Source: Pelagibacteraceae bacterium AG-359-O02 (GTDB taxonomy: Bacteria; Pseudomonadota; Alphaproteobacteria; Pelagibacterales; Pelagibacteraceae). Taken from it: a DNA stretch of 64,000 nt. The stretch spans positions 92,406 through 156,405 of the forward strand of contig QCEU01000002.1 of NCBI GenBank assembly GCA_003280485.1, written 5' to 3'. Shown in pieces: positions 1 through 64,000 of the stretch (position 1 is the stretch's first letter; each line of letters begins with the position of its first letter). The translations under genes and the position numbers were made by a program. The notes beneath the pieces were generated by a model. It did not search any database, had not been told where the DNA came from, and saw only the letters and a program-made list of their open reading frames with translations.

Positions 1-1192
1 TAAAACTTAATAAAACAAATATATTAATAGATAAATCAAATATATATAAACCCAAGAATGTAGCAATTAGACTTACAGGTAAAGCTATTGCAGGAACAAT
101 GACTGCTTTTAAATTTCCTAAAAATAAATAAATTATTATTACAACAAGTATAAAGGCTATAGCTAAAGTTTTATAAACCTCATTTATTGCCTCGCCAATA
201 TAAGTAGCTCTATTAAAAGCTATTTCCAAATTTAAATCACCAGGTAAAGTTTTTCTAATTTCTTTGATTTTTTTTTCAACATCTTTTGATAATTCAACAG
301 TTGAAGCTCCACTTCTTGCATAAATTCCTATACCCATGGTTTTTAAATTTAGTGCTCCTTTACTTTGTGCTCTAAATAAAACTTTCTCTGTGACAGGACC
401 TAATTCTAAATTAGCAATATCAGATAGTCTTACAATGTTATCTTTAGCTTTCTTAATTGGGAGTTCTTTAAGTTTATCTAAGTCATTATATGATTTATCG
501 ATATTGATAGTTAAATCTATATTTTCAGCCTCAAGTGTACCTGCCGGTAATCGAACATTTTCATTTCTTAAAGATCTTTCTACTTCTTGAATAGTTAAGT
601 TATTTGCAGCTAATTTGATTGGATCTATCCATACTCTTATACTCTGTTCTCTAAGGCCGCCTGTTCTTATTCGGCCAACATTTTTAATGCTAGAAAACTG
701 ATCAACTAAATATCGTTCTGCATAATCTCCAAGCTCAAGATCACTCCAGGTTTCTGAAGATAAAGCAAGCCACATTGTAGTTGTAAAACCCGCAGATTGT
801 TTAAGTATTCTAGGGGCCTCAGACTCAGCGGGTAATCTTCCGACAATTCTTGCAACTCTCTCTCTTACATCGTTTGCGGCATTATCAAGGTCAATATCAG
901 TGTCAAATTCGATATTTATAGTACTTTTTCCATTTTCTGATTTAGCGTCTATATTTTTTATTCCCTCTGCACCACCTATAACTTCCTCTATTACTTGTGT
1001 TACCTCTTCATCAACAATAGGAGCTGACGCTGAGGCATATTCCACTTGAACTTGAACCACAGGGGGTTGCAGACCAGATGGGAGTTCTCTCACAGGTAAC
1101 TTTGAAAAAACAAAAGTTCCGAAGACGACCAATATCAAGGATAGTACCCACGACAATGCAGGTCTCCTAATACTAACATCAGTTAAATACAT
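1..1192 (-). CDS. RND/HAE1-family efflux permease, partial (C-terminus beyond window)
   Basis: Minus-strand reading frame from ATG at 1192 (MYLTDVSIRRPALSWVLSLILVVFGTFVFSKLPVRELP...) open to the left edge; AcrB-like N-terminus. Absent from the ORF track because it is truncated. Confidence 0.9.
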   Translation of the reverse strand, partial: MYLTDVSIRRPALSWVLSLILVVFGTFVFSKLPVRELPSGLQPPVVQVQVEYASASAPIVDEEVTQVIEEVIGGAEGIKNIDAKSENGKSTINIEFDTDIDLDNAANDVRERVARIVGRLPAESEAPRILKQSAGFTTTMWLALSSETWSDLELGDYAERYLVDQFSSIKNVGRIRTGGLREQSIRVWIDPIKLAANNLTIQEVERSLRNENVRLPAGTLEAENIDLTINIDKSYNDLDKLKELPIKKAKDNIVRLSDIANLELGPVTEKVLFRAQSKGALNLKTMGIGIYARSGASTVELSKDVEKKIKEIRKTLPGDLNLEIAFNRATYIGEAINEVYKTLAIAFILVVIIIYLFLGNLKAVIVPAIALPVSLIATFLGLYIFDLSINIFVLLSF

Positions 1193-1196
1193 TTAA

Positions 1197-2117
1197 TTAT
1201 TTACTCTTATTTTCTTTTTTTTCCCAACTAGACTTACTTTTTTTTTCGCCATCTTTAATAGGTTTAATTTTTCCATTGGGTCTTACTTTTTTTAATCCTT
1301 CAGCAACAACTATGTCACCCTCGTTTAAACCAGACTCTACTTCAAGATAACCTTTGTTTCTGTTACCAACAGTGACCTCAACTCTTTTAGTTACATTCTC
1401 ATTGTCTACTTTATAAATATAAACCTTGTTACCTTCTAAAATTACACTTGTATCTGGTATTCCTAACGAAACTCTCTCATTATATTTTATTGTGACTTCC
1501 ATTAAAGCACCAGGTAAAATCTCAGAATTTGAATTTTGCATTTTAACTCTAAGTCTTAAAGATCTGTTGCTTACATCAATTTTGCTAGCTAAAGAGTCTA
1601 CTATTCCGTTATAAGTTTTATTTTTATTACCAGAAAATTTTACATCAACACCAAGTCCTTTTTTTACGAACGGTGCGAATACTTCTGGAACATCAACATC
1701 AATGAATAAAGAAGATGCATCCTCTATATCAATTACAACAGAACTTTCCGAAACATTAATATCATCAGAAAAGTTTCTTTTACCAATTACTCCATCGAAA
1801 GGTGCTACTAAAGTTCTATTTTTTAATTTTGCGATAACATCACCAGACTTAACTTTAGTATTATATTTGATTTCTTCAAGAATTTCGTATTTTTCAATAT
1901 TGTATGACTGTGTTTTAATTGGAACCGCTGTTCCAAAAGTTTCAATGATATTTTGAAATTTTCTTTGCTCAACTGTTTTAACTATAATGCCCGGTGGTGG
2001 TCTTTTGCTAAATTTCTTTTTAAAGTGGTTTCCAATCATTGTACGGGCAATGATCACACCTGCAATAATTAGAAAAAAAATTACTATTATTGATGTTATT
2101 TTAGTAGATCTTTTCAT
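1197..2117 (-). CDS. RND periplasmic adaptor (HlyD/MFP family)
   Basis: N-terminal TM, lipoyl/beta-barrel motifs (VKSGDVIAKL, APFDGVIG), directly upstream of the RND permease. Confidence 0.88.
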   Translation of the reverse strand: MKRSTKITSIIVIFFLIIAGVIIARTMIGNHFKKKFSKRPPPGIIVKTVEQRKFQNIIETFGTAVPIKTQSYNIEKYEILEEIKYNTKVKSGDVIAKLKNRTLVAPFDGVIGKRNFSDDINVSESSVVIDIEDASSLFIDVDVPEVFAPFVKKGLGVDVKFSGNKNKTYNGIVDSLASKIDVSNRSLRLRVKMQNSNSEILPGALMEVTIKYNERVSLGIPDTSVILEGNKVYIYKVDNENVTKRVEVTVGNRNKGYLEVESGLNEGDIVVAEGLKKVRPNGKIKPIKDGEKKSKSSWEKKENKSK

Positions 2118-2119
2118 TT

Positions 2120-2935
2120 TTATATTCTTCCATATTCAGCCCATGAACCATCATAAACTGTAGGAGAATATGTATTATTTACTAGGGAATATGCAAGACC
2201 TAAAACACATGCTGTTATACCAGATCCACATGAAAAAACTCTTTTATCATCATTTAAATCAATAATTTCGCTGAACTTTTTTGAGATCTCACTTACCCCT
2301 TTAAAAGTATTGTCTGAGCTATTTATAATTTCTTTAAATGGAAGACATAAAGAGTTTGGAATAGATCCACTCCTCACATTCTTCCTGGGATCTGGAACAC
2401 TTCCATTAAATCTTTCCATACTTCTAGCGTCGATTACAGTAAAATTTTTTTTTTCAATATTTTCATTTATTTCAAAAATACTTTTAACCATATTTTTATT
2501 TTCTTTTGCTCTGTAGGTTGAATTATTTAAAATTGTCTTTTCACTTGTCGTTTTCCTATATTCAATTAACCATTTTTTTAAACCACCATCTAAAACACTT
2601 ACTAAGTGTTTATCATGACCAAAATAAATAAAGTTGTACCAACCTCTACATGAACTTAGAACATCAGAGTTATCATAAATTACAATTCTATCGGTATTTG
2701 ATATGCCCATTGAAGATACTATCTCTTCCCATTTTTCTTTTGTAGGAAGCATGTGGGGTAAATCTGTATCTTGATTTGAATTCTTGTCTAAGTCAAAAAA
2801 AATTGCTCCAGGAATATGATTTTTCATGTATTCCTCTTCAGGATTTCTATCAATTCCTGGCATATGCCACGAACAGTCAATTATTTTTACTGCACTTAGA
2901 TTCTTTTCCAACCAATCTGATGATACAAGTGACAT
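2120..2935 (-). CDS. sseA: Sulfurtransferase (tandem rhodanese, 3-mercaptopyruvate sulfurtransferase-like)
   Basis: Two rhodanese domains; FSCGSGITACV active-site loop. Confidence 0.88.
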   Translation of the reverse strand: MSLVSSDWLEKNLSAVKIIDCSWHMPGIDRNPEEEYMKNHIPGAIFFDLDKNSNQDTDLPHMLPTKEKWEEIVSSMGISNTDRIVIYDNSDVLSSCRGWYNFIYFGHDKHLVSVLDGGLKKWLIEYRKTTSEKTILNNSTYRAKENKNMVKSIFEINENIEKKNFTVIDARSMERFNGSVPDPRKNVRSGSIPNSLCLPFKEIINSSDNTFKGVSEISKKFSEIIDLNDDKRVFSCGSGITACVLGLAYSLVNNTYSPTVYDGSWAEYGRI

Positions 2936-2936
2936 T

Positions 2937-3380
2937 CTATCTTTTTTCTAAATACTTTTGATGATACTCTTCAGCAGTACAGTAATTTTTCAACTCAGAT
3001 AGCTTAGTTACAACTTTTCCAGATAACTTTAAATTTTCTTCGTCTATTACTTTTTGAGCAATATTTTTTTGTTCTTCATTAAGGTAGAAGATTTCACTTC
3101 TGTATTGTGTTCCAAAATCGGGACCTTGAGAGTTTAGTGTAGTTGGATCATGAAATTCAAAAAATCTCTTAATTATTTGCTCGTATGTAATGACTTTAGG
3201 ATCAAATTCTAATTTTACAGCTTCCGCATGATTAGTTGTTCCTGTACAAACTTCTCTATAGTTTGTGTTAGGACTGTTTCCTCCACAATATCCAACCTCT
3301 GTTCTGTAGATGCCATCTAATTGTCCATATTTTTTTTCTGGACCCCAGAAACATCCCAAAGCTAAAACTGCTATTTCCAT
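2937..3380 (-). CDS. msrA: Peptide-methionine (S)-S-oxide reductase MsrA
   Basis: ALGCFWGPEKKYGQLDGIYRTEVGYCGG motif. Confidence 0.95.
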   Translation of the reverse strand: MEIAVLALGCFWGPEKKYGQLDGIYRTEVGYCGGNSPNTNYREVCTGTTNHAEAVKLEFDPKVITYEQIIKRFFEFHDPTTLNSQGPDFGTQYRSEIFYLNEEQKNIAQKVIDEENLKLSGKVVTKLSELKNYCTAEEYHQKYLEKR

Positions 3381-3414
3381 AGATTAATGTTATAATAATA
3401 ATATAATCTAATCC

Positions 3415-4296
3415 ATGTTATCTAGAAATCAATTAGGCTTTTTGTACATGTTTCTGTCTGTGTGTGCATTTTCAATGATGGATTTACTTGTTAAGTGGTC
3501 TGAAAATTATCCTGTTGGTGAAGTTCTTTTTTTTAGAGGAATTTGCGGACTAATACCTATATTTTTTTTAATACCAAAAGAAAACTACACAAATTTTTAT
3601 AAAACAGATCGACCTAAATTACATTTCTTTAGATGTACTGCAGGATTAATGGCAATAGTATCAGTATTTATTGCACTAAGAAATTTACCTTTGGCAACGG
3701 TTGTGGGTATCTCATTTGCTGCACCAATTTTTGCAACAATTTTATCAATTTATTTTTTGTCAGAAAAAATTGGTAAATATCGTTGGTTAGCAGTTTTGAT
3801 CGGTTTCATAGGTGTAATAATTATTACTCAACCAGGTATTTCGAATTTAAATTTTTATTATATTTACCCAATAATTTTTTGTTTAGGAATGTCATATGTT
3901 GCAATTGCTATCAGGCAGTTATCTTCATCCGAACCAGTTTGGCTTATTTCTTTTTATTTTTCAGTAGCGATATCTATTTTAGGTTTGTTTACAATTCCAT
4001 TTGGATGGGTAATGCCTTCATTAATAGATTTTATTCTTTTGTGTATGATTGGTTTGCTTGGAGGTATTGCTAATTTACTACTTGGACAATCTTATAAACT
4101 TTCAGAAGTTTCTTTAGTTACTCCACTTAAGTATTTAAGCTTAGTATTTGCAATTATATTTGGTTATTTTATTTGGAATGAAATACCATCTTATAAAACT
4201 TTATTGGGTTCATTACTTGTAGTGTTATCTTCATTAATTATATTTAGAAGAGAAATCTATTTGAAAAAACCAAACTTAATTTTTAAAAATGAGTAA
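3415..4296 (+). CDS. DMT/EamA-family transporter
   Basis: Ten predicted TM helices, EamA repeat pattern. Confidence 0.85.
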   Translation: MLSRNQLGFLYMFLSVCAFSMMDLLVKWSENYPVGEVLFFRGICGLIPIFFLIPKENYTNFYKTDRPKLHFFRCTAGLMAIVSVFIALRNLPLATVVGISFAAPIFATILSIYFLSEKIGKYRWLAVLIGFIGVIIITQPGISNLNFYYIYPIIFCLGMSYVAIAIRQLSSSEPVWLISFYFSVAISILGLFTIPFGWVMPSLIDFILLCMIGLLGGIANLLLGQSYKLSEVSLVTPLKYLSLVFAIIFGYFIWNEIPSYKTLLGSLLVVLSSLIIFRREIYLKKPNLIFKNE

Positions 4297-4912
4297 ACCC
4301 CCAATTTATTGGTCAAAGGCAGTAAAGCATCTTTCTAAGGATAAGATAATGAATAAACTTATTTCTAAATACAAAGATAAAACATTAACAACAAGAAAAG
4401 ATATTTTTTTATCTCTATGTAAAAGTATAATAGGACAACAGATAAGTGTCGCTGCAGCAAATTCTGTATTTTTAAAGTTTAAAAAAGAATGTAGAGGAAA
4501 GATAAATCCAAAAGTAGTTAATGCTATTACCTCGGTTCGATTGAAAAAATGTGGTTTAAGCAGACAAAAAGTTAGAGGAATTAAAGAGTTGTCAAAAAAA
4601 TTTGTAAATAAAACATTTAATCCAAGAGTTATAAAAAAAATGGGAGACGAAGAGGCAATTCTTTATTTATCTGAGTTAAGACAAATAGGTAGATGGTCTG
4701 CAGAGATGATATTACTATTTACTTACAATAGATCCAACATATGGCCCGTTCAAGATATTGGTTTACTTAGAGCTATTTCAAACAATTATAGGAAAAGCTA
4801 TTTACCACCCATGAGTTATGTAAATCGATTGAAAAAGAGGTTTTCTCCTTATTGTTCCGTAGCTACTTGGTATTTATGGCGTTCCATAGATGATGAGCCT
4901 ATACAATATTAA
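4289..4912 (+). CDS. DNA-3-methyladenine glycosylase II-like (HhH-GPD)
   Basis: SLCKSIIGQQISVAAA ... LRQIGRWSAEMILLF ... WPVQDIGL. Confidence 0.85.
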   Translation: MSKPPIYWSKAVKHLSKDKIMNKLISKYKDKTLTTRKDIFLSLCKSIIGQQISVAAANSVFLKFKKECRGKINPKVVNAITSVRLKKCGLSRQKVRGIKELSKKFVNKTFNPRVIKKMGDEEAILYLSELRQIGRWSAEMILLFTYNRSNIWPVQDIGLLRAISNNYRKSYLPPMSYVNRLKKRFSPYCSVATWYLWRSIDDEPIQY

Positions 4913-5196
4913 GTGCCTTCAACTATTTGATGATGTCTTACAGCATGGCCTTTAATAACGTCTAGTGCTTCCTGGTATTCTGGGGAATCATAAAATTCTA
5001 TTGCTGTATTGTAATCTCGAAATTCAACTACAGTTGTTCTAGGAGAGTTTATTCCTTCATTTGTTCTATTTTTTCCACCTCTAATTATAAATATCCCTGA
5101 GTATTTATCTGCAGCTATCTTGGCTTTTAGTGCATATTCCTTTAGTTTTTCCTCACTATTAATTTTTTCCCAAACACAAACTACGTAACCTTTCAT
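4909..5196 (-). CDS. DUF1330 family protein
   Basis: RGGK ... VVEF.....A..FYDSPEYQEA pattern. Confidence 0.8.
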   Translation of the reverse strand: MKGYVVCVWEKINSEEKLKEYALKAKIAADKYSGIFIIRGGKNRTNEGINSPRTTVVEFRDYNTAIEFYDSPEYQEALDVIKGHAVRHHQIVEGT

Positions 5197-5244
5197 AATT
5201 TTTCTTTATTTATCATTATATTATCAATTTTTACTTTATCAAAT

Positions 5245-5541
5245 TTATTGATGTTCTACTCCTTCAACAATAAACATTATTCTCTTAGTTGTATCCTCTG
5301 CATGAGTCCAAGCAGATTTATATTCATTTGACTCGTGGCATGACATAGCATCATTGTAAGTCGGAAACTCCCATATTACAGTACGCAAAACGTTTGGGCC
5401 GCTAAATGACTTTAATTTTCCACCTCTAACTACTGGTTTTCCCCCATAACTTTTTATTATATGAACAGCCTTTTCTCCATATTTTTTTAAGTTATCCTGG
5501 CTTGAGATTTCTAAGTATAAACTTATCCAATAAGTTTTCAT
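5245..5541 (-). CDS. DUF1330 family protein (paralogue of the previous ORF)
   Basis: VVRGGK ... WEFPTYNDAMSCHESNEYKSAW. Confidence 0.78.
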   Translation of the reverse strand: MKTYWISLYLEISSQDNLKKYGEKAVHIIKSYGGKPVVRGGKLKSFSGPNVLRTVIWEFPTYNDAMSCHESNEYKSAWTHAEDTTKRIMFIVEGVEHQ

Positions 5542-5584
5542 ATTTATCCTTTTTTAATATTTTTATTTATGATACCAAATTTTT

Positions 5585-6109
5585 ATGGCTGATAAATTAA
5601 TAATTTCATATGAGGAATATAAAAAGGTCGTCGAAAAACTTGCTTTAGAAATTGAAAAAAAATATAAGCCAACAGTATTAGTTGGTATCATGAGAGGTGC
5701 AGCTCCAATTATAGATATTTTATCTAGAATTTTTAAATTACCTACTGCTTATGTTGTAATTCAAAGTTATTCCGGTGATACGGTTCAAGATAAACAAGGG
5801 GAGCTAATATTTGCAAGAGATATAAGTGCAATTGCAACTAACGAAGATTTTAAAAAAGTACTGTTAGTAGATGATCTATCAGACACCGGACTTACCTTAA
5901 ATAAAAGTATAGAGTGGCTTAAAGAATATGATCCTGTTAAGGACTACATAAGTGAAATAAAAACAGCGTGTCTTTGGAAAAAAAAATCTTCCACTTTTAC
6001 ACCTGATTTCTGTCCAATTTTATTAGATAATGATCCATGGATTGTTCAACCATCAGAGTATTATGATGAAATTGATATAGATGGTTTGAAAAAAAAGTAT
6101 TCTAAATAA
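5585..6109 (+). CDS. Phosphoribosyltransferase (hypoxanthine/xanthine PRT-like)
   Basis: PRPP-binding motif VLLVDDLSDTGLTL. Confidence 0.85.
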   Translation: MADKLIISYEEYKKVVEKLALEIEKKYKPTVLVGIMRGAAPIIDILSRIFKLPTAYVVIQSYSGDTVQDKQGELIFARDISAIATNEDFKKVLLVDDLSDTGLTLNKSIEWLKEYDPVKDYISEIKTACLWKKKSSTFTPDFCPILLDNDPWIVQPSEYYDEIDIDGLKKKYSK

Positions 6110-6110
6110 A

Positions 6111-6136
6111 AAAAGGCCAGACTAAGCTGGCCTTTA
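6111..6136. terminator. Bidirectional intrinsic terminator
   Basis: AAAGGCCAG-ACTAAG-CTGGCCTTT hairpin flanked by A and T tracts between convergent genes. Confidence 0.85.
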
Positions 6137-6160
6137 ATTTTAATCTTTTGATAAATTTTC

Positions 6161-7225
6161 TTATTTTGGAATGTCTCCTTCTACTCCTTTAACGTAAACA
6201 TTCATTCCGGCTAGCATTCCATCGTCTGCTACAGCACCTTCGGCTACAAGAATATTTCCTTTTTGATCATAAATTGGACCAGTAAATGAGTGAACTTTTC
6301 CTGAAGCTAAGTCTTTTTGAAGTTGTTCCACTTCTTTTACTAAGTCACTTCCCATGGCAGAATTATATGGTGCCATTGCTACCATTCCTTCTTTTAATCC
6401 ATGCCAAGTATCTTGTTGTTTCCAAGTGCCATCTCTTGCTGCAATTGATCTTTCTACATAGTAAGGCGCCCAATCGTCTATAATTGACGTTAATATGGAT
6501 TTTGGAGCGAATCTTTGCATATCACTTGCTTGACCAAAAGACCAAACTCCTGCTTTTTCTGCAACTTGTACCGGAGCAGTACTGTCAGTATGTTGCATAA
6601 TTATATCTGCACCTTGATCAATCAAAGCTTGAGCTGCTTCAGATTCTTTTCCGGGATCGTACCAAGTGAAAACCCAAACAATTTTTGTTTTAATATCAGG
6701 ATTTACTTTTTGAGCGGCTAATGTCATTGCATTAATTCCTCTTATAACCTCAGGAATTGGAAAAGAAGCAATGTATCCGATAGTATTTGTCTTTGTCATC
6801 TTTCCAGCCATATGCCCTAATAAAGTTCTACCTTCATAAAACCTTGCAGAATATGTAGAAACATTTGAATGCTCTCTTTTGTAACCAGTTGCATGTTCAA
6901 ATTTTACATTTGGAAAATCTTTAGCAACCTTGTTTGTTGGATCCATATATCCAAAACTAGTCGTAAAGATTAGGTCGTGACCAGATTGTGCTAATTGTCT
7001 TATAACTCTTTCTGCATCAGCACCCTCAGGGACACTTTCTACATAAGTAGTTTTTATTCCCAAAGCTTCCACTGCATTTCTTCCTTCATGATGTTGGTAT
7101 GTCCATCCATGGTCTCCAGTTGGACCAACATAAACAAAACCAACTTTAAATTCTGCATTTGCATTTAAGCTAAAGCCAAGCAAAAATAATACAGAAATTA
7201 AACTTCTTAAAAATAGTTTATACAT
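6161..7225 (-). CDS. BMP-family ABC transporter substrate-binding protein
   Basis: Signal peptide; KVGFVYVGPTGDHGWTYQHHEG; Med/BMP-type fold motifs. Confidence 0.9.
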   Translation of the reverse strand: MYKLFLRSLISVLFLLGFSLNANAEFKVGFVYVGPTGDHGWTYQHHEGRNAVEALGIKTTYVESVPEGADAERVIRQLAQSGHDLIFTTSFGYMDPTNKVAKDFPNVKFEHATGYKREHSNVSTYSARFYEGRTLLGHMAGKMTKTNTIGYIASFPIPEVIRGINAMTLAAQKVNPDIKTKIVWVFTWYDPGKESEAAQALIDQGADIIMQHTDSTAPVQVAEKAGVWSFGQASDMQRFAPKSILTSIIDDWAPYYVERSIAARDGTWKQQDTWHGLKEGMVAMAPYNSAMGSDLVKEVEQLQKDLASGKVHSFTGPIYDQKGNILVAEGAVADDGMLAGMNVYVKGVEGDIPK

Positions 7226-7313
7226 TTGATTTCCCCTTTAAATTTAATTTTGTGATACTACAAACTAATCAATATTCTAATAAAAAAAAATATTTATTTT
7301 GGAATAGCTAACA

Positions 7314-8246
7314 TCACTTTTCCTTATAGAAGATTTGTCCTAGCGAAGTTGGTGTATTCAGTTTTATTTTTCTACTATCACGAGAAATTACAACTAAAAC
7401 TATTATTGTCATGATGTAAGGTAATGCACTTAATAATTGAACTGGAATTCTTAAGCCCACTGCCTGCATATGCAATTGTAAAATTGTAATTCCACCAAAT
7501 ATTAATGCACCTATAAGAACTTTAATTGGACTCCATGTTGCAAAAACTACTAAAGCTAGTGCAATCCATCCTCGTCCACCTGTCATATTCTCAATCCATT
7601 GAGGAGTGTATATTAATGACAGATATGCTCCTGCCAATCCACACATTGCACCTCCATAAAGAATGCAACTATATCTTACTAAAGTAACATTAATTCCTTG
7701 ATTTGAAGCTGAAACTGGCGAATCACCAACGGCTCTTACTATCAAACCTAATTTCGTTCTTTTTAAAAAATAATTTGTCAAAAAAGGTAATCCAAATGCA
7801 AAATATAATATAATTGAGTGACCAAAGAATACTGGACCTAAAAACGGAATACTTTCTTTTAAATTAACGAATAATAACGGAAATTCCTTTCCTGGAATTC
7901 CGACGAAATTCTTACCTATCATTGCTGACATTCCAATACCAAAGATAGTTAGCGCAAGACCTGTTGCTACGTGATTTGTAAGGAGTGATTGTGTAAGAAA
8001 TCCAAAAATAAGAGATATAATTAAACCTGACATCATAGAGCCTACTACTGCAAAAAATAAATTATCAGTCACTACCATTAAAGCAAATCCAGAGATTGCT
8101 CCAACGATCATCATTCCTTCTACCCCAAGATTTAAAACACCAGATCTCTCCGTAATTAATTCGCCAGATGCAGCAAGTATCAAAGGAACGGATGATGCCA
8201 TTATGGCACCAATTAAAATACCTATAAAATTTAAGTCAAAGCTCAT
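7314..8246 (-). CDS. ABC transporter permease (BMP-type nucleoside importer)
   Basis: GELITERSGVLNLGVEGMMI motif, multiple TM. Confidence 0.9.
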   Translation of the reverse strand: MSFDLNFIGILIGAIMASSVPLILAASGELITERSGVLNLGVEGMMIVGAISGFALMVVTDNLFFAVVGSMMSGLIISLIFGFLTQSLLTNHVATGLALTIFGIGMSAMIGKNFVGIPGKEFPLLFVNLKESIPFLGPVFFGHSIILYFAFGLPFLTNYFLKRTKLGLIVRAVGDSPVSASNQGINVTLVRYSCILYGGAMCGLAGAYLSLIYTPQWIENMTGGRGWIALALVVFATWSPIKVLIGALIFGGITILQLHMQAVGLRIPVQLLSALPYIMTIIVLVVISRDSRKIKLNTPTSLGQIFYKEK

Positions 8247-9309
8247 TTTTTTTTAAACCTAAAAATTTTATTTTAAAAAATAATAAATAATCAGACCCAA
8301 GAAGAAAAAATAAAATCATTCCTTGAAAAACTTGACCTGTATATTTTGGTACTTGCAAAAATATCTGAGCTGTTTCTGCTCCTAAATAAGTTAGAGCAAC
8401 AATTAGAGATGCAAAAATTATTCCAATTGGATTTAGTCTTCCTAAAAAAGCAACAATTATTGCCGTGAAGCCATAATCAGGGGAAATATTTCTATGTAAT
8501 TGTCCTATTGGCCCTGTTATCTCTCCTACACCCGCAAGACCAGCGCATGCTCCACTAATCATAAAAACAATAATAATCATTGTCTTACCTTTGAACCCTG
8601 CATATTTTGCAGTTTTTAAACTTAAGCCTGAAACTTTTATTTGAAAACCTAAATAAGTTTTGTACAAAATAAGCCAACTTAAGAATACAGTGATTAGAGT
8701 AATAAATATTCCAGCATGAATTCTTAAACCGTCAAATAAAATTGGCATTCTTGCAGAATCACTAAATTGTCTTGTCTCTGGAAAATTAAAACCTTCAGGA
8801 TTGCTCCAAGGACCAACCACTAAATAATCTAATAATAATTTTGCAACATAGACAAGCATTAAACTGACTAAAATTTCATTAGTATTAAAATAGGTTTTTA
8901 AAATTGCTGGTATCATTGCAAACAGCATCCCACCAATTGCTCCAGACAAAATAATTAATGGTAAAACATAAAATCCATCATGATTATAAAATAACAAAGC
9001 AACTCCGCCGCCGACTATTCCACCAAAAATCAGCTGACCCTCTGCACCAATATTCCAATTATTACTTTTAAAACAATAAGATAAACCTATCGCTATTAAA
9101 CAAAGCGGTGTAGCTTTTACCAAAAGTTCACTTAATCCGTATAAATCTGAAATTGGGGTAATAAAAAAAAATTTTAAAGCCTCAATAGGATTAAAACCTA
9201 AAATAAAAAAAATAATTCCACCACCAAATAATGTGAGAAAAATCGCTAAAACCGGTGTTAAAAAGTAAATTGATCGAGATACATCGTTACGCTTTTCAAT
9301 TTTAATCAA
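8236..9309 (-). CDS. ABC transporter permease (BMP-type nucleoside importer)
   Basis: NIGAEGQLIFGGI motif, multiple TM; overlaps flanking transporter genes. Confidence 0.9.
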   Translation of the reverse strand: MIKIEKRNDVSRSIYFLTPVLAIFLTLFGGGIIFFILGFNPIEALKFFFITPISDLYGLSELLVKATPLCLIAIGLSYCFKSNNWNIGAEGQLIFGGIVGGGVALLFYNHDGFYVLPLIILSGAIGGMLFAMIPAILKTYFNTNEILVSLMLVYVAKLLLDYLVVGPWSNPEGFNFPETRQFSDSARMPILFDGLRIHAGIFITLITVFLSWLILYKTYLGFQIKVSGLSLKTAKYAGFKGKTMIIIVFMISGACAGLAGVGEITGPIGQLHRNISPDYGFTAIIVAFLGRLNPIGIIFASLIVALTYLGAETAQIFLQVPKYTGQVFQGMILFFLLGSDYLLFFKIKFLGLKKNEL

Positions 9310-10801
9310 TTAAACCTCCTCCCATCAAAATTCCTAATTTTTCAGCCGTAACAGTATCTGCATTCATTATTTTAGATAGTTTACCTTTATAAATTACACA
9401 AATACGGTCACTTAATTTTAATAGTTCATCGTTATCAGTAGAAATTAATATTGATGATTTTCCTTGTTCATTAATTTGAATTAATGTTTCATGAATATAG
9501 TTGATCGCACCAACATCAAGACCCCATGTGGGGTTAAAACATACCAACAATTCAGGCGAAGTAATTAATTCTCTTCCAATAATTAATTTTTGAAGATTTC
9601 CGCCAGATAAAAATTGACTTTTTAATTCAACATTGTCTGTATTAACAGAAAAATTAGAAAGTATTTTCTGTGTGTGTTCTTTTATTTTCTTCTCATTCAC
9701 TAAACCTTTTTCAAAAAAGTTTGATGACTTAAAATTATTTAATGCAACATTTTCATATATCTTTAACTCAGGGACTGCAGCTTGAGAGATGCGATCTTCA
9801 GGTGAAAAAGCCATAAGGTATTCTCTTCTTTCTCTAGGATTCAACTTACCAATTTCTTTATTTCTAAACATTATAGAAGTACCTTCGGTAATTATTTCTC
9901 CACTCAGTATTTGGAATAATTCATTTTGTCCATTTCCTGAAATCCCAGCTATACCTAAACACTCTCCTTTTTTTAAAGAAAGGTTTAAATTATTTAAATT
10001 TGTTTCATATGGGTCGTCACTTTTAAAATTTAAATTTGAGATTTTTAAAATTTCCTCGCTATTTTTAAAATTATTAATTTTTTTTTTAATAGTATTTAAA
10101 TTTTCACCTACCATTTTATTTGCTAAACTCTCAATTTTTTCATCAATTGTATTACTAACCGAAACAACTTTGCCTTTTCTCATTACGGCTACCTCATCAC
10201 AAAGTGACAAAACTTCTTTTAATTTGTGAGTAATATAAATAATTAAAATTCCATCTTTAGAAAATTGTTTTAAAGAAATAAATAAATCATCAGTTTCTTG
10301 TTCAGTTAAAACTGATGTAGGTTCATCCATAATCAATACTTTTGGATTTCTAATTAAACACCTTATAATTTCTACTTTTTGTTTTTGACCTGCTGATAAA
10401 TTTAGAACTGGAATATCTAGATCAATTTTAAAATTGTACTTTTCTAATATATCGTTGACTAAAACTCTTAGATCTTCATCTTTTTTGTCACTATCGATGC
10501 TTAAATTTTCAAATACTGATAAAGTCTCAAAGAGGTTGAAATGTTGAAAAACCATTCCAATATTATTTTTTTTGGCATCCAGGGGAGAGTTAAGTTTAAT
10601 TCTTTCATTATTTAAAAAAACTTCGCCCTCATCAGGTTTTACTACTCCAGACAAGATTTTAACTAGCGTAGACTTGCCAGCTCCATTTTCTCCCAATAAT
10701 GCATATATTTTCCCACTTCCAAATTCCAATGATACTTTATCGTTTGCAATACATCCTGGATAAATTTTTGAAATTTCTGATACTTTAAGTTTTGTGTTCA
10801 T
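9302..10801 (-). CDS. ABC transporter ATP-binding protein, duplicated NBD (BMP-type importer)
   Basis: GENGAGKSTLVKIL, LSAGQKQKVEI, second domain GISGNGQNELF and LSGGNLQKLIIGREL. Confidence 0.92.
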   Translation of the reverse strand: MNTKLKVSEISKIYPGCIANDKVSLEFGSGKIYALLGENGAGKSTLVKILSGVVKPDEGEVFLNNERIKLNSPLDAKKNNIGMVFQHFNLFETLSVFENLSIDSDKKDEDLRVLVNDILEKYNFKIDLDIPVLNLSAGQKQKVEIIRCLIRNPKVLIMDEPTSVLTEQETDDLFISLKQFSKDGILIIYITHKLKEVLSLCDEVAVMRKGKVVSVSNTIDEKIESLANKMVGENLNTIKKKINNFKNSEEILKISNLNFKSDDPYETNLNNLNLSLKKGECLGIAGISGNGQNELFQILSGEIITEGTSIMFRNKEIGKLNPRERREYLMAFSPEDRISQAAVPELKIYENVALNNFKSSNFFEKGLVNEKKIKEHTQKILSNFSVNTDNVELKSQFLSGGNLQKLIIGRELITSPELLVCFNPTWGLDVGAINYIHETLIQINEQGKSSILISTDNDELLKLSDRICVIYKGKLSKIMNADTVTAEKLGILMGGGLID

Positions 10802-10940
10802 TAGAATCGGTTTGATAGTAATAAAAATAAAGAATTAAGTAATATAAATACATTATATTTATCCAATTTTGATGGAAAACTTATTTTTTTTTCAACTTTT
10901 AAGTTAATCTTTTGTCACATTTCAGTATTATAAATAAATT

Positions 10941-11243
10941 ATGAAAATTAGATTTGTGATTACATTAATATCAATACTTTTTTTAACTGTAGGCTGCCAA
11001 ACTATTCAGAATAAAACTGACGAAGTTGTAGAAAAAGAAAATAAAAAATATGGTTTATTTGTTGGTGGAGATGTTAATAAAATGAAGTTAGAATTAGGGG
11101 CTCCCAACGAAGATATGGTCAATGATACTGGCAATGAAGTTTTAATTTATAAAACAAAAAAATATGGTGTACCCTGTGAAAGAAGATTTGAAGTCAATGC
11201 CGGTGGAACTATTATTGCTTTCAGTTCAAGTGGATGTTTTTAA
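10941..11243 (+). CDS. Small lipoprotein, unknown function
   Basis: Signal peptide with lipobox LTVGC. Confidence 0.7.
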   Translation: MKIRFVITLISILFLTVGCQTIQNKTDEVVEKENKKYGLFVGGDVNKMKLELGAPNEDMVNDTGNEVLIYKTKKYGVPCERRFEVNAGGTIIAFSSSGCF

Positions 11244-11244
11244 A

Positions 11245-11266
11245 CTTGTGGGGCGAACCCCACAAG
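11245..11266. terminator. GC-rich hairpin between convergent lipoprotein and hsp20 genes, likely hsp20 terminator
   Basis: CTTGTGGGG-CGAA-CCCCACAAG perfect stem (TTCG loop on the minus strand). Confidence 0.65.
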
Positions 11267-11281
11267 CAAGGTTAGTCCTTA

Positions 11282-11728
11282 TTACTTAATATCAATAAGT
11301 CTTTTTTTCTTGTGATCTGGTAAAATTCTTTCACAAGCAATTGTTAAAAGACCATCCTTAAGTTCAGCTCCGTTTACTTTTACATCATCTGCAATAGTAA
11401 AAGATCTCGCGAATTGTCTTTGTGATATTCCTTTGTGAATTATTTCACCATCTACATTTTGATCATCAGATTTATTAAGCTGTTTAGTTCTAACTGTTAA
11501 TATATTATCTTCAAACTCAACCTCGACATCTTTTTTATTAAAACCAGCTAAAGCAACTTCTATTGAATAATGGTCTTTACCAGTTTTTCTTATGTTATAT
11601 GGTGGATAATTTGATTGCATTGTCATGCCACCATTACCAAGCATACTTTCGAATTGGTCGAACATATCGTCAAAACCAATAGAAAATGGTCTTAGTGAGT
11701 TAAAGATAGATAGATCCTTACTTGTCAT
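11282..11728 (-). CDS. Small heat shock protein Hsp20/IbpA
   Basis: Alpha-crystallin domain: YSIEVALAGFNKKDVEVEFEDNILTV. Confidence 0.93.
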   Translation of the reverse strand: MTSKDLSIFNSLRPFSIGFDDMFDQFESMLGNGGMTMQSNYPPYNIRKTGKDHYSIEVALAGFNKKDVEVEFEDNILTVRTKQLNKSDDQNVDGEIIHKGISQRQFARSFTIADDVKVNGAELKDGLLTIACERILPDHKKKRLIDIK

Positions 11729-11732
11729 ATTT

Positions 11733-11783
11733 ACTCCTTTTTTTAAGCAAGTTAATTTATGTAAGCCCCATTAGGCGACTTAC
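11733..11783 (-). promoter_or_regulatory. Candidate ROSE-like RNA thermometer in hsp20 5' leader
   Basis: Minus strand: hairpin GTAAGTCGCCTAATGGGGCTTAC (11783-11761), then ACUUGCUU (11752-11745) pairing with AAGGAGU SD (11739-11733) across an A5 loop with one bulged G. Confidence 0.6.
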
Positions 11784-11790
11784 TTTTTAT

Positions 11791-11818
11791 ATATGGTGAT
11801 TAAATATAAAATTTCAAT
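11791..11818 (-). promoter_or_regulatory. Candidate sigma32 (RpoH)-type promoter of hsp20
   Basis: Minus strand ATTGAAA-N13-CACCATAT, compared with the E. coli consensus CTTGAAA-N11-16-CCCCATNT. Confidence 0.55.
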
Positions 11819-11828
11819 ACAAGATTAT

Positions 11829-13904
11829 TTAAATCTTTTCTGCAATTTTTAAAGCAAAAGCATAATCAACAGCTATTTCCTCAATTGCACCATCTCTGCC
11901 AGATTTTCCTCCATGACCAGCGTTCATCTCAGTTTTTAATAATAGTAAATTATTATCTGTTTTATAGTCTCTTAGTTTTGCAGTAAATTTTGCTGGTTCA
12001 TCAAACAGAACTCTATTGTCACTAAGACTAGTAGTGATTAAAATATTTGGATAATCCATTTTTTTAATATTGTTATAAGGAGCGTATGAATAAATATAGT
12101 CAAAATGATCCTTGTTATCTTTAGCATTTCCAAATTCATCAAATTCTCCAATTGTTAACGGTAGAGAATGGTCAAGATTAGTAGTCAAGGAGTCTACAAA
12201 CGGCACAGCCATTATTAACCCTAAAAATAGCTCAGGTGCTTCATTTACAACTGCCCCCATCAACAACCCTCCTGCCGAACCACCCATGCCTATAATTTTT
12301 CCTTTAGAAGTATATTTTTTTTCAATTAAGAATTTTCCAACAGCGATATAATCTTCAAATGTATTTTTTTTGTTTAAAAGTTTTCCCTCCTTCCACCATT
12401 TCATTCCTCTTTCCATTCCTCCCCTAATATGTGCCGTAACCCAAATTATATTTCTATCAATGAGGCTTAGTCGTGTAGATGAAAAACCAGGAGACATCGA
12501 ATTTCCATAAGAACCATAGCCATATAGTAGAAGGTTTGATGATCCATCCAGAATTGTATCCTTATGTCTTGTTATAGTTATTGGTACCATTCTTCCATCA
12601 TGAGATGGGCATTCAATACGTTCAACCACATAATCATTTGAATTATGTCCAGAAGGAATTTCTTGTTCCTTAACAAGTTTTTTTTCTTTTGATTTTAAAT
12701 TATATAAATATGTTCTTCCTGGTGTTTTAGGGGAAGAATATGATAAATATACATTGTCGGTATTTTTATCTTTTTGTATCAAAGATATACTTGGCACAAT
12801 TACTTTTTCGTCACTAAAAATTATCTCTTCTTCTTTATTTGTCTTCGGATCACGTAAAATTATTTTTCCAAGTGCATTAGATGTTTCAGATCTAATTATC
12901 CAATTATTTAAAAATACTAAACCTCCTATCAATACTTCATTTTTTGCAGGAACAAATGTCTCCCATTTTTGTTCAACTAAATCAGTACACCTAACAATTT
13001 TAAAATCTTCGGCATTTTCATTTGTATGTTTATAAAAATAGTTATCCCAAGAATTTACTGAGTAAATTATACCTCTTTTTCTCTTTTGGATTAATTTAGG
13101 ATTTGGAATATTTTCATCAACTCTAAAGTAATATTGTTCCGAGGTGTTATGATCAGAACTTGTAATCATAAAATATTTTTCATCTGAACTTAAGCCAATT
13201 CCAACGGTAAATGCTTCACTTTTTTCTTCAAAGATCAATAAATCATCTTTTGTTGCTGTTCCAATTTCATGTCGATAAATAGTTCTAGGCCTGTGATGTT
13301 CGTCTAACTTAGAGTAAAAAATATATTTATCATCCAAACTAAATTCGATGCTACCACTCGTCTCTGCAATTTCTTCGGTGACTAAATTTCCAGATTTTAT
13401 ATTTCTTATATAAATTGTGTAATACTCAGATCCTTTTAAATCTAAAGAATATCCAAGAAACTCATCGTTGAAGCTTACCTCTAAGTCTCCTAAACCAAAA
13501 TACTCTGTTTTAAGCTTATCCTTCTCTTTATCGCCATTCCATATTTCCTCAACTTTTTCCTCACCAATTTTTCTTCTTAATTTAATAGAATAATTTCCTT
13601 TTGTAGTAGTTTTAGTCCAATACTCATAATTTTTATCTTTGTAAGGAAGTGACTCATCATCCAGTTTGATTCTTGCTTTAATTTCATCAAAAAGTTTTTT
13701 TTGAATATCTTTAGTATCTTTCATTTGATCAGAAAAAAACTCATTTTCATCTTCTAAATATTTTCTTACTTCAGGCAAAAGTTTGGAGCTATCCCTTAAA
13801 ACCTCTAGAATATTCGGTTGATGGATCCAACTATAATCATCTGTCCAAGTCTTGTTGTGACAAGATTTTATTTCAGGTTTCTTTTCAAGCTGTGGTAATT
13901 TCAT
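11829..13904 (-). CDS. ptrB: S9 family peptidase, oligopeptidase B
   Basis: N-terminal propeller; GMGGSAGGLLMG nucleophile motif; C-terminal GHGGKSGR. Confidence 0.9.
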   Translation of the reverse strand: MKLPQLEKKPEIKSCHNKTWTDDYSWIHQPNILEVLRDSSKLLPEVRKYLEDENEFFSDQMKDTKDIQKKLFDEIKARIKLDDESLPYKDKNYEYWTKTTTKGNYSIKLRRKIGEEKVEEIWNGDKEKDKLKTEYFGLGDLEVSFNDEFLGYSLDLKGSEYYTIYIRNIKSGNLVTEEIAETSGSIEFSLDDKYIFYSKLDEHHRPRTIYRHEIGTATKDDLLIFEEKSEAFTVGIGLSSDEKYFMITSSDHNTSEQYYFRVDENIPNPKLIQKRKRGIIYSVNSWDNYFYKHTNENAEDFKIVRCTDLVEQKWETFVPAKNEVLIGGLVFLNNWIIRSETSNALGKIILRDPKTNKEEEIIFSDEKVIVPSISLIQKDKNTDNVYLSYSSPKTPGRTYLYNLKSKEKKLVKEQEIPSGHNSNDYVVERIECPSHDGRMVPITITRHKDTILDGSSNLLLYGYGSYGNSMSPGFSSTRLSLIDRNIIWVTAHIRGGMERGMKWWKEGKLLNKKNTFEDYIAVGKFLIEKKYTSKGKIIGMGGSAGGLLMGAVVNEAPELFLGLIMAVPFVDSLTTNLDHSLPLTIGEFDEFGNAKDNKDHFDYIYSYAPYNNIKKMDYPNILITTSLSDNRVLFDEPAKFTAKLRDYKTDNNLLLLKTEMNAGHGGKSGRDGAIEEIAVDYAFALKIAEKI

Positions 13905-13922
13905 TTTGAATTGAATTAATAT

Positions 13923-14432
13923 ATGAATATTTTTTTTATAACACTGATTATTTTTGTCATTGTATATGTTCTTCTGACTTGGTTTGCTAGGACCTCAGCA
14001 AAAAAAATTTCAAAATTTATAAGAATATTAATTATTTTTTCTGCGATAGTATTGGCCATTATAATGGCCTATGCTGGAAGATATATATTTTCATTACCCT
14101 TTGTACTCGCAATCTTACCACTGATAAAAACTAAAGCTGGAATATCTTTATTTCAACTTCTCAGATTATGGGGTCTTTTTAGAGTTTTAAGAAATTCGGG
14201 AAGATTTAATTTTAATAATTTTAATCAATCAGTTAATAAACAAAGCTTATCCGTAGATGAGGCTTACAAGATACTAAATTTAAAATCTGATATAAAATAT
14301 ACCAAAACCCAAGTAATGCAGTCATATAAATCTATCATGAAAAAAATTCATCCAGATGTAAGCCCTGAGTTAGCTAGGCTAGCCTCAATAGTGAATGAAG
14401 CAAAAGAAATTGTTATAAAAAATATTAGTTAA
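13923..14432 (+). CDS. Membrane-anchored DnaJ-domain protein (TIM14/Pam18-like architecture)
   Basis: N-terminal TM helices and C-terminal J domain with HPD motif (KKIHPDVSPELA). Confidence 0.8.
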   Translation: MNIFFITLIIFVIVYVLLTWFARTSAKKISKFIRILIIFSAIVLAIIMAYAGRYIFSLPFVLAILPLIKTKAGISLFQLLRLWGLFRVLRNSGRFNFNNFNQSVNKQSLSVDEAYKILNLKSDIKYTKTQVMQSYKSIMKKIHPDVSPELARLASIVNEAKEIVIKNIS

Positions 14433-15378
14433 TAATTGATTTAAATTTTTCATAAATTTTCTCTGGATTAATTTTCTCTTTACCCATTGAATTATGGGAA
14501 ACACTCTCCATTCCGTCAGGAATTATTGGATACATATTTGGGCTGTAATTACCATACAGTAACGGGGTATCACACATCAAAACTATTGTAGGAATATTTA
14601 AAGCAGAAGAGAGGTGACTAAAACTCGAGTCATTACAAATTGATATTTTGCAAGTTTTGATAATTGGTAATATTTCTGAAATTGAATAATTATCTAGAGG
14701 GATACAATACTTTTTATAGGAAGATAGTATATCGTTAAGAATGATTTGTTCTTCTTCATTCTTACCTGTTGCTAAATAAAAAATACATTCATAATTTTTA
14801 ATAGCTCGACTTATAAATTTTTTAAATTTTTCAGCTGGTATTCTTTTTGTGGGGCCAGACCCACCAATTCCTAATAAAATTTTAATTTTTTTTTTTGAAA
14901 TTGAAATATTTTGATTAGAGAATTTGATTGTACTCTCATCTATTTTTATTTGAGGATTACTCTCAACATTTAAATTAACCTTGTTCAATAATCTTTGCGC
15001 AGCCTTTATTACATGCTGCTCTTTTTTTTCAAAAAGTGGGTACTGATAAATACTTTTAATACCTGCAATTTTACAAATCATTCTATACCTTAGCGATGAA
15101 TTAAATATAAATACTTTTTCAAATAACCTTTTCTTTATTTCTTTTTTAAGTCTAAAGAAGCCTAAAATACCGTTATGTTGATTATTTTTGTTATCCCTTT
15201 TTAAATAAATTATTTCTTTTATATATTTTAAATTATCTGTGTATTCTTTTGCTTTTGTACTTTCTTTTATTAAAAGTGTAACAGGTGTATTATATTTTTT
15301 AGAGATAGCTTCTATAAAGGGTAAGAAAATTACCATGTCTCCAATACCCATTCGGTTTTGTATAACAAGAATATTCAT
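14425..15378 (-). CDS. Glycosyltransferase family 9 (heptosyltransferase-like)
   Basis: MGIGDMVIFLPFIEAI; ICNDSSFSHLSSALNIPTI. Confidence 0.82.
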   Translation of the reverse strand: MNILVIQNRMGIGDMVIFLPFIEAISKKYNTPVTLLIKESTKAKEYTDNLKYIKEIIYLKRDNKNNQHNGILGFFRLKKEIKKRLFEKVFIFNSSLRYRMICKIAGIKSIYQYPLFEKKEQHVIKAAQRLLNKVNLNVESNPQIKIDESTIKFSNQNISISKKKIKILLGIGGSGPTKRIPAEKFKKFISRAIKNYECIFYLATGKNEEEQIILNDILSSYKKYCIPLDNYSISEILPIIKTCKISICNDSSFSHLSSALNIPTIVLMCDTPLLYGNYSPNMYPIIPDGMESVSHNSMGKEKINPEKIYEKFKSIIN

Positions 15379-15426
15379 ACGTTTTTATAACCTTTACTAA
15401 TTTGAATTTTTATATAAATTTTAGCT

Positions 15427-16311
15427 ATGGAACAAATTAAAGGTGTATATGCTGCAGGGTTATCAGTGTTAGATGAAAATCTTGCATTAGATGTTAAAAA
15501 TACCATTAAACACGCAGAAAATGTTATTAATTTAGGTTGCCATGGAGTCGTTTTCTTTGGCAGCACTGGTCAGTCTCAACTGATATCTTTAAGTGAAAAA
15601 ATTCAATTAATAAATGAGCTCCCTAAAAGTAAGTACAAAAATAAATTTATAATTGGAACTGGTCTAAATTCTTTAATTGATACTATCAATTTAATGAAAA
15701 TTTCGAAATCAATGGGTTTTAATAATTTTTTAATTATGCCTCCCGCTTATTATAAATACGGTGACGAAGAGGTAATTAATTTTTATTCAAAAATAATAAA
15801 TGAAATCAATGATTGTAAGATTATTTTATATAATTTCGAAAAGCTTTGTGGTTACAAGTTTAGTATTCAATCTGTTGAAAATTTAGTTAAAAAATTTCCT
15901 AACCAAATCGTTGGTGTGAAAGATAGCAGTTATAATTTATTTGAAACTTTAAAAATAAAAAATTTTTCAATCTTTCCGGGATCTGAGGCAAAATTATTAA
16001 AAGGATTAGAGCTTGGATGTGATGGGATAATTACAGCAACTACAAATGTTACGGGGCACCTAGCTAGAGAAATTTACGATAACTTTTATAATAACTTATC
16101 ACTGGAAGCAAATCAAAATTTGTGTGATGTAAGAATGTCATTTGATAAATATAACTTAATTTCAGGACTACATACTCTAATGGCACAAAAAAATTCAGTT
16201 TATAAAAATCTTTTGCCTCCATTAAAATTATTAGATGAAACAGAGAAAAATAATCTTCTAGCAAATTTAAAGAAACTTAATTTTAATATGGAGATACTAA
16301 AAGCAGCATAA
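15427..16311 (+). CDS. Dihydrodipicolinate synthase / N-acetylneuraminate lyase family protein
   Basis: Schiff-base lysine motif GVKDSS, GSTGQS motif, TIM-barrel pattern. Confidence 0.85.
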   Translation: MEQIKGVYAAGLSVLDENLALDVKNTIKHAENVINLGCHGVVFFGSTGQSQLISLSEKIQLINELPKSKYKNKFIIGTGLNSLIDTINLMKISKSMGFNNFLIMPPAYYKYGDEEVINFYSKIINEINDCKIILYNFEKLCGYKFSIQSVENLVKKFPNQIVGVKDSSYNLFETLKIKNFSIFPGSEAKLLKGLELGCDGIITATTNVTGHLAREIYDNFYNNLSLEANQNLCDVRMSFDKYNLISGLHTLMAQKNSVYKNLLPPLKLLDETEKNNLLANLKKLNFNMEILKAA

Positions 16312-16312
16312 A

Positions 16313-17500
16313 ATGAAGTTAGTAAGTTTTTTAAACAATTTATTTAAACACGACGGTTTCGAACTTATTGATTCAAATTCAAAAAAATATGTAATTGGAA
16401 AACCTATAAAGGAAAAACCAATAGTACTTAAATTACTTGATCAAAAATTAATGCAAAAATTACTTTTATATCCTGACTTATATTTTGGTGAAGCTTATAT
16501 GAATGGATCTCTAGTTATTCAGAATGGAACAATTACAGAATTTTTAGATTTAGCATTTAAAAATATTGGTAGAGGAAACATAAATTCTTATGGAGCGGTA
16601 ATAAAAAAATTGAGAGGTACTTATAAATATCTCACAAGCTTAAACAAAATATCAAAATCTAGAGAAAACGTAGCTCATCATTATGATATATCTGAAAAAC
16701 TTTATGATTTATTTTTAGATGAGAATAGACAATATTCGTGTGCGTATTTTAAAAATGATAATGATACTCTAGAGCAAGCTCAAAATAATAAGATTCATCA
16801 CATAATCAAAAAATTAAATATTCAGCCAGATCAGAAGGTTTTAGATATTGGTTCGGGATGGGGAACTTTAGCTTTAGCAATAGCAAAGGAAACGAAAGCT
16901 AGCGTTACAGGCATAACATTGTCAGAAAATCAATTTGAATATAGTAAGAATAAAGCAGAAGAAATGAACCTTTCTAACCAGGTCGAGTTCAAACTTATTG
17001 ATTATCGACAACTAAACGAAAAATTTGACAGAGTTGTAAGTGTTGGAATGTTTGAGCATGTAGGAAGAAAATTTTATAAAACATATTTTAATAAAGTCTT
17101 TAAACTCTTGAACGATAAAGGAATAGCACTGATTCATACAATTGGTTCATCTATGCCGCCACGAGATCCACAACCATGGATACAAAAGTACATTTTTCCA
17201 GGGGGCTATACTCCTAGTTTAAGTGAAGTTGCAAACCCTATTGAAAACTCAGGTTTAATCGTGTCAGATATTGAAGTTCTCAGAATGCACTATGCACATA
17301 CCCTTAGAAATTGGAAAGAAAGATTTTTATCAAAAAAAGACATAGTTTTAGACATGTTTGATGAAAAATTTTTTAGAATGTGGGAATTTTACTTAGCTAG
17401 TTGTGAAATGGCATTTAAATGGGGGGATCAGGTTGTATTTCAGCTCCAATTATCAAAAGATAATACCTCAGTTCCTAATACTCGGGACTATATTTATTAA
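16313..17500 (+). CDS. cfa: Cyclopropane-fatty-acyl-phospholipid synthase family methyltransferase
   Basis: VLDIGSGWGTLALAIAKE; MFEHVGRKFYKTYF; KYIFPGGYTPSL. Confidence 0.92.
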   Translation: MKLVSFLNNLFKHDGFELIDSNSKKYVIGKPIKEKPIVLKLLDQKLMQKLLLYPDLYFGEAYMNGSLVIQNGTITEFLDLAFKNIGRGNINSYGAVIKKLRGTYKYLTSLNKISKSRENVAHHYDISEKLYDLFLDENRQYSCAYFKNDNDTLEQAQNNKIHHIIKKLNIQPDQKVLDIGSGWGTLALAIAKETKASVTGITLSENQFEYSKNKAEEMNLSNQVEFKLIDYRQLNEKFDRVVSVGMFEHVGRKFYKTYFNKVFKLLNDKGIALIHTIGSSMPPRDPQPWIQKYIFPGGYTPSLSEVANPIENSGLIVSDIEVLRMHYAHTLRNWKERFLSKKDIVLDMFDEKFFRMWEFYLASCEMAFKWGDQVVFQLQLSKDNTSVPNTRDYIY

Positions 17501-17530
17501 AATATTACTGATAAATAATTAACAGTAATA

Positions 17531-18685
17531 ATGAAAAAAAATAAAAAAAAAAAAGTTAAGAAAAAAAAAAAAGTTACAAAAGCTCCATCAAAAATTAAAA
17601 AAAAAGTAAAAAAGAAAAAAATCCTAAAGGCAAAAAGAAAAAAAAATATTCAGAAAAAAAGAATCCTAAAAAAAAAAATAAAAAATAATTTAATTACAAA
17701 ATCTGTAAGAGTAGAAGAAAATTTAAAATCAAAATTAAACGTCAAAGTCAAATTTGATATTTTTGCAATTGATAGACGTCTATCTAAATTTTTTAATTCA
17801 ATAGACGAAAAAATTAATGAATTTAAATCTCAAAGAAAAGATGAAAAAAGGAGATTAAAATTAATAGAAATTGAAAAAAAGGATAAAGAAAAAGAAAAAA
17901 TTAAGAAACTAAAAATCCTAGATGAAGAAAAACAATTAAAACTAAAGGAGCAACAACTAAAGGATGAAGAAAGAATAGAAAAATTAAGAGCAAAAGACTT
18001 AAAATTATTTTTAAGAAAAGAACAAGCTCTCCTAAGAAAAGAGCAATCTGAGAGACAAAAGAAATTTTTACAGGAATTAAGAATAAAAAAACAGATTGAG
18101 AGATTTAGAATTAGAGAAGTAAAAGAATTAGAAAAACTTGAGAAAATTTCCTTAAAAGAAAAAAGGGAAGACTATGGAGAATTACAACAAAGAATAGAGA
18201 ATTTAAAAAATAAGTACAGACTTATAAGAGACCAAAAAATTAGAGAGAGAGTTGAGGCTCTTGGTGTAAAGACAGATGAGGCTGATGATAGATCGGCTCT
18301 CCTTCAAAAAGAGAGGGAATATAATTTAGCAAGACAGAAAATTGAGTTTGCTTTAGAAAGTTTTTATAGAAGTGCTAACAGTTTAGTTTTTCAATTAAAT
18401 AAAAGGTATATCACAAGACACATGTCTATTTTTAGATGTATAGACAAAAGGTTTGAGACAGGAGAAATATTTATTAAATGGGACGAGTCATCAGATGATG
18501 AGTGGTTAATTTTAATATATATAAAGGATAATTCACCTGATAAAGAAATAATAATTGAAGATAAGACAAATGAGGAAAAAAATATGTCTTATGAATTTAA
18601 AGCTAATGAAATATTTAAAGCCTCAGACTTGATGGTAGACTCTCTTACTCAGCTTATTTCAAAGAAAAGGCAAAAACAGCAGTAA
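17531..18685 (+). CDS. Lys-rich N-terminus plus long coiled-coil protein, unknown function
   Basis: Intact 384-aa ORF; poly-Lys first ~50 residues, K/E-rich helix, distinct acidic C-terminal domain. Confidence 0.7.
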   Translation: MKKNKKKKVKKKKKVTKAPSKIKKKVKKKKILKAKRKKNIQKKRILKKKIKNNLITKSVRVEENLKSKLNVKVKFDIFAIDRRLSKFFNSIDEKINEFKSQRKDEKRRLKLIEIEKKDKEKEKIKKLKILDEEKQLKLKEQQLKDEERIEKLRAKDLKLFLRKEQALLRKEQSERQKKFLQELRIKKQIERFRIREVKELEKLEKISLKEKREDYGELQQRIENLKNKYRLIRDQKIRERVEALGVKTDEADDRSALLQKEREYNLARQKIEFALESFYRSANSLVFQLNKRYITRHMSIFRCIDKRFETGEIFIKWDESSDDEWLILIYIKDNSPDKEIIIEDKTNEEKNMSYEFKANEIFKASDLMVDSLTQLISKKRQKQQ

Positions 18686-18693
18686 GCTATTTT

Positions 18694-20118
18694 TTAATCA
18701 TTTACGTAAACTGAAACACCTCTAGAATTAATGTCTACATCAAATTTTTTATGAAGAGGGGGGAAAGCTCTTTGTGAACAATCAAGTCTATCACATGTTC
18801 TGCATGATACACCAATAGGTAATTCCGATTTTTTGTCACTAAGATCTAAATTTTCAGTGTATACAAATTCTTTTGCATATTTTGCTTCACAACCAAGACC
18901 TATTGATAACATACTTTTTTTTTGTCCATATCTTCCAACACCCTTTTCTACAGTTTTTGCTATGCAAACATATTTCTCTCCATTAGTCATTTTACTAACT
19001 GCTGCTTGAATAACACCTGGTCTTGAAAACGCTGAGTAGACATTCCATCTTGGACAAGCTCCCCCATATCTTGGTATCTCTATACCTGATAATGAAAATC
19101 TTTTTGAAATATTTCCAGCAACATCTACTCTTAAAAAATGAAAAGGTATTCCAGGAAGTTTTGGATCCTGTAAACATGTTACTCTATGAGCTACCTGCTC
19201 AAAAGAGGTTGCAAATGTATTTTGCAAAAGTTCTAAATCATATTTTAATTCTTTACATTCTTTATGAAAAAGAGCGTATGGCATCAATATTGCAGCACCA
19301 CAATAATTTAAAAGTGCAACTCTTGTTAATTTTTTAGACTCTTCAGTTGGAAAATTAAATGTAGTAAGATATTCATCAATTTCTTTTGATGCACCTTCTT
19401 GTGAAATTTGTGCTGCAGCAAAAAGTTTTTTTGTTTCAAGTGAAAGATAATCAGATAATAGCAATTCTTTATCTTTTACTTTATATATTTTTGAAAATGG
19501 TTTTCCTTCTTTAGGTATTACATCTTTTACAGTTATACCATATTCATCTTTTAAAAACTGACATAAGGCAATATATCTTGTTCTATTATTTTGTTTTACT
19601 TTATCAAATATTTGATTTGCAAATTCTTCTAATTTTGGAAAAAAATTTTTATTTTCTTGTAAAAAATCTGAAATTACTTCTCCAGGAAATGCGTTTTTTC
19701 TCCCATCAATAATTTTGCCTGAAATATTTTCTAATTTGTTAAAAATTTCATGATCTTTTTGTTTAAAGTTATCACCTAATTTAATTAAAGCTTTAGCAAT
19801 TTTTGGATTTGTATTAACTAAATCTTTTACTTCTGGTCCAAGGATATCAAGATCCTCAAAAAGCTCATCACCCAATAACTCAGAAATATTATTCTCAAGA
19901 TTTATGTCAGTTTTACTCGTAAGGTCTGAAAGCTCTATTTTAAGTTTATCACAAACCCTTAAAAGTAAGTCTCCATCAATTTTTCTTTTCCCACTCTCTA
20001 TTAGATTTAAATAGCTGGGTGAAATAGACATTTCTTCTGCTAGTTTGTTAGCTTGAATTCCTAATTGCCTCCTAAAAGCTTTGATTTTTGGACCAATTTT
20101 TGTATCTATTTGACTCAT
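18694..20118 (-). CDS. ScfR/RamB-type XRE regulator with IrrE/ImmA-like and DUF2083 domains
   Basis: HTH FRRQLGIQANKLAEEMSISPSYLNLIESGKR; C-terminal GVSCRTCDRLDCSQRAFPP. Start moved from TTG 20157 to ATG 20118 (MSQIDTKIG...). Confidence 0.88.
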   Translation of the reverse strand: MSQIDTKIGPKIKAFRRQLGIQANKLAEEMSISPSYLNLIESGKRKIDGDLLLRVCDKLKIELSDLTSKTDINLENNISELLGDELFEDLDILGPEVKDLVNTNPKIAKALIKLGDNFKQKDHEIFNKLENISGKIIDGRKNAFPGEVISDFLQENKNFFPKLEEFANQIFDKVKQNNRTRYIALCQFLKDEYGITVKDVIPKEGKPFSKIYKVKDKELLLSDYLSLETKKLFAAAQISQEGASKEIDEYLTTFNFPTEESKKLTRVALLNYCGAAILMPYALFHKECKELKYDLELLQNTFATSFEQVAHRVTCLQDPKLPGIPFHFLRVDVAGNISKRFSLSGIEIPRYGGACPRWNVYSAFSRPGVIQAAVSKMTNGEKYVCIAKTVEKGVGRYGQKKSMLSIGLGCEAKYAKEFVYTENLDLSDKKSELPIGVSCRTCDRLDCSQRAFPPLHKKFDVDINSRGVSVYVND

Positions 20119-20125
20119 TTTACTT

Positions 20126-20215
20126 TTTGTAAATTTTGTAAATTTAAATTTACACAAAATTATTCAATTTTACAAGCAAAATCAATTTAATTGTAGATTT
20201 TGTAAATATTGTAAA
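20126..20215. promoter_or_regulatory. Two pairs of TTTGTAAA boxes, candidate operator for the ScfR-like regulator
   Basis: TTTGTAAA at 20126-20133 and 20135-20142; TTTGTAAA at 20199-20206 and ATTGTAAA at 20208-20215; both pairs at 9-bp period. Confidence 0.55.
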
Positions 20216-20228
20216 TTATAAAGTCTTT

Positions 20229-20390
20229 ATGGAAAAAAACAAAATTAACAACATCGAAAATAACTACCAAATTACTAATAAAGAAGAGCATTCTGAGCAT
20301 AAGTCAAAAGGTATTTACATTAGAGACGATCATTGCGATTGGGGATCTAGTGGAATGAATGAATTTACTGAAGAATATAGCTCAAAATAG
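20229..20390 (+). CDS. Small 53-aa protein, unknown function
   Basis: ATG to TAG: MEKNKINNIENNYQITNKEEHSEHKSKGIYIRDDHCDWGSSGMNEFTEEYSSK; fills the gap between regulator and aceA; below ORF-track length cutoff. Confidence 0.55.
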   Translation: MEKNKINNIENNYQITNKEEHSEHKSKGIYIRDDHCDWGSSGMNEFTEEYSSK

Positions 20391-20434
20391 TCATTAGTCA
20401 TTTCTAGTCATTTAATCAAAAGAGAGGGGTTTAA

Positions 20435-21709
20435 GTGTCAGCTGAGAATATTTCATACGATTTACAAAGATTTGCAGGTATTAAAAGAGATTATACTCCT
20501 GAAGAAGTTGAAAGATTAAGAGGTTCAATCAAAATTGAGTATTCTATGTGTAAAATGCAGTCCCAAAAGCTTTGGAAACTGCTTAATACAGAGGCTTATG
20601 TAAACACCCTTGGGTCACTTTCAGGAAATCATGCAGTACAACATGCAAAAGCTGGTTTAAAGGCAATTTATTTAAGTGGTTGGCAAGTTGCAGCTGATGC
20701 TAACAGTGCTGGTGAAATGTATCCTGATCAATCTTTATATCCATATGATAGTGCACCAAAATTAGTTGAGACAATGAATAATTCCTTAATAAGAGCTGAT
20801 CAAATTCAACATATGGAAATGATAGATGGTGATATGGATAAAAGTAAGAGAACTGATTACATGTTGCCAATTATAGCTGATGGTGAAGCAGGATTTGGTG
20901 GACCACTAAATGTATTTGAATTAACTAAAAAATTTATTCGAGCTGGTGCTGCTGGGGTTCACTTTGAAGACCAATTAGCTAGTGAGAAAAAATGTGGTCA
21001 TATGGGTGGAAAAGTTCTTGTACCAACTGGAACAATGGTAAGAAATTTAAAGGCTGCAAGACTTGCTGCTGATATTGCAGATGTACCATTAATAATTTTA
21101 GCAAGAACAGATGCAAATGCTGCAAAATTAATCACTAATGATTTTGATGAAAATGATAAACCATTTTTAACTGGCGAAAGATCACCTGAGGGTTTCTTTT
21201 ATGTTAAAGATGGAATAGAGCAAGCAATTTCTAGAGGTCTTGCTTATGCACCATATGCAGATTTAATTTGGTGTGAAACCGCTACTCCAAATTTAGAGGA
21301 AGCAAAGAAATTTGCTGATGCTATACATGAAAAATTTCCTGGTAAAATGTTAGCTTATAACTGTTCTCCATCATTCAATTGGAAGAAACATTTATCCGAT
21401 GAGGAAATTGGGTCATTTCAAAGAAAGATTGGAGAAATGGGATATAAATTTCAATTCATTACATTAGCAGGTTTCCACACTCAAAACATCGCAATATTTG
21501 AATTAGCAGAAAAATATAAATCAGAAGGCATGACTGCTTACTCAAAAATTCAACAGCACGAGTTTGCTAGAGAAAAAGATGGATACACAAGTGTTAAGCA
21601 TCAAAGAGAAGTAGGTACATCTTATTTTGATGCAGTTTCAAATACAATAAGCTCAGGTAAAAGCTCAACAACGGCAATGGAAGGCTCAACTGAGTCAGAA
21701 CAGTTTTAG
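20435..21709 (+). CDS. aceA: Isocitrate lyase (GTG start)
   Basis: [25 protein letters not shown] signature, [11 protein letters not shown]. Confidence 0.96.
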
Positions 21710-21720
21710 ATGATAGATTA

Positions 21721-22011
21721 ATGTTTACCAGTGGTCTTCTATTAATAGTAAGCTATCTTTTATTTAAATACACAGTTCAATGGATTCAATATTATAATCA
21801 AACCGATCCTAGGATGCCTGACTCAATATGGCGTTATACCTGTGATTATAAAGTTATTGGCATAAGAGATATCTGTGACTTGGATGATAAGCCATTTGTA
21901 AGACAAAGAAGGAAAAGAGATAAAATTGTTACAATAATGTATTTTATTGTCGTCCTTGCTTTTGTATTTTCTATGTATTTTATGGCGAGTTTATTAGGGC
22001 TAATTCTTTAA
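21721..22011 (+). CDS. Small membrane protein, unknown function
   Basis: Two TM helices flanking a charged segment; intact ORF directly after aceA. Confidence 0.6.
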   Translation: MFTSGLLLIVSYLLFKYTVQWIQYYNQTDPRMPDSIWRYTCDYKVIGIRDICDLDDKPFVRQRRKRDKIVTIMYFIVVLAFVFSMYFMASLLGLIL

Positions 22012-22722
22012 TTTTTGAATCTGATCCCATGCTGAATTAACTGCTCTCATTTTAGCTTTGCTCTCATCTATTACTTCTTGAGGAACGCCTTTACTTAATA
22101 AAAGATCAGGATGATGCTCTTTGCTAAGTTTAATATACCTTTTTCTTATTACTTCGAGTGAGTCATCTGGTTTGCTCTCTAAAACAATATAAGGATTAAG
22201 TTTGTCTGATGACTTTCTGCTTTCTTTAATTCCGTTAATTTGAGTCTGATTTAATCCAAAAATTCTCGCTATATCCTCTATCATGATCAATTCATTATCA
22301 CTTATGTGTCCATCAGCTTCAGCAATATAAAAAAGAGTGTTAATTACTTCCTCTAATACATTCATATTTCCTCTATAAACCTCTGCAATTTGTTTTGCAT
22401 ATGGTTCATACCCAGTACTTTCCTCTTTAGCTTTATTGAAAATTTTACCAACCTGATCTAATTCACTTTCAGGTATTTTTAATTTATCTTTAACTGCAAT
22501 TAATTCTTCACGACTAACTTGTCCATCTGCTTTACTTAGCTTAGCTGATAAAACAATCAAAGAGAGTGCAAATATTTGTTGTGGCTGTGCAAAAGATCTA
22601 AATCCAGCACTTGATCTTGCTCTTGACATTTTTCCACCGATTAAGGATCCTAAAAGCATACCAAAAGGTCCACCAATTGAAAAACCTAGCATTCCACCAA
22701 TTATGCTTCCCCATATTGCCAT
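22000..22722 (-). CDS. DjlA-like protein (TerB domain + J domain)
   Basis: N-terminal Gly-rich TM, TerB-like repeats (KADGQVSREE, ADGHISDNE), C-terminal J domain (SKEHHPDLL). Confidence 0.85.
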   Translation of the reverse strand: MAIWGSIIGGMLGFSIGGPFGMLLGSLIGGKMSRARSSAGFRSFAQPQQIFALSLIVLSAKLSKADGQVSREELIAVKDKLKIPESELDQVGKIFNKAKEESTGYEPYAKQIAEVYRGNMNVLEEVINTLFYIAEADGHISDNELIMIEDIARIFGLNQTQINGIKESRKSSDKLNPYIVLESKPDDSLEVIRKRYIKLSKEHHPDLLLSKGVPQEVIDESKAKMRAVNSAWDQIQKLKN

Positions 22723-23408
22723 TATTCAAAACTCCTTAATCTATATTCCCAATTACCCATTTTATTATAAGTTACTTTTAATATTAAATTATTTTCTGGA
22801 TTATACCAAACATCAAATTCAAATTTTTTTTCATCGGAAAGATTTTCATCATTTGATTTAATATTAAAGTGTTCAGTTAAATATTCTTTACCATTAATAG
22901 TAATGTTTTCATTTCCTATCAAATCCACAGTCTGCTTTTTTATACTTCCAGATAAAGGACTGATTTGTTTGTCAGCTTTAAAAATTTTGTGATTCCACCA
23001 ATTCCCAATTGTACAATCTAAACTAGCTTCACCTTTATAAGATGATCCGTCTATAACGAATTTATTTATAGATTTATCATAATTTAAATTTACATATTTC
23101 TCCTTATCATTTTGAAAAGTATTTGATTTAAAGAAAATTAATTTTTCATCTTTATATTTTTCTATTGTTTCACTTAATATTGAGAAAACTGTTACGCCAA
23201 ATAACTCAACTTTGAAATTAGTATAATTTTTTACTACAAATAAATCCTCATCAAATTCAAAGAAGTAGTTGGTGCTACCAATAACTTCATTATTTCTTAG
23301 AACATCCATCTCAATTTTTTTAAGACCCTCATAATGACTGCTATGTGCCATCACTTTAGAGGCGAACATAAGAATTATTGATACGATTATAAAATGTTTC
23401 ATTTTCAT
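22722..23408 (-). CDS. Secreted/periplasmic protein, DUF6134-like
   Basis: Signal peptide; beta-rich sequence with GNWWNH; starts next to djlA-like gene. Confidence 0.55.
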   Translation of the reverse strand: MKMKHFIIVSIILMFASKVMAHSSHYEGLKKIEMDVLRNNEVIGSTNYFFEFDEDLFVVKNYTNFKVELFGVTVFSILSETIEKYKDEKLIFFKSNTFQNDKEKYVNLNYDKSINKFVIDGSSYKGEASLDCTIGNWWNHKIFKADKQISPLSGSIKKQTVDLIGNENITINGKEYLTEHFNIKSNDENLSDEKKFEFDVWYNPENNLILKVTYNKMGNWEYRLRSFE

Positions 23409-23447
23409 GGATTTTAGTTAAAGAAAGTATAAATAATAGCTTAAAAT

Positions 23448-24095
23448 ATGTTCCTTACTATCAAAAATATTCCAAAAGTCTCATGGAGTTCTCACGAGAC
23501 TTTTAATTTAAAGCCAAAATTATCTACCTTATTCTTCCTTTGTTTTGGGCTTATATTATTTGGTTTTGGAGAAGCCTTAGTCGTTATTTCATTTATTGGC
23601 AATTCTCCATGGACTGTAATGGCACAAGGAATTTCAATTAATTCAGGATTATCCATCGGAATTGTCACCTTTTTAGTAAGTGTTGTAGTTTTATGTTCAT
23701 GGTTTTTTTTAAAACAAAAACCTGGTCTAGGTACCATATTCAATATCGTAATTATTGCAGCAATGTTAGATATTACAATTGCATTAATACCAACCCCTGA
23801 AACTTACATTATGAAATTATTAATGGCTGCAGTAGGCGTTATGATTGTTGGAGTGGGGAGTGGAATCTATTTAATAGCTAATCTAGGTCCAGGACCTAGG
23901 GATGGTTTAATGACTGGTTTACAAAAAAAAACTAATCTACCGATTGCTGCTGTGAGAGCCTTTATAGAAATTTCTGTAGCTTCAGTCGGGTGGTACTTAG
24001 GTGGAACAATTGGTGTTGGAACTTTGATGTTTGCTTTTGGAATTGGTCCTTGTATTGCTTTTAGTTTGTACTTTATTGATAAAATAATGAACTAA
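23448..24095 (+). CDS. YczE/YyaS-type integral membrane protein
   Basis: Five-TM pattern with GPGPRDGLMTGL motif. Confidence 0.75.
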   Translation: MFLTIKNIPKVSWSSHETFNLKPKLSTLFFLCFGLILFGFGEALVVISFIGNSPWTVMAQGISINSGLSIGIVTFLVSVVVLCSWFFLKQKPGLGTIFNIVIIAAMLDITIALIPTPETYIMKLLMAAVGVMIVGVGSGIYLIANLGPGPRDGLMTGLQKKTNLPIAAVRAFIEISVASVGWYLGGTIGVGTLMFAFGIGPCIAFSLYFIDKIMN

Positions 24096-25918
24096 GTAGC
24101 AGTATTTTGTTTTTCGCTTCTTTTTCTTTCGTTTGGGTCCAGAATCGCTTTTCTGAGTCTACAAGATTTAGGTGTAATTTCTAACGCTTCATCAGTATTA
24201 AGTATACTTAACTGTTCTGCAATCGACATTTGTCTTACAGGTGTAAGAACAATATTTTCATCAGTACCTTGTGTTCTCATATTTGTAAGTTTTTTTCCTT
24301 TCATAACATTAATTATCATATCACCTGGTTTAGGAGCTAAGCCGACAATCATTCCTGTATAAACCGGATCATTGTGAGTGACAAACATTTCTCCTCTAGC
24401 CTGTAAATTAAAAATTGAAAATGCAACAGCTTTACCCTGGTCCATAGAAATTAAAGCACCATTTCTTCTACCCTCCATGTCTCCCTCAAAATCTCCGTAA
24501 GATTGAAAAATTCTGTTAATAACACCTGTTCCTTTTGTTAAAGTTAAAAATCTACTTGTGTATCCCATTAAACCTCTTGTTGGCGCATGAAAAATTAGTC
24601 TTTTTTTATTCTTTCCAGTATCTTTTAATTCAATTAATTTACCCTTTCTTCTATTCATAGAGTCGATAATCCTTGATGAATATTCTTCATCTAAATCCAT
24701 GGTAATTTCTTCAATGGGTTCTAACTTTTTTGAATTTTCATCAGTTTTAAATAAAACTTTAGGAGGGCTTACAGTCATCTCAAAACCCTCACGTCTCATT
24801 TGTGTTAGTAATATTTCGAGCATTAATTCTCCTCTTCCACTTATCTCAAATGCATCTTTATTTGCGTTTTCTGAAAAAGAAATTCCAACATTGTTTTGAG
24901 CTTCTAAAATTAGACGATCTCTAATCTGGGTACTTGTTAATTTTTTACCCTCAGTTCCTGCTAATGGTGAGCTATTTACTGTTATTTTTATCGACATTGT
25001 TGGTGGATCGATTGGTGTTGCCTCAATTGGTTCATTTACCTCTAAATCACAAATAGTATCTGCTACATTTGCTTTTTCTAATCCAGCTATAACTACGATA
25101 TCTCCAGCTTCTCCAACTTCAATGGGCACTTTTTTTGTGCCCTCATATCTAAAGATCTTTGTAAGTCTGCCTTCATCTATTTTTTCACCTTTTAAATTTA
25201 TTGCTTTAATTTGTTGATTTGCTTTTGCCGTCCCTTGTGAAATTCTTCCAACTAAACTTCTGCCCAAAAAGTTATCAGCGTAAAGTAGCGTCGATAGCAT
25301 TGCAAATGGTTTTGATCTATCAAATTCTGAGGGCTTTACATGATGTAAAACTAAGTCTAATAGTGGGTTAAGATTTTCTCTTGGTCCGTCAATATCTTTA
25401 GATGCCCAACCAGATCTTCCACTTGCATATAACACAGGAAAATCTAATTGTTCCTCATTTGCGTCTAAACTAACAAATAAATCAAAAGTCTCGTTTAAAA
25501 CCTCATCTGCTCTTTGATCGCTTTTATCTAATTTATTTATAACAACAATTGGTCTCAATCCCTGTTTTAATGCTTTGCTTAATACAAATTTTGTTTGAGG
25601 CATGACGCCTTCTGCAGAGTCTACTAATAATAATGCACCATCTGCTAAACTTAAAACTCTTTCAACCTCTGCTGCAAAATCTCTGTGACCAGGAGTATCA
25701 ATAATATTTATTCTAGTATCTTTCCAATTAATCGAAGTAGGCTTAGCAAGAATTGTAATTCCTCTTTCTTTTTCTAGCTCTCCAGAATCCATTAATCTTT
25801 CATCAACTACTTCGTTGTCTCTAAAAGAACCACTCTGTTTCATCAAATTATCAATCAGTGTTGTTTTTCCATGATCAACGTGAGCAATTATAGTGATGTT
25901 TCGAATATTATTATTCAT
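24092..25918 (-). CDS. typA: Translational GTPase TypA/BipA
   Basis: NITIIAHVDHGKTTLIDNLMKQSGSFR; ATG at 25918 (MNNNIRN...) preferred over the track start at 25945. Confidence 0.95.
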   Translation of the reverse strand: MNNNIRNITIIAHVDHGKTTLIDNLMKQSGSFRDNEVVDERLMDSGELEKERGITILAKPTSINWKDTRINIIDTPGHRDFAAEVERVLSLADGALLLVDSAEGVMPQTKFVLSKALKQGLRPIVVINKLDKSDQRADEVLNETFDLFVSLDANEEQLDFPVLYASGRSGWASKDIDGPRENLNPLLDLVLHHVKPSEFDRSKPFAMLSTLLYADNFLGRSLVGRISQGTAKANQQIKAINLKGEKIDEGRLTKIFRYEGTKKVPIEVGEAGDIVVIAGLEKANVADTICDLEVNEPIEATPIDPPTMSIKITVNSSPLAGTEGKKLTSTQIRDRLILEAQNNVGISFSENANKDAFEISGRGELMLEILLTQMRREGFEMTVSPPKVLFKTDENSKKLEPIEEITMDLDEEYSSRIIDSMNRRKGKLIELKDTGKNKKRLIFHAPTRGLMGYTSRFLTLTKGTGVINRIFQSYGDFEGDMEGRRNGALISMDQGKAVAFSIFNLQARGEMFVTHNDPVYTGMIVGLAPKPGDMIINVMKGKKLTNMRTQGTDENIVLTPVRQMSIAEQLSILNTDEALEITPKSCRLRKAILDPNERKRSEKQNTAT

Positions 25919-25960
25919 AATTGAGGTTCTTATACATTTATACATTTAATTGAAAACAAA

Positions 25961-25989
25961 AAAAAAGGGCAGAGTAATCTGCCCTTTTT
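25961..25989. terminator. Intrinsic terminator downstream of groESL, upstream of typA
   Basis: AAAAAGGGCAGA-GTAA-TCTGCCCTTTTT, GNRA-type loop. Confidence 0.85.
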
Positions 25990-26014
25990 AAATTTTTTAG
26001 TTAGACTATTTGGG

Positions 26015-27688
<1,674 letters not shown>

Positions 27689-27695
27689 TTAATTT

Positions 27696-27989
27696 TTATT
27701 TAGAAGTAGAAATACCCATAATGTCTGACTCTTTCATTATGCTGTATTCTTTACCATCAATTTTAACTTCAGTTCCTGACCATTTTCCAAAAAGAACTTT
27801 ATCACCAACCTTAACATCCATCGGTATAATTTTTCCATCCTCAGTTTTTGATCCACCACCAACAGCAACTACCTTGCCTTCTTGTGGTTTCTCTTGTGCA
27901 GAATCAGGGATGATAATTCCACCAGCAGTTTTTTCGCTGCTATCTAAAACTTCGATTAATACTCTATCGTGTAACGGTTTAAACTTCAT
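27696..27989 (-). CDS. groES: Co-chaperonin GroES
   Basis: [29 protein letters not shown]. Confidence 0.98.
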
Positions 27990-28013
27990 ATTTACTCCTT
28001 TAAATTAGAATTC

Positions 28014-28042
28014 ATATAGATGCATGTGACTATTATTTCAAG
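28014..28042 (-). promoter_or_regulatory. Candidate RpoH promoter of groESL
   Basis: Minus strand CTTGAAA ... TCTATAT (CTTG-N18-TCTATAT), compared with the alphaproteobacterial RpoH pattern CTTG-N17/18-CYTATNT. Confidence 0.6.
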
Positions 28043-28109
28043 ATCCGGTCTCAAATATATAGATGAGAAAATTCAAGAATTTATTAGATTTTTAAGCTAT
28101 ATCTGGAAT

Positions 28110-28925
28110 ATGAGTAAAAATTTAGATGAATCAGGCTTAAAATCGATAGTCAGTGAATATGACTTATTTTTCATAGATATCTGGGGAGTAGTCCATAACG
28201 GAATAAAATTATATGAGAAAGCTATTAAAGTCTTAAAAGAATTATCTAATAATGAAAAAAAATTCATACTATTGACAAATGCTCCAAGACCAAACCTAAC
28301 AGTTATTAATACTTTAAAAAAAATGGGGTTAAATAATTTTTCTGATACAGTTTTTACGTCTGGCGAAGCATCAAAAAGATATCTTTTAGAAAATTACAAT
28401 AATAAAAAATTTTTTCACTTAGGACCACCAAGAGATTTTGATTTATTTAAAACTTTTAAAGATAATAAAGTGCTTAATATAGATGACTCAGATTATTTAT
28501 TATGTTCAGGTCTTTTTGAAGAACATGAAGATGACCTAGAATATTACAAAAATCTTTTATCAAAACATATTTCTAAAAAAATGATATGCACTAACCCTGA
28601 TTTAATAGTTGATCGAGGTGACAAAAGAGAATATTGCGCAGGCTCTATTGCAAAATCATTTGAAGAAATTGATGGCAAAGTTATTTATTTTGGAAAACCA
28701 TATCCACCTGTTTATGAAATCGCGGCAGATGTAAAGAACAAAAAAATATTATGTATTGGTGATAATTTAAATACAGATATAAAAGGTGCCAACATACAAA
28801 ATTTTGATTCATTGCTTATTACAGATGGTATACATAGAGAAGAAATTTCAAAATTATCAATTGAAAATGTACTTAAAAATTATGAAGCAAAAATTGACTA
28901 TTTTCAGAAAGAATTAAAATGGTGA
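28110..28925 (+). CDS. HAD-superfamily hydrolase, class IIA (NagD-like)
   Basis: FFIDIWGVVHNG, TNAPRP, IGDNLNTDIKGA; start placed at ATG 28110 because the track start overlaps the groES promoter. Confidence 0.82.
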   Translation: MSKNLDESGLKSIVSEYDLFFIDIWGVVHNGIKLYEKAIKVLKELSNNEKKFILLTNAPRPNLTVINTLKKMGLNNFSDTVFTSGEASKRYLLENYNNKKFFHLGPPRDFDLFKTFKDNKVLNIDDSDYLLCSGLFEEHEDDLEYYKNLLSKHISKKMICTNPDLIVDRGDKREYCAGSIAKSFEEIDGKVIYFGKPYPPVYEIAADVKNKKILCIGDNLNTDIKGANIQNFDSLLITDGIHREEISKLSIENVLKNYEAKIDYFQKELKW

Positions 28926-29851
28926 AAAAATTAAAGATTTTTAAAAATTTTAATATTCCAAATAAATTTAAAAAATCAATTATCTTAATTGGAAACTTTG
29001 ATGGCTTACATTCAGGGCATCAAAAATTATTTGAGTTAGCTAAAAAATATAAAATAAAATATAAATCTAAAGTAGGCGTAGTTACTTTTGATCCTATTCC
29101 AAAAATGTTTTTTAATACAAAGATTAAAAACTATAGAATATCAAATTTTAATCAAAAAGTTATTTATTTAAAAAAATTTGGTGTTGATTTTGTAATTAAT
29201 AAAAAATTTGACAAAAATTTTTCCAAAATTGTCTACTATAATTTCATAAAGGATATTTTATCCAAAAAACTTAGATCAAAGTTCATATTTGTCAGCAACA
29301 ACTTTAGATTTGGCCATAAAAGAGAAGGAGATGTAGCACAGCTTAAAAAATATGAGAGTGATTTTGGTTATAATTTAATAAATCCAACACCTTTGATGAA
29401 AAGTAAAAAAATAATATCATCAACAATGATTAGAAAGCTGCTTGAAGAGGGAAAGCTATCTAAAGCAAATACTTTTTTAAAAAGAAACTGGGAAATTGAG
29501 GGAAAAGTTAAAAGAGGTAGAATGATGGGTCAAAAAATTGGATTTCCAACCTGTAATATAGATATTGAAAATTATGTTATAGCAAAACCTGGTGTTTATG
29601 CTGTAAAAATAAGAATTAATGATAGAAGAAAATTCTATAAAGGAATTGCTAATTTAGGTTATAGACCCACATTTAATCAAAAAAAAATACTTTTAGAGGT
29701 AAATATTTTTAATTTTTCAGGAAATCTTTATAATAAAAAATTATCTGTAGAATTTTTAAAATTTATAAGAGGAGAAAAAAAATTCAAAGGTATCAGTGAG
29801 TTAAAAAATCAAATAAAAAAAGATATTTTAAAAGCTAAAAAAACACAATGA
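28919..29851 (+). CDS. ribF: Bifunctional riboflavin kinase/FAD synthetase
   Basis: GNFDGLHSGHQKL; GQKIGFPTCNI ... GVYAVKI. Confidence 0.92.
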   Translation: MVKKLKIFKNFNIPNKFKKSIILIGNFDGLHSGHQKLFELAKKYKIKYKSKVGVVTFDPIPKMFFNTKIKNYRISNFNQKVIYLKKFGVDFVINKKFDKNFSKIVYYNFIKDILSKKLRSKFIFVSNNFRFGHKREGDVAQLKKYESDFGYNLINPTPLMKSKKIISSTMIRKLLEEGKLSKANTFLKRNWEIEGKVKRGRMMGQKIGFPTCNIDIENYVIAKPGVYAVKIRINDRRKFYKGIANLGYRPTFNQKKILLEVNIFNFSGNLYNKKLSVEFLKFIRGEKKFKGISELKNQIKKDILKAKKTQ

Positions 29852-32589
29852 GCAAGGAACATTTAAACTTACCTAAAACTGCTTTTTCTATGAAAGCAAA
29901 TTTACCAAATAAAGAACCAGAGTATTTGAAATTTTGGGATAAGATTAATCTATATGAAAAATTAAGGTCACAAAGTAAAGGCAAAGAAAAATTTGTCTTA
30001 CATGATGGACCTCCATATGCAAACGGAAATATTCATATGGGTACTGCATTAAATAAAATTCTAAAAGATATAATAATTAAATTCCATCAAATGGATGGTA
30101 AAGACTCAGTTTATGTACCTGGATGGGATTGTCATGGATTACCAATTGAATGGAAAATTGAAGAACAATACAAAAAAAATAAAAAAAATAAAAATGATGT
30201 ACCTATTATTGAGTTTAGAAAAGAATGTAGAGATTTTGCAAGTAAATGGATTAATATTCATAAAGATCAATTTAAAAGATTAGGAGTAATTGGAGATTGG
30301 GAAAACTACTACTCTACTATGAGTTTCGATGCAGAAGCTCAAATTGTAAGAGAACTTGGAAAATTTTTAAAAGAGGGTAGTTTGTACAAGGGTTATAAAC
30401 CTGTTTTATGGTCAACAGTAGAAAAAACAGCTTTGGCAGATGCAGAAGTTGAATATCAAGATCATGTATCTGATACAATCTATGCAGCCTTCCCAGTTAA
30501 AAAATCCAATATTAATGAATTAATTGGTTCGAATGTTATAATTTGGACAACAACACCATGGACAATACCAGCTAACAAAGCATTAGCTTATAACCAAAGT
30601 TTGGATTATATTTTATGTGAAATCGATAACAAAGATATAATACATAACGATAAGATAGTTATTGCAAAAGAACTTTTGCCGTCTGTTGTAAAAGACACTC
30701 AATACAATATTAAGATATTAAAAGAATTTAAAGGAAAAGAATTTGATGGAACTATTTGTAGTCATCCATTTCATAAAATTGGCTATGACTATGATGTTCC
30801 AATGCTCGAGGCAAGATTTGTAACAACTGAACAAGGAACTGGAGTTGTTCATTGTGCACCAAGTCATGGACCTGATGATTTTAATCTATGTATCAATAAT
30901 GGAATAAAAGCAATTGAAACAGTTGATGATGATGGAAGGTACACGAAACACATACCTATGTTTGAAGGAACTCATATTTTTAAAGCAAATGATCTTGTTA
31001 TTGAAAAGTTAAGAGAACTTAAAGGTCTTTTAAATAATGGCAAACTAACCCATTCTTACCCACATTCTTGGAGGTCTAAAGCTCCTTTAGTTCATAGAGC
31101 AACACCTCAATGGTTTATTTCAATGGAAAGTCATAAGCTAAGAGATAAAGCCCTTAAAGCAATAAATGATACTACTTTCTATCCTGGTAAAGGAAAAGAA
31201 AGAATTAAAGCAATGATCGAGACCAGACCAGATTGGTGTGTCTCTAGGCAGAGAGTTTGGGGAGTTCCTCTTCCAATATTTATCTCAAAAAAAAATGGAG
31301 AAATTCTTATCGATGCGGATGTTTTTGAGAATATTGCGAAAATTTATGAAAAAGAAGGCTCTGACTGTTGGTTTGAAGATAATTTTCAGAGACTTCTTGG
31401 AGATAAATATAAAGCAGAAGATTTTGAAAAGACCAGTGATATTGTAGAAGTATGGTTTGATAGTGGATCAACTCATTCTTTTGTTTTAGAAAAAAGAGAA
31501 GATTTAAAATGGCCCGCATCAATGTATCTAGAGGGTTCGGATCAGCATAGAGGATGGTTTCACTCTTCATTGTTAGAGTCTTGTGGAACAAGAGGTAGAG
31601 CTCCGTTTGAAAGTATTTTATCTCATGGGTTTGTTGTTGATGGAAAAGGGTTAAAAATGTCTAAGTCGACTGGAAATGTAATAGCTCCAGAAGATATTTT
31701 AAAAAAATATGGTGCTGATATACTAAGAATTTGGGTTGCCTCATCAAATTATGCTGAAGATTTAAGAATAGATTATTCAATTTTAGACCAGCACTCTGAG
31801 TCTTATAGAAAAATAAGAAATACATTCAGATATCTCTTAGGAAATATACAAGATGAATATTCAAAAGTAGAGTTTGATAAAATTGATTTAAATAATATTC
31901 CTGAATTAGAAAAGTATATGTTACATAGATTGTATGTAATCGATAAAAGTTTTAATGAATACTTTAAGTCATATAATTTTCATAATTTATATAAAGAGTT
32001 ATTAAATTTTTGTACAGTAGAACTCTCAGCATTTTATTTTGATATTAGAAAAGATCTTCTTTATTGTGATCCAAAAGACTCCAAGAAGCGTTCTGATTGT
32101 ATTTTGATACTTAAAGTAATTTTAGAATGCTTATTAAAATGGTTTGCGCCAATCTTATCATTTACTACTGAAGAAATTTATCATTTAATTCATAAGGAAG
32201 ATAATAATGGAAGTATCCATTTACAAAAATTTGTTAAAATTCCAAATCAATGGAAAAATGATGAATTAAATAGTAAATGGGATAAACTTAAATTAATCAG
32301 AGATGAAGCAAATATTAGTATTGAAAGCAAAAGGGCTGATAAAATTATTGGTTCAAGTTTAGAGGCAAATATTGAGATAAAAATTAAAGATAAAGACATG
32401 TATAGTTTAGCTCAGAATCATGATTTCTCAGAAATTTGCATTACATCCTCTGCATCAATTTCGAATGATAACAATTTAGAAAAAGAAATTGAGATTACTA
32501 GTTCAAAAGCTGTTGGAAATAAGTGCCCAGTTTGTTGGAAAATTAGAGAAAATATTTGTGAAAGAGATGGTAACTGTCATCTTTCATGA
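29848..32589 (+). CDS. ileS: Isoleucyl-tRNA synthetase
   Basis: DGPPYANGNIHMGTALNKILKD; KMSKSTGN; C-terminal CPVCW. Confidence 0.97.
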   Translation: MSKEHLNLPKTAFSMKANLPNKEPEYLKFWDKINLYEKLRSQSKGKEKFVLHDGPPYANGNIHMGTALNKILKDIIIKFHQMDGKDSVYVPGWDCHGLPIEWKIEEQYKKNKKNKNDVPIIEFRKECRDFASKWINIHKDQFKRLGVIGDWENYYSTMSFDAEAQIVRELGKFLKEGSLYKGYKPVLWSTVEKTALADAEVEYQDHVSDTIYAAFPVKKSNINELIGSNVIIWTTTPWTIPANKALAYNQSLDYILCEIDNKDIIHNDKIVIAKELLPSVVKDTQYNIKILKEFKGKEFDGTICSHPFHKIGYDYDVPMLEARFVTTEQGTGVVHCAPSHGPDDFNLCINNGIKAIETVDDDGRYTKHIPMFEGTHIFKANDLVIEKLRELKGLLNNGKLTHSYPHSWRSKAPLVHRATPQWFISMESHKLRDKALKAINDTTFYPGKGKERIKAMIETRPDWCVSRQRVWGVPLPIFISKKNGEILIDADVFENIAKIYEKEGSDCWFEDNFQRLLGDKYKAEDFEKTSDIVEVWFDSGSTHSFVLEKREDLKWPASMYLEGSDQHRGWFHSSLLESCGTRGRAPFESILSHGFVVDGKGLKMSKSTGNVIAPEDILKKYGADILRIWVASSNYAEDLRIDYSILDQHSESYRKIRNTFRYLLGNIQDEYSKVEFDKIDLNNIPELEKYMLHRLYVIDKSFNEYFKSYNFHNLYKELLNFCTVELSAFYFDIRKDLLYCDPKDSKKRSDCILILKVILECLLKWFAPILSFTTEEIYHLIHKEDNNGSIHLQKFVKIPNQWKNDELNSKWDKLKLIRDEANISIESKRADKIIGSSLEANIEIKIKDKDMYSLAQNHDFSEICITSSASISNDNNLEKEIEITSSKAVGNKCPVCWKIRENICERDGNCHLS

Positions 32590-33077
32590 AAAGTGAAAAT
32601 ATAAAAAAAATAGTAATAAGTTTTTTCATTTTATTATCAATTTTCTTTTTAGACAGAATATCAAAAATACTTATTCTAAATATATTAGAGGAAACCGGAC
32701 GAGTAGATATTAATATAAACTCATTTTTAAATTTTTATTTAGTTTGGAATAAAGGAATAGGTTTTGGTTTATTATCTTCGGATCGAGATTATTTTTATAA
32801 TGTAGTCACTATTTTAATTGTCTTAATTAATCTTATTATAATTTATCTATTGTTTAAGGAAAAAGGATTAAAGTATTATTTTCTACTTGTTATTTTAGGT
32901 GGCTCATTAGGTAATTTATTTGATAGAATATATTATAGAGCTGTCCCAGACTTTTTTGATTTAAATTATAATGGATATCATTGGTTTATTTTCAATGTTG
33001 CTGATATATTTATAACAATTGGAATTATTTTACTTATTCTGGTCGAATTAATAAGTTATAAAAAAGTAAATGAATAA
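32586..33077 (+). CDS. lspA: Lipoprotein signal peptidase
   Basis: GGSLGNLFDRIYYRAVPDFFDL ... FNVADIFITIG. Confidence 0.93.
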   Translation: MKSENIKKIVISFFILLSIFFLDRISKILILNILEETGRVDININSFLNFYLVWNKGIGFGLLSSDRDYFYNVVTILIVLINLIIIYLLFKEKGLKYYFLLVILGGSLGNLFDRIYYRAVPDFFDLNYNGYHWFIFNVADIFITIGIILLILVELISYKKVNE

Positions 33078-33396
33078 ATTCTTTAAAATTTCTAATTTAT
33101 TAATTCTCTTATTATTTATATATTCATGTGGTTCGGTAGGAGAAGCTTTACAAGGTAAAAAAAGATCAGACCAGGGTGACGAATTTTTAATCGATAAAAA
33201 AAATCCACTGGTTATGCCTCCAGATTTCGATAAATTGCCAAATCCAGGCGAGGCAAATGCAAAATCTACTAAAGATATTGAAAATGACCAATCAAACATA
33301 AAAGATTTACTTAAGAAGAGTGATATTGAAGAAGATGATTCTTCTTTAGAACAATCTACATCTATTGAAAGCTCAATATTAAAAAAAATTAAGTAA
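33070..33396 (+). CDS. DUF3035/BamF-like lipoprotein
   Basis: Lipobox IYSCGS; DEFLIDKKNPLVMPPDFDKLPNPGE motif; follows lspA. Confidence 0.7.
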   Translation: MNKFFKISNLLILLLFIYSCGSVGEALQGKKRSDQGDEFLIDKKNPLVMPPDFDKLPNPGEANAKSTKDIENDQSNIKDLLKKSDIEEDDSSLEQSTSIESSILKKIK

Positions 33397-33400
33397 GTAA

Positions 33401-34570
33401 ATGTTTTCAAAAAATATTATTTTTAAAAATTTCCTTCAAAAGAAAAATATAAATGTAAAAAAAAAAATAAATAATATTTTAAAAAAAGAATTAATTAAAA
33501 GTAATGCATTATTAAATTCGTTAAATAAAAATTATAAATATAGCTATAAAAAAAAAATTACAAATAAATATAAAAACTTCACCACCATCAATCTAATTGG
33601 TATGGGTGGTTCTATTTTAGGTACAGAGGCAATATATGATTTCTTAAAGTTTAAGATTAAAAAAAAAATAAATTTTTATAACGATCTTGACGGGAATATT
33701 AATTTTAAAAATAAGAGAAAAACTTTAAACTTAATTGTATCGAAATCTGGGAACACACTTGAAACTATATCAAACTTCAACGTAATTCTTAATTCTCAAA
33801 AAAAAAATAAAAATATTGTAATTACTGAGAAAAAATCTAGTTTTCTCACAGAACTTGGAAATAAATTAAAGGCAGATATTATTGAACATAAAAATTATAT
33901 TGGAGGGAGATATTCAGTTTTATCTGAAGTTGGGATGTTGCCAGCAGAATTGCTAGGATTAAATGAGAGAAAATTTAAAAGGCTTAATTACTTAATAAAA
34001 AATAAATATTTTCTAAATCAATTGATTTATAATGTTAATTTCATATTCAACTGTTTTTCAAAAGGTAAAAAAAATTCAGTAATTCTTAACTATGATGAAA
34101 GTTCTAATAATCTCTTCAAATGGTACCAACAACTTACAGCAGAAAGTTTAGGAAAAGATAATAAAGGTATTTTTCCTATTATTTCATCTATGCCTAAGGA
34201 TAATCATAGCTTACTTCAACTTTATTTAGATGGACCAAAAAATAATTTTTTTACATTTTTTGGAATTTTAAATGAAAAAACAGTTAGATTATCAAATAAA
34301 AATTTATTTGAAAAATATTCAATTTTAAAAAACAAAAGTTTAAATCAAATCATCAAAGCACAAAGACAGGCAACTCAAACGGTTTTTAAAAGAAAAAAAA
34401 TACCTTTTAGAAGTTTTGAAATTTTGAGTAAAAATGAAGAAACTGTTGGAGAATTATTTACTTTTTTTGTTCTAGAGACAATTTTGTTAGGAAGGCTAAT
34501 GAAAGTCAATCCTTTTGATCAACCTTCAGTTGAGTTAATTAAAACTGAAACGTCAAAATTACTTATTTAA
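33401..34570 (+). CDS. pgi: Glucose-6-phosphate isomerase (short form)
   Basis: GMGGSILGTEA, SKSGNTLET, GGRYSVLSEVG, NPFDQPSVE. Confidence 0.85.
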   Translation: MFSKNIIFKNFLQKKNINVKKKINNILKKELIKSNALLNSLNKNYKYSYKKKITNKYKNFTTINLIGMGGSILGTEAIYDFLKFKIKKKINFYNDLDGNINFKNKRKTLNLIVSKSGNTLETISNFNVILNSQKKNKNIVITEKKSSFLTELGNKLKADIIEHKNYIGGRYSVLSEVGMLPAELLGLNERKFKRLNYLIKNKYFLNQLIYNVNFIFNCFSKGKKNSVILNYDESSNNLFKWYQQLTAESLGKDNKGIFPIISSMPKDNHSLLQLYLDGPKNNFFTFFGILNEKTVRLSNKNLFEKYSILKNKSLNQIIKAQRQATQTVFKRKKIPFRSFEILSKNEETVGELFTFFVLETILLGRLMKVNPFDQPSVELIKTETSKLLI

Positions 34571-35130
34571 ATTAATTTACAGAATAAAATTTTAGATAAA
34601 CCATAATTCTTTTCATCCAAAACATTTAAAAACATAGAAATATTATCCACCGATTTTTTATTTCGATGTATAATTATTATTGTGTTGATATCAGCAATCT
34701 TTAATATTTTTATTTGATTTATTAAAATATTTATTTCTTTGTCCTTAAAAGGTGGATCTAGAAAAATTACGTCAAAAATTTCATTCTTTAAATTCGCTTC
34801 TTTTAAATTATATGCATTAATCTCATATACTTTAGTTTTGTTCTCTAATTTTAAATTAAATATATTATTTTTTAAAACTTTTGTCGAATTTGAATAATTC
34901 TCAAAGAAAATTACCTCTTTAGCTCCTCTAGATAAACACTCTATTCCAAATGAACCAGTACCAGAAAATAAATCCAACACTTTAGAGTTATTCATATCTT
35001 TGGACACTTTACTTGAATGATCCAAAATATTGAAAATCGATTCTCTCACCATATCTCTTAATGGTCTGGTAGATTTATCCAGAGGAATTAATAATTTTTT
35101 TCCTTTAAAACTTCCTCCTATGATTCTCAT
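34567..35130 (-). CDS. rsmD: 16S rRNA (guanine966-N2)-methyltransferase
   Basis: MRIIGGSFKGKKL ... LDLFSGTGSFGIECLSRGA ... IFLDPPF. Confidence 0.93.
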   Translation of the reverse strand: MRIIGGSFKGKKLLIPLDKSTRPLRDMVRESIFNILDHSSKVSKDMNNSKVLDLFSGTGSFGIECLSRGAKEVIFFENYSNSTKVLKNNIFNLKLENKTKVYEINAYNLKEANLKNEIFDVIFLDPPFKDKEINILINQIKILKIADINTIIIIHRNKKSVDNISMFLNVLDEKNYGLSKILFCKLI

Positions 35131-36392
35131 TTGTCTATAATTTTATATCCAATATCTCTACGATAAAAACCGTTGTTCCAATTTAGATTTTCAATTTCTT
35201 TGATTACTTTGTCTCTTGAGGACTTAAAATTATTAGAGATACTAACAAAATTCAGTACCCTCCCTCCATTAGCATATACTTTGTTATCCTTTTTTTCTGT
35301 GCCCGCATGGTAAATAAAAAATGAATCATCATTCATTACATTTTCAATATTTGGTATTTCGACATTTTTTTTGTAATTATCTGGATATCCATTAGAACAA
35401 AGGACGACACAAATACTTTTTCTCTCTTCCCAGACAATATCTTGGCTTTCTAAAGTTTCATCACAACAAGATAAAATTAGATCTAATAAATCAGTAGCTA
35501 AAAGCGGCAAAATTGTTTGACATTCTGGATCTCCCATTCTCACATTATATTCAATAAGATAAGGATTATTGTCTTTAATCATTAGACCAACATATAAAAA
35601 TCCTTTGTAATTTTCTCCCATGTCTTTAATAGCCTGAAAAGTAGGATTAACAATTTCTGTAATTATTTTTTTGTCTAGTTCTGCATTTATAAGTCCAGAG
35701 GGTGAATATGCACCCATCCCTCCTGTATTCTTTCCGCTATCTCCCTCACCAACTCTCTTATGGTCTTGAGCAGTATTAAATCTTTTATATGTTGTTCCAT
35801 CTGAAATTACAAAATAACTCATTTCATCTCCTTGCAAAAATTCTTCAATAAGAACTTGTTCTGCTAAACCAAATTTTCCATTAAATATTTCTTGCACAGC
35901 TTTATTTGAACTTTCTAAATCCTCACAAATATAAACACCTTTACCTGCAGCTAATCCATCTGCTTTAACCACTATAGGCATATTTGCATTTTCCAAATAT
36001 TTAGATGCTTCATTAGCAGTTCTAAATACACCAAATTGTGCAGTAGGAATATTGTATTTTTCACATATTTTCTTAGTAAATATTTTTGATCCTTCTAATT
36101 GTGAAACTTTTTGGTTTGGACCAAAAACTTTAATATTTTCTTTTGAAAGAATATCAACAACACCATTAACTAGAGGTTTTTCAGGTCCTACAATTACCAA
36201 ATCAATTTTATTTTCTTTTAAAAATTGCAATAAACTTTCAAAATTATAAAAATCCAGTTCTACATTATCTGCTATTGAGTCAGTGCCAGCATTACCTGGT
36301 ATACAATATAATTTTTCAAGTTTAGGGGATTTTGAGATTTCTGTTGCTATTGCATGTTCTCTACCACCATTTCCAAGAATTGCAATTTTCAT
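35127..36392 (-). CDS. purD: Phosphoribosylamine-glycine ligase
   Basis: ILGNGGREHAIA; VKADGLAAGKGVYIC; GDPECQTILP. Confidence 0.97.
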   Translation of the reverse strand: MKIAILGNGGREHAIATEISKSPKLEKLYCIPGNAGTDSIADNVELDFYNFESLLQFLKENKIDLVIVGPEKPLVNGVVDILSKENIKVFGPNQKVSQLEGSKIFTKKICEKYNIPTAQFGVFRTANEASKYLENANMPIVVKADGLAAGKGVYICEDLESSNKAVQEIFNGKFGLAEQVLIEEFLQGDEMSYFVISDGTTYKRFNTAQDHKRVGEGDSGKNTGGMGAYSPSGLINAELDKKIITEIVNPTFQAIKDMGENYKGFLYVGLMIKDNNPYLIEYNVRMGDPECQTILPLLATDLLDLILSCCDETLESQDIVWEERKSICVVLCSNGYPDNYKKNVEIPNIENVMNDDSFFIYHAGTEKKDNKVYANGGRVLNFVSISNNFKSSRDKVIKEIENLNWNNGFYRRDIGYKIIDK

Positions 36393-36418
36393 ATATTCAA
36401 ATATATATCCTATAAATC

Positions 36419-36607
36419 ATGAACAAGTTAGCAAAATTAAAATATCTACCAAATAATTTTGATATTATAGAGGAAGGTGACCATGTTATTTGTGCAGTTT
36501 CAGGAAAGAAAATTGCTTTGCAGAATTTGAATTATTGGAATGTTGATGAACAAGAGGCTTACTTTTCTTATGCTGAGGCTTCAATTAAAAAAGAAAAAAA
36601 TATCTAA
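36419..36607 (+). CDS. DUF2093 family small protein
   Basis: GDHVICAVSGKKIALQNLNYWNVDEQEAY. Confidence 0.75.
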   Translation: MNKLAKLKYLPNNFDIIEEGDHVICAVSGKKIALQNLNYWNVDEQEAYFSYAEASIKKEKNI

Positions 36608-36613
36608 TAAATA

Positions 36614-37474
36614 TTATTTTTTCCACCTATTGTGTGTCCAAATCCACTGATCAGGATTTTTTAGTATCATTTTCTCTAAGATTTTATTTAAATGTTCAGA
36701 AATTTCCTCTCGGGATTTTTCCGAATTGATTGCTATTGGCTGAGACACATACATTTTAAAGTTATATTTATCCGATCTTTCAATATAAATTGGAACCAAA
36801 TCACATTCATATTTTTTTATAATTTGAGCTGGTATTGTGGTGGTTGATGCTAAGTTTCCAAAGAAATCAATTTTTATACCTTCGGTAACTCTTTGATCAA
36901 TCATCAAGGCTATTGAGTTGCCTTTTTTTAAATTTTTCAAAATTTGTCTAGTTCCCGATCTTCCTTTCCTAATTTGATTTCTACAAATATATTTAGTTCG
37001 TATCCTTTCCATTGTTTTATTTAAAAAAATATTATTAAGCGGTCTATATATTGCTGCTAAGTTTATTCCATGCTTCTCGATTTGCATGGCCATTAATTCA
37101 AAATTATTAAAATGTCCTGAAATAAAAACAACAGGCCTCTTGTTATTCTTAATTTTTTCTAAATTTTCGAAACCATCTATTTTAATAAACTTATCTAACT
37201 TGTTACTTCTAAAGTCTTTTAAAAAAGGGTATTCTGCTAAAATCCTTCCATAGTTTCCTAAAATGTTATTAACAAATTGGTTTTCAGGAATATTTATTGC
37301 AATTTTAGACTTAAGTAAATTTTCAATTATAGACTTTTTTTTTCTAAAAAAATTTCCAAAATTTTTTCCAATAAAAAACCCTAAATCAGATGCTGATTTA
37401 TATCCTATAACTTTGCAAATAATAAATAACAATTCTACAAATAGAAATTCAATAAAATATATTATTTTTTTCAT
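36614..37474 (-). CDS. Lysophospholipid/lipid A acyltransferase family (LpxL/HtrB-like)
   Basis: GHFNNFELMA motif; adjacent to lpxK/waaA/msbA. Confidence 0.85.
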   Translation of the reverse strand: MKKIIYFIEFLFVELLFIICKVIGYKSASDLGFFIGKNFGNFFRKKKSIIENLLKSKIAINIPENQFVNNILGNYGRILAEYPFLKDFRSNKLDKFIKIDGFENLEKIKNNKRPVVFISGHFNNFELMAMQIEKHGINLAAIYRPLNNIFLNKTMERIRTKYICRNQIRKGRSGTRQILKNLKKGNSIALMIDQRVTEGIKIDFFGNLASTTTIPAQIIKKYECDLVPIYIERSDKYNFKMYVSQPIAINSEKSREEISEHLNKILEKMILKNPDQWIWTHNRWKK

Positions 37475-38388
37475 ATCTTTTCTTTTAAAAAATTTGAAAA
37501 CTTTTTATAATTTTCTACTTGTAACTCTACTTTTAAGTATTTAATTTTTTTTTTATTATTTTTAGTTAGTCTTTTATAATCTTTTTCTGTAGTAATGATT
37601 TCTAATTTATCATTTAAAGCAATTTTTTTTAATTTCTTTAAATCCTCATTTGTATAATTATGATGATCAGGAAATACAAATTTTTTTGATATTTTAAACT
37701 TATACCTATAAAGTGTATTTTCAAACTCCTCTGGATTTCCAATACCACAAAAATATAAGTACCTTTTTTTTCTATTGAAACTTTTTATATTGAGTGGAAC
37801 ATATTTGGAATAAAATATTTTATTGTTAAACTTTTTTAATGTTGATGAAAGTTTCGTATTTTTTTTTTCACCAACTAAAAAAATTGCGCTATATTTTTTT
37901 AATATTTCTAGTTTTTCCCTTAAAGGCCCCGCTGGAAGTAAATATCCATTACCGATACCATAAGTTGAATTAAAGCAAGCAATTGATATGTCATAATCTA
38001 TTTTTTTGTCCTGTAAACCGTCATCTAAAATAGCTAAATTGAATTTTTTTGTTTCTGCTTTATCTAAACTAATACCTCTATTTTCATCACTAATTAGCTT
38101 TCCATGAGCCTGTAACATTTTTCTCTCATCCAATTGATCTAAATATCTCTTTTTAATGAATACAGTTTTAAATTTATTTTTTAAAATTTTATTTATTTCT
38201 ATGCATAGAGATGTTTTTCCAGTTCCACCGATGTATATATTTCCGACACAAATAGTTTTGATCTTATATTTTTTTTTTATTAAAAAATTTTTAATAAAAT
38301 TAATTAATATAGTAAAAATTGTGAAGGGAGTTAATAAATAAGAAATCAAATTTTTATCATTTAAATATAATGGTTTTATAATTTTCAT
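37471..38388 (-). CDS. lpxK: Tetraacyldisaccharide 4'-kinase
   Basis: VGNIYIGGTGKTSL; LDDGLQD. Confidence 0.92.
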   Translation of the reverse strand: MKIIKPLYLNDKNLISYLLTPFTIFTILINFIKNFLIKKKYKIKTICVGNIYIGGTGKTSLCIEINKILKNKFKTVFIKKRYLDQLDERKMLQAHGKLISDENRGISLDKAETKKFNLAILDDGLQDKKIDYDISIACFNSTYGIGNGYLLPAGPLREKLEILKKYSAIFLVGEKKNTKLSSTLKKFNNKIFYSKYVPLNIKSFNRKKRYLYFCGIGNPEEFENTLYRYKFKISKKFVFPDHHNYTNEDLKKLKKIALNDKLEIITTEKDYKRLTKNNKKKIKYLKVELQVENYKKFSNFLKEKI

Positions 38389-39630
38389 TTAGATAAATTT
38401 TTTAATCTCAAATAAATTTTTATTTAGTATTTTATCTCCTATGTATTTTAGCTTTTTATTTACTTTATTTCCTTGTAAAAAGTTAATTTTTTGATGAACG
38501 ACATATTTCATTTTTTTTATGGAATTTACTCTTGTTGTAATTTTTAATTTCTCTAACATTTCGTAAACTTCTTTAAAGTTCTCTACATGTGGACCATATA
38601 AAATATAGTTACCTTCTCTAGCAGATTCTAGAGGGTTCTGTCCTCCATGAGGTACAAGTGATCCTCCCAAAAACGTTAATTTAGATAGTGAATAAAATTT
38701 TGAAGACTCTCCATAAGTATCTACTATGTATATATCTGTGTCTATATTTAATTTTTTCTGCGAGGTATGTAATTGAGATTTTAGACCAATATTGTTTAGT
38801 TCATCTATTATTTCTTTTTTTCTGTTTATATGCCTAGGGATTATTATTGTTATCAGGTTTTTAATTTCTGACTTTAGTTCTTTATGTACTCTTCCAATAA
38901 ATAATTCTTCTGATCTATGAGTGCTTGCTGCACAAAAAATAATTCTTTTTGAAAATTTTTTTTTTAGAATTAAATTTTTCAAATTGTTTTTTTGTGTTTT
39001 TCCAAAAATCTTTAAATTACCTATAAATTTAACATTTTTTGTCCCTAACAATTTTAAATATTTTTTAGTCTCCATATTTTGTGGTAAAGCAATAGTAATT
39101 TTTTCAAAAATTTTTTTTGAAAATTTAGGGAATAATTTCCATCTATTAAAAGATTTTTTCGTAATCCTTGCATTAAGAAGGATAAGTGGAATTTTTTTTT
39201 TATATAAATTATTAAACATATTTGGCCAAATTTCTGAGTCTACAAATATTGCTAATTTTGGTTTCCAATGATTAATGAAATATTTAGTTAAAAAATTTAA
39301 GTCAAAGGGTAAAAATTGATGAATAGTTTTTTTAAACTTAAATTTAGATAAAATATGTGATGAACTGGTAGTTGATGAGGTAATTAAAATTCTTTTAATT
39401 TTTCTATCATTTTCAAATTTACTAACTATTGGTATTATACTTAATATTTCACCTACACTTGCACCATGTATCCAAACCGTTTCATTGTGTTTATTGTTTT
39501 TTCCAAGAAATCCATATTTTTCCTTAAATCTATATTGATCCTCTTTTCCTAAAAATATTCTAATCAATACAATAATTGGTGAAAATAAGAGTAATAGAAA
39601 TAAAAAGAAATTATAAATAACAAACATCAA
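38389..39630 (-). CDS. waaA: 3-deoxy-D-manno-octulosonic acid transferase
   Basis: WIHGASVGE; FLGGSLVPHGGQNPLE. Confidence 0.93.
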   Translation of the reverse strand: MMFVIYNFFLFLLLLFSPIIVLIRIFLGKEDQYRFKEKYGFLGKNNKHNETVWIHGASVGEILSIIPIVSKFENDRKIKRILITSSTTSSSHILSKFKFKKTIHQFLPFDLNFLTKYFINHWKPKLAIFVDSEIWPNMFNNLYKKKIPLILLNARITKKSFNRWKLFPKFSKKIFEKITIALPQNMETKKYLKLLGTKNVKFIGNLKIFGKTQKNNLKNLILKKKFSKRIIFCAASTHRSEELFIGRVHKELKSEIKNLITIIIPRHINRKKEIIDELNNIGLKSQLHTSQKKLNIDTDIYIVDTYGESSKFYSLSKLTFLGGSLVPHGGQNPLESAREGNYILYGPHVENFKEVYEMLEKLKITTRVNSIKKMKYVVHQKINFLQGNKVNKKLKYIGDKILNKNLFEIKKFI

Positions 39631-41369
39631 CTTTTGTTTATTTGTTTATTATAATAGTTTTTATAAGTAACAGATTTTGTTAAGAGTTCTTCATGATTAC
39701 CTGAATCAATTACCATACCCTTATCCATAACGTAAATTTTATCAGAATTTAGAATAGTTGAAAGTCTATGTGCAATTACTATCGTTGTCTTATTTAAAGT
39801 TAATTTATCTAAAGCTATCTGTATTTTTTCTTCAGTTTCAGAGTCTAAAGATGAAGTGGCCTCATCTAAGAGAATAATTTTACTTTTTTTTAAAAATGCT
39901 CTTGCAATTGAAAGTCGTTGCTTTTCTCCTCCCGAAAGTCTAACACCATTTTCTCCAATTACTGTTTCATATTTATCTTTAAGTTTGTTAATAAATTCAG
40001 AACACATTGAAAGTTCAGCAGCTTCATATATTTCCTCATTACTTGAATTTGGTTTTGCATATTTAATATTATTAAGAATAGTATCATCAAATAATGTAAC
40101 GTTTTGATCAACAATTGAAATTTCTTTGCGTAAAGAAACTAATTTCACTTCTTTGATATCTTGACCATCAATTTCTATAACTCCTGATTTGGGATCGTAT
40201 ATTCTTGGAATTAAACTAAGCAGTGTTGATTTCCCCGAACCACTTTGTCCAACTAATGCAGTCATTTTACCACCATTAATCCTTAAATTTATATCTTTTA
40301 AAACTTTATTTTCAGAATTTAAGGAATAATTAAAACTTACATTTTTTAAATCTAAATCTCCTGATTTTATTTCTAAATTCATTTTATCTTTATTTTCATT
40401 AATTAAATTTATCTTATCAATAATTGGAAGTATTCTTTTACCTGCTGATAAGCCTTGCCCTACACCTACGTTAATTGTGGCAAGTGATTTAACAGGCTGA
40501 TAAGCTAACATCATAGCTGCTAAGAAAGAGAAAAAATTGTTTAAGCTCAATTGATCATTCATTATTAATTTACCAGAGTAAAAAATTAGTATAGCAATCA
40601 TGATTCCTGTTAAAATTTCCATAACGGGTGTGGCTCTGATAAAGACAGAAGATATTTTTATTGTTTTTTCTTTTAAATCATTAACAAATTTTTCTGATCT
40701 TTCATTTTCGTACTTTTCTCTTTGAAAAATTTTTATAATTTTATGATTTTTAAATATATCAACTAAATATTTGTTTAAATCACCTGACTTTTCTTGAGCT
40801 TCAGTAACAACCTTACTCATTCGTTTACCTAATTTTTTTGCAATAAATGATGCAAATGGAATCATAATAATTGCAATTAGAGAGAGCCTCCAATTTTGGA
40901 AAAACATTACAGTGAGTAGTCCAATTAAAGTTAATCCATCTTTGAAAAATGCAAGAAATGAAGTACTAAGCATTGCAGTTATTTGGTTAACATCAAAATT
41001 AAGATTGGAAATATATTTTCCAGTATGCTTGTTTTCTATATTTTCGGTATCAGCCTTAATAAATGATGAAAGCATGTTAACTTGTATTGCTTTTTTAACC
41101 TCTTCTGCGACTTTAATCATTGTAACTCTTGCTAAATAGAGAGAAATTCCTTTAGTCGCAAAGGCTAGAATTATTAATAATGGGATTATCAAAAGTAGGC
41201 TCTGATCTTTATTAATAAAAATTTTATCAATTGCTGGATCTAATAACCATGCAGTTGCTGATGTACTGCCTGCAACTAACATAGAAAAAAAGACTGCTAG
41301 AAAAATTTTATTTAAATATTTTTTAGTATAGTCTTTGTAGAGTCTTTTTAATATTTCAAGGTTAGACAT
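39627..41369 (-). CDS. msbA: Lipid A export ABC transporter (MsbA-like)
   Basis: Fused TMD-NBD; VGQSGSGKSTLLSLIPRIYDP; LSGGEKQRLSIARA. Confidence 0.88.
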   Translation of the reverse strand: MSNLEILKRLYKDYTKKYLNKIFLAVFFSMLVAGSTSATAWLLDPAIDKIFINKDQSLLLIIPLLIILAFATKGISLYLARVTMIKVAEEVKKAIQVNMLSSFIKADTENIENKHTGKYISNLNFDVNQITAMLSTSFLAFFKDGLTLIGLLTVMFFQNWRLSLIAIIMIPFASFIAKKLGKRMSKVVTEAQEKSGDLNKYLVDIFKNHKIIKIFQREKYENERSEKFVNDLKEKTIKISSVFIRATPVMEILTGIMIAILIFYSGKLIMNDQLSLNNFFSFLAAMMLAYQPVKSLATINVGVGQGLSAGKRILPIIDKINLINENKDKMNLEIKSGDLDLKNVSFNYSLNSENKVLKDINLRINGGKMTALVGQSGSGKSTLLSLIPRIYDPKSGVIEIDGQDIKEVKLVSLRKEISIVDQNVTLFDDTILNNIKYAKPNSSNEEIYEAAELSMCSEFINKLKDKYETVIGENGVRLSGGEKQRLSIARAFLKKSKIILLDEATSSLDSETEEKIQIALDKLTLNKTTIVIAHRLSTILNSDKIYVMDKGMVIDSGNHEELLTKSVTYKNYYNKQINKS

Positions 41370-42236
41370 TTAAAGTATTTTTCCAATTAAAATATTTATA
41401 AATACAATTAGACCTAATAAATTATTGCTTTTAAATTTTTCTAGACACATATTAGGATTTGATACTTCAAGATTTTTTATTTGATACAAGCCTAAATGAA
41501 AAAAAGTGATTATAAGAGAAATAAAATATAAGTTTTTAAAGTTCATAATAAAGCCAACCAAAATCAATGAAATAAAAAAAAATAGATAACATAAAGAAAT
41601 AAATTTTTTTGGGTTATTTTTAAATTTTATCGAGGTAGATTTAACTCCTATAATCTCATCATCTTTAATATCTTGATATCCATAAATTGTGTCGTAACCC
41701 AGTGTCCAAAATATGGCTCCAAAATAAAAAATTATTGGTACCAAATTTATGCTGTTATTTATTGAAATCCAAGCAAGAACTAGTCCATAATTAAAGGTGA
41801 TTCCTAAAAACAGTTGTGGCCAATAGGTAAATCTTTTCATTAATGGATATGTAAATGCTAGCGGCATAGACAATAGAGCCATTAAAATTGTAAACTTATT
41901 AAAATTGATCAAGACTAAGAATGCCAATGCACATAAAACAAATGAATAAAAAACTGCAAGTTTTACAGAAACTTTTCCTGATGCGATTGGTCTCTTTTTT
42001 GTTCTCTCAACTTTTTTGTCAAAATTTTTATCTACAATGTCATTTACAATACAACCAGCAGATCTCATTAATATTGACCCAAGCAAAAATAGCAAAGTAT
42101 AAAAATAAAATTTTGTTAATTCAGAATTAAAATCATAAGCAATAGTGATACCCCATAGACAAGGCCAAAATAAAAGCATGTAACCAATTGGTCTATTTAA
42201 TCTTGTAAGTTCAATGAACAATTTGATATTTTGCAT
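41370..42236 (-). CDS. ubiA: 4-hydroxybenzoate polyprenyltransferase
   Basis: RPIGYMLLFWPCLWG; NDIVDKNFDKKVERTKKRPIASG. Confidence 0.93.
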   Translation of the reverse strand: MQNIKLFIELTRLNRPIGYMLLFWPCLWGITIAYDFNSELTKFYFYTLLFLLGSILMRSAGCIVNDIVDKNFDKKVERTKKRPIASGKVSVKLAVFYSFVLCALAFLVLINFNKFTILMALLSMPLAFTYPLMKRFTYWPQLFLGITFNYGLVLAWISINNSINLVPIIFYFGAIFWTLGYDTIYGYQDIKDDEIIGVKSTSIKFKNNPKKFISLCYLFFFISLILVGFIMNFKNLYFISLIITFFHLGLYQIKNLEVSNPNMCLEKFKSNNLLGLIVFINILIGKIL

Positions 42237-42288
42237 AACAATTTACTTGTAAATAGCAAAGCAGAGTCTCATAATCAAATTGATTCGA

Positions 42289-42696
42289 ATGAATATAGAT
42301 TACACTGTAACTGCATTAATGTTTCCAGCAATACCGCTTATAATGAGCGTATATAGTAATCGATTTCACACCTTGAGTGGATTAATTAGAAAAATTCATG
42401 ATGAATATGTTTTTGAAAAACATACTCCTCCAGAATGGAAAGACCAACTCTTAAACCTAAATAGCAGAATTGGAGTATTAAAATTTGCAATTATGTCAGC
42501 AGCATTTGGCTTTTTATTTAATATGCTCACTGTATTTGCTCTTTATTTAGAAAGTTTAATTGTAGCTAGAGTAATTTTTGGAACGTGCTGTTTATCTATG
42601 ATGATTTCAATTATATTTTTTATTAGAGAAATACAAATATCCACCAAAGCTTTAAAACTTCATCTTTCTGATATGGATGTTCAGTTTAAGGAATAA
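42289..42696 (+). CDS. DUF2721 family membrane protein
   Basis: TALMFPAIPLIMSVYSNRFHTLSGLIRKIHDEY; ATG at 42289 preferred over TTG at 42280. Confidence 0.7.
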   Translation: MNIDYTVTALMFPAIPLIMSVYSNRFHTLSGLIRKIHDEYVFEKHTPPEWKDQLLNLNSRIGVLKFAIMSAAFGFLFNMLTVFALYLESLIVARVIFGTCCLSMMISIIFFIREIQISTKALKLHLSDMDVQFKE

Positions 42697-43657
42697 TTAC
42701 TGCCGGACCTGTAATTTTTCTTCCTTCTAAATCTTTATGTGCTTGAACTGCATCTTTTAATTTATATTTTTTAAAAATTTCTATTTTTACATTTCCTGAT
42801 GAAATTTGTTTAAATAACATGTTAGCTGCCTCTAGTATTTCTTCACTATTTGTAAAGTATTGATTCATTGCAGGTCTAACAAAATAAATACCCTTTGGTT
42901 GCAAAGATTTTGAAACAATAATTGGGTTAAGGGGACCCGATGCATTCCCAAATGAAACCATTGTCCCTCTTAATTTTAAACATTCAATGGATTTATCATA
43001 TGTTGTTTTTCCCACACCATCATAAACAACTGAAACACCTTTACTATTTGTGAGTTCCAACACTTTTTTTGCAAAGTCTTCCTTAGAATAATTTATAACT
43101 TCATCGCAACCATATTTTTTTGCTATTTCAACTTTTTCATCACTACCAACTGTTCCAATAACTTTAAGTCCTAAACTTTTTGCCCACTGACAAAAGAATT
43201 GTCCCACGCCACCAGCTGCTGCATGAAATAACACTGTTTCACCCTTTTTTGGAATATATGTTTTGTGTAATAAATAAAATGTTGTCATTCCTTTTGTCAT
43301 TGCACTTGAAACTTGCTCCAAATCAATATCATCAGGAACTTTTACTATATTTTTTGATGTGTAATTTCTATGAGTTGAGTAGGCACCCAATGGAGCTGCA
43401 GCGTATGCAATTTTATCCCCAACCGAAAAATTAGAAACATTTGAACCAACTTCTTTAATTATGCCTGCTGCTTCCATTCCAATACCAGTTGGTAACTGAA
43501 GAGGATATAAGCCTGATCTATGATAAGTATCTATATAATTCAAACCAATTGAAACATGTTCGATTTGAACTTCATCTGCTCCTGGTTTTTCTAAAGATAT
43601 ATCTTCTAGTTTTAGAACTTCTGGGCCACCTGTATTTGTTACTTTAATAGATTTCAT
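42686..43657 (-). CDS. NADPH:quinone oxidoreductase (zeta-crystallin-like MDR)
   Basis: GLNYIDTYHRSGLYP; HAAAGGVGQFFCQWAK. Confidence 0.92.
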   Translation of the reverse strand: MKSIKVTNTGGPEVLKLEDISLEKPGADEVQIEHVSIGLNYIDTYHRSGLYPLQLPTGIGMEAAGIIKEVGSNVSNFSVGDKIAYAAAPLGAYSTHRNYTSKNIVKVPDDIDLEQVSSAMTKGMTTFYLLHKTYIPKKGETVLFHAAAGGVGQFFCQWAKSLGLKVIGTVGSDEKVEIAKKYGCDEVINYSKEDFAKKVLELTNSKGVSVVYDGVGKTTYDKSIECLKLRGTMVSFGNASGPLNPIIVSKSLQPKGIYFVRPAMNQYFTNSEEILEAANMLFKQISSGNVKIEIFKKYKLKDAVQAHKDLEGRKITGPAVIIP

Positions 43658-44490
43658 TTTACAAATGTACCTTTATGATAATCCTCGACTGCTTGCAAGA
43701 TTTCTTGTTTAGTGTTCATAACAAATGGGCCACCTCTAGCAATTTGTTCGCCTATTGGTTTTCCAGCAATTAGAAGAAACTTAGCATTAGTTGAGCCATA
43801 AACCTTAAGTTTATCTCCCTTTTCTAAAATAATTAGTTTTGAATTTTCAACTTTTTGATGTTGGTGATTTCCAATTTTTATCTCACCTTCAATTAAATAA
43901 ATAAATGAATTGTGAGTTGATGGTAAATCAAAATTGAACTCTTTGCCTTTATTTAATTCTACATCAAAATAAATAGGCTCAACATTATGTTTTTTTACAG
44001 GTCCCTCAGCTTGTTCAAATTTACCAGCTATGACTTTTACAATTTTTTCCTTATCTTTGTATGATTGCATCTGATCCGCATCTATGTAGATATAATTAGG
44101 TTTGCTCATTTTAAGTTTAGCTGGCATGTTGATCCATAATTGAAATCCATGTAGCTTACCTTCTTTCATTGCTGGCATTTCAGAGTGAATTATTCCACTT
44201 CCAGTTTTCATCCACTGAACATCTCCTGCCGTCATTCTTCCTTCGCCACCTGTACTATCTTTGTGTTGAAAATCTCCAGCTAACATATAGGTTACTGTTT
44301 CTATTCCTCGATGAGGATGAGGTGGAAAACCTGCTATATAATCTTCACTATTTTCTGATCCAAATTCATCAAGCATTAAAAATGGATCAAAGTAATTTGG
44401 CTCAACACCAATACTTCTTTTTAATTTAACTCCAGCCCCGTCAGATGCTGGCGTAGGCTCAATAATTTTTTTTACTTCTATGTCAGACAT
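43654..44490 (-). CDS. Pirin family protein
   Basis: DPFLMLDEFG ... GFPPHPHRGIETVTYML. Confidence 0.93.
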   Translation of the reverse strand: MSDIEVKKIIEPTPASDGAGVKLKRSIGVEPNYFDPFLMLDEFGSENSEDYIAGFPPHPHRGIETVTYMLAGDFQHKDSTGGEGRMTAGDVQWMKTGSGIIHSEMPAMKEGKLHGFQLWINMPAKLKMSKPNYIYIDADQMQSYKDKEKIVKVIAGKFEQAEGPVKKHNVEPIYFDVELNKGKEFNFDLPSTHNSFIYLIEGEIKIGNHQHQKVENSKLIILEKGDKLKVYGSTNAKFLLIAGKPIGEQIARGGPFVMNTKQEILQAVEDYHKGTFVK

Positions 44491-44499
44491 ATTATTTAT

Positions 44500-44871
44500 T
44501 TAAAATTTCTTATCTAAACTAAAATTTTTAGTTCCATTTACGAATATAAATAGAAACCCACCTGCTAATGCTACATTTTTCAAAAAAGATCCTAATTGCA
44601 TCTGATCCGAAAAATCGTTGTGAAAAATTACTGCTGTAGCAATACAAAATAGACTTAATAAACCTGCTGCAATTTTTGCTTTATAGCCTAATATTATTAA
44701 GATAGGTCCCACTATCTCCAAAATTATTGCCGGTATAATTAAAATACCTGGTATTCCAAACCCCTCCATCCAGCCAACTGTTCCATCATAATTACTAATT
44801 TTAAAAAAACCATTAAGAAGAAATAAAGCTGAAATTAAAATTCTTGCAACAAAATCTATAATGTTTGTCAT
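44500..44871 (-). CDS. DoxX family membrane protein
   Basis: Four-TM DoxX pattern, ISALFLLNGFFKI. Confidence 0.85.
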   Translation of the reverse strand: MTNIIDFVARILISALFLLNGFFKISNYDGTVGWMEGFGIPGILIIPAIILEIVGPILIILGYKAKIAAGLLSLFCIATAVIFHNDFSDQMQLGSFLKNVALAGGFLFIFVNGTKNFSLDKKF

Positions 44872-44892
44872 GATTTTAAAATAATGACTTGT

Positions 44893-45552
44893 TTAAATAA
44901 TATCAAGTAAGTGTTTAAGATTATTAATCTGATTTTCAGGAGAGTAATCTAGATTATCAAAAATAATATTATTTCTATTCACCCAAATAGCATTAAAACC
45001 ATAATTACCACCACCAGAAACATCCCATGTATTTGCGCTTAAAAAGGCGACTTCACGTTTTTCAATCTTATATTTTTTAACTGGAATATCGTATACTTTT
45101 GAGTCTGGCTTAAAAATACCTACTTCTTCTACGGAAAAAATATCATCAAAAACTTTAAGATTATTACTAGAGACCAATTCATTGAGAAGGGAAGGAGTTC
45201 CATTTGAAAGTATTGATAGTTTGTAATTTTTTTCTTTTAATAATAGTAGAGTTTCTTTTACTTCTGGATAAGGGGAAAGAATTTTATAAAGATCAAGTAA
45301 TTCACTTTTCATATTAGGATTAATATTAAAAACTTTCATTGATTTATCTAAACTATCCTCAGTTATTTCCCAAAAATCTTTATGTCTTTTCATTAGACTT
45401 CTAAGCCAAGTATATTCTAGCTGAGTTGTTCGCCAATAATTTGAAAAACTTTCCCATTTGCTGCCAATTTTATCTTTACATTTTTCTGCCGCAGAATTGA
45501 CATCAAATAAAGTTCCATACGCATCGAAAATTATTGCTTTAATATTTTTCAT
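44893..45552 (-). CDS. Haloacid dehalogenase type II (HAD family)
   Basis: FDAYGTLFDV; LSNGTP; LSANTWDVSGGGNYGF. Confidence 0.83.
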   Translation of the reverse strand: MKNIKAIIFDAYGTLFDVNSAAEKCKDKIGSKWESFSNYWRTTQLEYTWLRSLMKRHKDFWEITEDSLDKSMKVFNINPNMKSELLDLYKILSPYPEVKETLLLLKEKNYKLSILSNGTPSLLNELVSSNNLKVFDDIFSVEEVGIFKPDSKVYDIPVKKYKIEKREVAFLSANTWDVSGGGNYGFNAIWVNRNNIIFDNLDYSPENQINNLKHLLDII

Positions 45553-45568
45553 AAATTACTTTCTTGAT

Positions 45569-46279
45569 ATGAGTAATATTAGAATATTTTTTCCTGAAAG
45601 TTTATCTCTTAATTTTAATTCTTGGCTTGAAAAACCACAATCACACTATTTAACAAAAGTAATGAGACTTAAAATTGGTGAAAATTTTTCATTATTTAAT
45701 AAAAATGGAGAGTGGTTAGCTAAAATTAATAATATCAGTAGTGACAAAGTTGAATTTAGTATTCAAGAAAAATTAAGAAATAAAGAAAACCCGGTAGAAA
45801 TTTGGTTGGCATTTTCGCCAATTAAATCAAATTATTCTAATTTCATGATACAGAAGGCCACTGAATTGGGTGTAACTAAATTTATTCCAATTATTTTTGA
45901 TAGAACAATTGTAAGAAAGATTAATTCTAAAAGATTAGAAAAAATAATTATAGAGGCAACAGAGCAGTCAAATAGAATAAATCTTCCTTCTTTAGAAAAA
46001 CCTCAAAACTTGAAAAGTTTCTTAAAAAAAAATGAAAATAAAATAGATTTAATTTTTACCGACCTTAATACTAAAAATAAAAAAATTGAGTTAAATAAAG
46101 ACAGAAGTAAATCATTGTGTATTATAATTGGACCTGAGGGTGATTTTTCAGAGCAAGAAAGGAATAATATTTTAAATTTTAAAAGTGTAAAATCATTTAA
46201 AATAAATGAAAATATTCTCAGATCAGAGACAGCAGTAATTTCGTCGATATCAATAATTAGTTATATTTTGAATTTATAA
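45569..46279 (+). CDS. rsmE: 16S rRNA (uracil1498-N3)-methyltransferase
   Basis: IIGPEGDFSEQE; NENILRSETAVI; start moved from 45458 to ATG 45569 (MSNIRIFFPE...). Confidence 0.9.
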   Translation: MSNIRIFFPESLSLNFNSWLEKPQSHYLTKVMRLKIGENFSLFNKNGEWLAKINNISSDKVEFSIQEKLRNKENPVEIWLAFSPIKSNYSNFMIQKATELGVTKFIPIIFDRTIVRKINSKRLEKIIIEATEQSNRINLPSLEKPQNLKSFLKKNENKIDLIFTDLNTKNKKIELNKDRSKSLCIIIGPEGDFSEQERNNILNFKSVKSFKINENILRSETAVISSISIISYILNL

Positions 46280-46861
46280 ATATTTGTTAATTAATTTGAT
46301 TGATTTTTTAATATCGTCTCTGTGAGAAATTTTAGCAATATATTTTCCATCTTTTAGTAGAATCACGGGTGAGCTATGATCAACATTGTAATCACCATTT
46401 TCAAGAAAAATCTTTTGACTGATTATTCCCCATGATTGTGATAATAAAAAAATTTCACCTGGATCTCCAGTGATTCCAACAAACTCGTTATCAAAATTTC
46501 TTAGATAATCTTTAATAACTTCTGGAGTATCTCTTTTAGGATCAACGCTAATAAAAAAAACTTTTAAATCTTTTTTTTTATTTTTCTTTATTCTATTCAA
46601 TGCGATATCCATTTTATTTAAAGTCATTGGGCAAATATCAGGACAATTTGTAAAACCAAAAAAAATTGCAGTTAAAGGTCCATCAAAAGATTCTTGAGTT
46701 ATAATATTATTGTTCATATCTTTAAGCACAAAATTTGAGCCCTTAAATGCTGCGACTGATTGGTCTTTTTGTTCTTTCATAGAAAGAAATACGGGAAGCA
46801 TCAAAAAAAAGAATATTGTTAAGCATCCAGTTAATACTGCAATTGAGGTTTTTATTTTCAT
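46274..46861 (-). CDS. SCO1/SenC copper chaperone
   Basis: FFGFTNCPDICPMTLNKM; VDHSSPVILL. Confidence 0.92.
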   Translation of the reverse strand: MKIKTSIAVLTGCLTIFFFLMLPVFLSMKEQKDQSVAAFKGSNFVLKDMNNNIITQESFDGPLTAIFFGFTNCPDICPMTLNKMDIALNRIKKNKKKDLKVFFISVDPKRDTPEVIKDYLRNFDNEFVGITGDPGEIFLLSQSWGIISQKIFLENGDYNVDHSSPVILLKDGKYIAKISHRDDIKKSIKLINKYL

Positions 46862-46897
46862 TATTGTAAAATTATATATAGGAACTATATAAACAAT

Positions 46898-47575
46898 ATG
46901 TCTCTATTAAAGAAAATATTTGGCACATTAACTGAAAAACCTTGGGAACAAGATCAAGCGGTAATTGATAGTGGCCATTCTGGAAAAACATTTGAAATTT
47001 CAAATCAAATGTCGGCTGTTATTATTATTTTTGGAGTAAGTACAACTTTATTTAGTTTAATTTTTACTGGCTACCTTTACTCACTACCCCCTGAACAAGA
47101 TACAACTTTTATACTTAAGACAAATTTACTTTGGATAAATACATTGGTCTTAATTCTAGTAACAATATTTTTTAATAGAATAAGTAAAGATTTAAAAAAT
47201 GGAATTACAAACACAATAAAAAAAAATCTAATTTATGTAGGTGCTTTAAGTTATATATTTTTATTTCTACAATTAGCTTTATGGTACCAGCTTATGAAAA
47301 GTGGGAATTTTGTTTCAACTAATACATATTTTTCATCTTATTATTTCTTTACCGCATTACATGGTATTCATCTTTTAGGAGGTCTCTATTTTTGGGGCAA
47401 AGTAAGCTCAAAAATTTTTAAATTAGATGAGAAAGATTACAACAAAGAAGAAAAAAGTATTAATGCTCTTTCATTGTACTGGTTATTTCTATTTATAGTT
47501 TGGCTAGTTTTCTTTACAATAATGTTTGCATACAATGATACTGTTATAGAATTCTGCAAATCTTTGATTGCATAA
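46898..47575 (+). CDS. Heme-copper oxidase subunit III family protein (first of two)
   Basis: Multi-TM; FFTALHGIHLLGGLYFW; C-terminal YWLFLFIVWLVFF. Confidence 0.78.
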   Translation: MSLLKKIFGTLTEKPWEQDQAVIDSGHSGKTFEISNQMSAVIIIFGVSTTLFSLIFTGYLYSLPPEQDTTFILKTNLLWINTLVLILVTIFFNRISKDLKNGITNTIKKNLIYVGALSYIFLFLQLALWYQLMKSGNFVSTNTYFSSYYFFTALHGIHLLGGLYFWGKVSSKIFKLDEKDYNKEEKSINALSLYWLFLFIVWLVFFTIMFAYNDTVIEFCKSLIA

Positions 47576-47576
47576 T

Positions 47577-47768
47577 TTATATAAATAAAACTAACACTGA
47601 TCCAAACACTGCGATTATAATTAAAAGTATATTAACTGATCTTAGATATCTTTTAGTTTCAGGTTTTGTCTCTCCTTTTGAGAATCTTCCTGCACCTAAA
47701 GAAATTACAAAATAGAATGCCAAAACCAAAGTAAGAATTGTTATCAAAATACCTAATTTACCGAGCAT
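47577..47768 (-). CDS. Small two-TM membrane protein (HIG1/twin-TM-like)
   Basis: 63 aa, two TM helices with GAGRFSKGE linker. Confidence 0.55.
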   Translation of the reverse strand: MLGKLGILITILTLVLAFYFVISLGAGRFSKGETKPETKRYLRSVNILLIIIAVFGSVLVLFI

Positions 47769-47804
47769 AAATATATTGATTATATTAGTATAATTAATAT
47801 GTTT

Positions 47805-47821
47805 TATGACATTTTGTCATA
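47805..47821. promoter_or_regulatory. Perfect inverted repeat in the coxB upstream region, candidate operator
   Basis: TATGACA-TTT-TGTCATA between divergent small gene and coxB. Confidence 0.45.
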
Positions 47822-47855
47822 GGTATTTATAGGATTATTCTTCTATATAAGCACT

Positions 47856-48692
47856 ATGCATGCAGGAATAATTTTTTTATTAGTAATCATCGGATCTGTC
47901 TTATTTCATGTTTTTACCCCTTGGTATTGGACCGATATAGCATCAAATTGGGGTGGAATGGACGATACTATAACTCTTACTTTTTGGGTAGGCGGAGGAG
48001 TATTCGTAGCTGTTTGCCTATTTATGATTTACTGTGTTTTTAGATATTCACATAAAGAAGATAGAAGAGCAGAATATAAACCTGAAGATAAAAAATTAGA
48101 AAAAATTTTAACATGGGCTACTACCTTAGGAGTTGCCGCTTTACTAGCACCTGGTCTTATTATTTGGAATCAATATGTAAATGTTCCAAAGAATGCAATT
48201 GAAGTTGATGTGATGGCATGGCAATGGGGATGGCAATATAGACTTCCTGGAGCAGATGGAAAATTAGGAACTACACAAGTAAGAAACATTGCTGACAATA
48301 ATCCATTTGGTATCAACCCAGATGATCCATTTGGAAGAGATGACATAATGGTTGAGAGTGATGTTATAAATTTAGAAAACAATAGACCTGTAAAAATTTT
48401 ACTAAGATCAGTAGACGTGCTTCATAATTGGTATGTTCCACAATTTAGAGCAAAAATGGATGCAGTTCCAGGAACTGTTACTTTCTATTGGTTTGAACCT
48501 AACAAAGTAGGTGAATACGAAGTTTTATGTGCAGAGTATTGTGGTGTTGGACACTATGCAATGAGAGGTGGTGTAGAGGTCCAAGATAAAGCCGATTATG
48601 AAGTTTGGTTAAGCGAACAAGAAACTTTTGAGGAATTATCTGCAAGATATGAAAAATTAAACGTGGATGGGAACAAATTGGCCAAAAAATAA
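47856..48692 (+). CDS. coxB: Cytochrome c oxidase subunit II (CuA site)
   Basis: EYEVLCAEYCGVGHYAMRG CuA ligand motif. Confidence 0.95.
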   Translation: MHAGIIFLLVIIGSVLFHVFTPWYWTDIASNWGGMDDTITLTFWVGGGVFVAVCLFMIYCVFRYSHKEDRRAEYKPEDKKLEKILTWATTLGVAALLAPGLIIWNQYVNVPKNAIEVDVMAWQWGWQYRLPGADGKLGTTQVRNIADNNPFGINPDDPFGRDDIMVESDVINLENNRPVKILLRSVDVLHNWYVPQFRAKMDAVPGTVTFYWFEPNKVGEYEVLCAEYCGVGHYAMRGGVEVQDKADYEVWLSEQETFEELSARYEKLNVDGNKLAKK

Positions 48693-48735
48693 CAATTTAT
48701 TAATTTAAAAAAAAATATATATAGAGGATAAAATT

Positions 48736-50574
48736 ATGTCAGACGAATACGATAACAATAAATCATATCAAGCCCAGTCATCAGAAGTAATGGATGGTTC
48801 AACTGGCTCTGTGAATCCAGATATAGATTATGTAAGACCAGCAGAAGTTGGTGAGCAAGATTTATATCATGGACATAGTTTTATCGAAAAATGGGTTTTT
48901 TGCCAGGATGCAAAAGTTATCGGAGTACAATATTTCTTAACTGCAGTATTTACTGGAATTGTAGGTTTAATTTTATCTTGGTTAATGAGACTTCAATTAG
49001 GTTTTCCAGAATTAGCAGGTTTCATGACAGCAGAACATTATTATCAATTTGTAACTATGCATGGAATGATCATGGTAGTTTACTTTTTAACTGCACTATT
49101 TCTTGGAGGCTTTGGAAATTATCTAATTCCACTCATGGTAGGAGCAAGAGATATGGTTTTCCCATATGTCAATATGCTTAGCTTCTGGATGTTCTTTGTT
49201 GCAGTTGCAGTTTTAATGGCAAGTTTCTTTGTTCCGGGTGGACCAACAGGAGCGGGGTGGACCTTGTATCCTCCACAAACTATTTTGGAGGGAACCCCTG
49301 GATCAGGTATGGGAATACTTCTTATGCTTATATCTTTATCATTGTTTGTAATTGGTTTCACAATGGGTGGACTGAATTATATGATTACAATTCTACAAGC
49401 TAGAACTAGAGGAATGACCTTAATGAGAATGCCTTTAACAGTTTGGGGTATTTTCACAGCAACTGTACTAGCAATGTTAGCATTTCCAGCACTACTAGTT
49501 AGTGCAATAATGATGACATTAGATAAGGTTCTACAAACAAGTTTCTTTATGCCAACAATATTGAAGGCTGGTGAGGTTCTTGAATATGGTGGTGGAAGCC
49601 CAATACTTTTCCAACACTTATTTTGGTTCTTTGGACACCCTGAAGTTTACATAGTTGCATTGCCTGCATTTGGAATAGTTTCAGACTTGATATCAGTTCA
49701 TGCAAGAAAAAACATATTTGGTTACAGAATGATGGTTTGGGCAATTGTTGGTATTGGAGGTTTAAGTTTCTTTGTGTGGGCTCACCACATGTACGTTAGT
49801 GGAATGAACCCATGGTTTGGATTTTTCTTTGCAACAACAACATTAATTATTGCCGTTCCAACAGCCATGAAAGTTTATAACTGGATACTTACTTTATGGA
49901 GAGGAAATATTAGAATTAATACTGTAATGTTATGGTGTCTAGGATTTATAGTAACATTTGTAAATGGTGGAATTACTGGAATATTTTTAGGAAATGTTTC
50001 AGTTGATGTTCCGCTATCTGATACATATTTTGTAATAGCCCACTTCCATATGGTCATGGGTATTGCACCATTAATGGTTATTATGGGAGCGGTTTATCAT
50101 TGGTTCCCATTAGTAGCTGGAAAAATGTTACACGAGGGTCTAGGAAAATGGCACTTCTGGATTACTTTTTTAGGAGCATATTCAATTTATTTCCCAATGC
50201 ATTACTTAGGTTTTATTGGAGTTCCAAGAAGATATTTTGAAATGTATGATAGTCCGTACATGACGTCTGCAGTTGGCATGAACGAATTTATAAGTATTGC
50301 AGCATTTATAGTTGGTGCAGCACAGTTTATTTTAGTTTTCAATATCATTAAAACATTAAAAACAGGTAAAAAAGCTGAACAAAACCCTTGGAAAGCAAAT
50401 TCACTTGAATGGTATACATCTACTGTTCCGCCAGAGCATGGTAACTTTGGGGAAAGACTTCCAGTTGTTCATAGATGGCCATATGATTTTAGTGTTCCAG
50501 GAGCAAAGGATGACTTTATTCCACAAACAACTGCACCTAGTGAAGTCATACACACAGAAGTAGAGAAAACTTAA
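48736..50574 (+). CDS. coxA: Cytochrome c oxidase subunit I
   Basis: FWFFGHPEVYIVALPAFG; VWAHHMYVSG; YFVIAHFHMVMG. Confidence 0.97.
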   Translation: MSDEYDNNKSYQAQSSEVMDGSTGSVNPDIDYVRPAEVGEQDLYHGHSFIEKWVFCQDAKVIGVQYFLTAVFTGIVGLILSWLMRLQLGFPELAGFMTAEHYYQFVTMHGMIMVVYFLTALFLGGFGNYLIPLMVGARDMVFPYVNMLSFWMFFVAVAVLMASFFVPGGPTGAGWTLYPPQTILEGTPGSGMGILLMLISLSLFVIGFTMGGLNYMITILQARTRGMTLMRMPLTVWGIFTATVLAMLAFPALLVSAIMMTLDKVLQTSFFMPTILKAGEVLEYGGGSPILFQHLFWFFGHPEVYIVALPAFGIVSDLISVHARKNIFGYRMMVWAIVGIGGLSFFVWAHHMYVSGMNPWFGFFFATTTLIIAVPTAMKVYNWILTLWRGNIRINTVMLWCLGFIVTFVNGGITGIFLGNVSVDVPLSDTYFVIAHFHMVMGIAPLMVIMGAVYHWFPLVAGKMLHEGLGKWHFWITFLGAYSIYFPMHYLGFIGVPRRYFEMYDSPYMTSAVGMNEFISIAAFIVGAAQFILVFNIIKTLKTGKKAEQNPWKANSLEWYTSTVPPEHGNFGERLPVVHRWPYDFSVPGAKDDFIPQTTAPSEVIHTEVEKT

Positions 50575-50584
50575 GAGAAAAACA

Positions 50585-51295
50585 ATGTCTGAACAAAAAA
50601 TAGACGGCTTCGAACTTAAACCTGGGTTTAAGGGCATGGCGTCTGACACTGGTTCAGACCAAACGATGTTTAAAGGTGTTCATTGGGGCAAAGCCATGAT
50701 GTGGATCTTTTTATTGAGTGATACTTTTGTATTTAGCTGTTTTTTAATTTCTTATATGAAAGGTAGAGGATCGACCATTGTTGATTGGCCTAATACGAGT
50801 GAGGTTTTTTCTTTATATGTAGGAGGTGTACCTGTCCCACTTCTACTGATTGCGATAATGACTTTTGTGTTGATCACAAGTAGTGGAACAATGGCTTTAG
50901 CAGTTAAATATGGTTACGAAAAAAATCGTAAAATGTGTGGTTGGCTAATTCTAGCTACTGCTGTAGGTGGTCTTACTTTTGTAGGAATGCAAGTGTTTGA
51001 GTGGTCTAAATTAATTCATGAAGGTGTTAGACCTTGGGGAAATCCTTTTGGTGCATCACAGTTTGGTTCTTTCTTTTTTATGATAACAGGTTTTCATGGT
51101 TTCCATGTCTCTATTGGGGTAATTTTCTTATTTATTTACACTTACAAAGTTTTTGCCGGTCATTATGAGAGCAAAAAAAGAGGCTGGTTTACTAAAATGA
51201 AAGGGGATTATGTTGAAATTGAAATATTAGGTCTTTATTGGCACTTTGTAGATCTAGTTTGGGTTTTCATTTTCGCATTTTTCTATTTGTGGTAA
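50585..51295 (+). CDS. coxC: Cytochrome c oxidase subunit III
   Basis: ITGFHGFHVSIGVIFL; GLYWHFVDLVWVFIFAFFYLW. Confidence 0.9.
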   Translation: MSEQKIDGFELKPGFKGMASDTGSDQTMFKGVHWGKAMMWIFLLSDTFVFSCFLISYMKGRGSTIVDWPNTSEVFSLYVGGVPVPLLLIAIMTFVLITSSGTMALAVKYGYEKNRKMCGWLILATAVGGLTFVGMQVFEWSKLIHEGVRPWGNPFGASQFGSFFFMITGFHGFHVSIGVIFLFIYTYKVFAGHYESKKRGWFTKMKGDYVEIEILGLYWHFVDLVWVFIFAFFYLW

Positions 51296-51303
51296 AATAA
51301 AAT

Positions 51304-51663
51304 ATGGAAGAGACTAACAAAATGGAAGAAACAACAAAAAAAGACGAGCAAACAGGTACTCAAAAGATAGGGATTTATCTTTGGATTTGGTTGTTATTAT
51401 TTGTTCTAAGTTTTTTTTCGTACATGGTTGACTGGTACCAATTTCAAGGAATGTTAAGATGGTCATTAATATTATTCTTTATGTTTTTAAAGGCTGGGTT
51501 AATTATGGCTTTTTTCATGCACTTATTTTGGGAAAGATACGCTTTAGTAAATGTTCTGTTATGGCCAATGACAGCAATTGCCTGTTTTATATTTTTAATG
51601 ACTGCAGAATTTAAATATACACTGTTTTCAAGATTTTTTTATTTTGTAGTAGGGGGAGCTTAA
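51304..51663 (+). CDS. Cytochrome c oxidase subunit IV-like (prokaryotic) protein
   Basis: Three TM, FLKAGLIMAFFMHLFWERYAL. Confidence 0.75.
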   Translation: MEETNKMEETTKKDEQTGTQKIGIYLWIWLLLFVLSFFSYMVDWYQFQGMLRWSLILFFMFLKAGLIMAFFMHLFWERYALVNVLLWPMTAIACFIFLMTAEFKYTLFSRFFYFVVGGA

Positions 51664-51664
51664 T

Positions 51665-51928
51665 ATGGACGCCTACGGATACTTAGCTTTTTTCTTAATT
51701 TTATTTGTTTTTTTTATTTATATTGTTTGGTTTGGTTATTCGGTAAAAGTTGAAAACCAAAAAGAACAAGGTGATAAAGTCACAATAAATCCTTACGATC
51801 AAATACCTTTAAGTAGAAGATTAATTGATAAAAAAAACAGTAAAGTAGGTATATTCGATCTTGGGAATCATATTTTAATAGCAGGCGTTATATTACTTGT
51901 AATATTTGTTTCACTGAATGTCGAGTAA
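51665..51928 (+). CDS. Small membrane protein in cox operon
   Basis: 87 aa, two TM, tightly packed between COX4-like and ctaB. Confidence 0.6.
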   Translation: MDAYGYLAFFLILFVFFIYIVWFGYSVKVENQKEQGDKVTINPYDQIPLSRRLIDKKNSKVGIFDLGNHILIAGVILLVIFVSLNVE

Positions 51929-51930
51929 CA

Positions 51931-52845
51931 GTGACTACAAATACAATTAAAAAAAAATCAGTTTATATTAGCCCTATTTCTTATTCAAAATATTTATTAT
52001 TATTGATGAAACCAAGGGTAATGTCTTTGGTCATCTTTACTTGTGCTGTTGGATTATTAACAGCCCCAGTTTCAGTTTCATTTCTTAATTCAATAGTTGC
52101 AATATTTTTTGTGGCAATGGGTGCGGGTGCAGCTGGTGCATTAAATATGTGGTACGAAGCAGACCTTGATAAATTAATGACAAGAACATGTTTAAGACCA
52201 ATTCCTACTGGAAAGGTGAACAGGGAGCACGCTTTATTATTTGGAACTGTATTATCGATGGTATCTGTAGTTGGTCTTTATTATTTTTCAAATTTAACAT
52301 CAGCTATTTTATTATCAATAACGATCGCCTTTTACGTTTTTGTTTATACAATTTGGCTAAAAAGAAAAACTCCTCAAAACATAGTTATAGGAGGCGCATC
52401 AGGGGCATTACCGCCAGTTATAGGTTGGACTATAGCTACCAACTCATTAACATTAGAACCGGTTACATTTTTCTTAATTATATTCTTTTGGACCCCGTCT
52501 CATTTTTGGGCACTCAGCCTTTATAAAGCAGAGGATTATCAGAAAGCTAAAATTCCTATGCTACCCATTACTAATGGTATTGAAGAAACGAAGAAAAATA
52601 TATTTGTTTATTCTTTAATAATGCTGCCAGTAGTAATATTACCATATTATATTGGTTTTGCAGGCGAAACATTCTTAATAGTTTCATTATTACTTACCTT
52701 TTATTACAACTATGTATGTTATGATCTTCTTAAGTTCAAAAAAAACAAATTTGAAATAAAAAAGGCTAAAAAGGTATTTTCTTACTCAATTTTTTACTTA
52801 TTTTTGCTTTTTGTCTTATTTTTGGTAGACCAGATTATAAGATAA
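51931..52845 (+). CDS. ctaB: Protoheme IX farnesyltransferase (GTG start)
   Basis: LLLMKPRVMSLVIFT; NMWYEADLDKLMTRTCLRPIPTGKV. Confidence 0.95.
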   Translation: MTTNTIKKKSVYISPISYSKYLLLLMKPRVMSLVIFTCAVGLLTAPVSVSFLNSIVAIFFVAMGAGAAGALNMWYEADLDKLMTRTCLRPIPTGKVNREHALLFGTVLSMVSVVGLYYFSNLTSAILLSITIAFYVFVYTIWLKRKTPQNIVIGGASGALPPVIGWTIATNSLTLEPVTFFLIIFFWTPSHFWALSLYKAEDYQKAKIPMLPITNGIEETKKNIFVYSLIMLPVVILPYYIGFAGETFLIVSLLLTFYYNYVCYDLLKFKKNKFEIKKAKKVFSYSIFYLFLLFVLFLVDQIIR

Positions 52846-52886
52846 ATAATTCTATTTATTTTATAAGAAAATGGTAAAAAAAATTC

Positions 52887-54257
52887 ATGAGATACGTAAG
52901 CACAAGAGATAATTCAAAAGAATACAGTTTTAAAGATGTTTTCGTCAAAGGTTTAGCTGATGATGGTGGACTTTATGTGCCTACATCATTGAAAAAATTT
53001 AGTTCAAATGAATTATCACAGCTTAAAAATCTTAATTACAACGATTTATCTACTGAAATAATAAATCAATTTTCATCAGATTTTATATCTAAAAATGATC
53101 TTTCATCATTAATTAAAAAATCTTATTCAACTTTTAGAGAAAAAGAAGTCGTTAAAATTTCAAATATTGGTGATTTGAAGTTATTAGAGTTATTTCATGG
53201 TCCAACATTAGCATTTAAAGATATTGCAATGCAGTTTATTGGAAACTTATATGAGTATTATCTAACTAAGAATAATAAAAGAATTAATATTGTTGTGGCT
53301 ACATCAGGCGACACAGGAGCTGCTGCTATAGATGCAATTAAAGGCAAATCAAACTTAAATATTTTTGTCTTACACCCTAATAACAGAATTTCACCAGTAC
53401 AAAGAAAATTAATGACAACTGTTGAAGATGAAAACGTTTTTAATATTGCAATTGAAGGAAATTTCGATGATTGCCAAAATATTGTAAAACAGATGTTTTC
53501 AGATCTTGATTTTTCAAAATCTATAAATATGTCTGGAGTAAATTCAATTAATTGGGCAAGAATAATTGCCCAAGCAGTTTATTATTTTTATACTTATTTT
53601 AAACTTAATGAAGATAAGCCTATTTCATTTTCAGTTCCTACAGGAAACTTTGGAGACGTTTTTGCAGGTTACCTTGCAAAAGAAATGGGATTACCAATAG
53701 ATAAACTTATCGTTGCAACTAACGAAAACGATATTTTGCATAGAGCAATCTCTAATGGTGACTATGTTTCAAAAAAGGTAAAAGAAACACTTTCACCAAG
53801 TATGGATATTCAATTAGCAAGTAATTTTGAAAGATTAATTTATTATGTGAATAATTCTAACTCTAAAATTACATCAGATATAATGAAAAAAATTAAACAA
53901 AATAAATACCAAATTAACAAATCAAACTTAGAAATCATTCAAAAAGATTTTGTTTCAGAATGTTGTGACGAAAACGAAACTTTAGAAATAATTAGAGAAA
54001 ATTTTGTGAAAAATGATATCATTTTAGATCCACATACTGCAGTTGGATTAGGTGCCGCACATAAACTATCATTTAATGACTGTGTAGTTTTATCGACAGC
54101 ACATCCTTGTAAATTTCCAGCCGCAACAGATAATGCGATAAATAGACATAAGGAATTACCAAGTGAGCTTCAATATGTTTATGGAAAAGAGGAAAATTTT
54201 CAATTATTAAAAAATAGTACTGATGAAGTAAAAAATTTTGTTAGAAGTAAGTTATGA
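52887..54257 (+). CDS. thrC: Threonine synthase
   Basis: YVSTRD; HGPTLAFKDIAMQFIG; ATSGDTGAAAI. Confidence 0.95.
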   Translation: MRYVSTRDNSKEYSFKDVFVKGLADDGGLYVPTSLKKFSSNELSQLKNLNYNDLSTEIINQFSSDFISKNDLSSLIKKSYSTFREKEVVKISNIGDLKLLELFHGPTLAFKDIAMQFIGNLYEYYLTKNNKRINIVVATSGDTGAAAIDAIKGKSNLNIFVLHPNNRISPVQRKLMTTVEDENVFNIAIEGNFDDCQNIVKQMFSDLDFSKSINMSGVNSINWARIIAQAVYYFYTYFKLNEDKPISFSVPTGNFGDVFAGYLAKEMGLPIDKLIVATNENDILHRAISNGDYVSKKVKETLSPSMDIQLASNFERLIYYVNNSNSKITSDIMKKIKQNKYQINKSNLEIIQKDFVSECCDENETLEIIRENFVKNDIILDPHTAVGLGAAHKLSFNDCVVLSTAHPCKFPAATDNAINRHKELPSELQYVYGKEENFQLLKNSTDEVKNFVRSKL

Positions 54258-54739
54258 AGTTAAAAATTAAAGACCAAATCCCAGATGTAAAAATCTTCCA
54301 TTTAGTTGATGGTGAACCCAAAGAACAAAATATATCTGAAGTACTTGGGTCAAAAAAAATAATATTATTTGGATTACCAGGTGCATTTACAGCGACGTGC
54401 TCTAAATTTCATTTACCAGGATATGTCAAAAACTCTCAACAAATCTTAGAAAAAGGTATTGATAAAATATTTTGTTTAGCTGTAAATGATCCATATGTAA
54501 TGAATGCTTGGGGCGAAGCAAACAATATAGGAGATAATATAATCATGTTAGCCGATCCTTATTTGTCATTTACAAAATTAATTGGAGCTGCAGTTGACAG
54601 AAATTCTAAAGGAATGGGGATTAGATCCAGTCGATATGCTATGATAATAAACAACTTACAGGTGCAAAATATTCAAGAGGAGGAAGAAACTAAAAATTGT
54701 AGCATTTCCTCAGCTAGCCACGTCTACAGCCTAATTTAA
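54254..54739 (+). CDS. Peroxiredoxin (Prx5-type)
   Basis: LFGLPGAFTATCSKFHLPGYV. Confidence 0.92.
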   Translation: MKLKIKDQIPDVKIFHLVDGEPKEQNISEVLGSKKIILFGLPGAFTATCSKFHLPGYVKNSQQILEKGIDKIFCLAVNDPYVMNAWGEANNIGDNIIMLADPYLSFTKLIGAAVDRNSKGMGIRSSRYAMIINNLQVQNIQEEEETKNCSISSASHVYSLI

Positions 54740-54778
54740 GCTTATTGAAATTTAATAAATAATTAGTAAGATATTTTT

Positions 54779-55126
54779 GTGAAGAAAATTTTCATACTTT
54801 TTAGTTTTATTATCTTAACAGCATGTTCAGGGGCTAAACAAGCAAGTGAGGTAAACAAAGTCTACGTTTCATCATCTAAATATAAAAGCTTTACTTGTAA
54901 AGAGTTAGTAAATGAGTCTGAAATTATAAGATCAAGGGAGCCTGCCTTAGCCGCCAAAGTTGATAAACATTATAAAAGCCAAAAAAATACTGAAGCAGTG
55001 ACTTGGTTATTGTTTTGGCCAGCAGCTTTTTGGTTAGACGATGGAGCGGCTGATTCTAACGAATTAGCTCAAGTAAGAGGTGAGCTAGATGCAATAAGGC
55101 AAGCAATGCTCTCAAAAGATTGTTAA
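54779..55126 (+). CDS. Lipoprotein, unknown function (GTG start)
   Basis: Signal peptide with lipobox LTACS. Confidence 0.65.
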   Translation: MKKIFILFSFIILTACSGAKQASEVNKVYVSSSKYKSFTCKELVNESEIIRSREPALAAKVDKHYKSQKNTEAVTWLLFWPAAFWLDDGAADSNELAQVRGELDAIRQAMLSKDC

Positions 55127-55156
55127 AATTAGAAATAAGAGCAATGACTTTTTTAC

Positions 55157-55585
55157 TTAGATTTTAATTAATGCTGCTTCTCTAGCTATCAAATCTACTT
55201 CGTTATTCAATTCATCACTTGAATGACCTTTTACCCAACTCCATTTTATTTCAAATTCACTAGTCATAAGATCTAATTCAGTCCAGAGGTTTTTATTTTT
55301 TACAGGTTTTTTATTTGCAGTTTTCCAACCATTTTTTTTCCAATTGTGTATCCACTCTGTAATACCAGACTTGACATACCTGGAGTCTGTAAAAATTTGA
55401 ACACTACTACCTTTAGGAATTTTTTTAAGCGCTTTTATTGGAGCAAGTAATTCCATTTGATTATTTGTAGTATCTTTTTTGCTACCTTTTATATGAGTTT
55501 TCTTTTCACCTTCTATAATGATAGCAGCCCAACCACCATTCCCAGGATTACCTAGGCAAGATCCATCAGTATAGATCTTTATCAT
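55157..55585 (-). CDS. rnhA: Ribonuclease HI
   Basis: IYTDGSCLGNPGNGGWA; TNNQMELLA. Confidence 0.96.
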   Translation of the reverse strand: MIKIYTDGSCLGNPGNGGWAAIIIEGEKKTHIKGSKKDTTNNQMELLAPIKALKKIPKGSSVQIFTDSRYVKSGITEWIHNWKKNGWKTANKKPVKNKNLWTELDLMTSEFEIKWSWVKGHSSDELNNEVDLIAREAALIKI

Positions 55586-56550
55586 TAAGAATAATCCTTA
55601 AAAGAATTTAACCTTCTATGAAAATTTAGTTTATCTAAATATTCTTTCGGATCTTTAATTTTAATTAATGCTTTTTTAGGAGTATTTAAATAATCATATG
55701 ATCTTGTAAGAAGATATCTTAAAGCTGAACCTCTACATAGAGTATTAAAATTATTCTTTTCTTTTATACTCAATTTACGAACTGATTGATAACCCCTTAA
55801 TAATTGAGCAGATTTATTTTTGTCTAAAACATAAATTTTTTTTTTTTTTTTAAAACATAGTGCATTAACACATGTTGCTAATTCATAAGCTAAGAAATCA
55901 TTTGCAGAAAAATAAAAGTCAATAAATCCATAATATTTTTTTTTATAGAAAAAAATATTATCTATAAAAAGGTCATTATGAATTATTCCATTAGCCATAT
56001 TACTCGGCCATTTTTTTTTGATATCTAATAAATCATTCTTCATAATATTTATTAAGTTACCTGAAAGTTTATTAATTCTTTTGTCTATTCTTTTAAGCAA
56101 CGGCCCCCAAGAATTAATTGATAAAGAATTTTTTCTGTATAACCTTAATTTTTTGGCAGATATATGTAATAATGCAGCATTTTTTCCCACAGCGTAGCAA
56201 TCTTTATTTGTTAAATTGATTTTATCCTTTCCTTTAAGAAAGCTGACCAAACATGCAGTTTTATTCTTAATCTTAAATATATATTTACCTCTTTTATTTT
56301 TAATAGGCTCTGGACATTTAATTTTTTGTCTAGATAAGCCAAACATAAGATCTATAAAAAAAGGTAAATCTTTTTTTTGAACTCTTTTTTCAAAAATAGT
56401 GAGTATTATTTTTTTATTTTTTGTTCTTATTAAGTAGTTAGTGTTTTCAATACCTTTTTTTATTCCTGAAAATGATAGAATTTTTCCAATTTTAAAGGTT
56501 TTTTCTATTAAGTTTAAATCATCCTCATTAATTCTAGTATATACAGCCAT
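55585..56550 (-). CDS. thrB: Homoserine kinase (ThrB, aminoglycoside-phosphotransferase fold)
   Basis: GIENTNYLIRT; NGIIHNDLFIDNIFF. Confidence 0.9.
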   Translation of the reverse strand: MAVYTRINEDDLNLIEKTFKIGKILSFSGIKKGIENTNYLIRTKNKKIILTIFEKRVQKKDLPFFIDLMFGLSRQKIKCPEPIKNKRGKYIFKIKNKTACLVSFLKGKDKINLTNKDCYAVGKNAALLHISAKKLRLYRKNSLSINSWGPLLKRIDKRINKLSGNLINIMKNDLLDIKKKWPSNMANGIIHNDLFIDNIFFYKKKYYGFIDFYFSANDFLAYELATCVNALCFKKKKKIYVLDKNKSAQLLRGYQSVRKLSIKEKNNFNTLCRGSALRYLLTRSYDYLNTPKKALIKIKDPKEYLDKLNFHRRLNSFKDYS

Positions 56551-57494
56551 TAATTTAATTTTCCTGGGATTTTAAATGTTACGTCTTCTTTTACTATTTC
56601 TACTTCTTCAATTTGTACAGTAAATTTTTTTTTAATATTATCTATAAATTCTTTAACCAAAACTTCAGGAGCTGATGCTCCTGATGAAATGCCTATAGTT
56701 TTGCACCTAGAAATTTTCTCAATAGGAAAAATGCTTTCTGAATGAATCAATTCGGCATCACTGCAACCATTATTTTTAGCAACTTCAACTAATCTTACTG
56801 AATTAGATGAATTTCTACTACCTATAACAAAAAAATTATCACAATCTTTAGCTATTTTTTTTACAGCTGCTTGTCTATTTGTTGTTGCATAACAAATATC
56901 ATCCTTCTTAGGTTCATAAATATCTGGAAATCTTTTTTTTAAAACATTTATGATATCTTTTGTATCATCAACAGATAAAGTTGTTTGAGTTATATAAGCA
57001 AGTTTTTCATTTCCCCCTTTTTCAAACTTTTGCGCATCTTTAATTGTCTCAATTAAATCAATTTTCCCCTTTGGAAGTTGACCCATAGTCCCAATAACTT
57101 CTGGATGATTTCTGTGACCAATAAGTAAAATGTGAATATCTCTCTTATTGAGATTTTCTGCCTCTCTGTGAACTTTCGAAACTAAAGGGCATGTAGCATC
57201 AATGAAAATCATATTTAAATTTGTTGCTTCCTCTGGAACTGATTTTGGAACTCCATGAGCGGAAAAAATTACTGGCCTTGTTTTATCACTAATCTCCTTA
57301 ATTTCTTCAACAAAAATAGCTCCAATCTTTTTTAGACTATCAACCACGTGTTTATTGTGAACTATTTCATGGCGCACATAAACTGGTGCACCATATTTTT
57401 CTATACTTTTTTTAACGATCTCAATAGCTCTATCAACCCCTGCACAAAAACCTCTTGGGGCAGCTAACATAATTTTTAAATGCTTATTTTTCAT
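56550..57494 (-). CDS. ispH: 4-hydroxy-3-methylbut-2-enyl diphosphate reductase
   Basis: APRGFCAGVDRAIEIV; IDATCPLVSKVH. Confidence 0.97.
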   Translation of the reverse strand: MKNKHLKIMLAAPRGFCAGVDRAIEIVKKSIEKYGAPVYVRHEIVHNKHVVDSLKKIGAIFVEEIKEISDKTRPVIFSAHGVPKSVPEEATNLNMIFIDATCPLVSKVHREAENLNKRDIHILLIGHRNHPEVIGTMGQLPKGKIDLIETIKDAQKFEKGGNEKLAYITQTTLSVDDTKDIINVLKKRFPDIYEPKKDDICYATTNRQAAVKKIAKDCDNFFVIGSRNSSNSVRLVEVAKNNGCSDAELIHSESIFPIEKISRCKTIGISSGASAPEVLVKEFIDNIKKKFTVQIEEVEIVKEDVTFKIPGKLN

Positions 57495-57666
57495 TTTCTT
57501 CTTTTCTAAAAAAAGGAATTAAAAAAATAATACAAGCAATAAGAAAAAAAAGACTACCAAACATTGCCCAAAAACTTCCTATACTTGATATAATAAAACC
57601 TAACGCTGAAATAATAAATAAAATCCATCCAATGAAATTAATTTTTCTATTGCTCATTTTTTTCAA
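57484..57666 (-). CDS. Small two-TM membrane protein
   Basis: 60 aa; overlaps both blh 3' end and ispH 5' end on the same strand. Confidence 0.6.
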   Translation of the reverse strand: MKKMSNRKINFIGWILFIISALGFIISSIGSFWAMFGSLFFLIACIIFLIPFFRKEENEK

Positions 57667-58540
57667 TTAAATATTCGAGCAATATATGTGGAAAAGTTAA
57701 TGACGCCAATCCAATAAAAATAACTTGATATATGGTCTCGTCAAGCTCGTTATAATTATTAAGAACTAATATAGACAAAATATAACCAATAATTGTTAAA
57801 ATTGTTAATGGTAGTGCTTTTTTAATAAAGATAGGCAAACCTTTTTTAAGGTTTTTGTTTATTTCATTTATTAAAGACATGGAGTGTCTAATGGAATGTA
57901 AAAAACAAAAATAAATTGTAAAAGCGATAATAGGATTAAGGAAATAGTTTAGTATTAATACTGATAAACAATCCATCAATAAAAGAGATTTTACCTCAAT
58001 ATTTTTTTTTAAAGATAAAAAAATACTAGAAACTAGAGATAAAAGAATAAATATAATTAATATTTCATTAGCTATTATAAAACTATTTGAAATGTTAAAA
58101 TTTAGAGTTTCAAAAATTTTAAGTGTTTCTCCTTTGTGAAAAAATAAAGGAGCAATAATTATCAATGATCCTTTTAAAAAATAAACGAGTTCAAAATTTT
58201 TTTTTTTATCAATAAATTCCGAGTCTTCTTTACCAAAATGAAAGGCAGCAATAATCAAAAACAAAAATAGCAAAAACTTTGGAAATATTAACCAAATAAT
58301 TATCGTGGTTATACCAACAAAAATATAAGTTAAATAAAAAACACTAATTGATTTATATCCTAGATGTTTAATAAGTTTCTTGCCTTTAATATGATCTAGT
58401 GATCCATGTGATATACCAATTGTTAAGATTAAAAATAAAGAAATTATTAAAAAACTACCTTCTTTTAGATACTCTATACCTGCCAATGTTATACATAGAT
58501 TAAAAAAAATTAAAGAATGATAAAAATTAATTTTTGTCAT
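57647..58540 (-). CDS. blh: Brp/Blh-type beta-carotene 15,15'-dioxygenase (retinal synthesis)
   Basis: GISHGSLDH; FHFGKED; FLHSIRHS His-rich TM motifs; adjacent to crtY/crtB/crtI. Confidence 0.88.
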   Translation of the reverse strand: MTKINFYHSLIFFNLCITLAGIEYLKEGSFLIISLFLILTIGISHGSLDHIKGKKLIKHLGYKSISVFYLTYIFVGITTIIIWLIFPKFLLFLFLIIAAFHFGKEDSEFIDKKKNFELVYFLKGSLIIIAPLFFHKGETLKIFETLNFNISNSFIIANEILIIFILLSLVSSIFLSLKKNIEVKSLLLMDCLSVLILNYFLNPIIAFTIYFCFLHSIRHSMSLINEINKNLKKGLPIFIKKALPLTILTIIGYILSILVLNNYNELDETIYQVIFIGLASLTFPHILLEYLIEKNEQ

Positions 58541-58544
58541 TTAT

Positions 58545-59609
58545 TTAGAAAAGAGCTTTTATAAAAATCCATTTAGGCATTTTTAATATTACAGAAAAAT
58601 CTTCCAAAAAATTACTTTTGTTAGATAAAAATTTTATAACTTTGTTAGATTCATTGTTAAACATTCTAAAAAATATATTGGGCATTTTAGATGGATTGTC
58701 TTTAAGTACTTTTAAAAAAATTTTGTCTAACAATTGATATTTCCTTTTAATTTTAAATGTTTTTAATTTATCAATACTTTCAATATTTTCTCTTATGAAC
58801 TTACTTTGTTCTTGAATGTTCAGGAAAGTATAACCAGTGCTTAGTCTTGTCATTCCACCTGCTGTTCCAATATTTATTCTATTTTTAATTTTTTGATTAA
58901 CAGGATAAAATAGCGGTATTGCACCTTCTTCTTTATAAGTTATCTTATAATCTTTTAAGTTTAAATTGTTTTCAATATATTCTTTAATTTGCTTATCATA
59001 ATCCATTTGAGAATTATCCTTCATTTCAGATAACCAAGTAGTTTCAATCAATGCTGTTTTTTTCGAGTAGGGTAGAGTATAAAAAAAGTGAACACTTCCT
59101 CTTTGTTCACAGTCAAAGTCCATTAAATTCATGATTTCTTCATCAAAAAATTTTTTTTTTGTTTCTATTTCCACACCACAGAAATGTTGCCAGAGGCCAT
59201 TATTTTGATTGTTTAAATTTGGAACACTATTAAAAACTAATGAATTTTCTAAATTTATACTCTCATCGTTTTTATAAAAATAAATATTCTTATTTTCTTT
59301 TAATTTTTTATTTACCTTCTCATAAAATAACCCACTGTCTATAGTTTGATATGGATAATTATCACATTCTAGATGTTTTGTTTTTTGTGGTATATTTATA
59401 GAAAAGTGTTTCCAATTTTTTTTAACGCAATCATCAAAATTATGTGAATATGTTTTCCAGAAGGACCAAGTTTTATCTTTTTTGTACTCATTTCTTGGTT
59501 CAATAATCGCTAAAGTTTTATTTTTTAATTTATAATTTATTTCTAGCTCATAAGCTAAGGATAACCCTGCGCAACCACCTCCAACTATTACAAAATCAAA
59601 ATCTTTCAT
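58545..59609 (-). CDS. crtY: Lycopene beta-cyclase
   Basis: FDFVIVGGGCAGLSLAYEL; IGTAGGMTRLSTGYTF. Confidence 0.92.
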   Translation of the reverse strand: MKDFDFVIVGGGCAGLSLAYELEINYKLKNKTLAIIEPRNEYKKDKTWSFWKTYSHNFDDCVKKNWKHFSINIPQKTKHLECDNYPYQTIDSGLFYEKVNKKLKENKNIYFYKNDESINLENSLVFNSVPNLNNQNNGLWQHFCGVEIETKKKFFDEEIMNLMDFDCEQRGSVHFFYTLPYSKKTALIETTWLSEMKDNSQMDYDKQIKEYIENNLNLKDYKITYKEEGAIPLFYPVNQKIKNRINIGTAGGMTRLSTGYTFLNIQEQSKFIRENIESIDKLKTFKIKRKYQLLDKIFLKVLKDNPSKMPNIFFRMFNNESNKVIKFLSNKSNFLEDFSVILKMPKWIFIKALF

Positions 59610-60447
59610 TTAAACTTATTTCTTCATTAATTAATCCATGTTCTTTATCTCTAAGATGATAATGTTTTTTAATCAATGATAGTTTTAGTAAGTCATATAT
59701 AGATAATAATGTTTGAAATATTTTGCCACTATTACTAACGAAAATTTTGCCCGACTGTTTGTAATTTTGAATTGTTTGCTTTTTAATAATATTTCTACCA
59801 ATTTGCCTATAAACTCTTCTTGCAACTAAAATCGAAAATCTAAGTCTTAATGGAATATCTTTTATTGAAGAAAAACTACTATCATAAAATAAATCTGCAG
59901 TTGCTAATGTTTCTTTTATAGTTTCAAAATCATGTTTTATATAAAATCTTTTATTTTTAGAATCCTCTATTACATCTCTAGAAATATTTGTAAGTTGCAT
60001 TGCTATACCTAAATCTATAGCTGATTTAAGAGAATTAGAATCTGTAACATTTAGAATTTTCGCCATCATTAATCCAACAGTTCCCGCCACTCTATATGAA
60101 TAAATTAATAATTCTTTTTTTGAATTTAATTTTACTCTATCTTTGATATCAGACTCTACTCCATCAAATAAGTCATCTACAATCTTTGTAGAAATTTTAT
60201 ATTTGTCCACTAATAACCACATATTTTTAATTATAGGATTCTGAAATTCTTTATTGATAAAATTATTTTTGAAGTTTAAAAATCTTCTTAATTTGATCTC
60301 TGTTTCGCCTTGATCATCAGCAATATTGTCTAAAGTTCTGCAAAAATCATATAAATTAGAACATTTTAAGTAAGTTTTTTTAGGAAGGAAAAATCCAGCC
60401 CAGTTGAATGATTTTGCGTATATTGATAGATAGTTATTCTTCTCCAT
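59596..60447 (-). CDS. crtB: Phytoene synthase
   Basis: YDFCRTLDNIADD; GIAMQLTNISRDVIED. Confidence 0.94.
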   Translation of the reverse strand: MEKNNYLSIYAKSFNWAGFFLPKKTYLKCSNLYDFCRTLDNIADDQGETEIKLRRFLNFKNNFINKEFQNPIIKNMWLLVDKYKISTKIVDDLFDGVESDIKDRVKLNSKKELLIYSYRVAGTVGLMMAKILNVTDSNSLKSAIDLGIAMQLTNISRDVIEDSKNKRFYIKHDFETIKETLATADLFYDSSFSSIKDIPLRLRFSILVARRVYRQIGRNIIKKQTIQNYKQSGKIFVSNSGKIFQTLLSIYDLLKLSLIKKHYHLRDKEHGLINEEISLNERF

Positions 60448-61904
60448 TACAGAATTTTGTCTAAGACTTTTGCTGAAGATAACACTCCTGGTACACCTGC
60501 TCCTGGATGAGTACCTGCTCCAACAAAATATAAACCATCAAAAATCTCTGATTTATTATGAAATCTAAAATAAGCTGATTGAGTAAATTTTGGTTGAATA
60601 GAAAAACCTGAGCCATATTTTGTATTTAACTCTTTCTCAAAATAATCAGGAGTTAAGTAAAAATCCTCAACAATATTTTCACTTAGATTAGGTAGTAAAC
60701 TTTCCTCCATTTTTTTAATAACTAAGTTTTTCATTTTATCTCCCTCAATAGACCAGTCTATACCAGATTGGTTATTAGGAACTGGTACCAACACATAAAA
60801 ACAATCATGATTATCAGGCGCCATCGATTTATCTGTAGCTGTCGGTCTATGTAAATAATAACTAATATCGTCATTTAATTTTTTATTGTTAAAAATATCG
60901 TCCAAGTGTTCCTTGTACTTATCTCCAAATTTGATTGTATGATGTTCAACATCATCGTAAACTTTTTTGGTTCCAAAATAATAAACAAACAAACCCATTG
61001 AATATTCCATTCTTTTCATTTTCCAATTAAAAATAGAATTACTACTATTTGTATTTGCTAATTTTGAGTAAACTGCAGGTGGATCGGCGTTACAAATAAC
61101 ATTATCTGTTTCTATTCTATCTCCATTATTTAGTTCAACCCCAGTTATTTTATTTTTATTTGATATGATTTTATTTACTTCACAACCTTTTAATATTTTT
61201 ATATTTTCTTCAGTCATTAGTTTTTCCATACCATTTATTATTTGACCAGTACCACCCATTGAATAGTGAATTCCCCATTTTTTTTCTAAATATAAAATTA
61301 ATCCATATATTGATGTTGTTGTGAAAGGATTACCGCCTACCAATAGAGGATGCATACTAAGTAATCTTCTTAATTTTTCATCTTCTATATATGAGGAAAC
61401 CAAACCATAAACAGATTTATAACTCTTTAGATTAAATAAAGAGGGTATTTGCTTTAACATAAAAGAGGGTTTATCAAATGGGACATCTGATAGTTCAGTA
61501 AAACCTTTATCAAAAATCTTTTTTGTAAAATTAACTAAATTTTTATATCCGTTTACATCTTTTTCGTTAATCTTTTTTATTTGATTAACCATTTCTTCTT
61601 CATCACCAGAATAGTCAAACTTAAAACCATCTTCAAAAACAAATTGATACCAAGTTTTTAAAGATTTAATTTCTAAATAATCTTTAGAATTTTTATTAAA
61701 AAGCTGAAATAATTCATCAATTAGGTAGGGTGCTGTTATCACGGTTGGACCACCATCAAATGTAAATCCATTTTTTTTAAAAACTCTTGCTCGTCCGCCT
61801 AAATCTTCATGTTTTTCAATCAAGGTTACATTATGGCCTTTAGCTTTTAACCTTAATGCTGCAGCCATACCACCAAAACCTGATCCTATTACAATCGAAT
61901 TCAT
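60447..61904 (-). CDS. crtI: Phytoene desaturase
   Basis: IVIGSGFGGMAAALRLKAKGHNVTLIEK; LYFVGAGTHPGAGVPGVLSSAKV. Confidence 0.95.
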   Translation of the reverse strand: MNSIVIGSGFGGMAAALRLKAKGHNVTLIEKHEDLGGRARVFKKNGFTFDGGPTVITAPYLIDELFQLFNKNSKDYLEIKSLKTWYQFVFEDGFKFDYSGDEEEMVNQIKKINEKDVNGYKNLVNFTKKIFDKGFTELSDVPFDKPSFMLKQIPSLFNLKSYKSVYGLVSSYIEDEKLRRLLSMHPLLVGGNPFTTTSIYGLILYLEKKWGIHYSMGGTGQIINGMEKLMTEENIKILKGCEVNKIISNKNKITGVELNNGDRIETDNVICNADPPAVYSKLANTNSSNSIFNWKMKRMEYSMGLFVYYFGTKKVYDDVEHHTIKFGDKYKEHLDDIFNNKKLNDDISYYLHRPTATDKSMAPDNHDCFYVLVPVPNNQSGIDWSIEGDKMKNLVIKKMEESLLPNLSENIVEDFYLTPDYFEKELNTKYGSGFSIQPKFTQSAYFRFHNKSEIFDGLYFVGAGTHPGAGVPGVLSSAKVLDKIL

Positions 61905-61948
61905 AATTTGGATTTTATATTATTTTAAGAAAATGTAACGTAATTAAG

Positions 61949-62443
61949 TTATGAATTAATTTTTTTTAATTCAGTCTTTGCTTCTTCGAGTTTCTTTTCA
62001 AAAAGATTATCTAGTTTAGATTTATCAACTGTAGTTGTTATTATTTTTTTTACAGACTTTAGGGCAATTTTAACAGAAGTATCTTTGATTTCTTTAATTG
62101 CTGCCTCTTTCATCTGATTAATTTTTGTTTGAGTTAAATACTTCTTTATTTCAGAAGATTTATGAAATTTTTCATTCATGCTTATAACAAGTTGTTCAGA
62201 CTCATTTTTTGCCTGATTGAGGATCTTTTGAGACTCTCCTTCAACGGAATTCAGCTTAGCCTGAGCTTCATCTAAAAGTTTTTTTGACTCAACTCTTAAC
62301 TTTTCACTTTCGTCGATTTCTTTTTTAATATCTCCTATCATTTTTGTTAGGAGATTGTTTATATTCTGAGGTATCTTAAAATATACCAATAGACCTATAA
62401 AAATAAAAAACGATATTGCTACCCAGAAAGTTGCATCAAACAT
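61949..62443 (-). CDS. atpF: ATP synthase F0 subunit b
   Basis: N-terminal TM plus charged coiled coil; position in F0 operon. Confidence 0.9.
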   Translation of the reverse strand: MFDATFWVAISFFIFIGLLVYFKIPQNINNLLTKMIGDIKKEIDESEKLRVESKKLLDEAQAKLNSVEGESQKILNQAKNESEQLVISMNEKFHKSSEIKKYLTQTKINQMKEAAIKEIKDTSVKIALKSVKKIITTTVDKSKLDNLFEKKLEEAKTELKKINS

Positions 62444-63023
62444 TTTTTCTCTCTTTATTTATTTTTGATTGGTCTTCAACAATTGCCGCTATGCTGCTAC
62501 TATTTACTTCTTCACCAATAAGCTCTTTTATTAACTCAGCTGATGTTTCAGCTGCAATTTTGTTTATTTTTTCCCCTGATTTATTCTTAAGATCGGACAA
62601 TTCCTTTTCTACTTCACTTATTTCTTTATCAAGATCTTTATCTAATGCAGCTCTTTTTTTATTAATATCATCCAAAATTTTTTCTCTAGCCTCATTAAAG
62701 TAACTTTTAGCTTCAAGTTTGCTGTCTAAAATAATCTTTTCATATTCGTCAATTTTTTTTTGACTTTCTCCTTTTTGTTTATCAGCTGTTTCAATATTTT
62801 CAAGTATTTGAGATTTTCTAGTTTCCAGGTTATCGCTAATCCTAGGCAATATAACTTTGGTCAAAACAATAAAAAGTATTCCAAACGTGATGATAAGCCA
62901 GAAGATTTGAGAAATCCAAAACTCAGGATTAAGTTGAGGCATACCACCACTTTCAGCGGCAAATACTGTATTAAAACATGCAAAGCATGTAATGAATAAT
63001 GAAATAACTATTTTTTTTAACAT
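62436..63023 (-). CDS. ATP synthase F0 subunit b'
   Basis: Second b-type subunit; FWISQIFWLIITFGILFIVLTKVILPRI. Confidence 0.9.
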   Translation of the reverse strand: MLKKIVISLFITCFACFNTVFAAESGGMPQLNPEFWISQIFWLIITFGILFIVLTKVILPRISDNLETRKSQILENIETADKQKGESQKKIDEYEKIILDSKLEAKSYFNEAREKILDDINKKRAALDKDLDKEISEVEKELSDLKNKSGEKINKIAAETSAELIKELIGEEVNSSSIAAIVEDQSKINKERKNV

Positions 63024-63026
63024 TAA

Positions 63027-63254
63027 CTAAAATGCAAATAAAATAATCAACGCAACTACTAGTCCAAACAATCCTGTTGCTTCAGCTAAAGCAAATCCTA
63101 ATAACAAGTTAGGGAATTGTTTTTGAGCTGCAGATGGATTTCTCATAGCACCAGATAAGTAATTACCAAAGATAATTCCTATACCAACTCCTGCACCTGC
63201 TAGTGCTATAGCTGCCAAACCTGCTCCTATCATTTTTGCTGCTTCTAATTCCAT
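63027..63254 (-). CDS. atpE: ATP synthase F0 subunit c
   Basis: GAGLAAIALAGAGVGIG ... LLGFALAEATGLFGLV. Confidence 0.97.
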   Translation of the reverse strand: MELEAAKMIGAGLAAIALAGAGVGIGIIFGNYLSGAMRNPSAAQKQFPNLLLGFALAEATGLFGLVVALIILFAF

Positions 63255-63272
63255 TTTTCCTCCTTTTTTTTA

Positions 63273-64000
63273 TTAATGGTGTAGATTTAATGCATCATTT
63301 AAATAAATGCATGTTAAAATTGCAAATACATATGCTTGAAGAAAAGCAACTAGTATCTCCAAACCAGTAAGTGCAACCGAAAAACTAAGTGGAAGCCATC
63401 CACCTACAATTCCTAAGCTTATAACAAAGCCTCCAAATACCTTCATCATCGTGTGACCAGCCATCATATTAGCAAATAATCTTACTGATAAACTAATTGG
63501 TCTACTTAAATACGAAATAATTTCAATAACAACTATTAGTGGAAGTAGAACCATTGGAACTCCACTTGGAACAAACAATTTTAAATACCCCAATCCATGT
63601 TTCATAAAACCAATTATTGTAACTCCAATGAAAATAAATGCTGCCAACACAAATGTAACTATAATATGGCTAGTCACTGTAAATGCGTAAGGTATCATTC
63701 CAAACATGTTACAAAAAAGTACAAACATAAAAAGTGAGAAAATAAATGAAAAGTACGGTTTTGCTTTTGATCCTGCTGTGTCACTAATCATTTTGGCTAC
63801 AAAGGAATAACTTAATTCTGACAGTAATTGAAGTTTATCAGGTATTAGGGTTTTTTTCTTTGCTCCTAGATTAAAAATTATCAAAATAGCTAAAGAACTA
63901 ATGACCATAAATAAGCTTGCATTAGTAAAAGAAATGTCAACTGCGCCTAACTTTATTTCCGGACCAATCCGATAAACATTGAACTGGTACATTGGATTTG
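63273..64000 (-). CDS. atpB: ATP synthase F0 subunit a (5' end probably beyond window)
   Basis: SLSVRLFANMMAGH motif; frame stays open upstream of Met 63992 (reads ...N-P-M-Y-Q-F). Confidence 0.95.
   Translation of the reverse strand, partial: NPMYQFNVYRIGPEIKLGAVDISFTNASLFMVISSLAILIIFNLGAKKKTLIPDKLQLLSELSYSFVAKMISDTAGSKAKPYFSFIFSLFMFVLFCNMFGMIPYAFTVTSHIIVTFVLAAFIFIGVTIIGFMKHGLGYLKLFVPSGVPMVLLPLIVVIEIISYLSRPISLSVRLFANMMAGHTMMKVFGGFVISLGIVGGWLPLSFSVALTGLEILVAFLQAYVFAILTCIYLNDALNLHH

Follow-up and report, generated by a model that had tools for sequence, protein, structure and literature searches.

A conserved two-hairpin, ROSE-like element in the hsp20 leader of SAR11 bacteria and of marine phages

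Does the short leader of hsp20 in the Pelagibacteraceae bacterium AG-359-O02 hide the ribosome-binding site in the cold and release it upon warming? We analyzed the window, a stretch of 64,000 nt that contains the only hsp20 copy of the source genome. The minus-strand letters at 11733-11783 are those quoted in a preliminary description, which had proposed an upstream hairpin (hairpin I) and a second hairpin (hairpin II) concealing the Shine-Dalgarno (SD) sequence. Both were borne out in sequence and position, including the single bulged G and the A5 loop of hairpin II (Table 1). The leader folded at -15.7 kcal/mol, compared to -8.9 kcal/mol in shuffles (z -2.84; 1 of 200 shuffles was equally good). 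Note that, when conservation is disregarded, the window has 6 instances of core plus SD, with 1.2 expected. Thus, the pattern by itself proves nothing, and the proof has to come from conservation.

Table 1. Features of the hsp20 locus, in window coordinates
Feature	Position	Strand	Sequence or remark
hsp20, small heat-shock protein	11282..11728	(-)	148 aa; PF00011, E 1e-16; start codon ATG at 11728
Codons 2-4 of hsp20	11717..11725	(-)	ACA AGU AAG; synonymously frozen in the 109-gene set
Hairpin II, candidate thermosensor	11733..11752	(-)	ACUUGCUU facing SD AAGGAGU
Shine-Dalgarno	11734..11739	(-)	AAGGAG
ROSE core, anti-SD strand	11746..11750	(-)	UUGCU
Hairpin I	11761..11783	(-)	GUAAGUC(G)CC-UAAU-GGGGCUUAC
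Predicted transcription start, approximate	11783	(-)	6 nt past the -10 element; inferred
Sigma32-type -10 element	11790..11797	(-)	ACCATATA (CCCATATA in relatives)
Sigma32-type -35 element	11812..11818	(-)	ATTGAAA (CTTGAAA in relatives); 14-nt spacing to -10 in nearly all relatives
Terminator-like hairpin 3' of hsp20	11245..11266	(-)	CTTGTGGGGTTCGCCCCACAAG; sequence reading

Leaders were gathered across the genus, the family and the order; the named close relatives of the source are single-cell genomes of Pelagibacteraceae (SAR11). A covariance model, R1, was built from 67 SAR11 hsp20 leaders and used to align 99 distinct leaders, 97 from Pelagibacteraceae and 2 from other families. In this alignment, 98.0% of hairpin I cells were standard pairs, and 8 of the 9 pairs showed changes on both sides. 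Over the whole structure, 97 cells carried both-sided changes, compared to 26.2 for shuffles and no more than 36 for slid versions, and the covariation score was 0.275 (0.143 shuffled), with none of 500 shuffles as high and slid registers far below. Since the R1 alignment was fitted to the structure, an unfitted MAFFT alignment served as the fairer control; here 91.0% of cells were paired and 53 both-sided changes were found against 18.3, again with none of 500 shuffles as high. The compensatory changes that had been sought among related hsp20 leaders are thus present, and the pairing is kept, in both alignments.

Hairpin II hardly varies. CU(U/C)GCU together with GGAG was found in 99 of 99 leaders, and the core differs in only 3 of them, by a U to C change where known ROSE motifs are themselves degenerate (U/C); the proposed placement of U(U/C)GCU opposite the SD in the 3' hairpin is fully in line with this. 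The outermost pair occurs as A-U, as C-G and unpaired, and is missing in about half of the leaders, the innermost in ~30%. Unlike the register preferred by RNAfold, the one originally proposed is the conserved one. The RNAfold register (UUGCUU/GAGUAA) was rejected, as it was paired in 71% of cells and showed no both-sided changes among relatives.

R1 detected one copy in the source genome (E 1e-19); other hits there were noise, the next best at E 0.77. Within the family, 101 of 147 genomes had matches, the strong ones at hsp20 starts as judged by comparing coordinates by eye. The weak family matches that were inspected (E 5e-5 to 0.01) were chance matches in coding DNA. In the second family of Pelagibacterales, the hsp20 leader forms more hairpins, and its core, which faces AAGGAGG, reads UCGCU.

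Just upstream of the leader, a search for a sigma32 promoter of the form CTTGAAA-N13-17-CCCCATNT found ATTGAAA-N14-ACCATATA. This arrangement is conserved, reading CTTGAAA-N14-CCCATATA in most relatives and ending ~6 nt ahead of hairpin I. The promoter in the window (11818-11790) stops 6 nt short of the first base of hairpin I, and the predicted transcript therefore starts at the candidate thermometer, ~55 nt from the ATG (median among relatives, 55). A start within 11733-11760, which would exclude the anti-SD strand from the mRNA, is not predicted, as the promoter places it upstream, at hairpin I. The terminator-like hairpin behind the gene suggests a single-gene transcript. With promoter and terminator-like hairpin, hsp20 looks like a one-gene heat-shock unit, controlled at transcription and, we infer, at translation. 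A 169-aa protein encoded nearby (window 13923-14432, plus strand) weakly matches the J domain (PF00226; 24 bits against a cut-off of 27.8).

To which class does the element belong? It lies in the 5' UTR of a small heat-shock gene (PF00011), given the predicted start at hairpin I, and hairpin I provides an extra stable 5' hairpin. ROSE_3 (RF02523) was the best of 4227 Rfam families on the leader, matching end to end (1-69) with 22.9 bits (E 0.006). A search of the Rfam ROSE families, as had been proposed, thus upheld the likeness to ROSE along the full length of the best family; membership in the family did not stand, the score being below the gathering score of 43. Leaders of relatives scored 19.7-24.5 bits, every SAR11 leader tested staying below the gathering score, and no match within the window reached the curated Rfam cut-offs. 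As positive controls, ROSE_2 gave 100.4 bits on the leader of E. coli ibpA, and ROSE_3 gave 69.2 bits on a Pseudomonas ibpA-type leader from a phage record. ROSE_3 found nothing above its cut-off in 191 alphaproteobacterial genomes, indicating that this model is too narrow for membership to be judged by absence. By its predicted layout and its core the SAR11 element is ROSE-like, outside the Rfam family as modelled.

Among described systems, the short ROSE-like thermometers of Pseudomonas ibpA (ROSE_3, RF02523) come closest; there, a two-hairpin element behind a sigma32 promoter has been proven to act as a thermometer (PMC3669281). Both have two hairpins, the first of them stable and the second with U(U/C)GCU facing the SD, as well as a sigma32 promoter and a small heat-shock gene. 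In contrast to Pseudomonas, the SAR11 sequence is too distant for the ROSE_3 cut-off, its hairpin II is weaker by the energy model, and it has a hairpin I cap (GCC-UNNU-GGG), frozen codons 2-4 and phage copies. The classical ROSE elements of rhizobia and enterobacteria (RF00435; ROSE_2, RF01832) share the gene type, the U(U/C)GCU core and SD sequestration, but have three to four hairpins (PMC3669281) instead of two. R1 did not match the E. coli ibpA leader.

The energies bear on how such an element might work. In the conserved register, hairpin II had about -4.9, -3.6, -2.3 and -0.7 kcal/mol at 5, 15, 25 and 37°C. Across this range, hairpin I went from -15.5 to -8.3 kcal/mol. Hairpins II of Pseudomonas have -4.1 to -7.6 kcal/mol (PMC3669281). 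As the modelled SAR11 hairpin II is weaker, it may act at a lower temperature, which would fit the habitat. In a nearest-neighbour partition function the mean unpaired probability of the SD rose slowly, from 0.60 at 4°C to 0.75 at 50°C; shuffled leaders concealed the SD more than real ones in this model, and a melting simulation with standard energies showed no sharp switch. The slow opening of the SD and its better concealment in shuffles, both as modelled, are the main evidence against a sharp switch; along with the weak hairpin II, the small predicted switching is the main weakness of the thermometer reading. Note that ROSE hairpins use non-canonical pairs, which are beyond the nearest-neighbour model.

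Taken at face value, the weakness of hairpin II in the energy model would suit a leader without any sensor, in which hairpin I stabilizes the mRNA, hairpin II is too weak to act and sigma32 alone controls hsp20. We consider this highly improbable, given that the anti-SD core, which lies in non-coding DNA, does not vary across genera and is also kept in phages with other promoters. Comparison places the predicted promoter just before hairpin I, with hairpin I as a conserved stem and CU(U/C)GCU complementary to the SD in every genome. The element is real and conserved, and its ROSE-like reading is well supported by the alignments; it probably hides the ribosome-binding site and opens with warmth. 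We consider it likely to be a short two-hairpin ROSE-like RNA thermometer that directly follows a promoter for the heat-shock sigma factor. At low temperature, hairpin II would be shut and the ribosome blocked; upon warming, hairpin II would melt while hairpin I stays, with a probable role as folding guide or in protection of the 5' end. Transcription via sigma32 and translation via RNA melting would then both increase with warmth.

The conserved element may extend into the gene. Codons 2-4 of hsp20 showed no synonymous variation among 109 genes from about seven genera, where entropies of 1.27, 2.06 and 0.84 bits would be expected. They are the only perfectly frozen codons of these genes, although AGU and AAG are minority codons, and two control genes from the same genus had no comparable freezing at their start. 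This argues for a constraint on the RNA (or DNA) beyond that on the protein. Within these codons, AAGUAAG can form 7 bp (one G-U) with the anti-SD strand CUUGCUU, and does so in the best predicted fold at 25-37°C. The leader could accordingly be a bistable switch, in which CUUGCUU pairs either with the SD or with codons 2-4, in a balance that responds to temperature or ribosome binding. In favour of such a switch, warming from 5 to 35°C in the model raised the pairing of codon 3 from 0.14 to 0.32 and lowered that of the SD from 0.41 to 0.31. However, the pairing with codons 2-4 is lost outside the MTSK clade of genera, the actual codons are unremarkable in rank and not the most stable of 48 synonymous encodings, and UAAGGA at this site is SD-like, an alternative cause of the freezing. 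Covariation cannot show here, both strands being nearly invariant. While a second partner for the anti-SD strand in codons 2-4 is possible, for which the models are suggestive only, we regard the bistable switch as an unlikely account of the leader.

Is the element linked to heat shock beyond hsp20? We scanned 241 alphaproteobacterial genomes with R1. Outside Pelagibacteraceae it matched the leaders of 7 hsp20, 3 rpoH (TIGR02392) and 1 dnaK (PF00012) genes, with few unrelated matches. Since R1 was trained on SAR11 hsp20 leaders only, finding rpoH and dnaK supports a heat-shock function independently. In the rpoH leaders of Pelagibacteraceae and the sister family the element was absent, with one weak match (E 0.23).

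These matches also bear on a possible sensing by protein. E. coli IbpA represses its own translation via the ibpA 5' UTR, and this requires R93 and Y34 (PMC10474464). Gene, leader position and the key Arg and Tyr are the same in SAR11: the two residues correspond in the alignment to R104 and Y41 of the window Hsp20, and motif searches found the Tyr in 129 of 129 and the Arg in 92 of 92 matched relatives. The leader could be mainly an Hsp20 binding site for self-repression; aggregates would titrate Hsp20 and the mRNA would open, with misfolded protein as the sensor in place of RNA melting. Self-repression could also add to melting. For SAR11 Hsp20, a protein sensor as in the IbpA system is a candidate reading only. 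The Arg and Tyr are, however, widely kept in small heat-shock proteins, the data at hand on IbpA-type repression concern gammaproteobacteria only, and self-binding of Hsp20 does not directly apply to the same element before rpoH and dnaK elsewhere. We judge self-repression as the main role to be quite improbable.

The distribution of the element in phages was the most surprising part of the analysis. Hsp20 proteins of viral contigs and named phages share up to 62% identity with the window Hsp20, and R1 matched immediately 5' of phage hsp20 in almost all loci searched. Phages with the element include the Pelagibacter phages HTVC008M, Mosig, HTVC103P and HTVC115P, the methylophage Melnitz, and the cyanophages P-SSM4, S-PM2, Syn9, S-RIM12, S-MS29 and P-TIM40. 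In HTVC008M, hsp20 lies beside the genes for sliding clamp, clamp loader, RegA and DNA polymerase and is therefore truly viral. Cyanomyovirus core genes include hsp20 (PMC3037559). Thermometers were not mentioned in the papers checked on phage hsp20 genes, and no paper on a phage hsp20 thermometer was found in the literature searched.

The phage alignment comprised 71 distinct rows, two of them off-target. Hairpin I showed both-sided changes in 9 of 9 pairs (193 cells, 74.4 shuffled) and the covariation score was 0.447 (0.174 shuffled), counts that lean towards the structure, as the set was hand-picked among loci with leader sequence and the alignment fitted to R1. The core was present in 68 of the 71 rows, and several cyanophages cap hairpin I with UUCG. 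Phage leaders carry the same two-hairpin ROSE-like element, whose putative function there is deduced from its structure.

Their promoters differ. TAAATA was found up to 22 nt upstream in 53 of 69 phage leaders (8% in shuffles), a box that resembles T4 late promoters. CTTGAAA-N14-NNTATA occurred as well in 8 of 29 pelagiphage-type leaders against 0.01 expected. In pelagiphages, the hsp20 promoter joins two parts, a sigma32 element like that of the host (CTTGAAA-N14) and, immediately ahead of hairpin I, a T4-late-like box reading TATAAATA or similar. Two separate observations concern viral records: a marine viral contig has a glutamine riboswitch (RF01739, 64.1 bits; 2007-2057) just 3' of hsp20, and the 'unverified' record of Pseudomonas phage Y7 (OQ572409.1), possibly host DNA, has hsp20 with an Rfam-level ROSE_3 leader (69.2 bits).

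A broader proposal is evenly poised between right and wrong in our estimate: that marine T4-like phages of SAR11, methylotroph and picocyanobacterial hosts have a working hsp20 thermometer, in which a late-type phage promoter has taken the place of the bacterial sigma32 promoter or been fused to it, so that viral chaperone synthesis would follow sea temperature, and that the SAR11 element is a two-partner switch reaching into the gene.

In conclusion, no description of an RNA thermometer in SAR11 was found in the literature searched. SAR11 bacteria are among the most abundant in the ocean and have few transcription regulators; a thermometer for cool water would tie temperature directly to their chaperone synthesis. 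That marine phages have the same element suggests a use of temperature-sensing RNA by viruses as well, and isolated phages such as HTVC008M and P-SSM4 make a viral thermometer testable.
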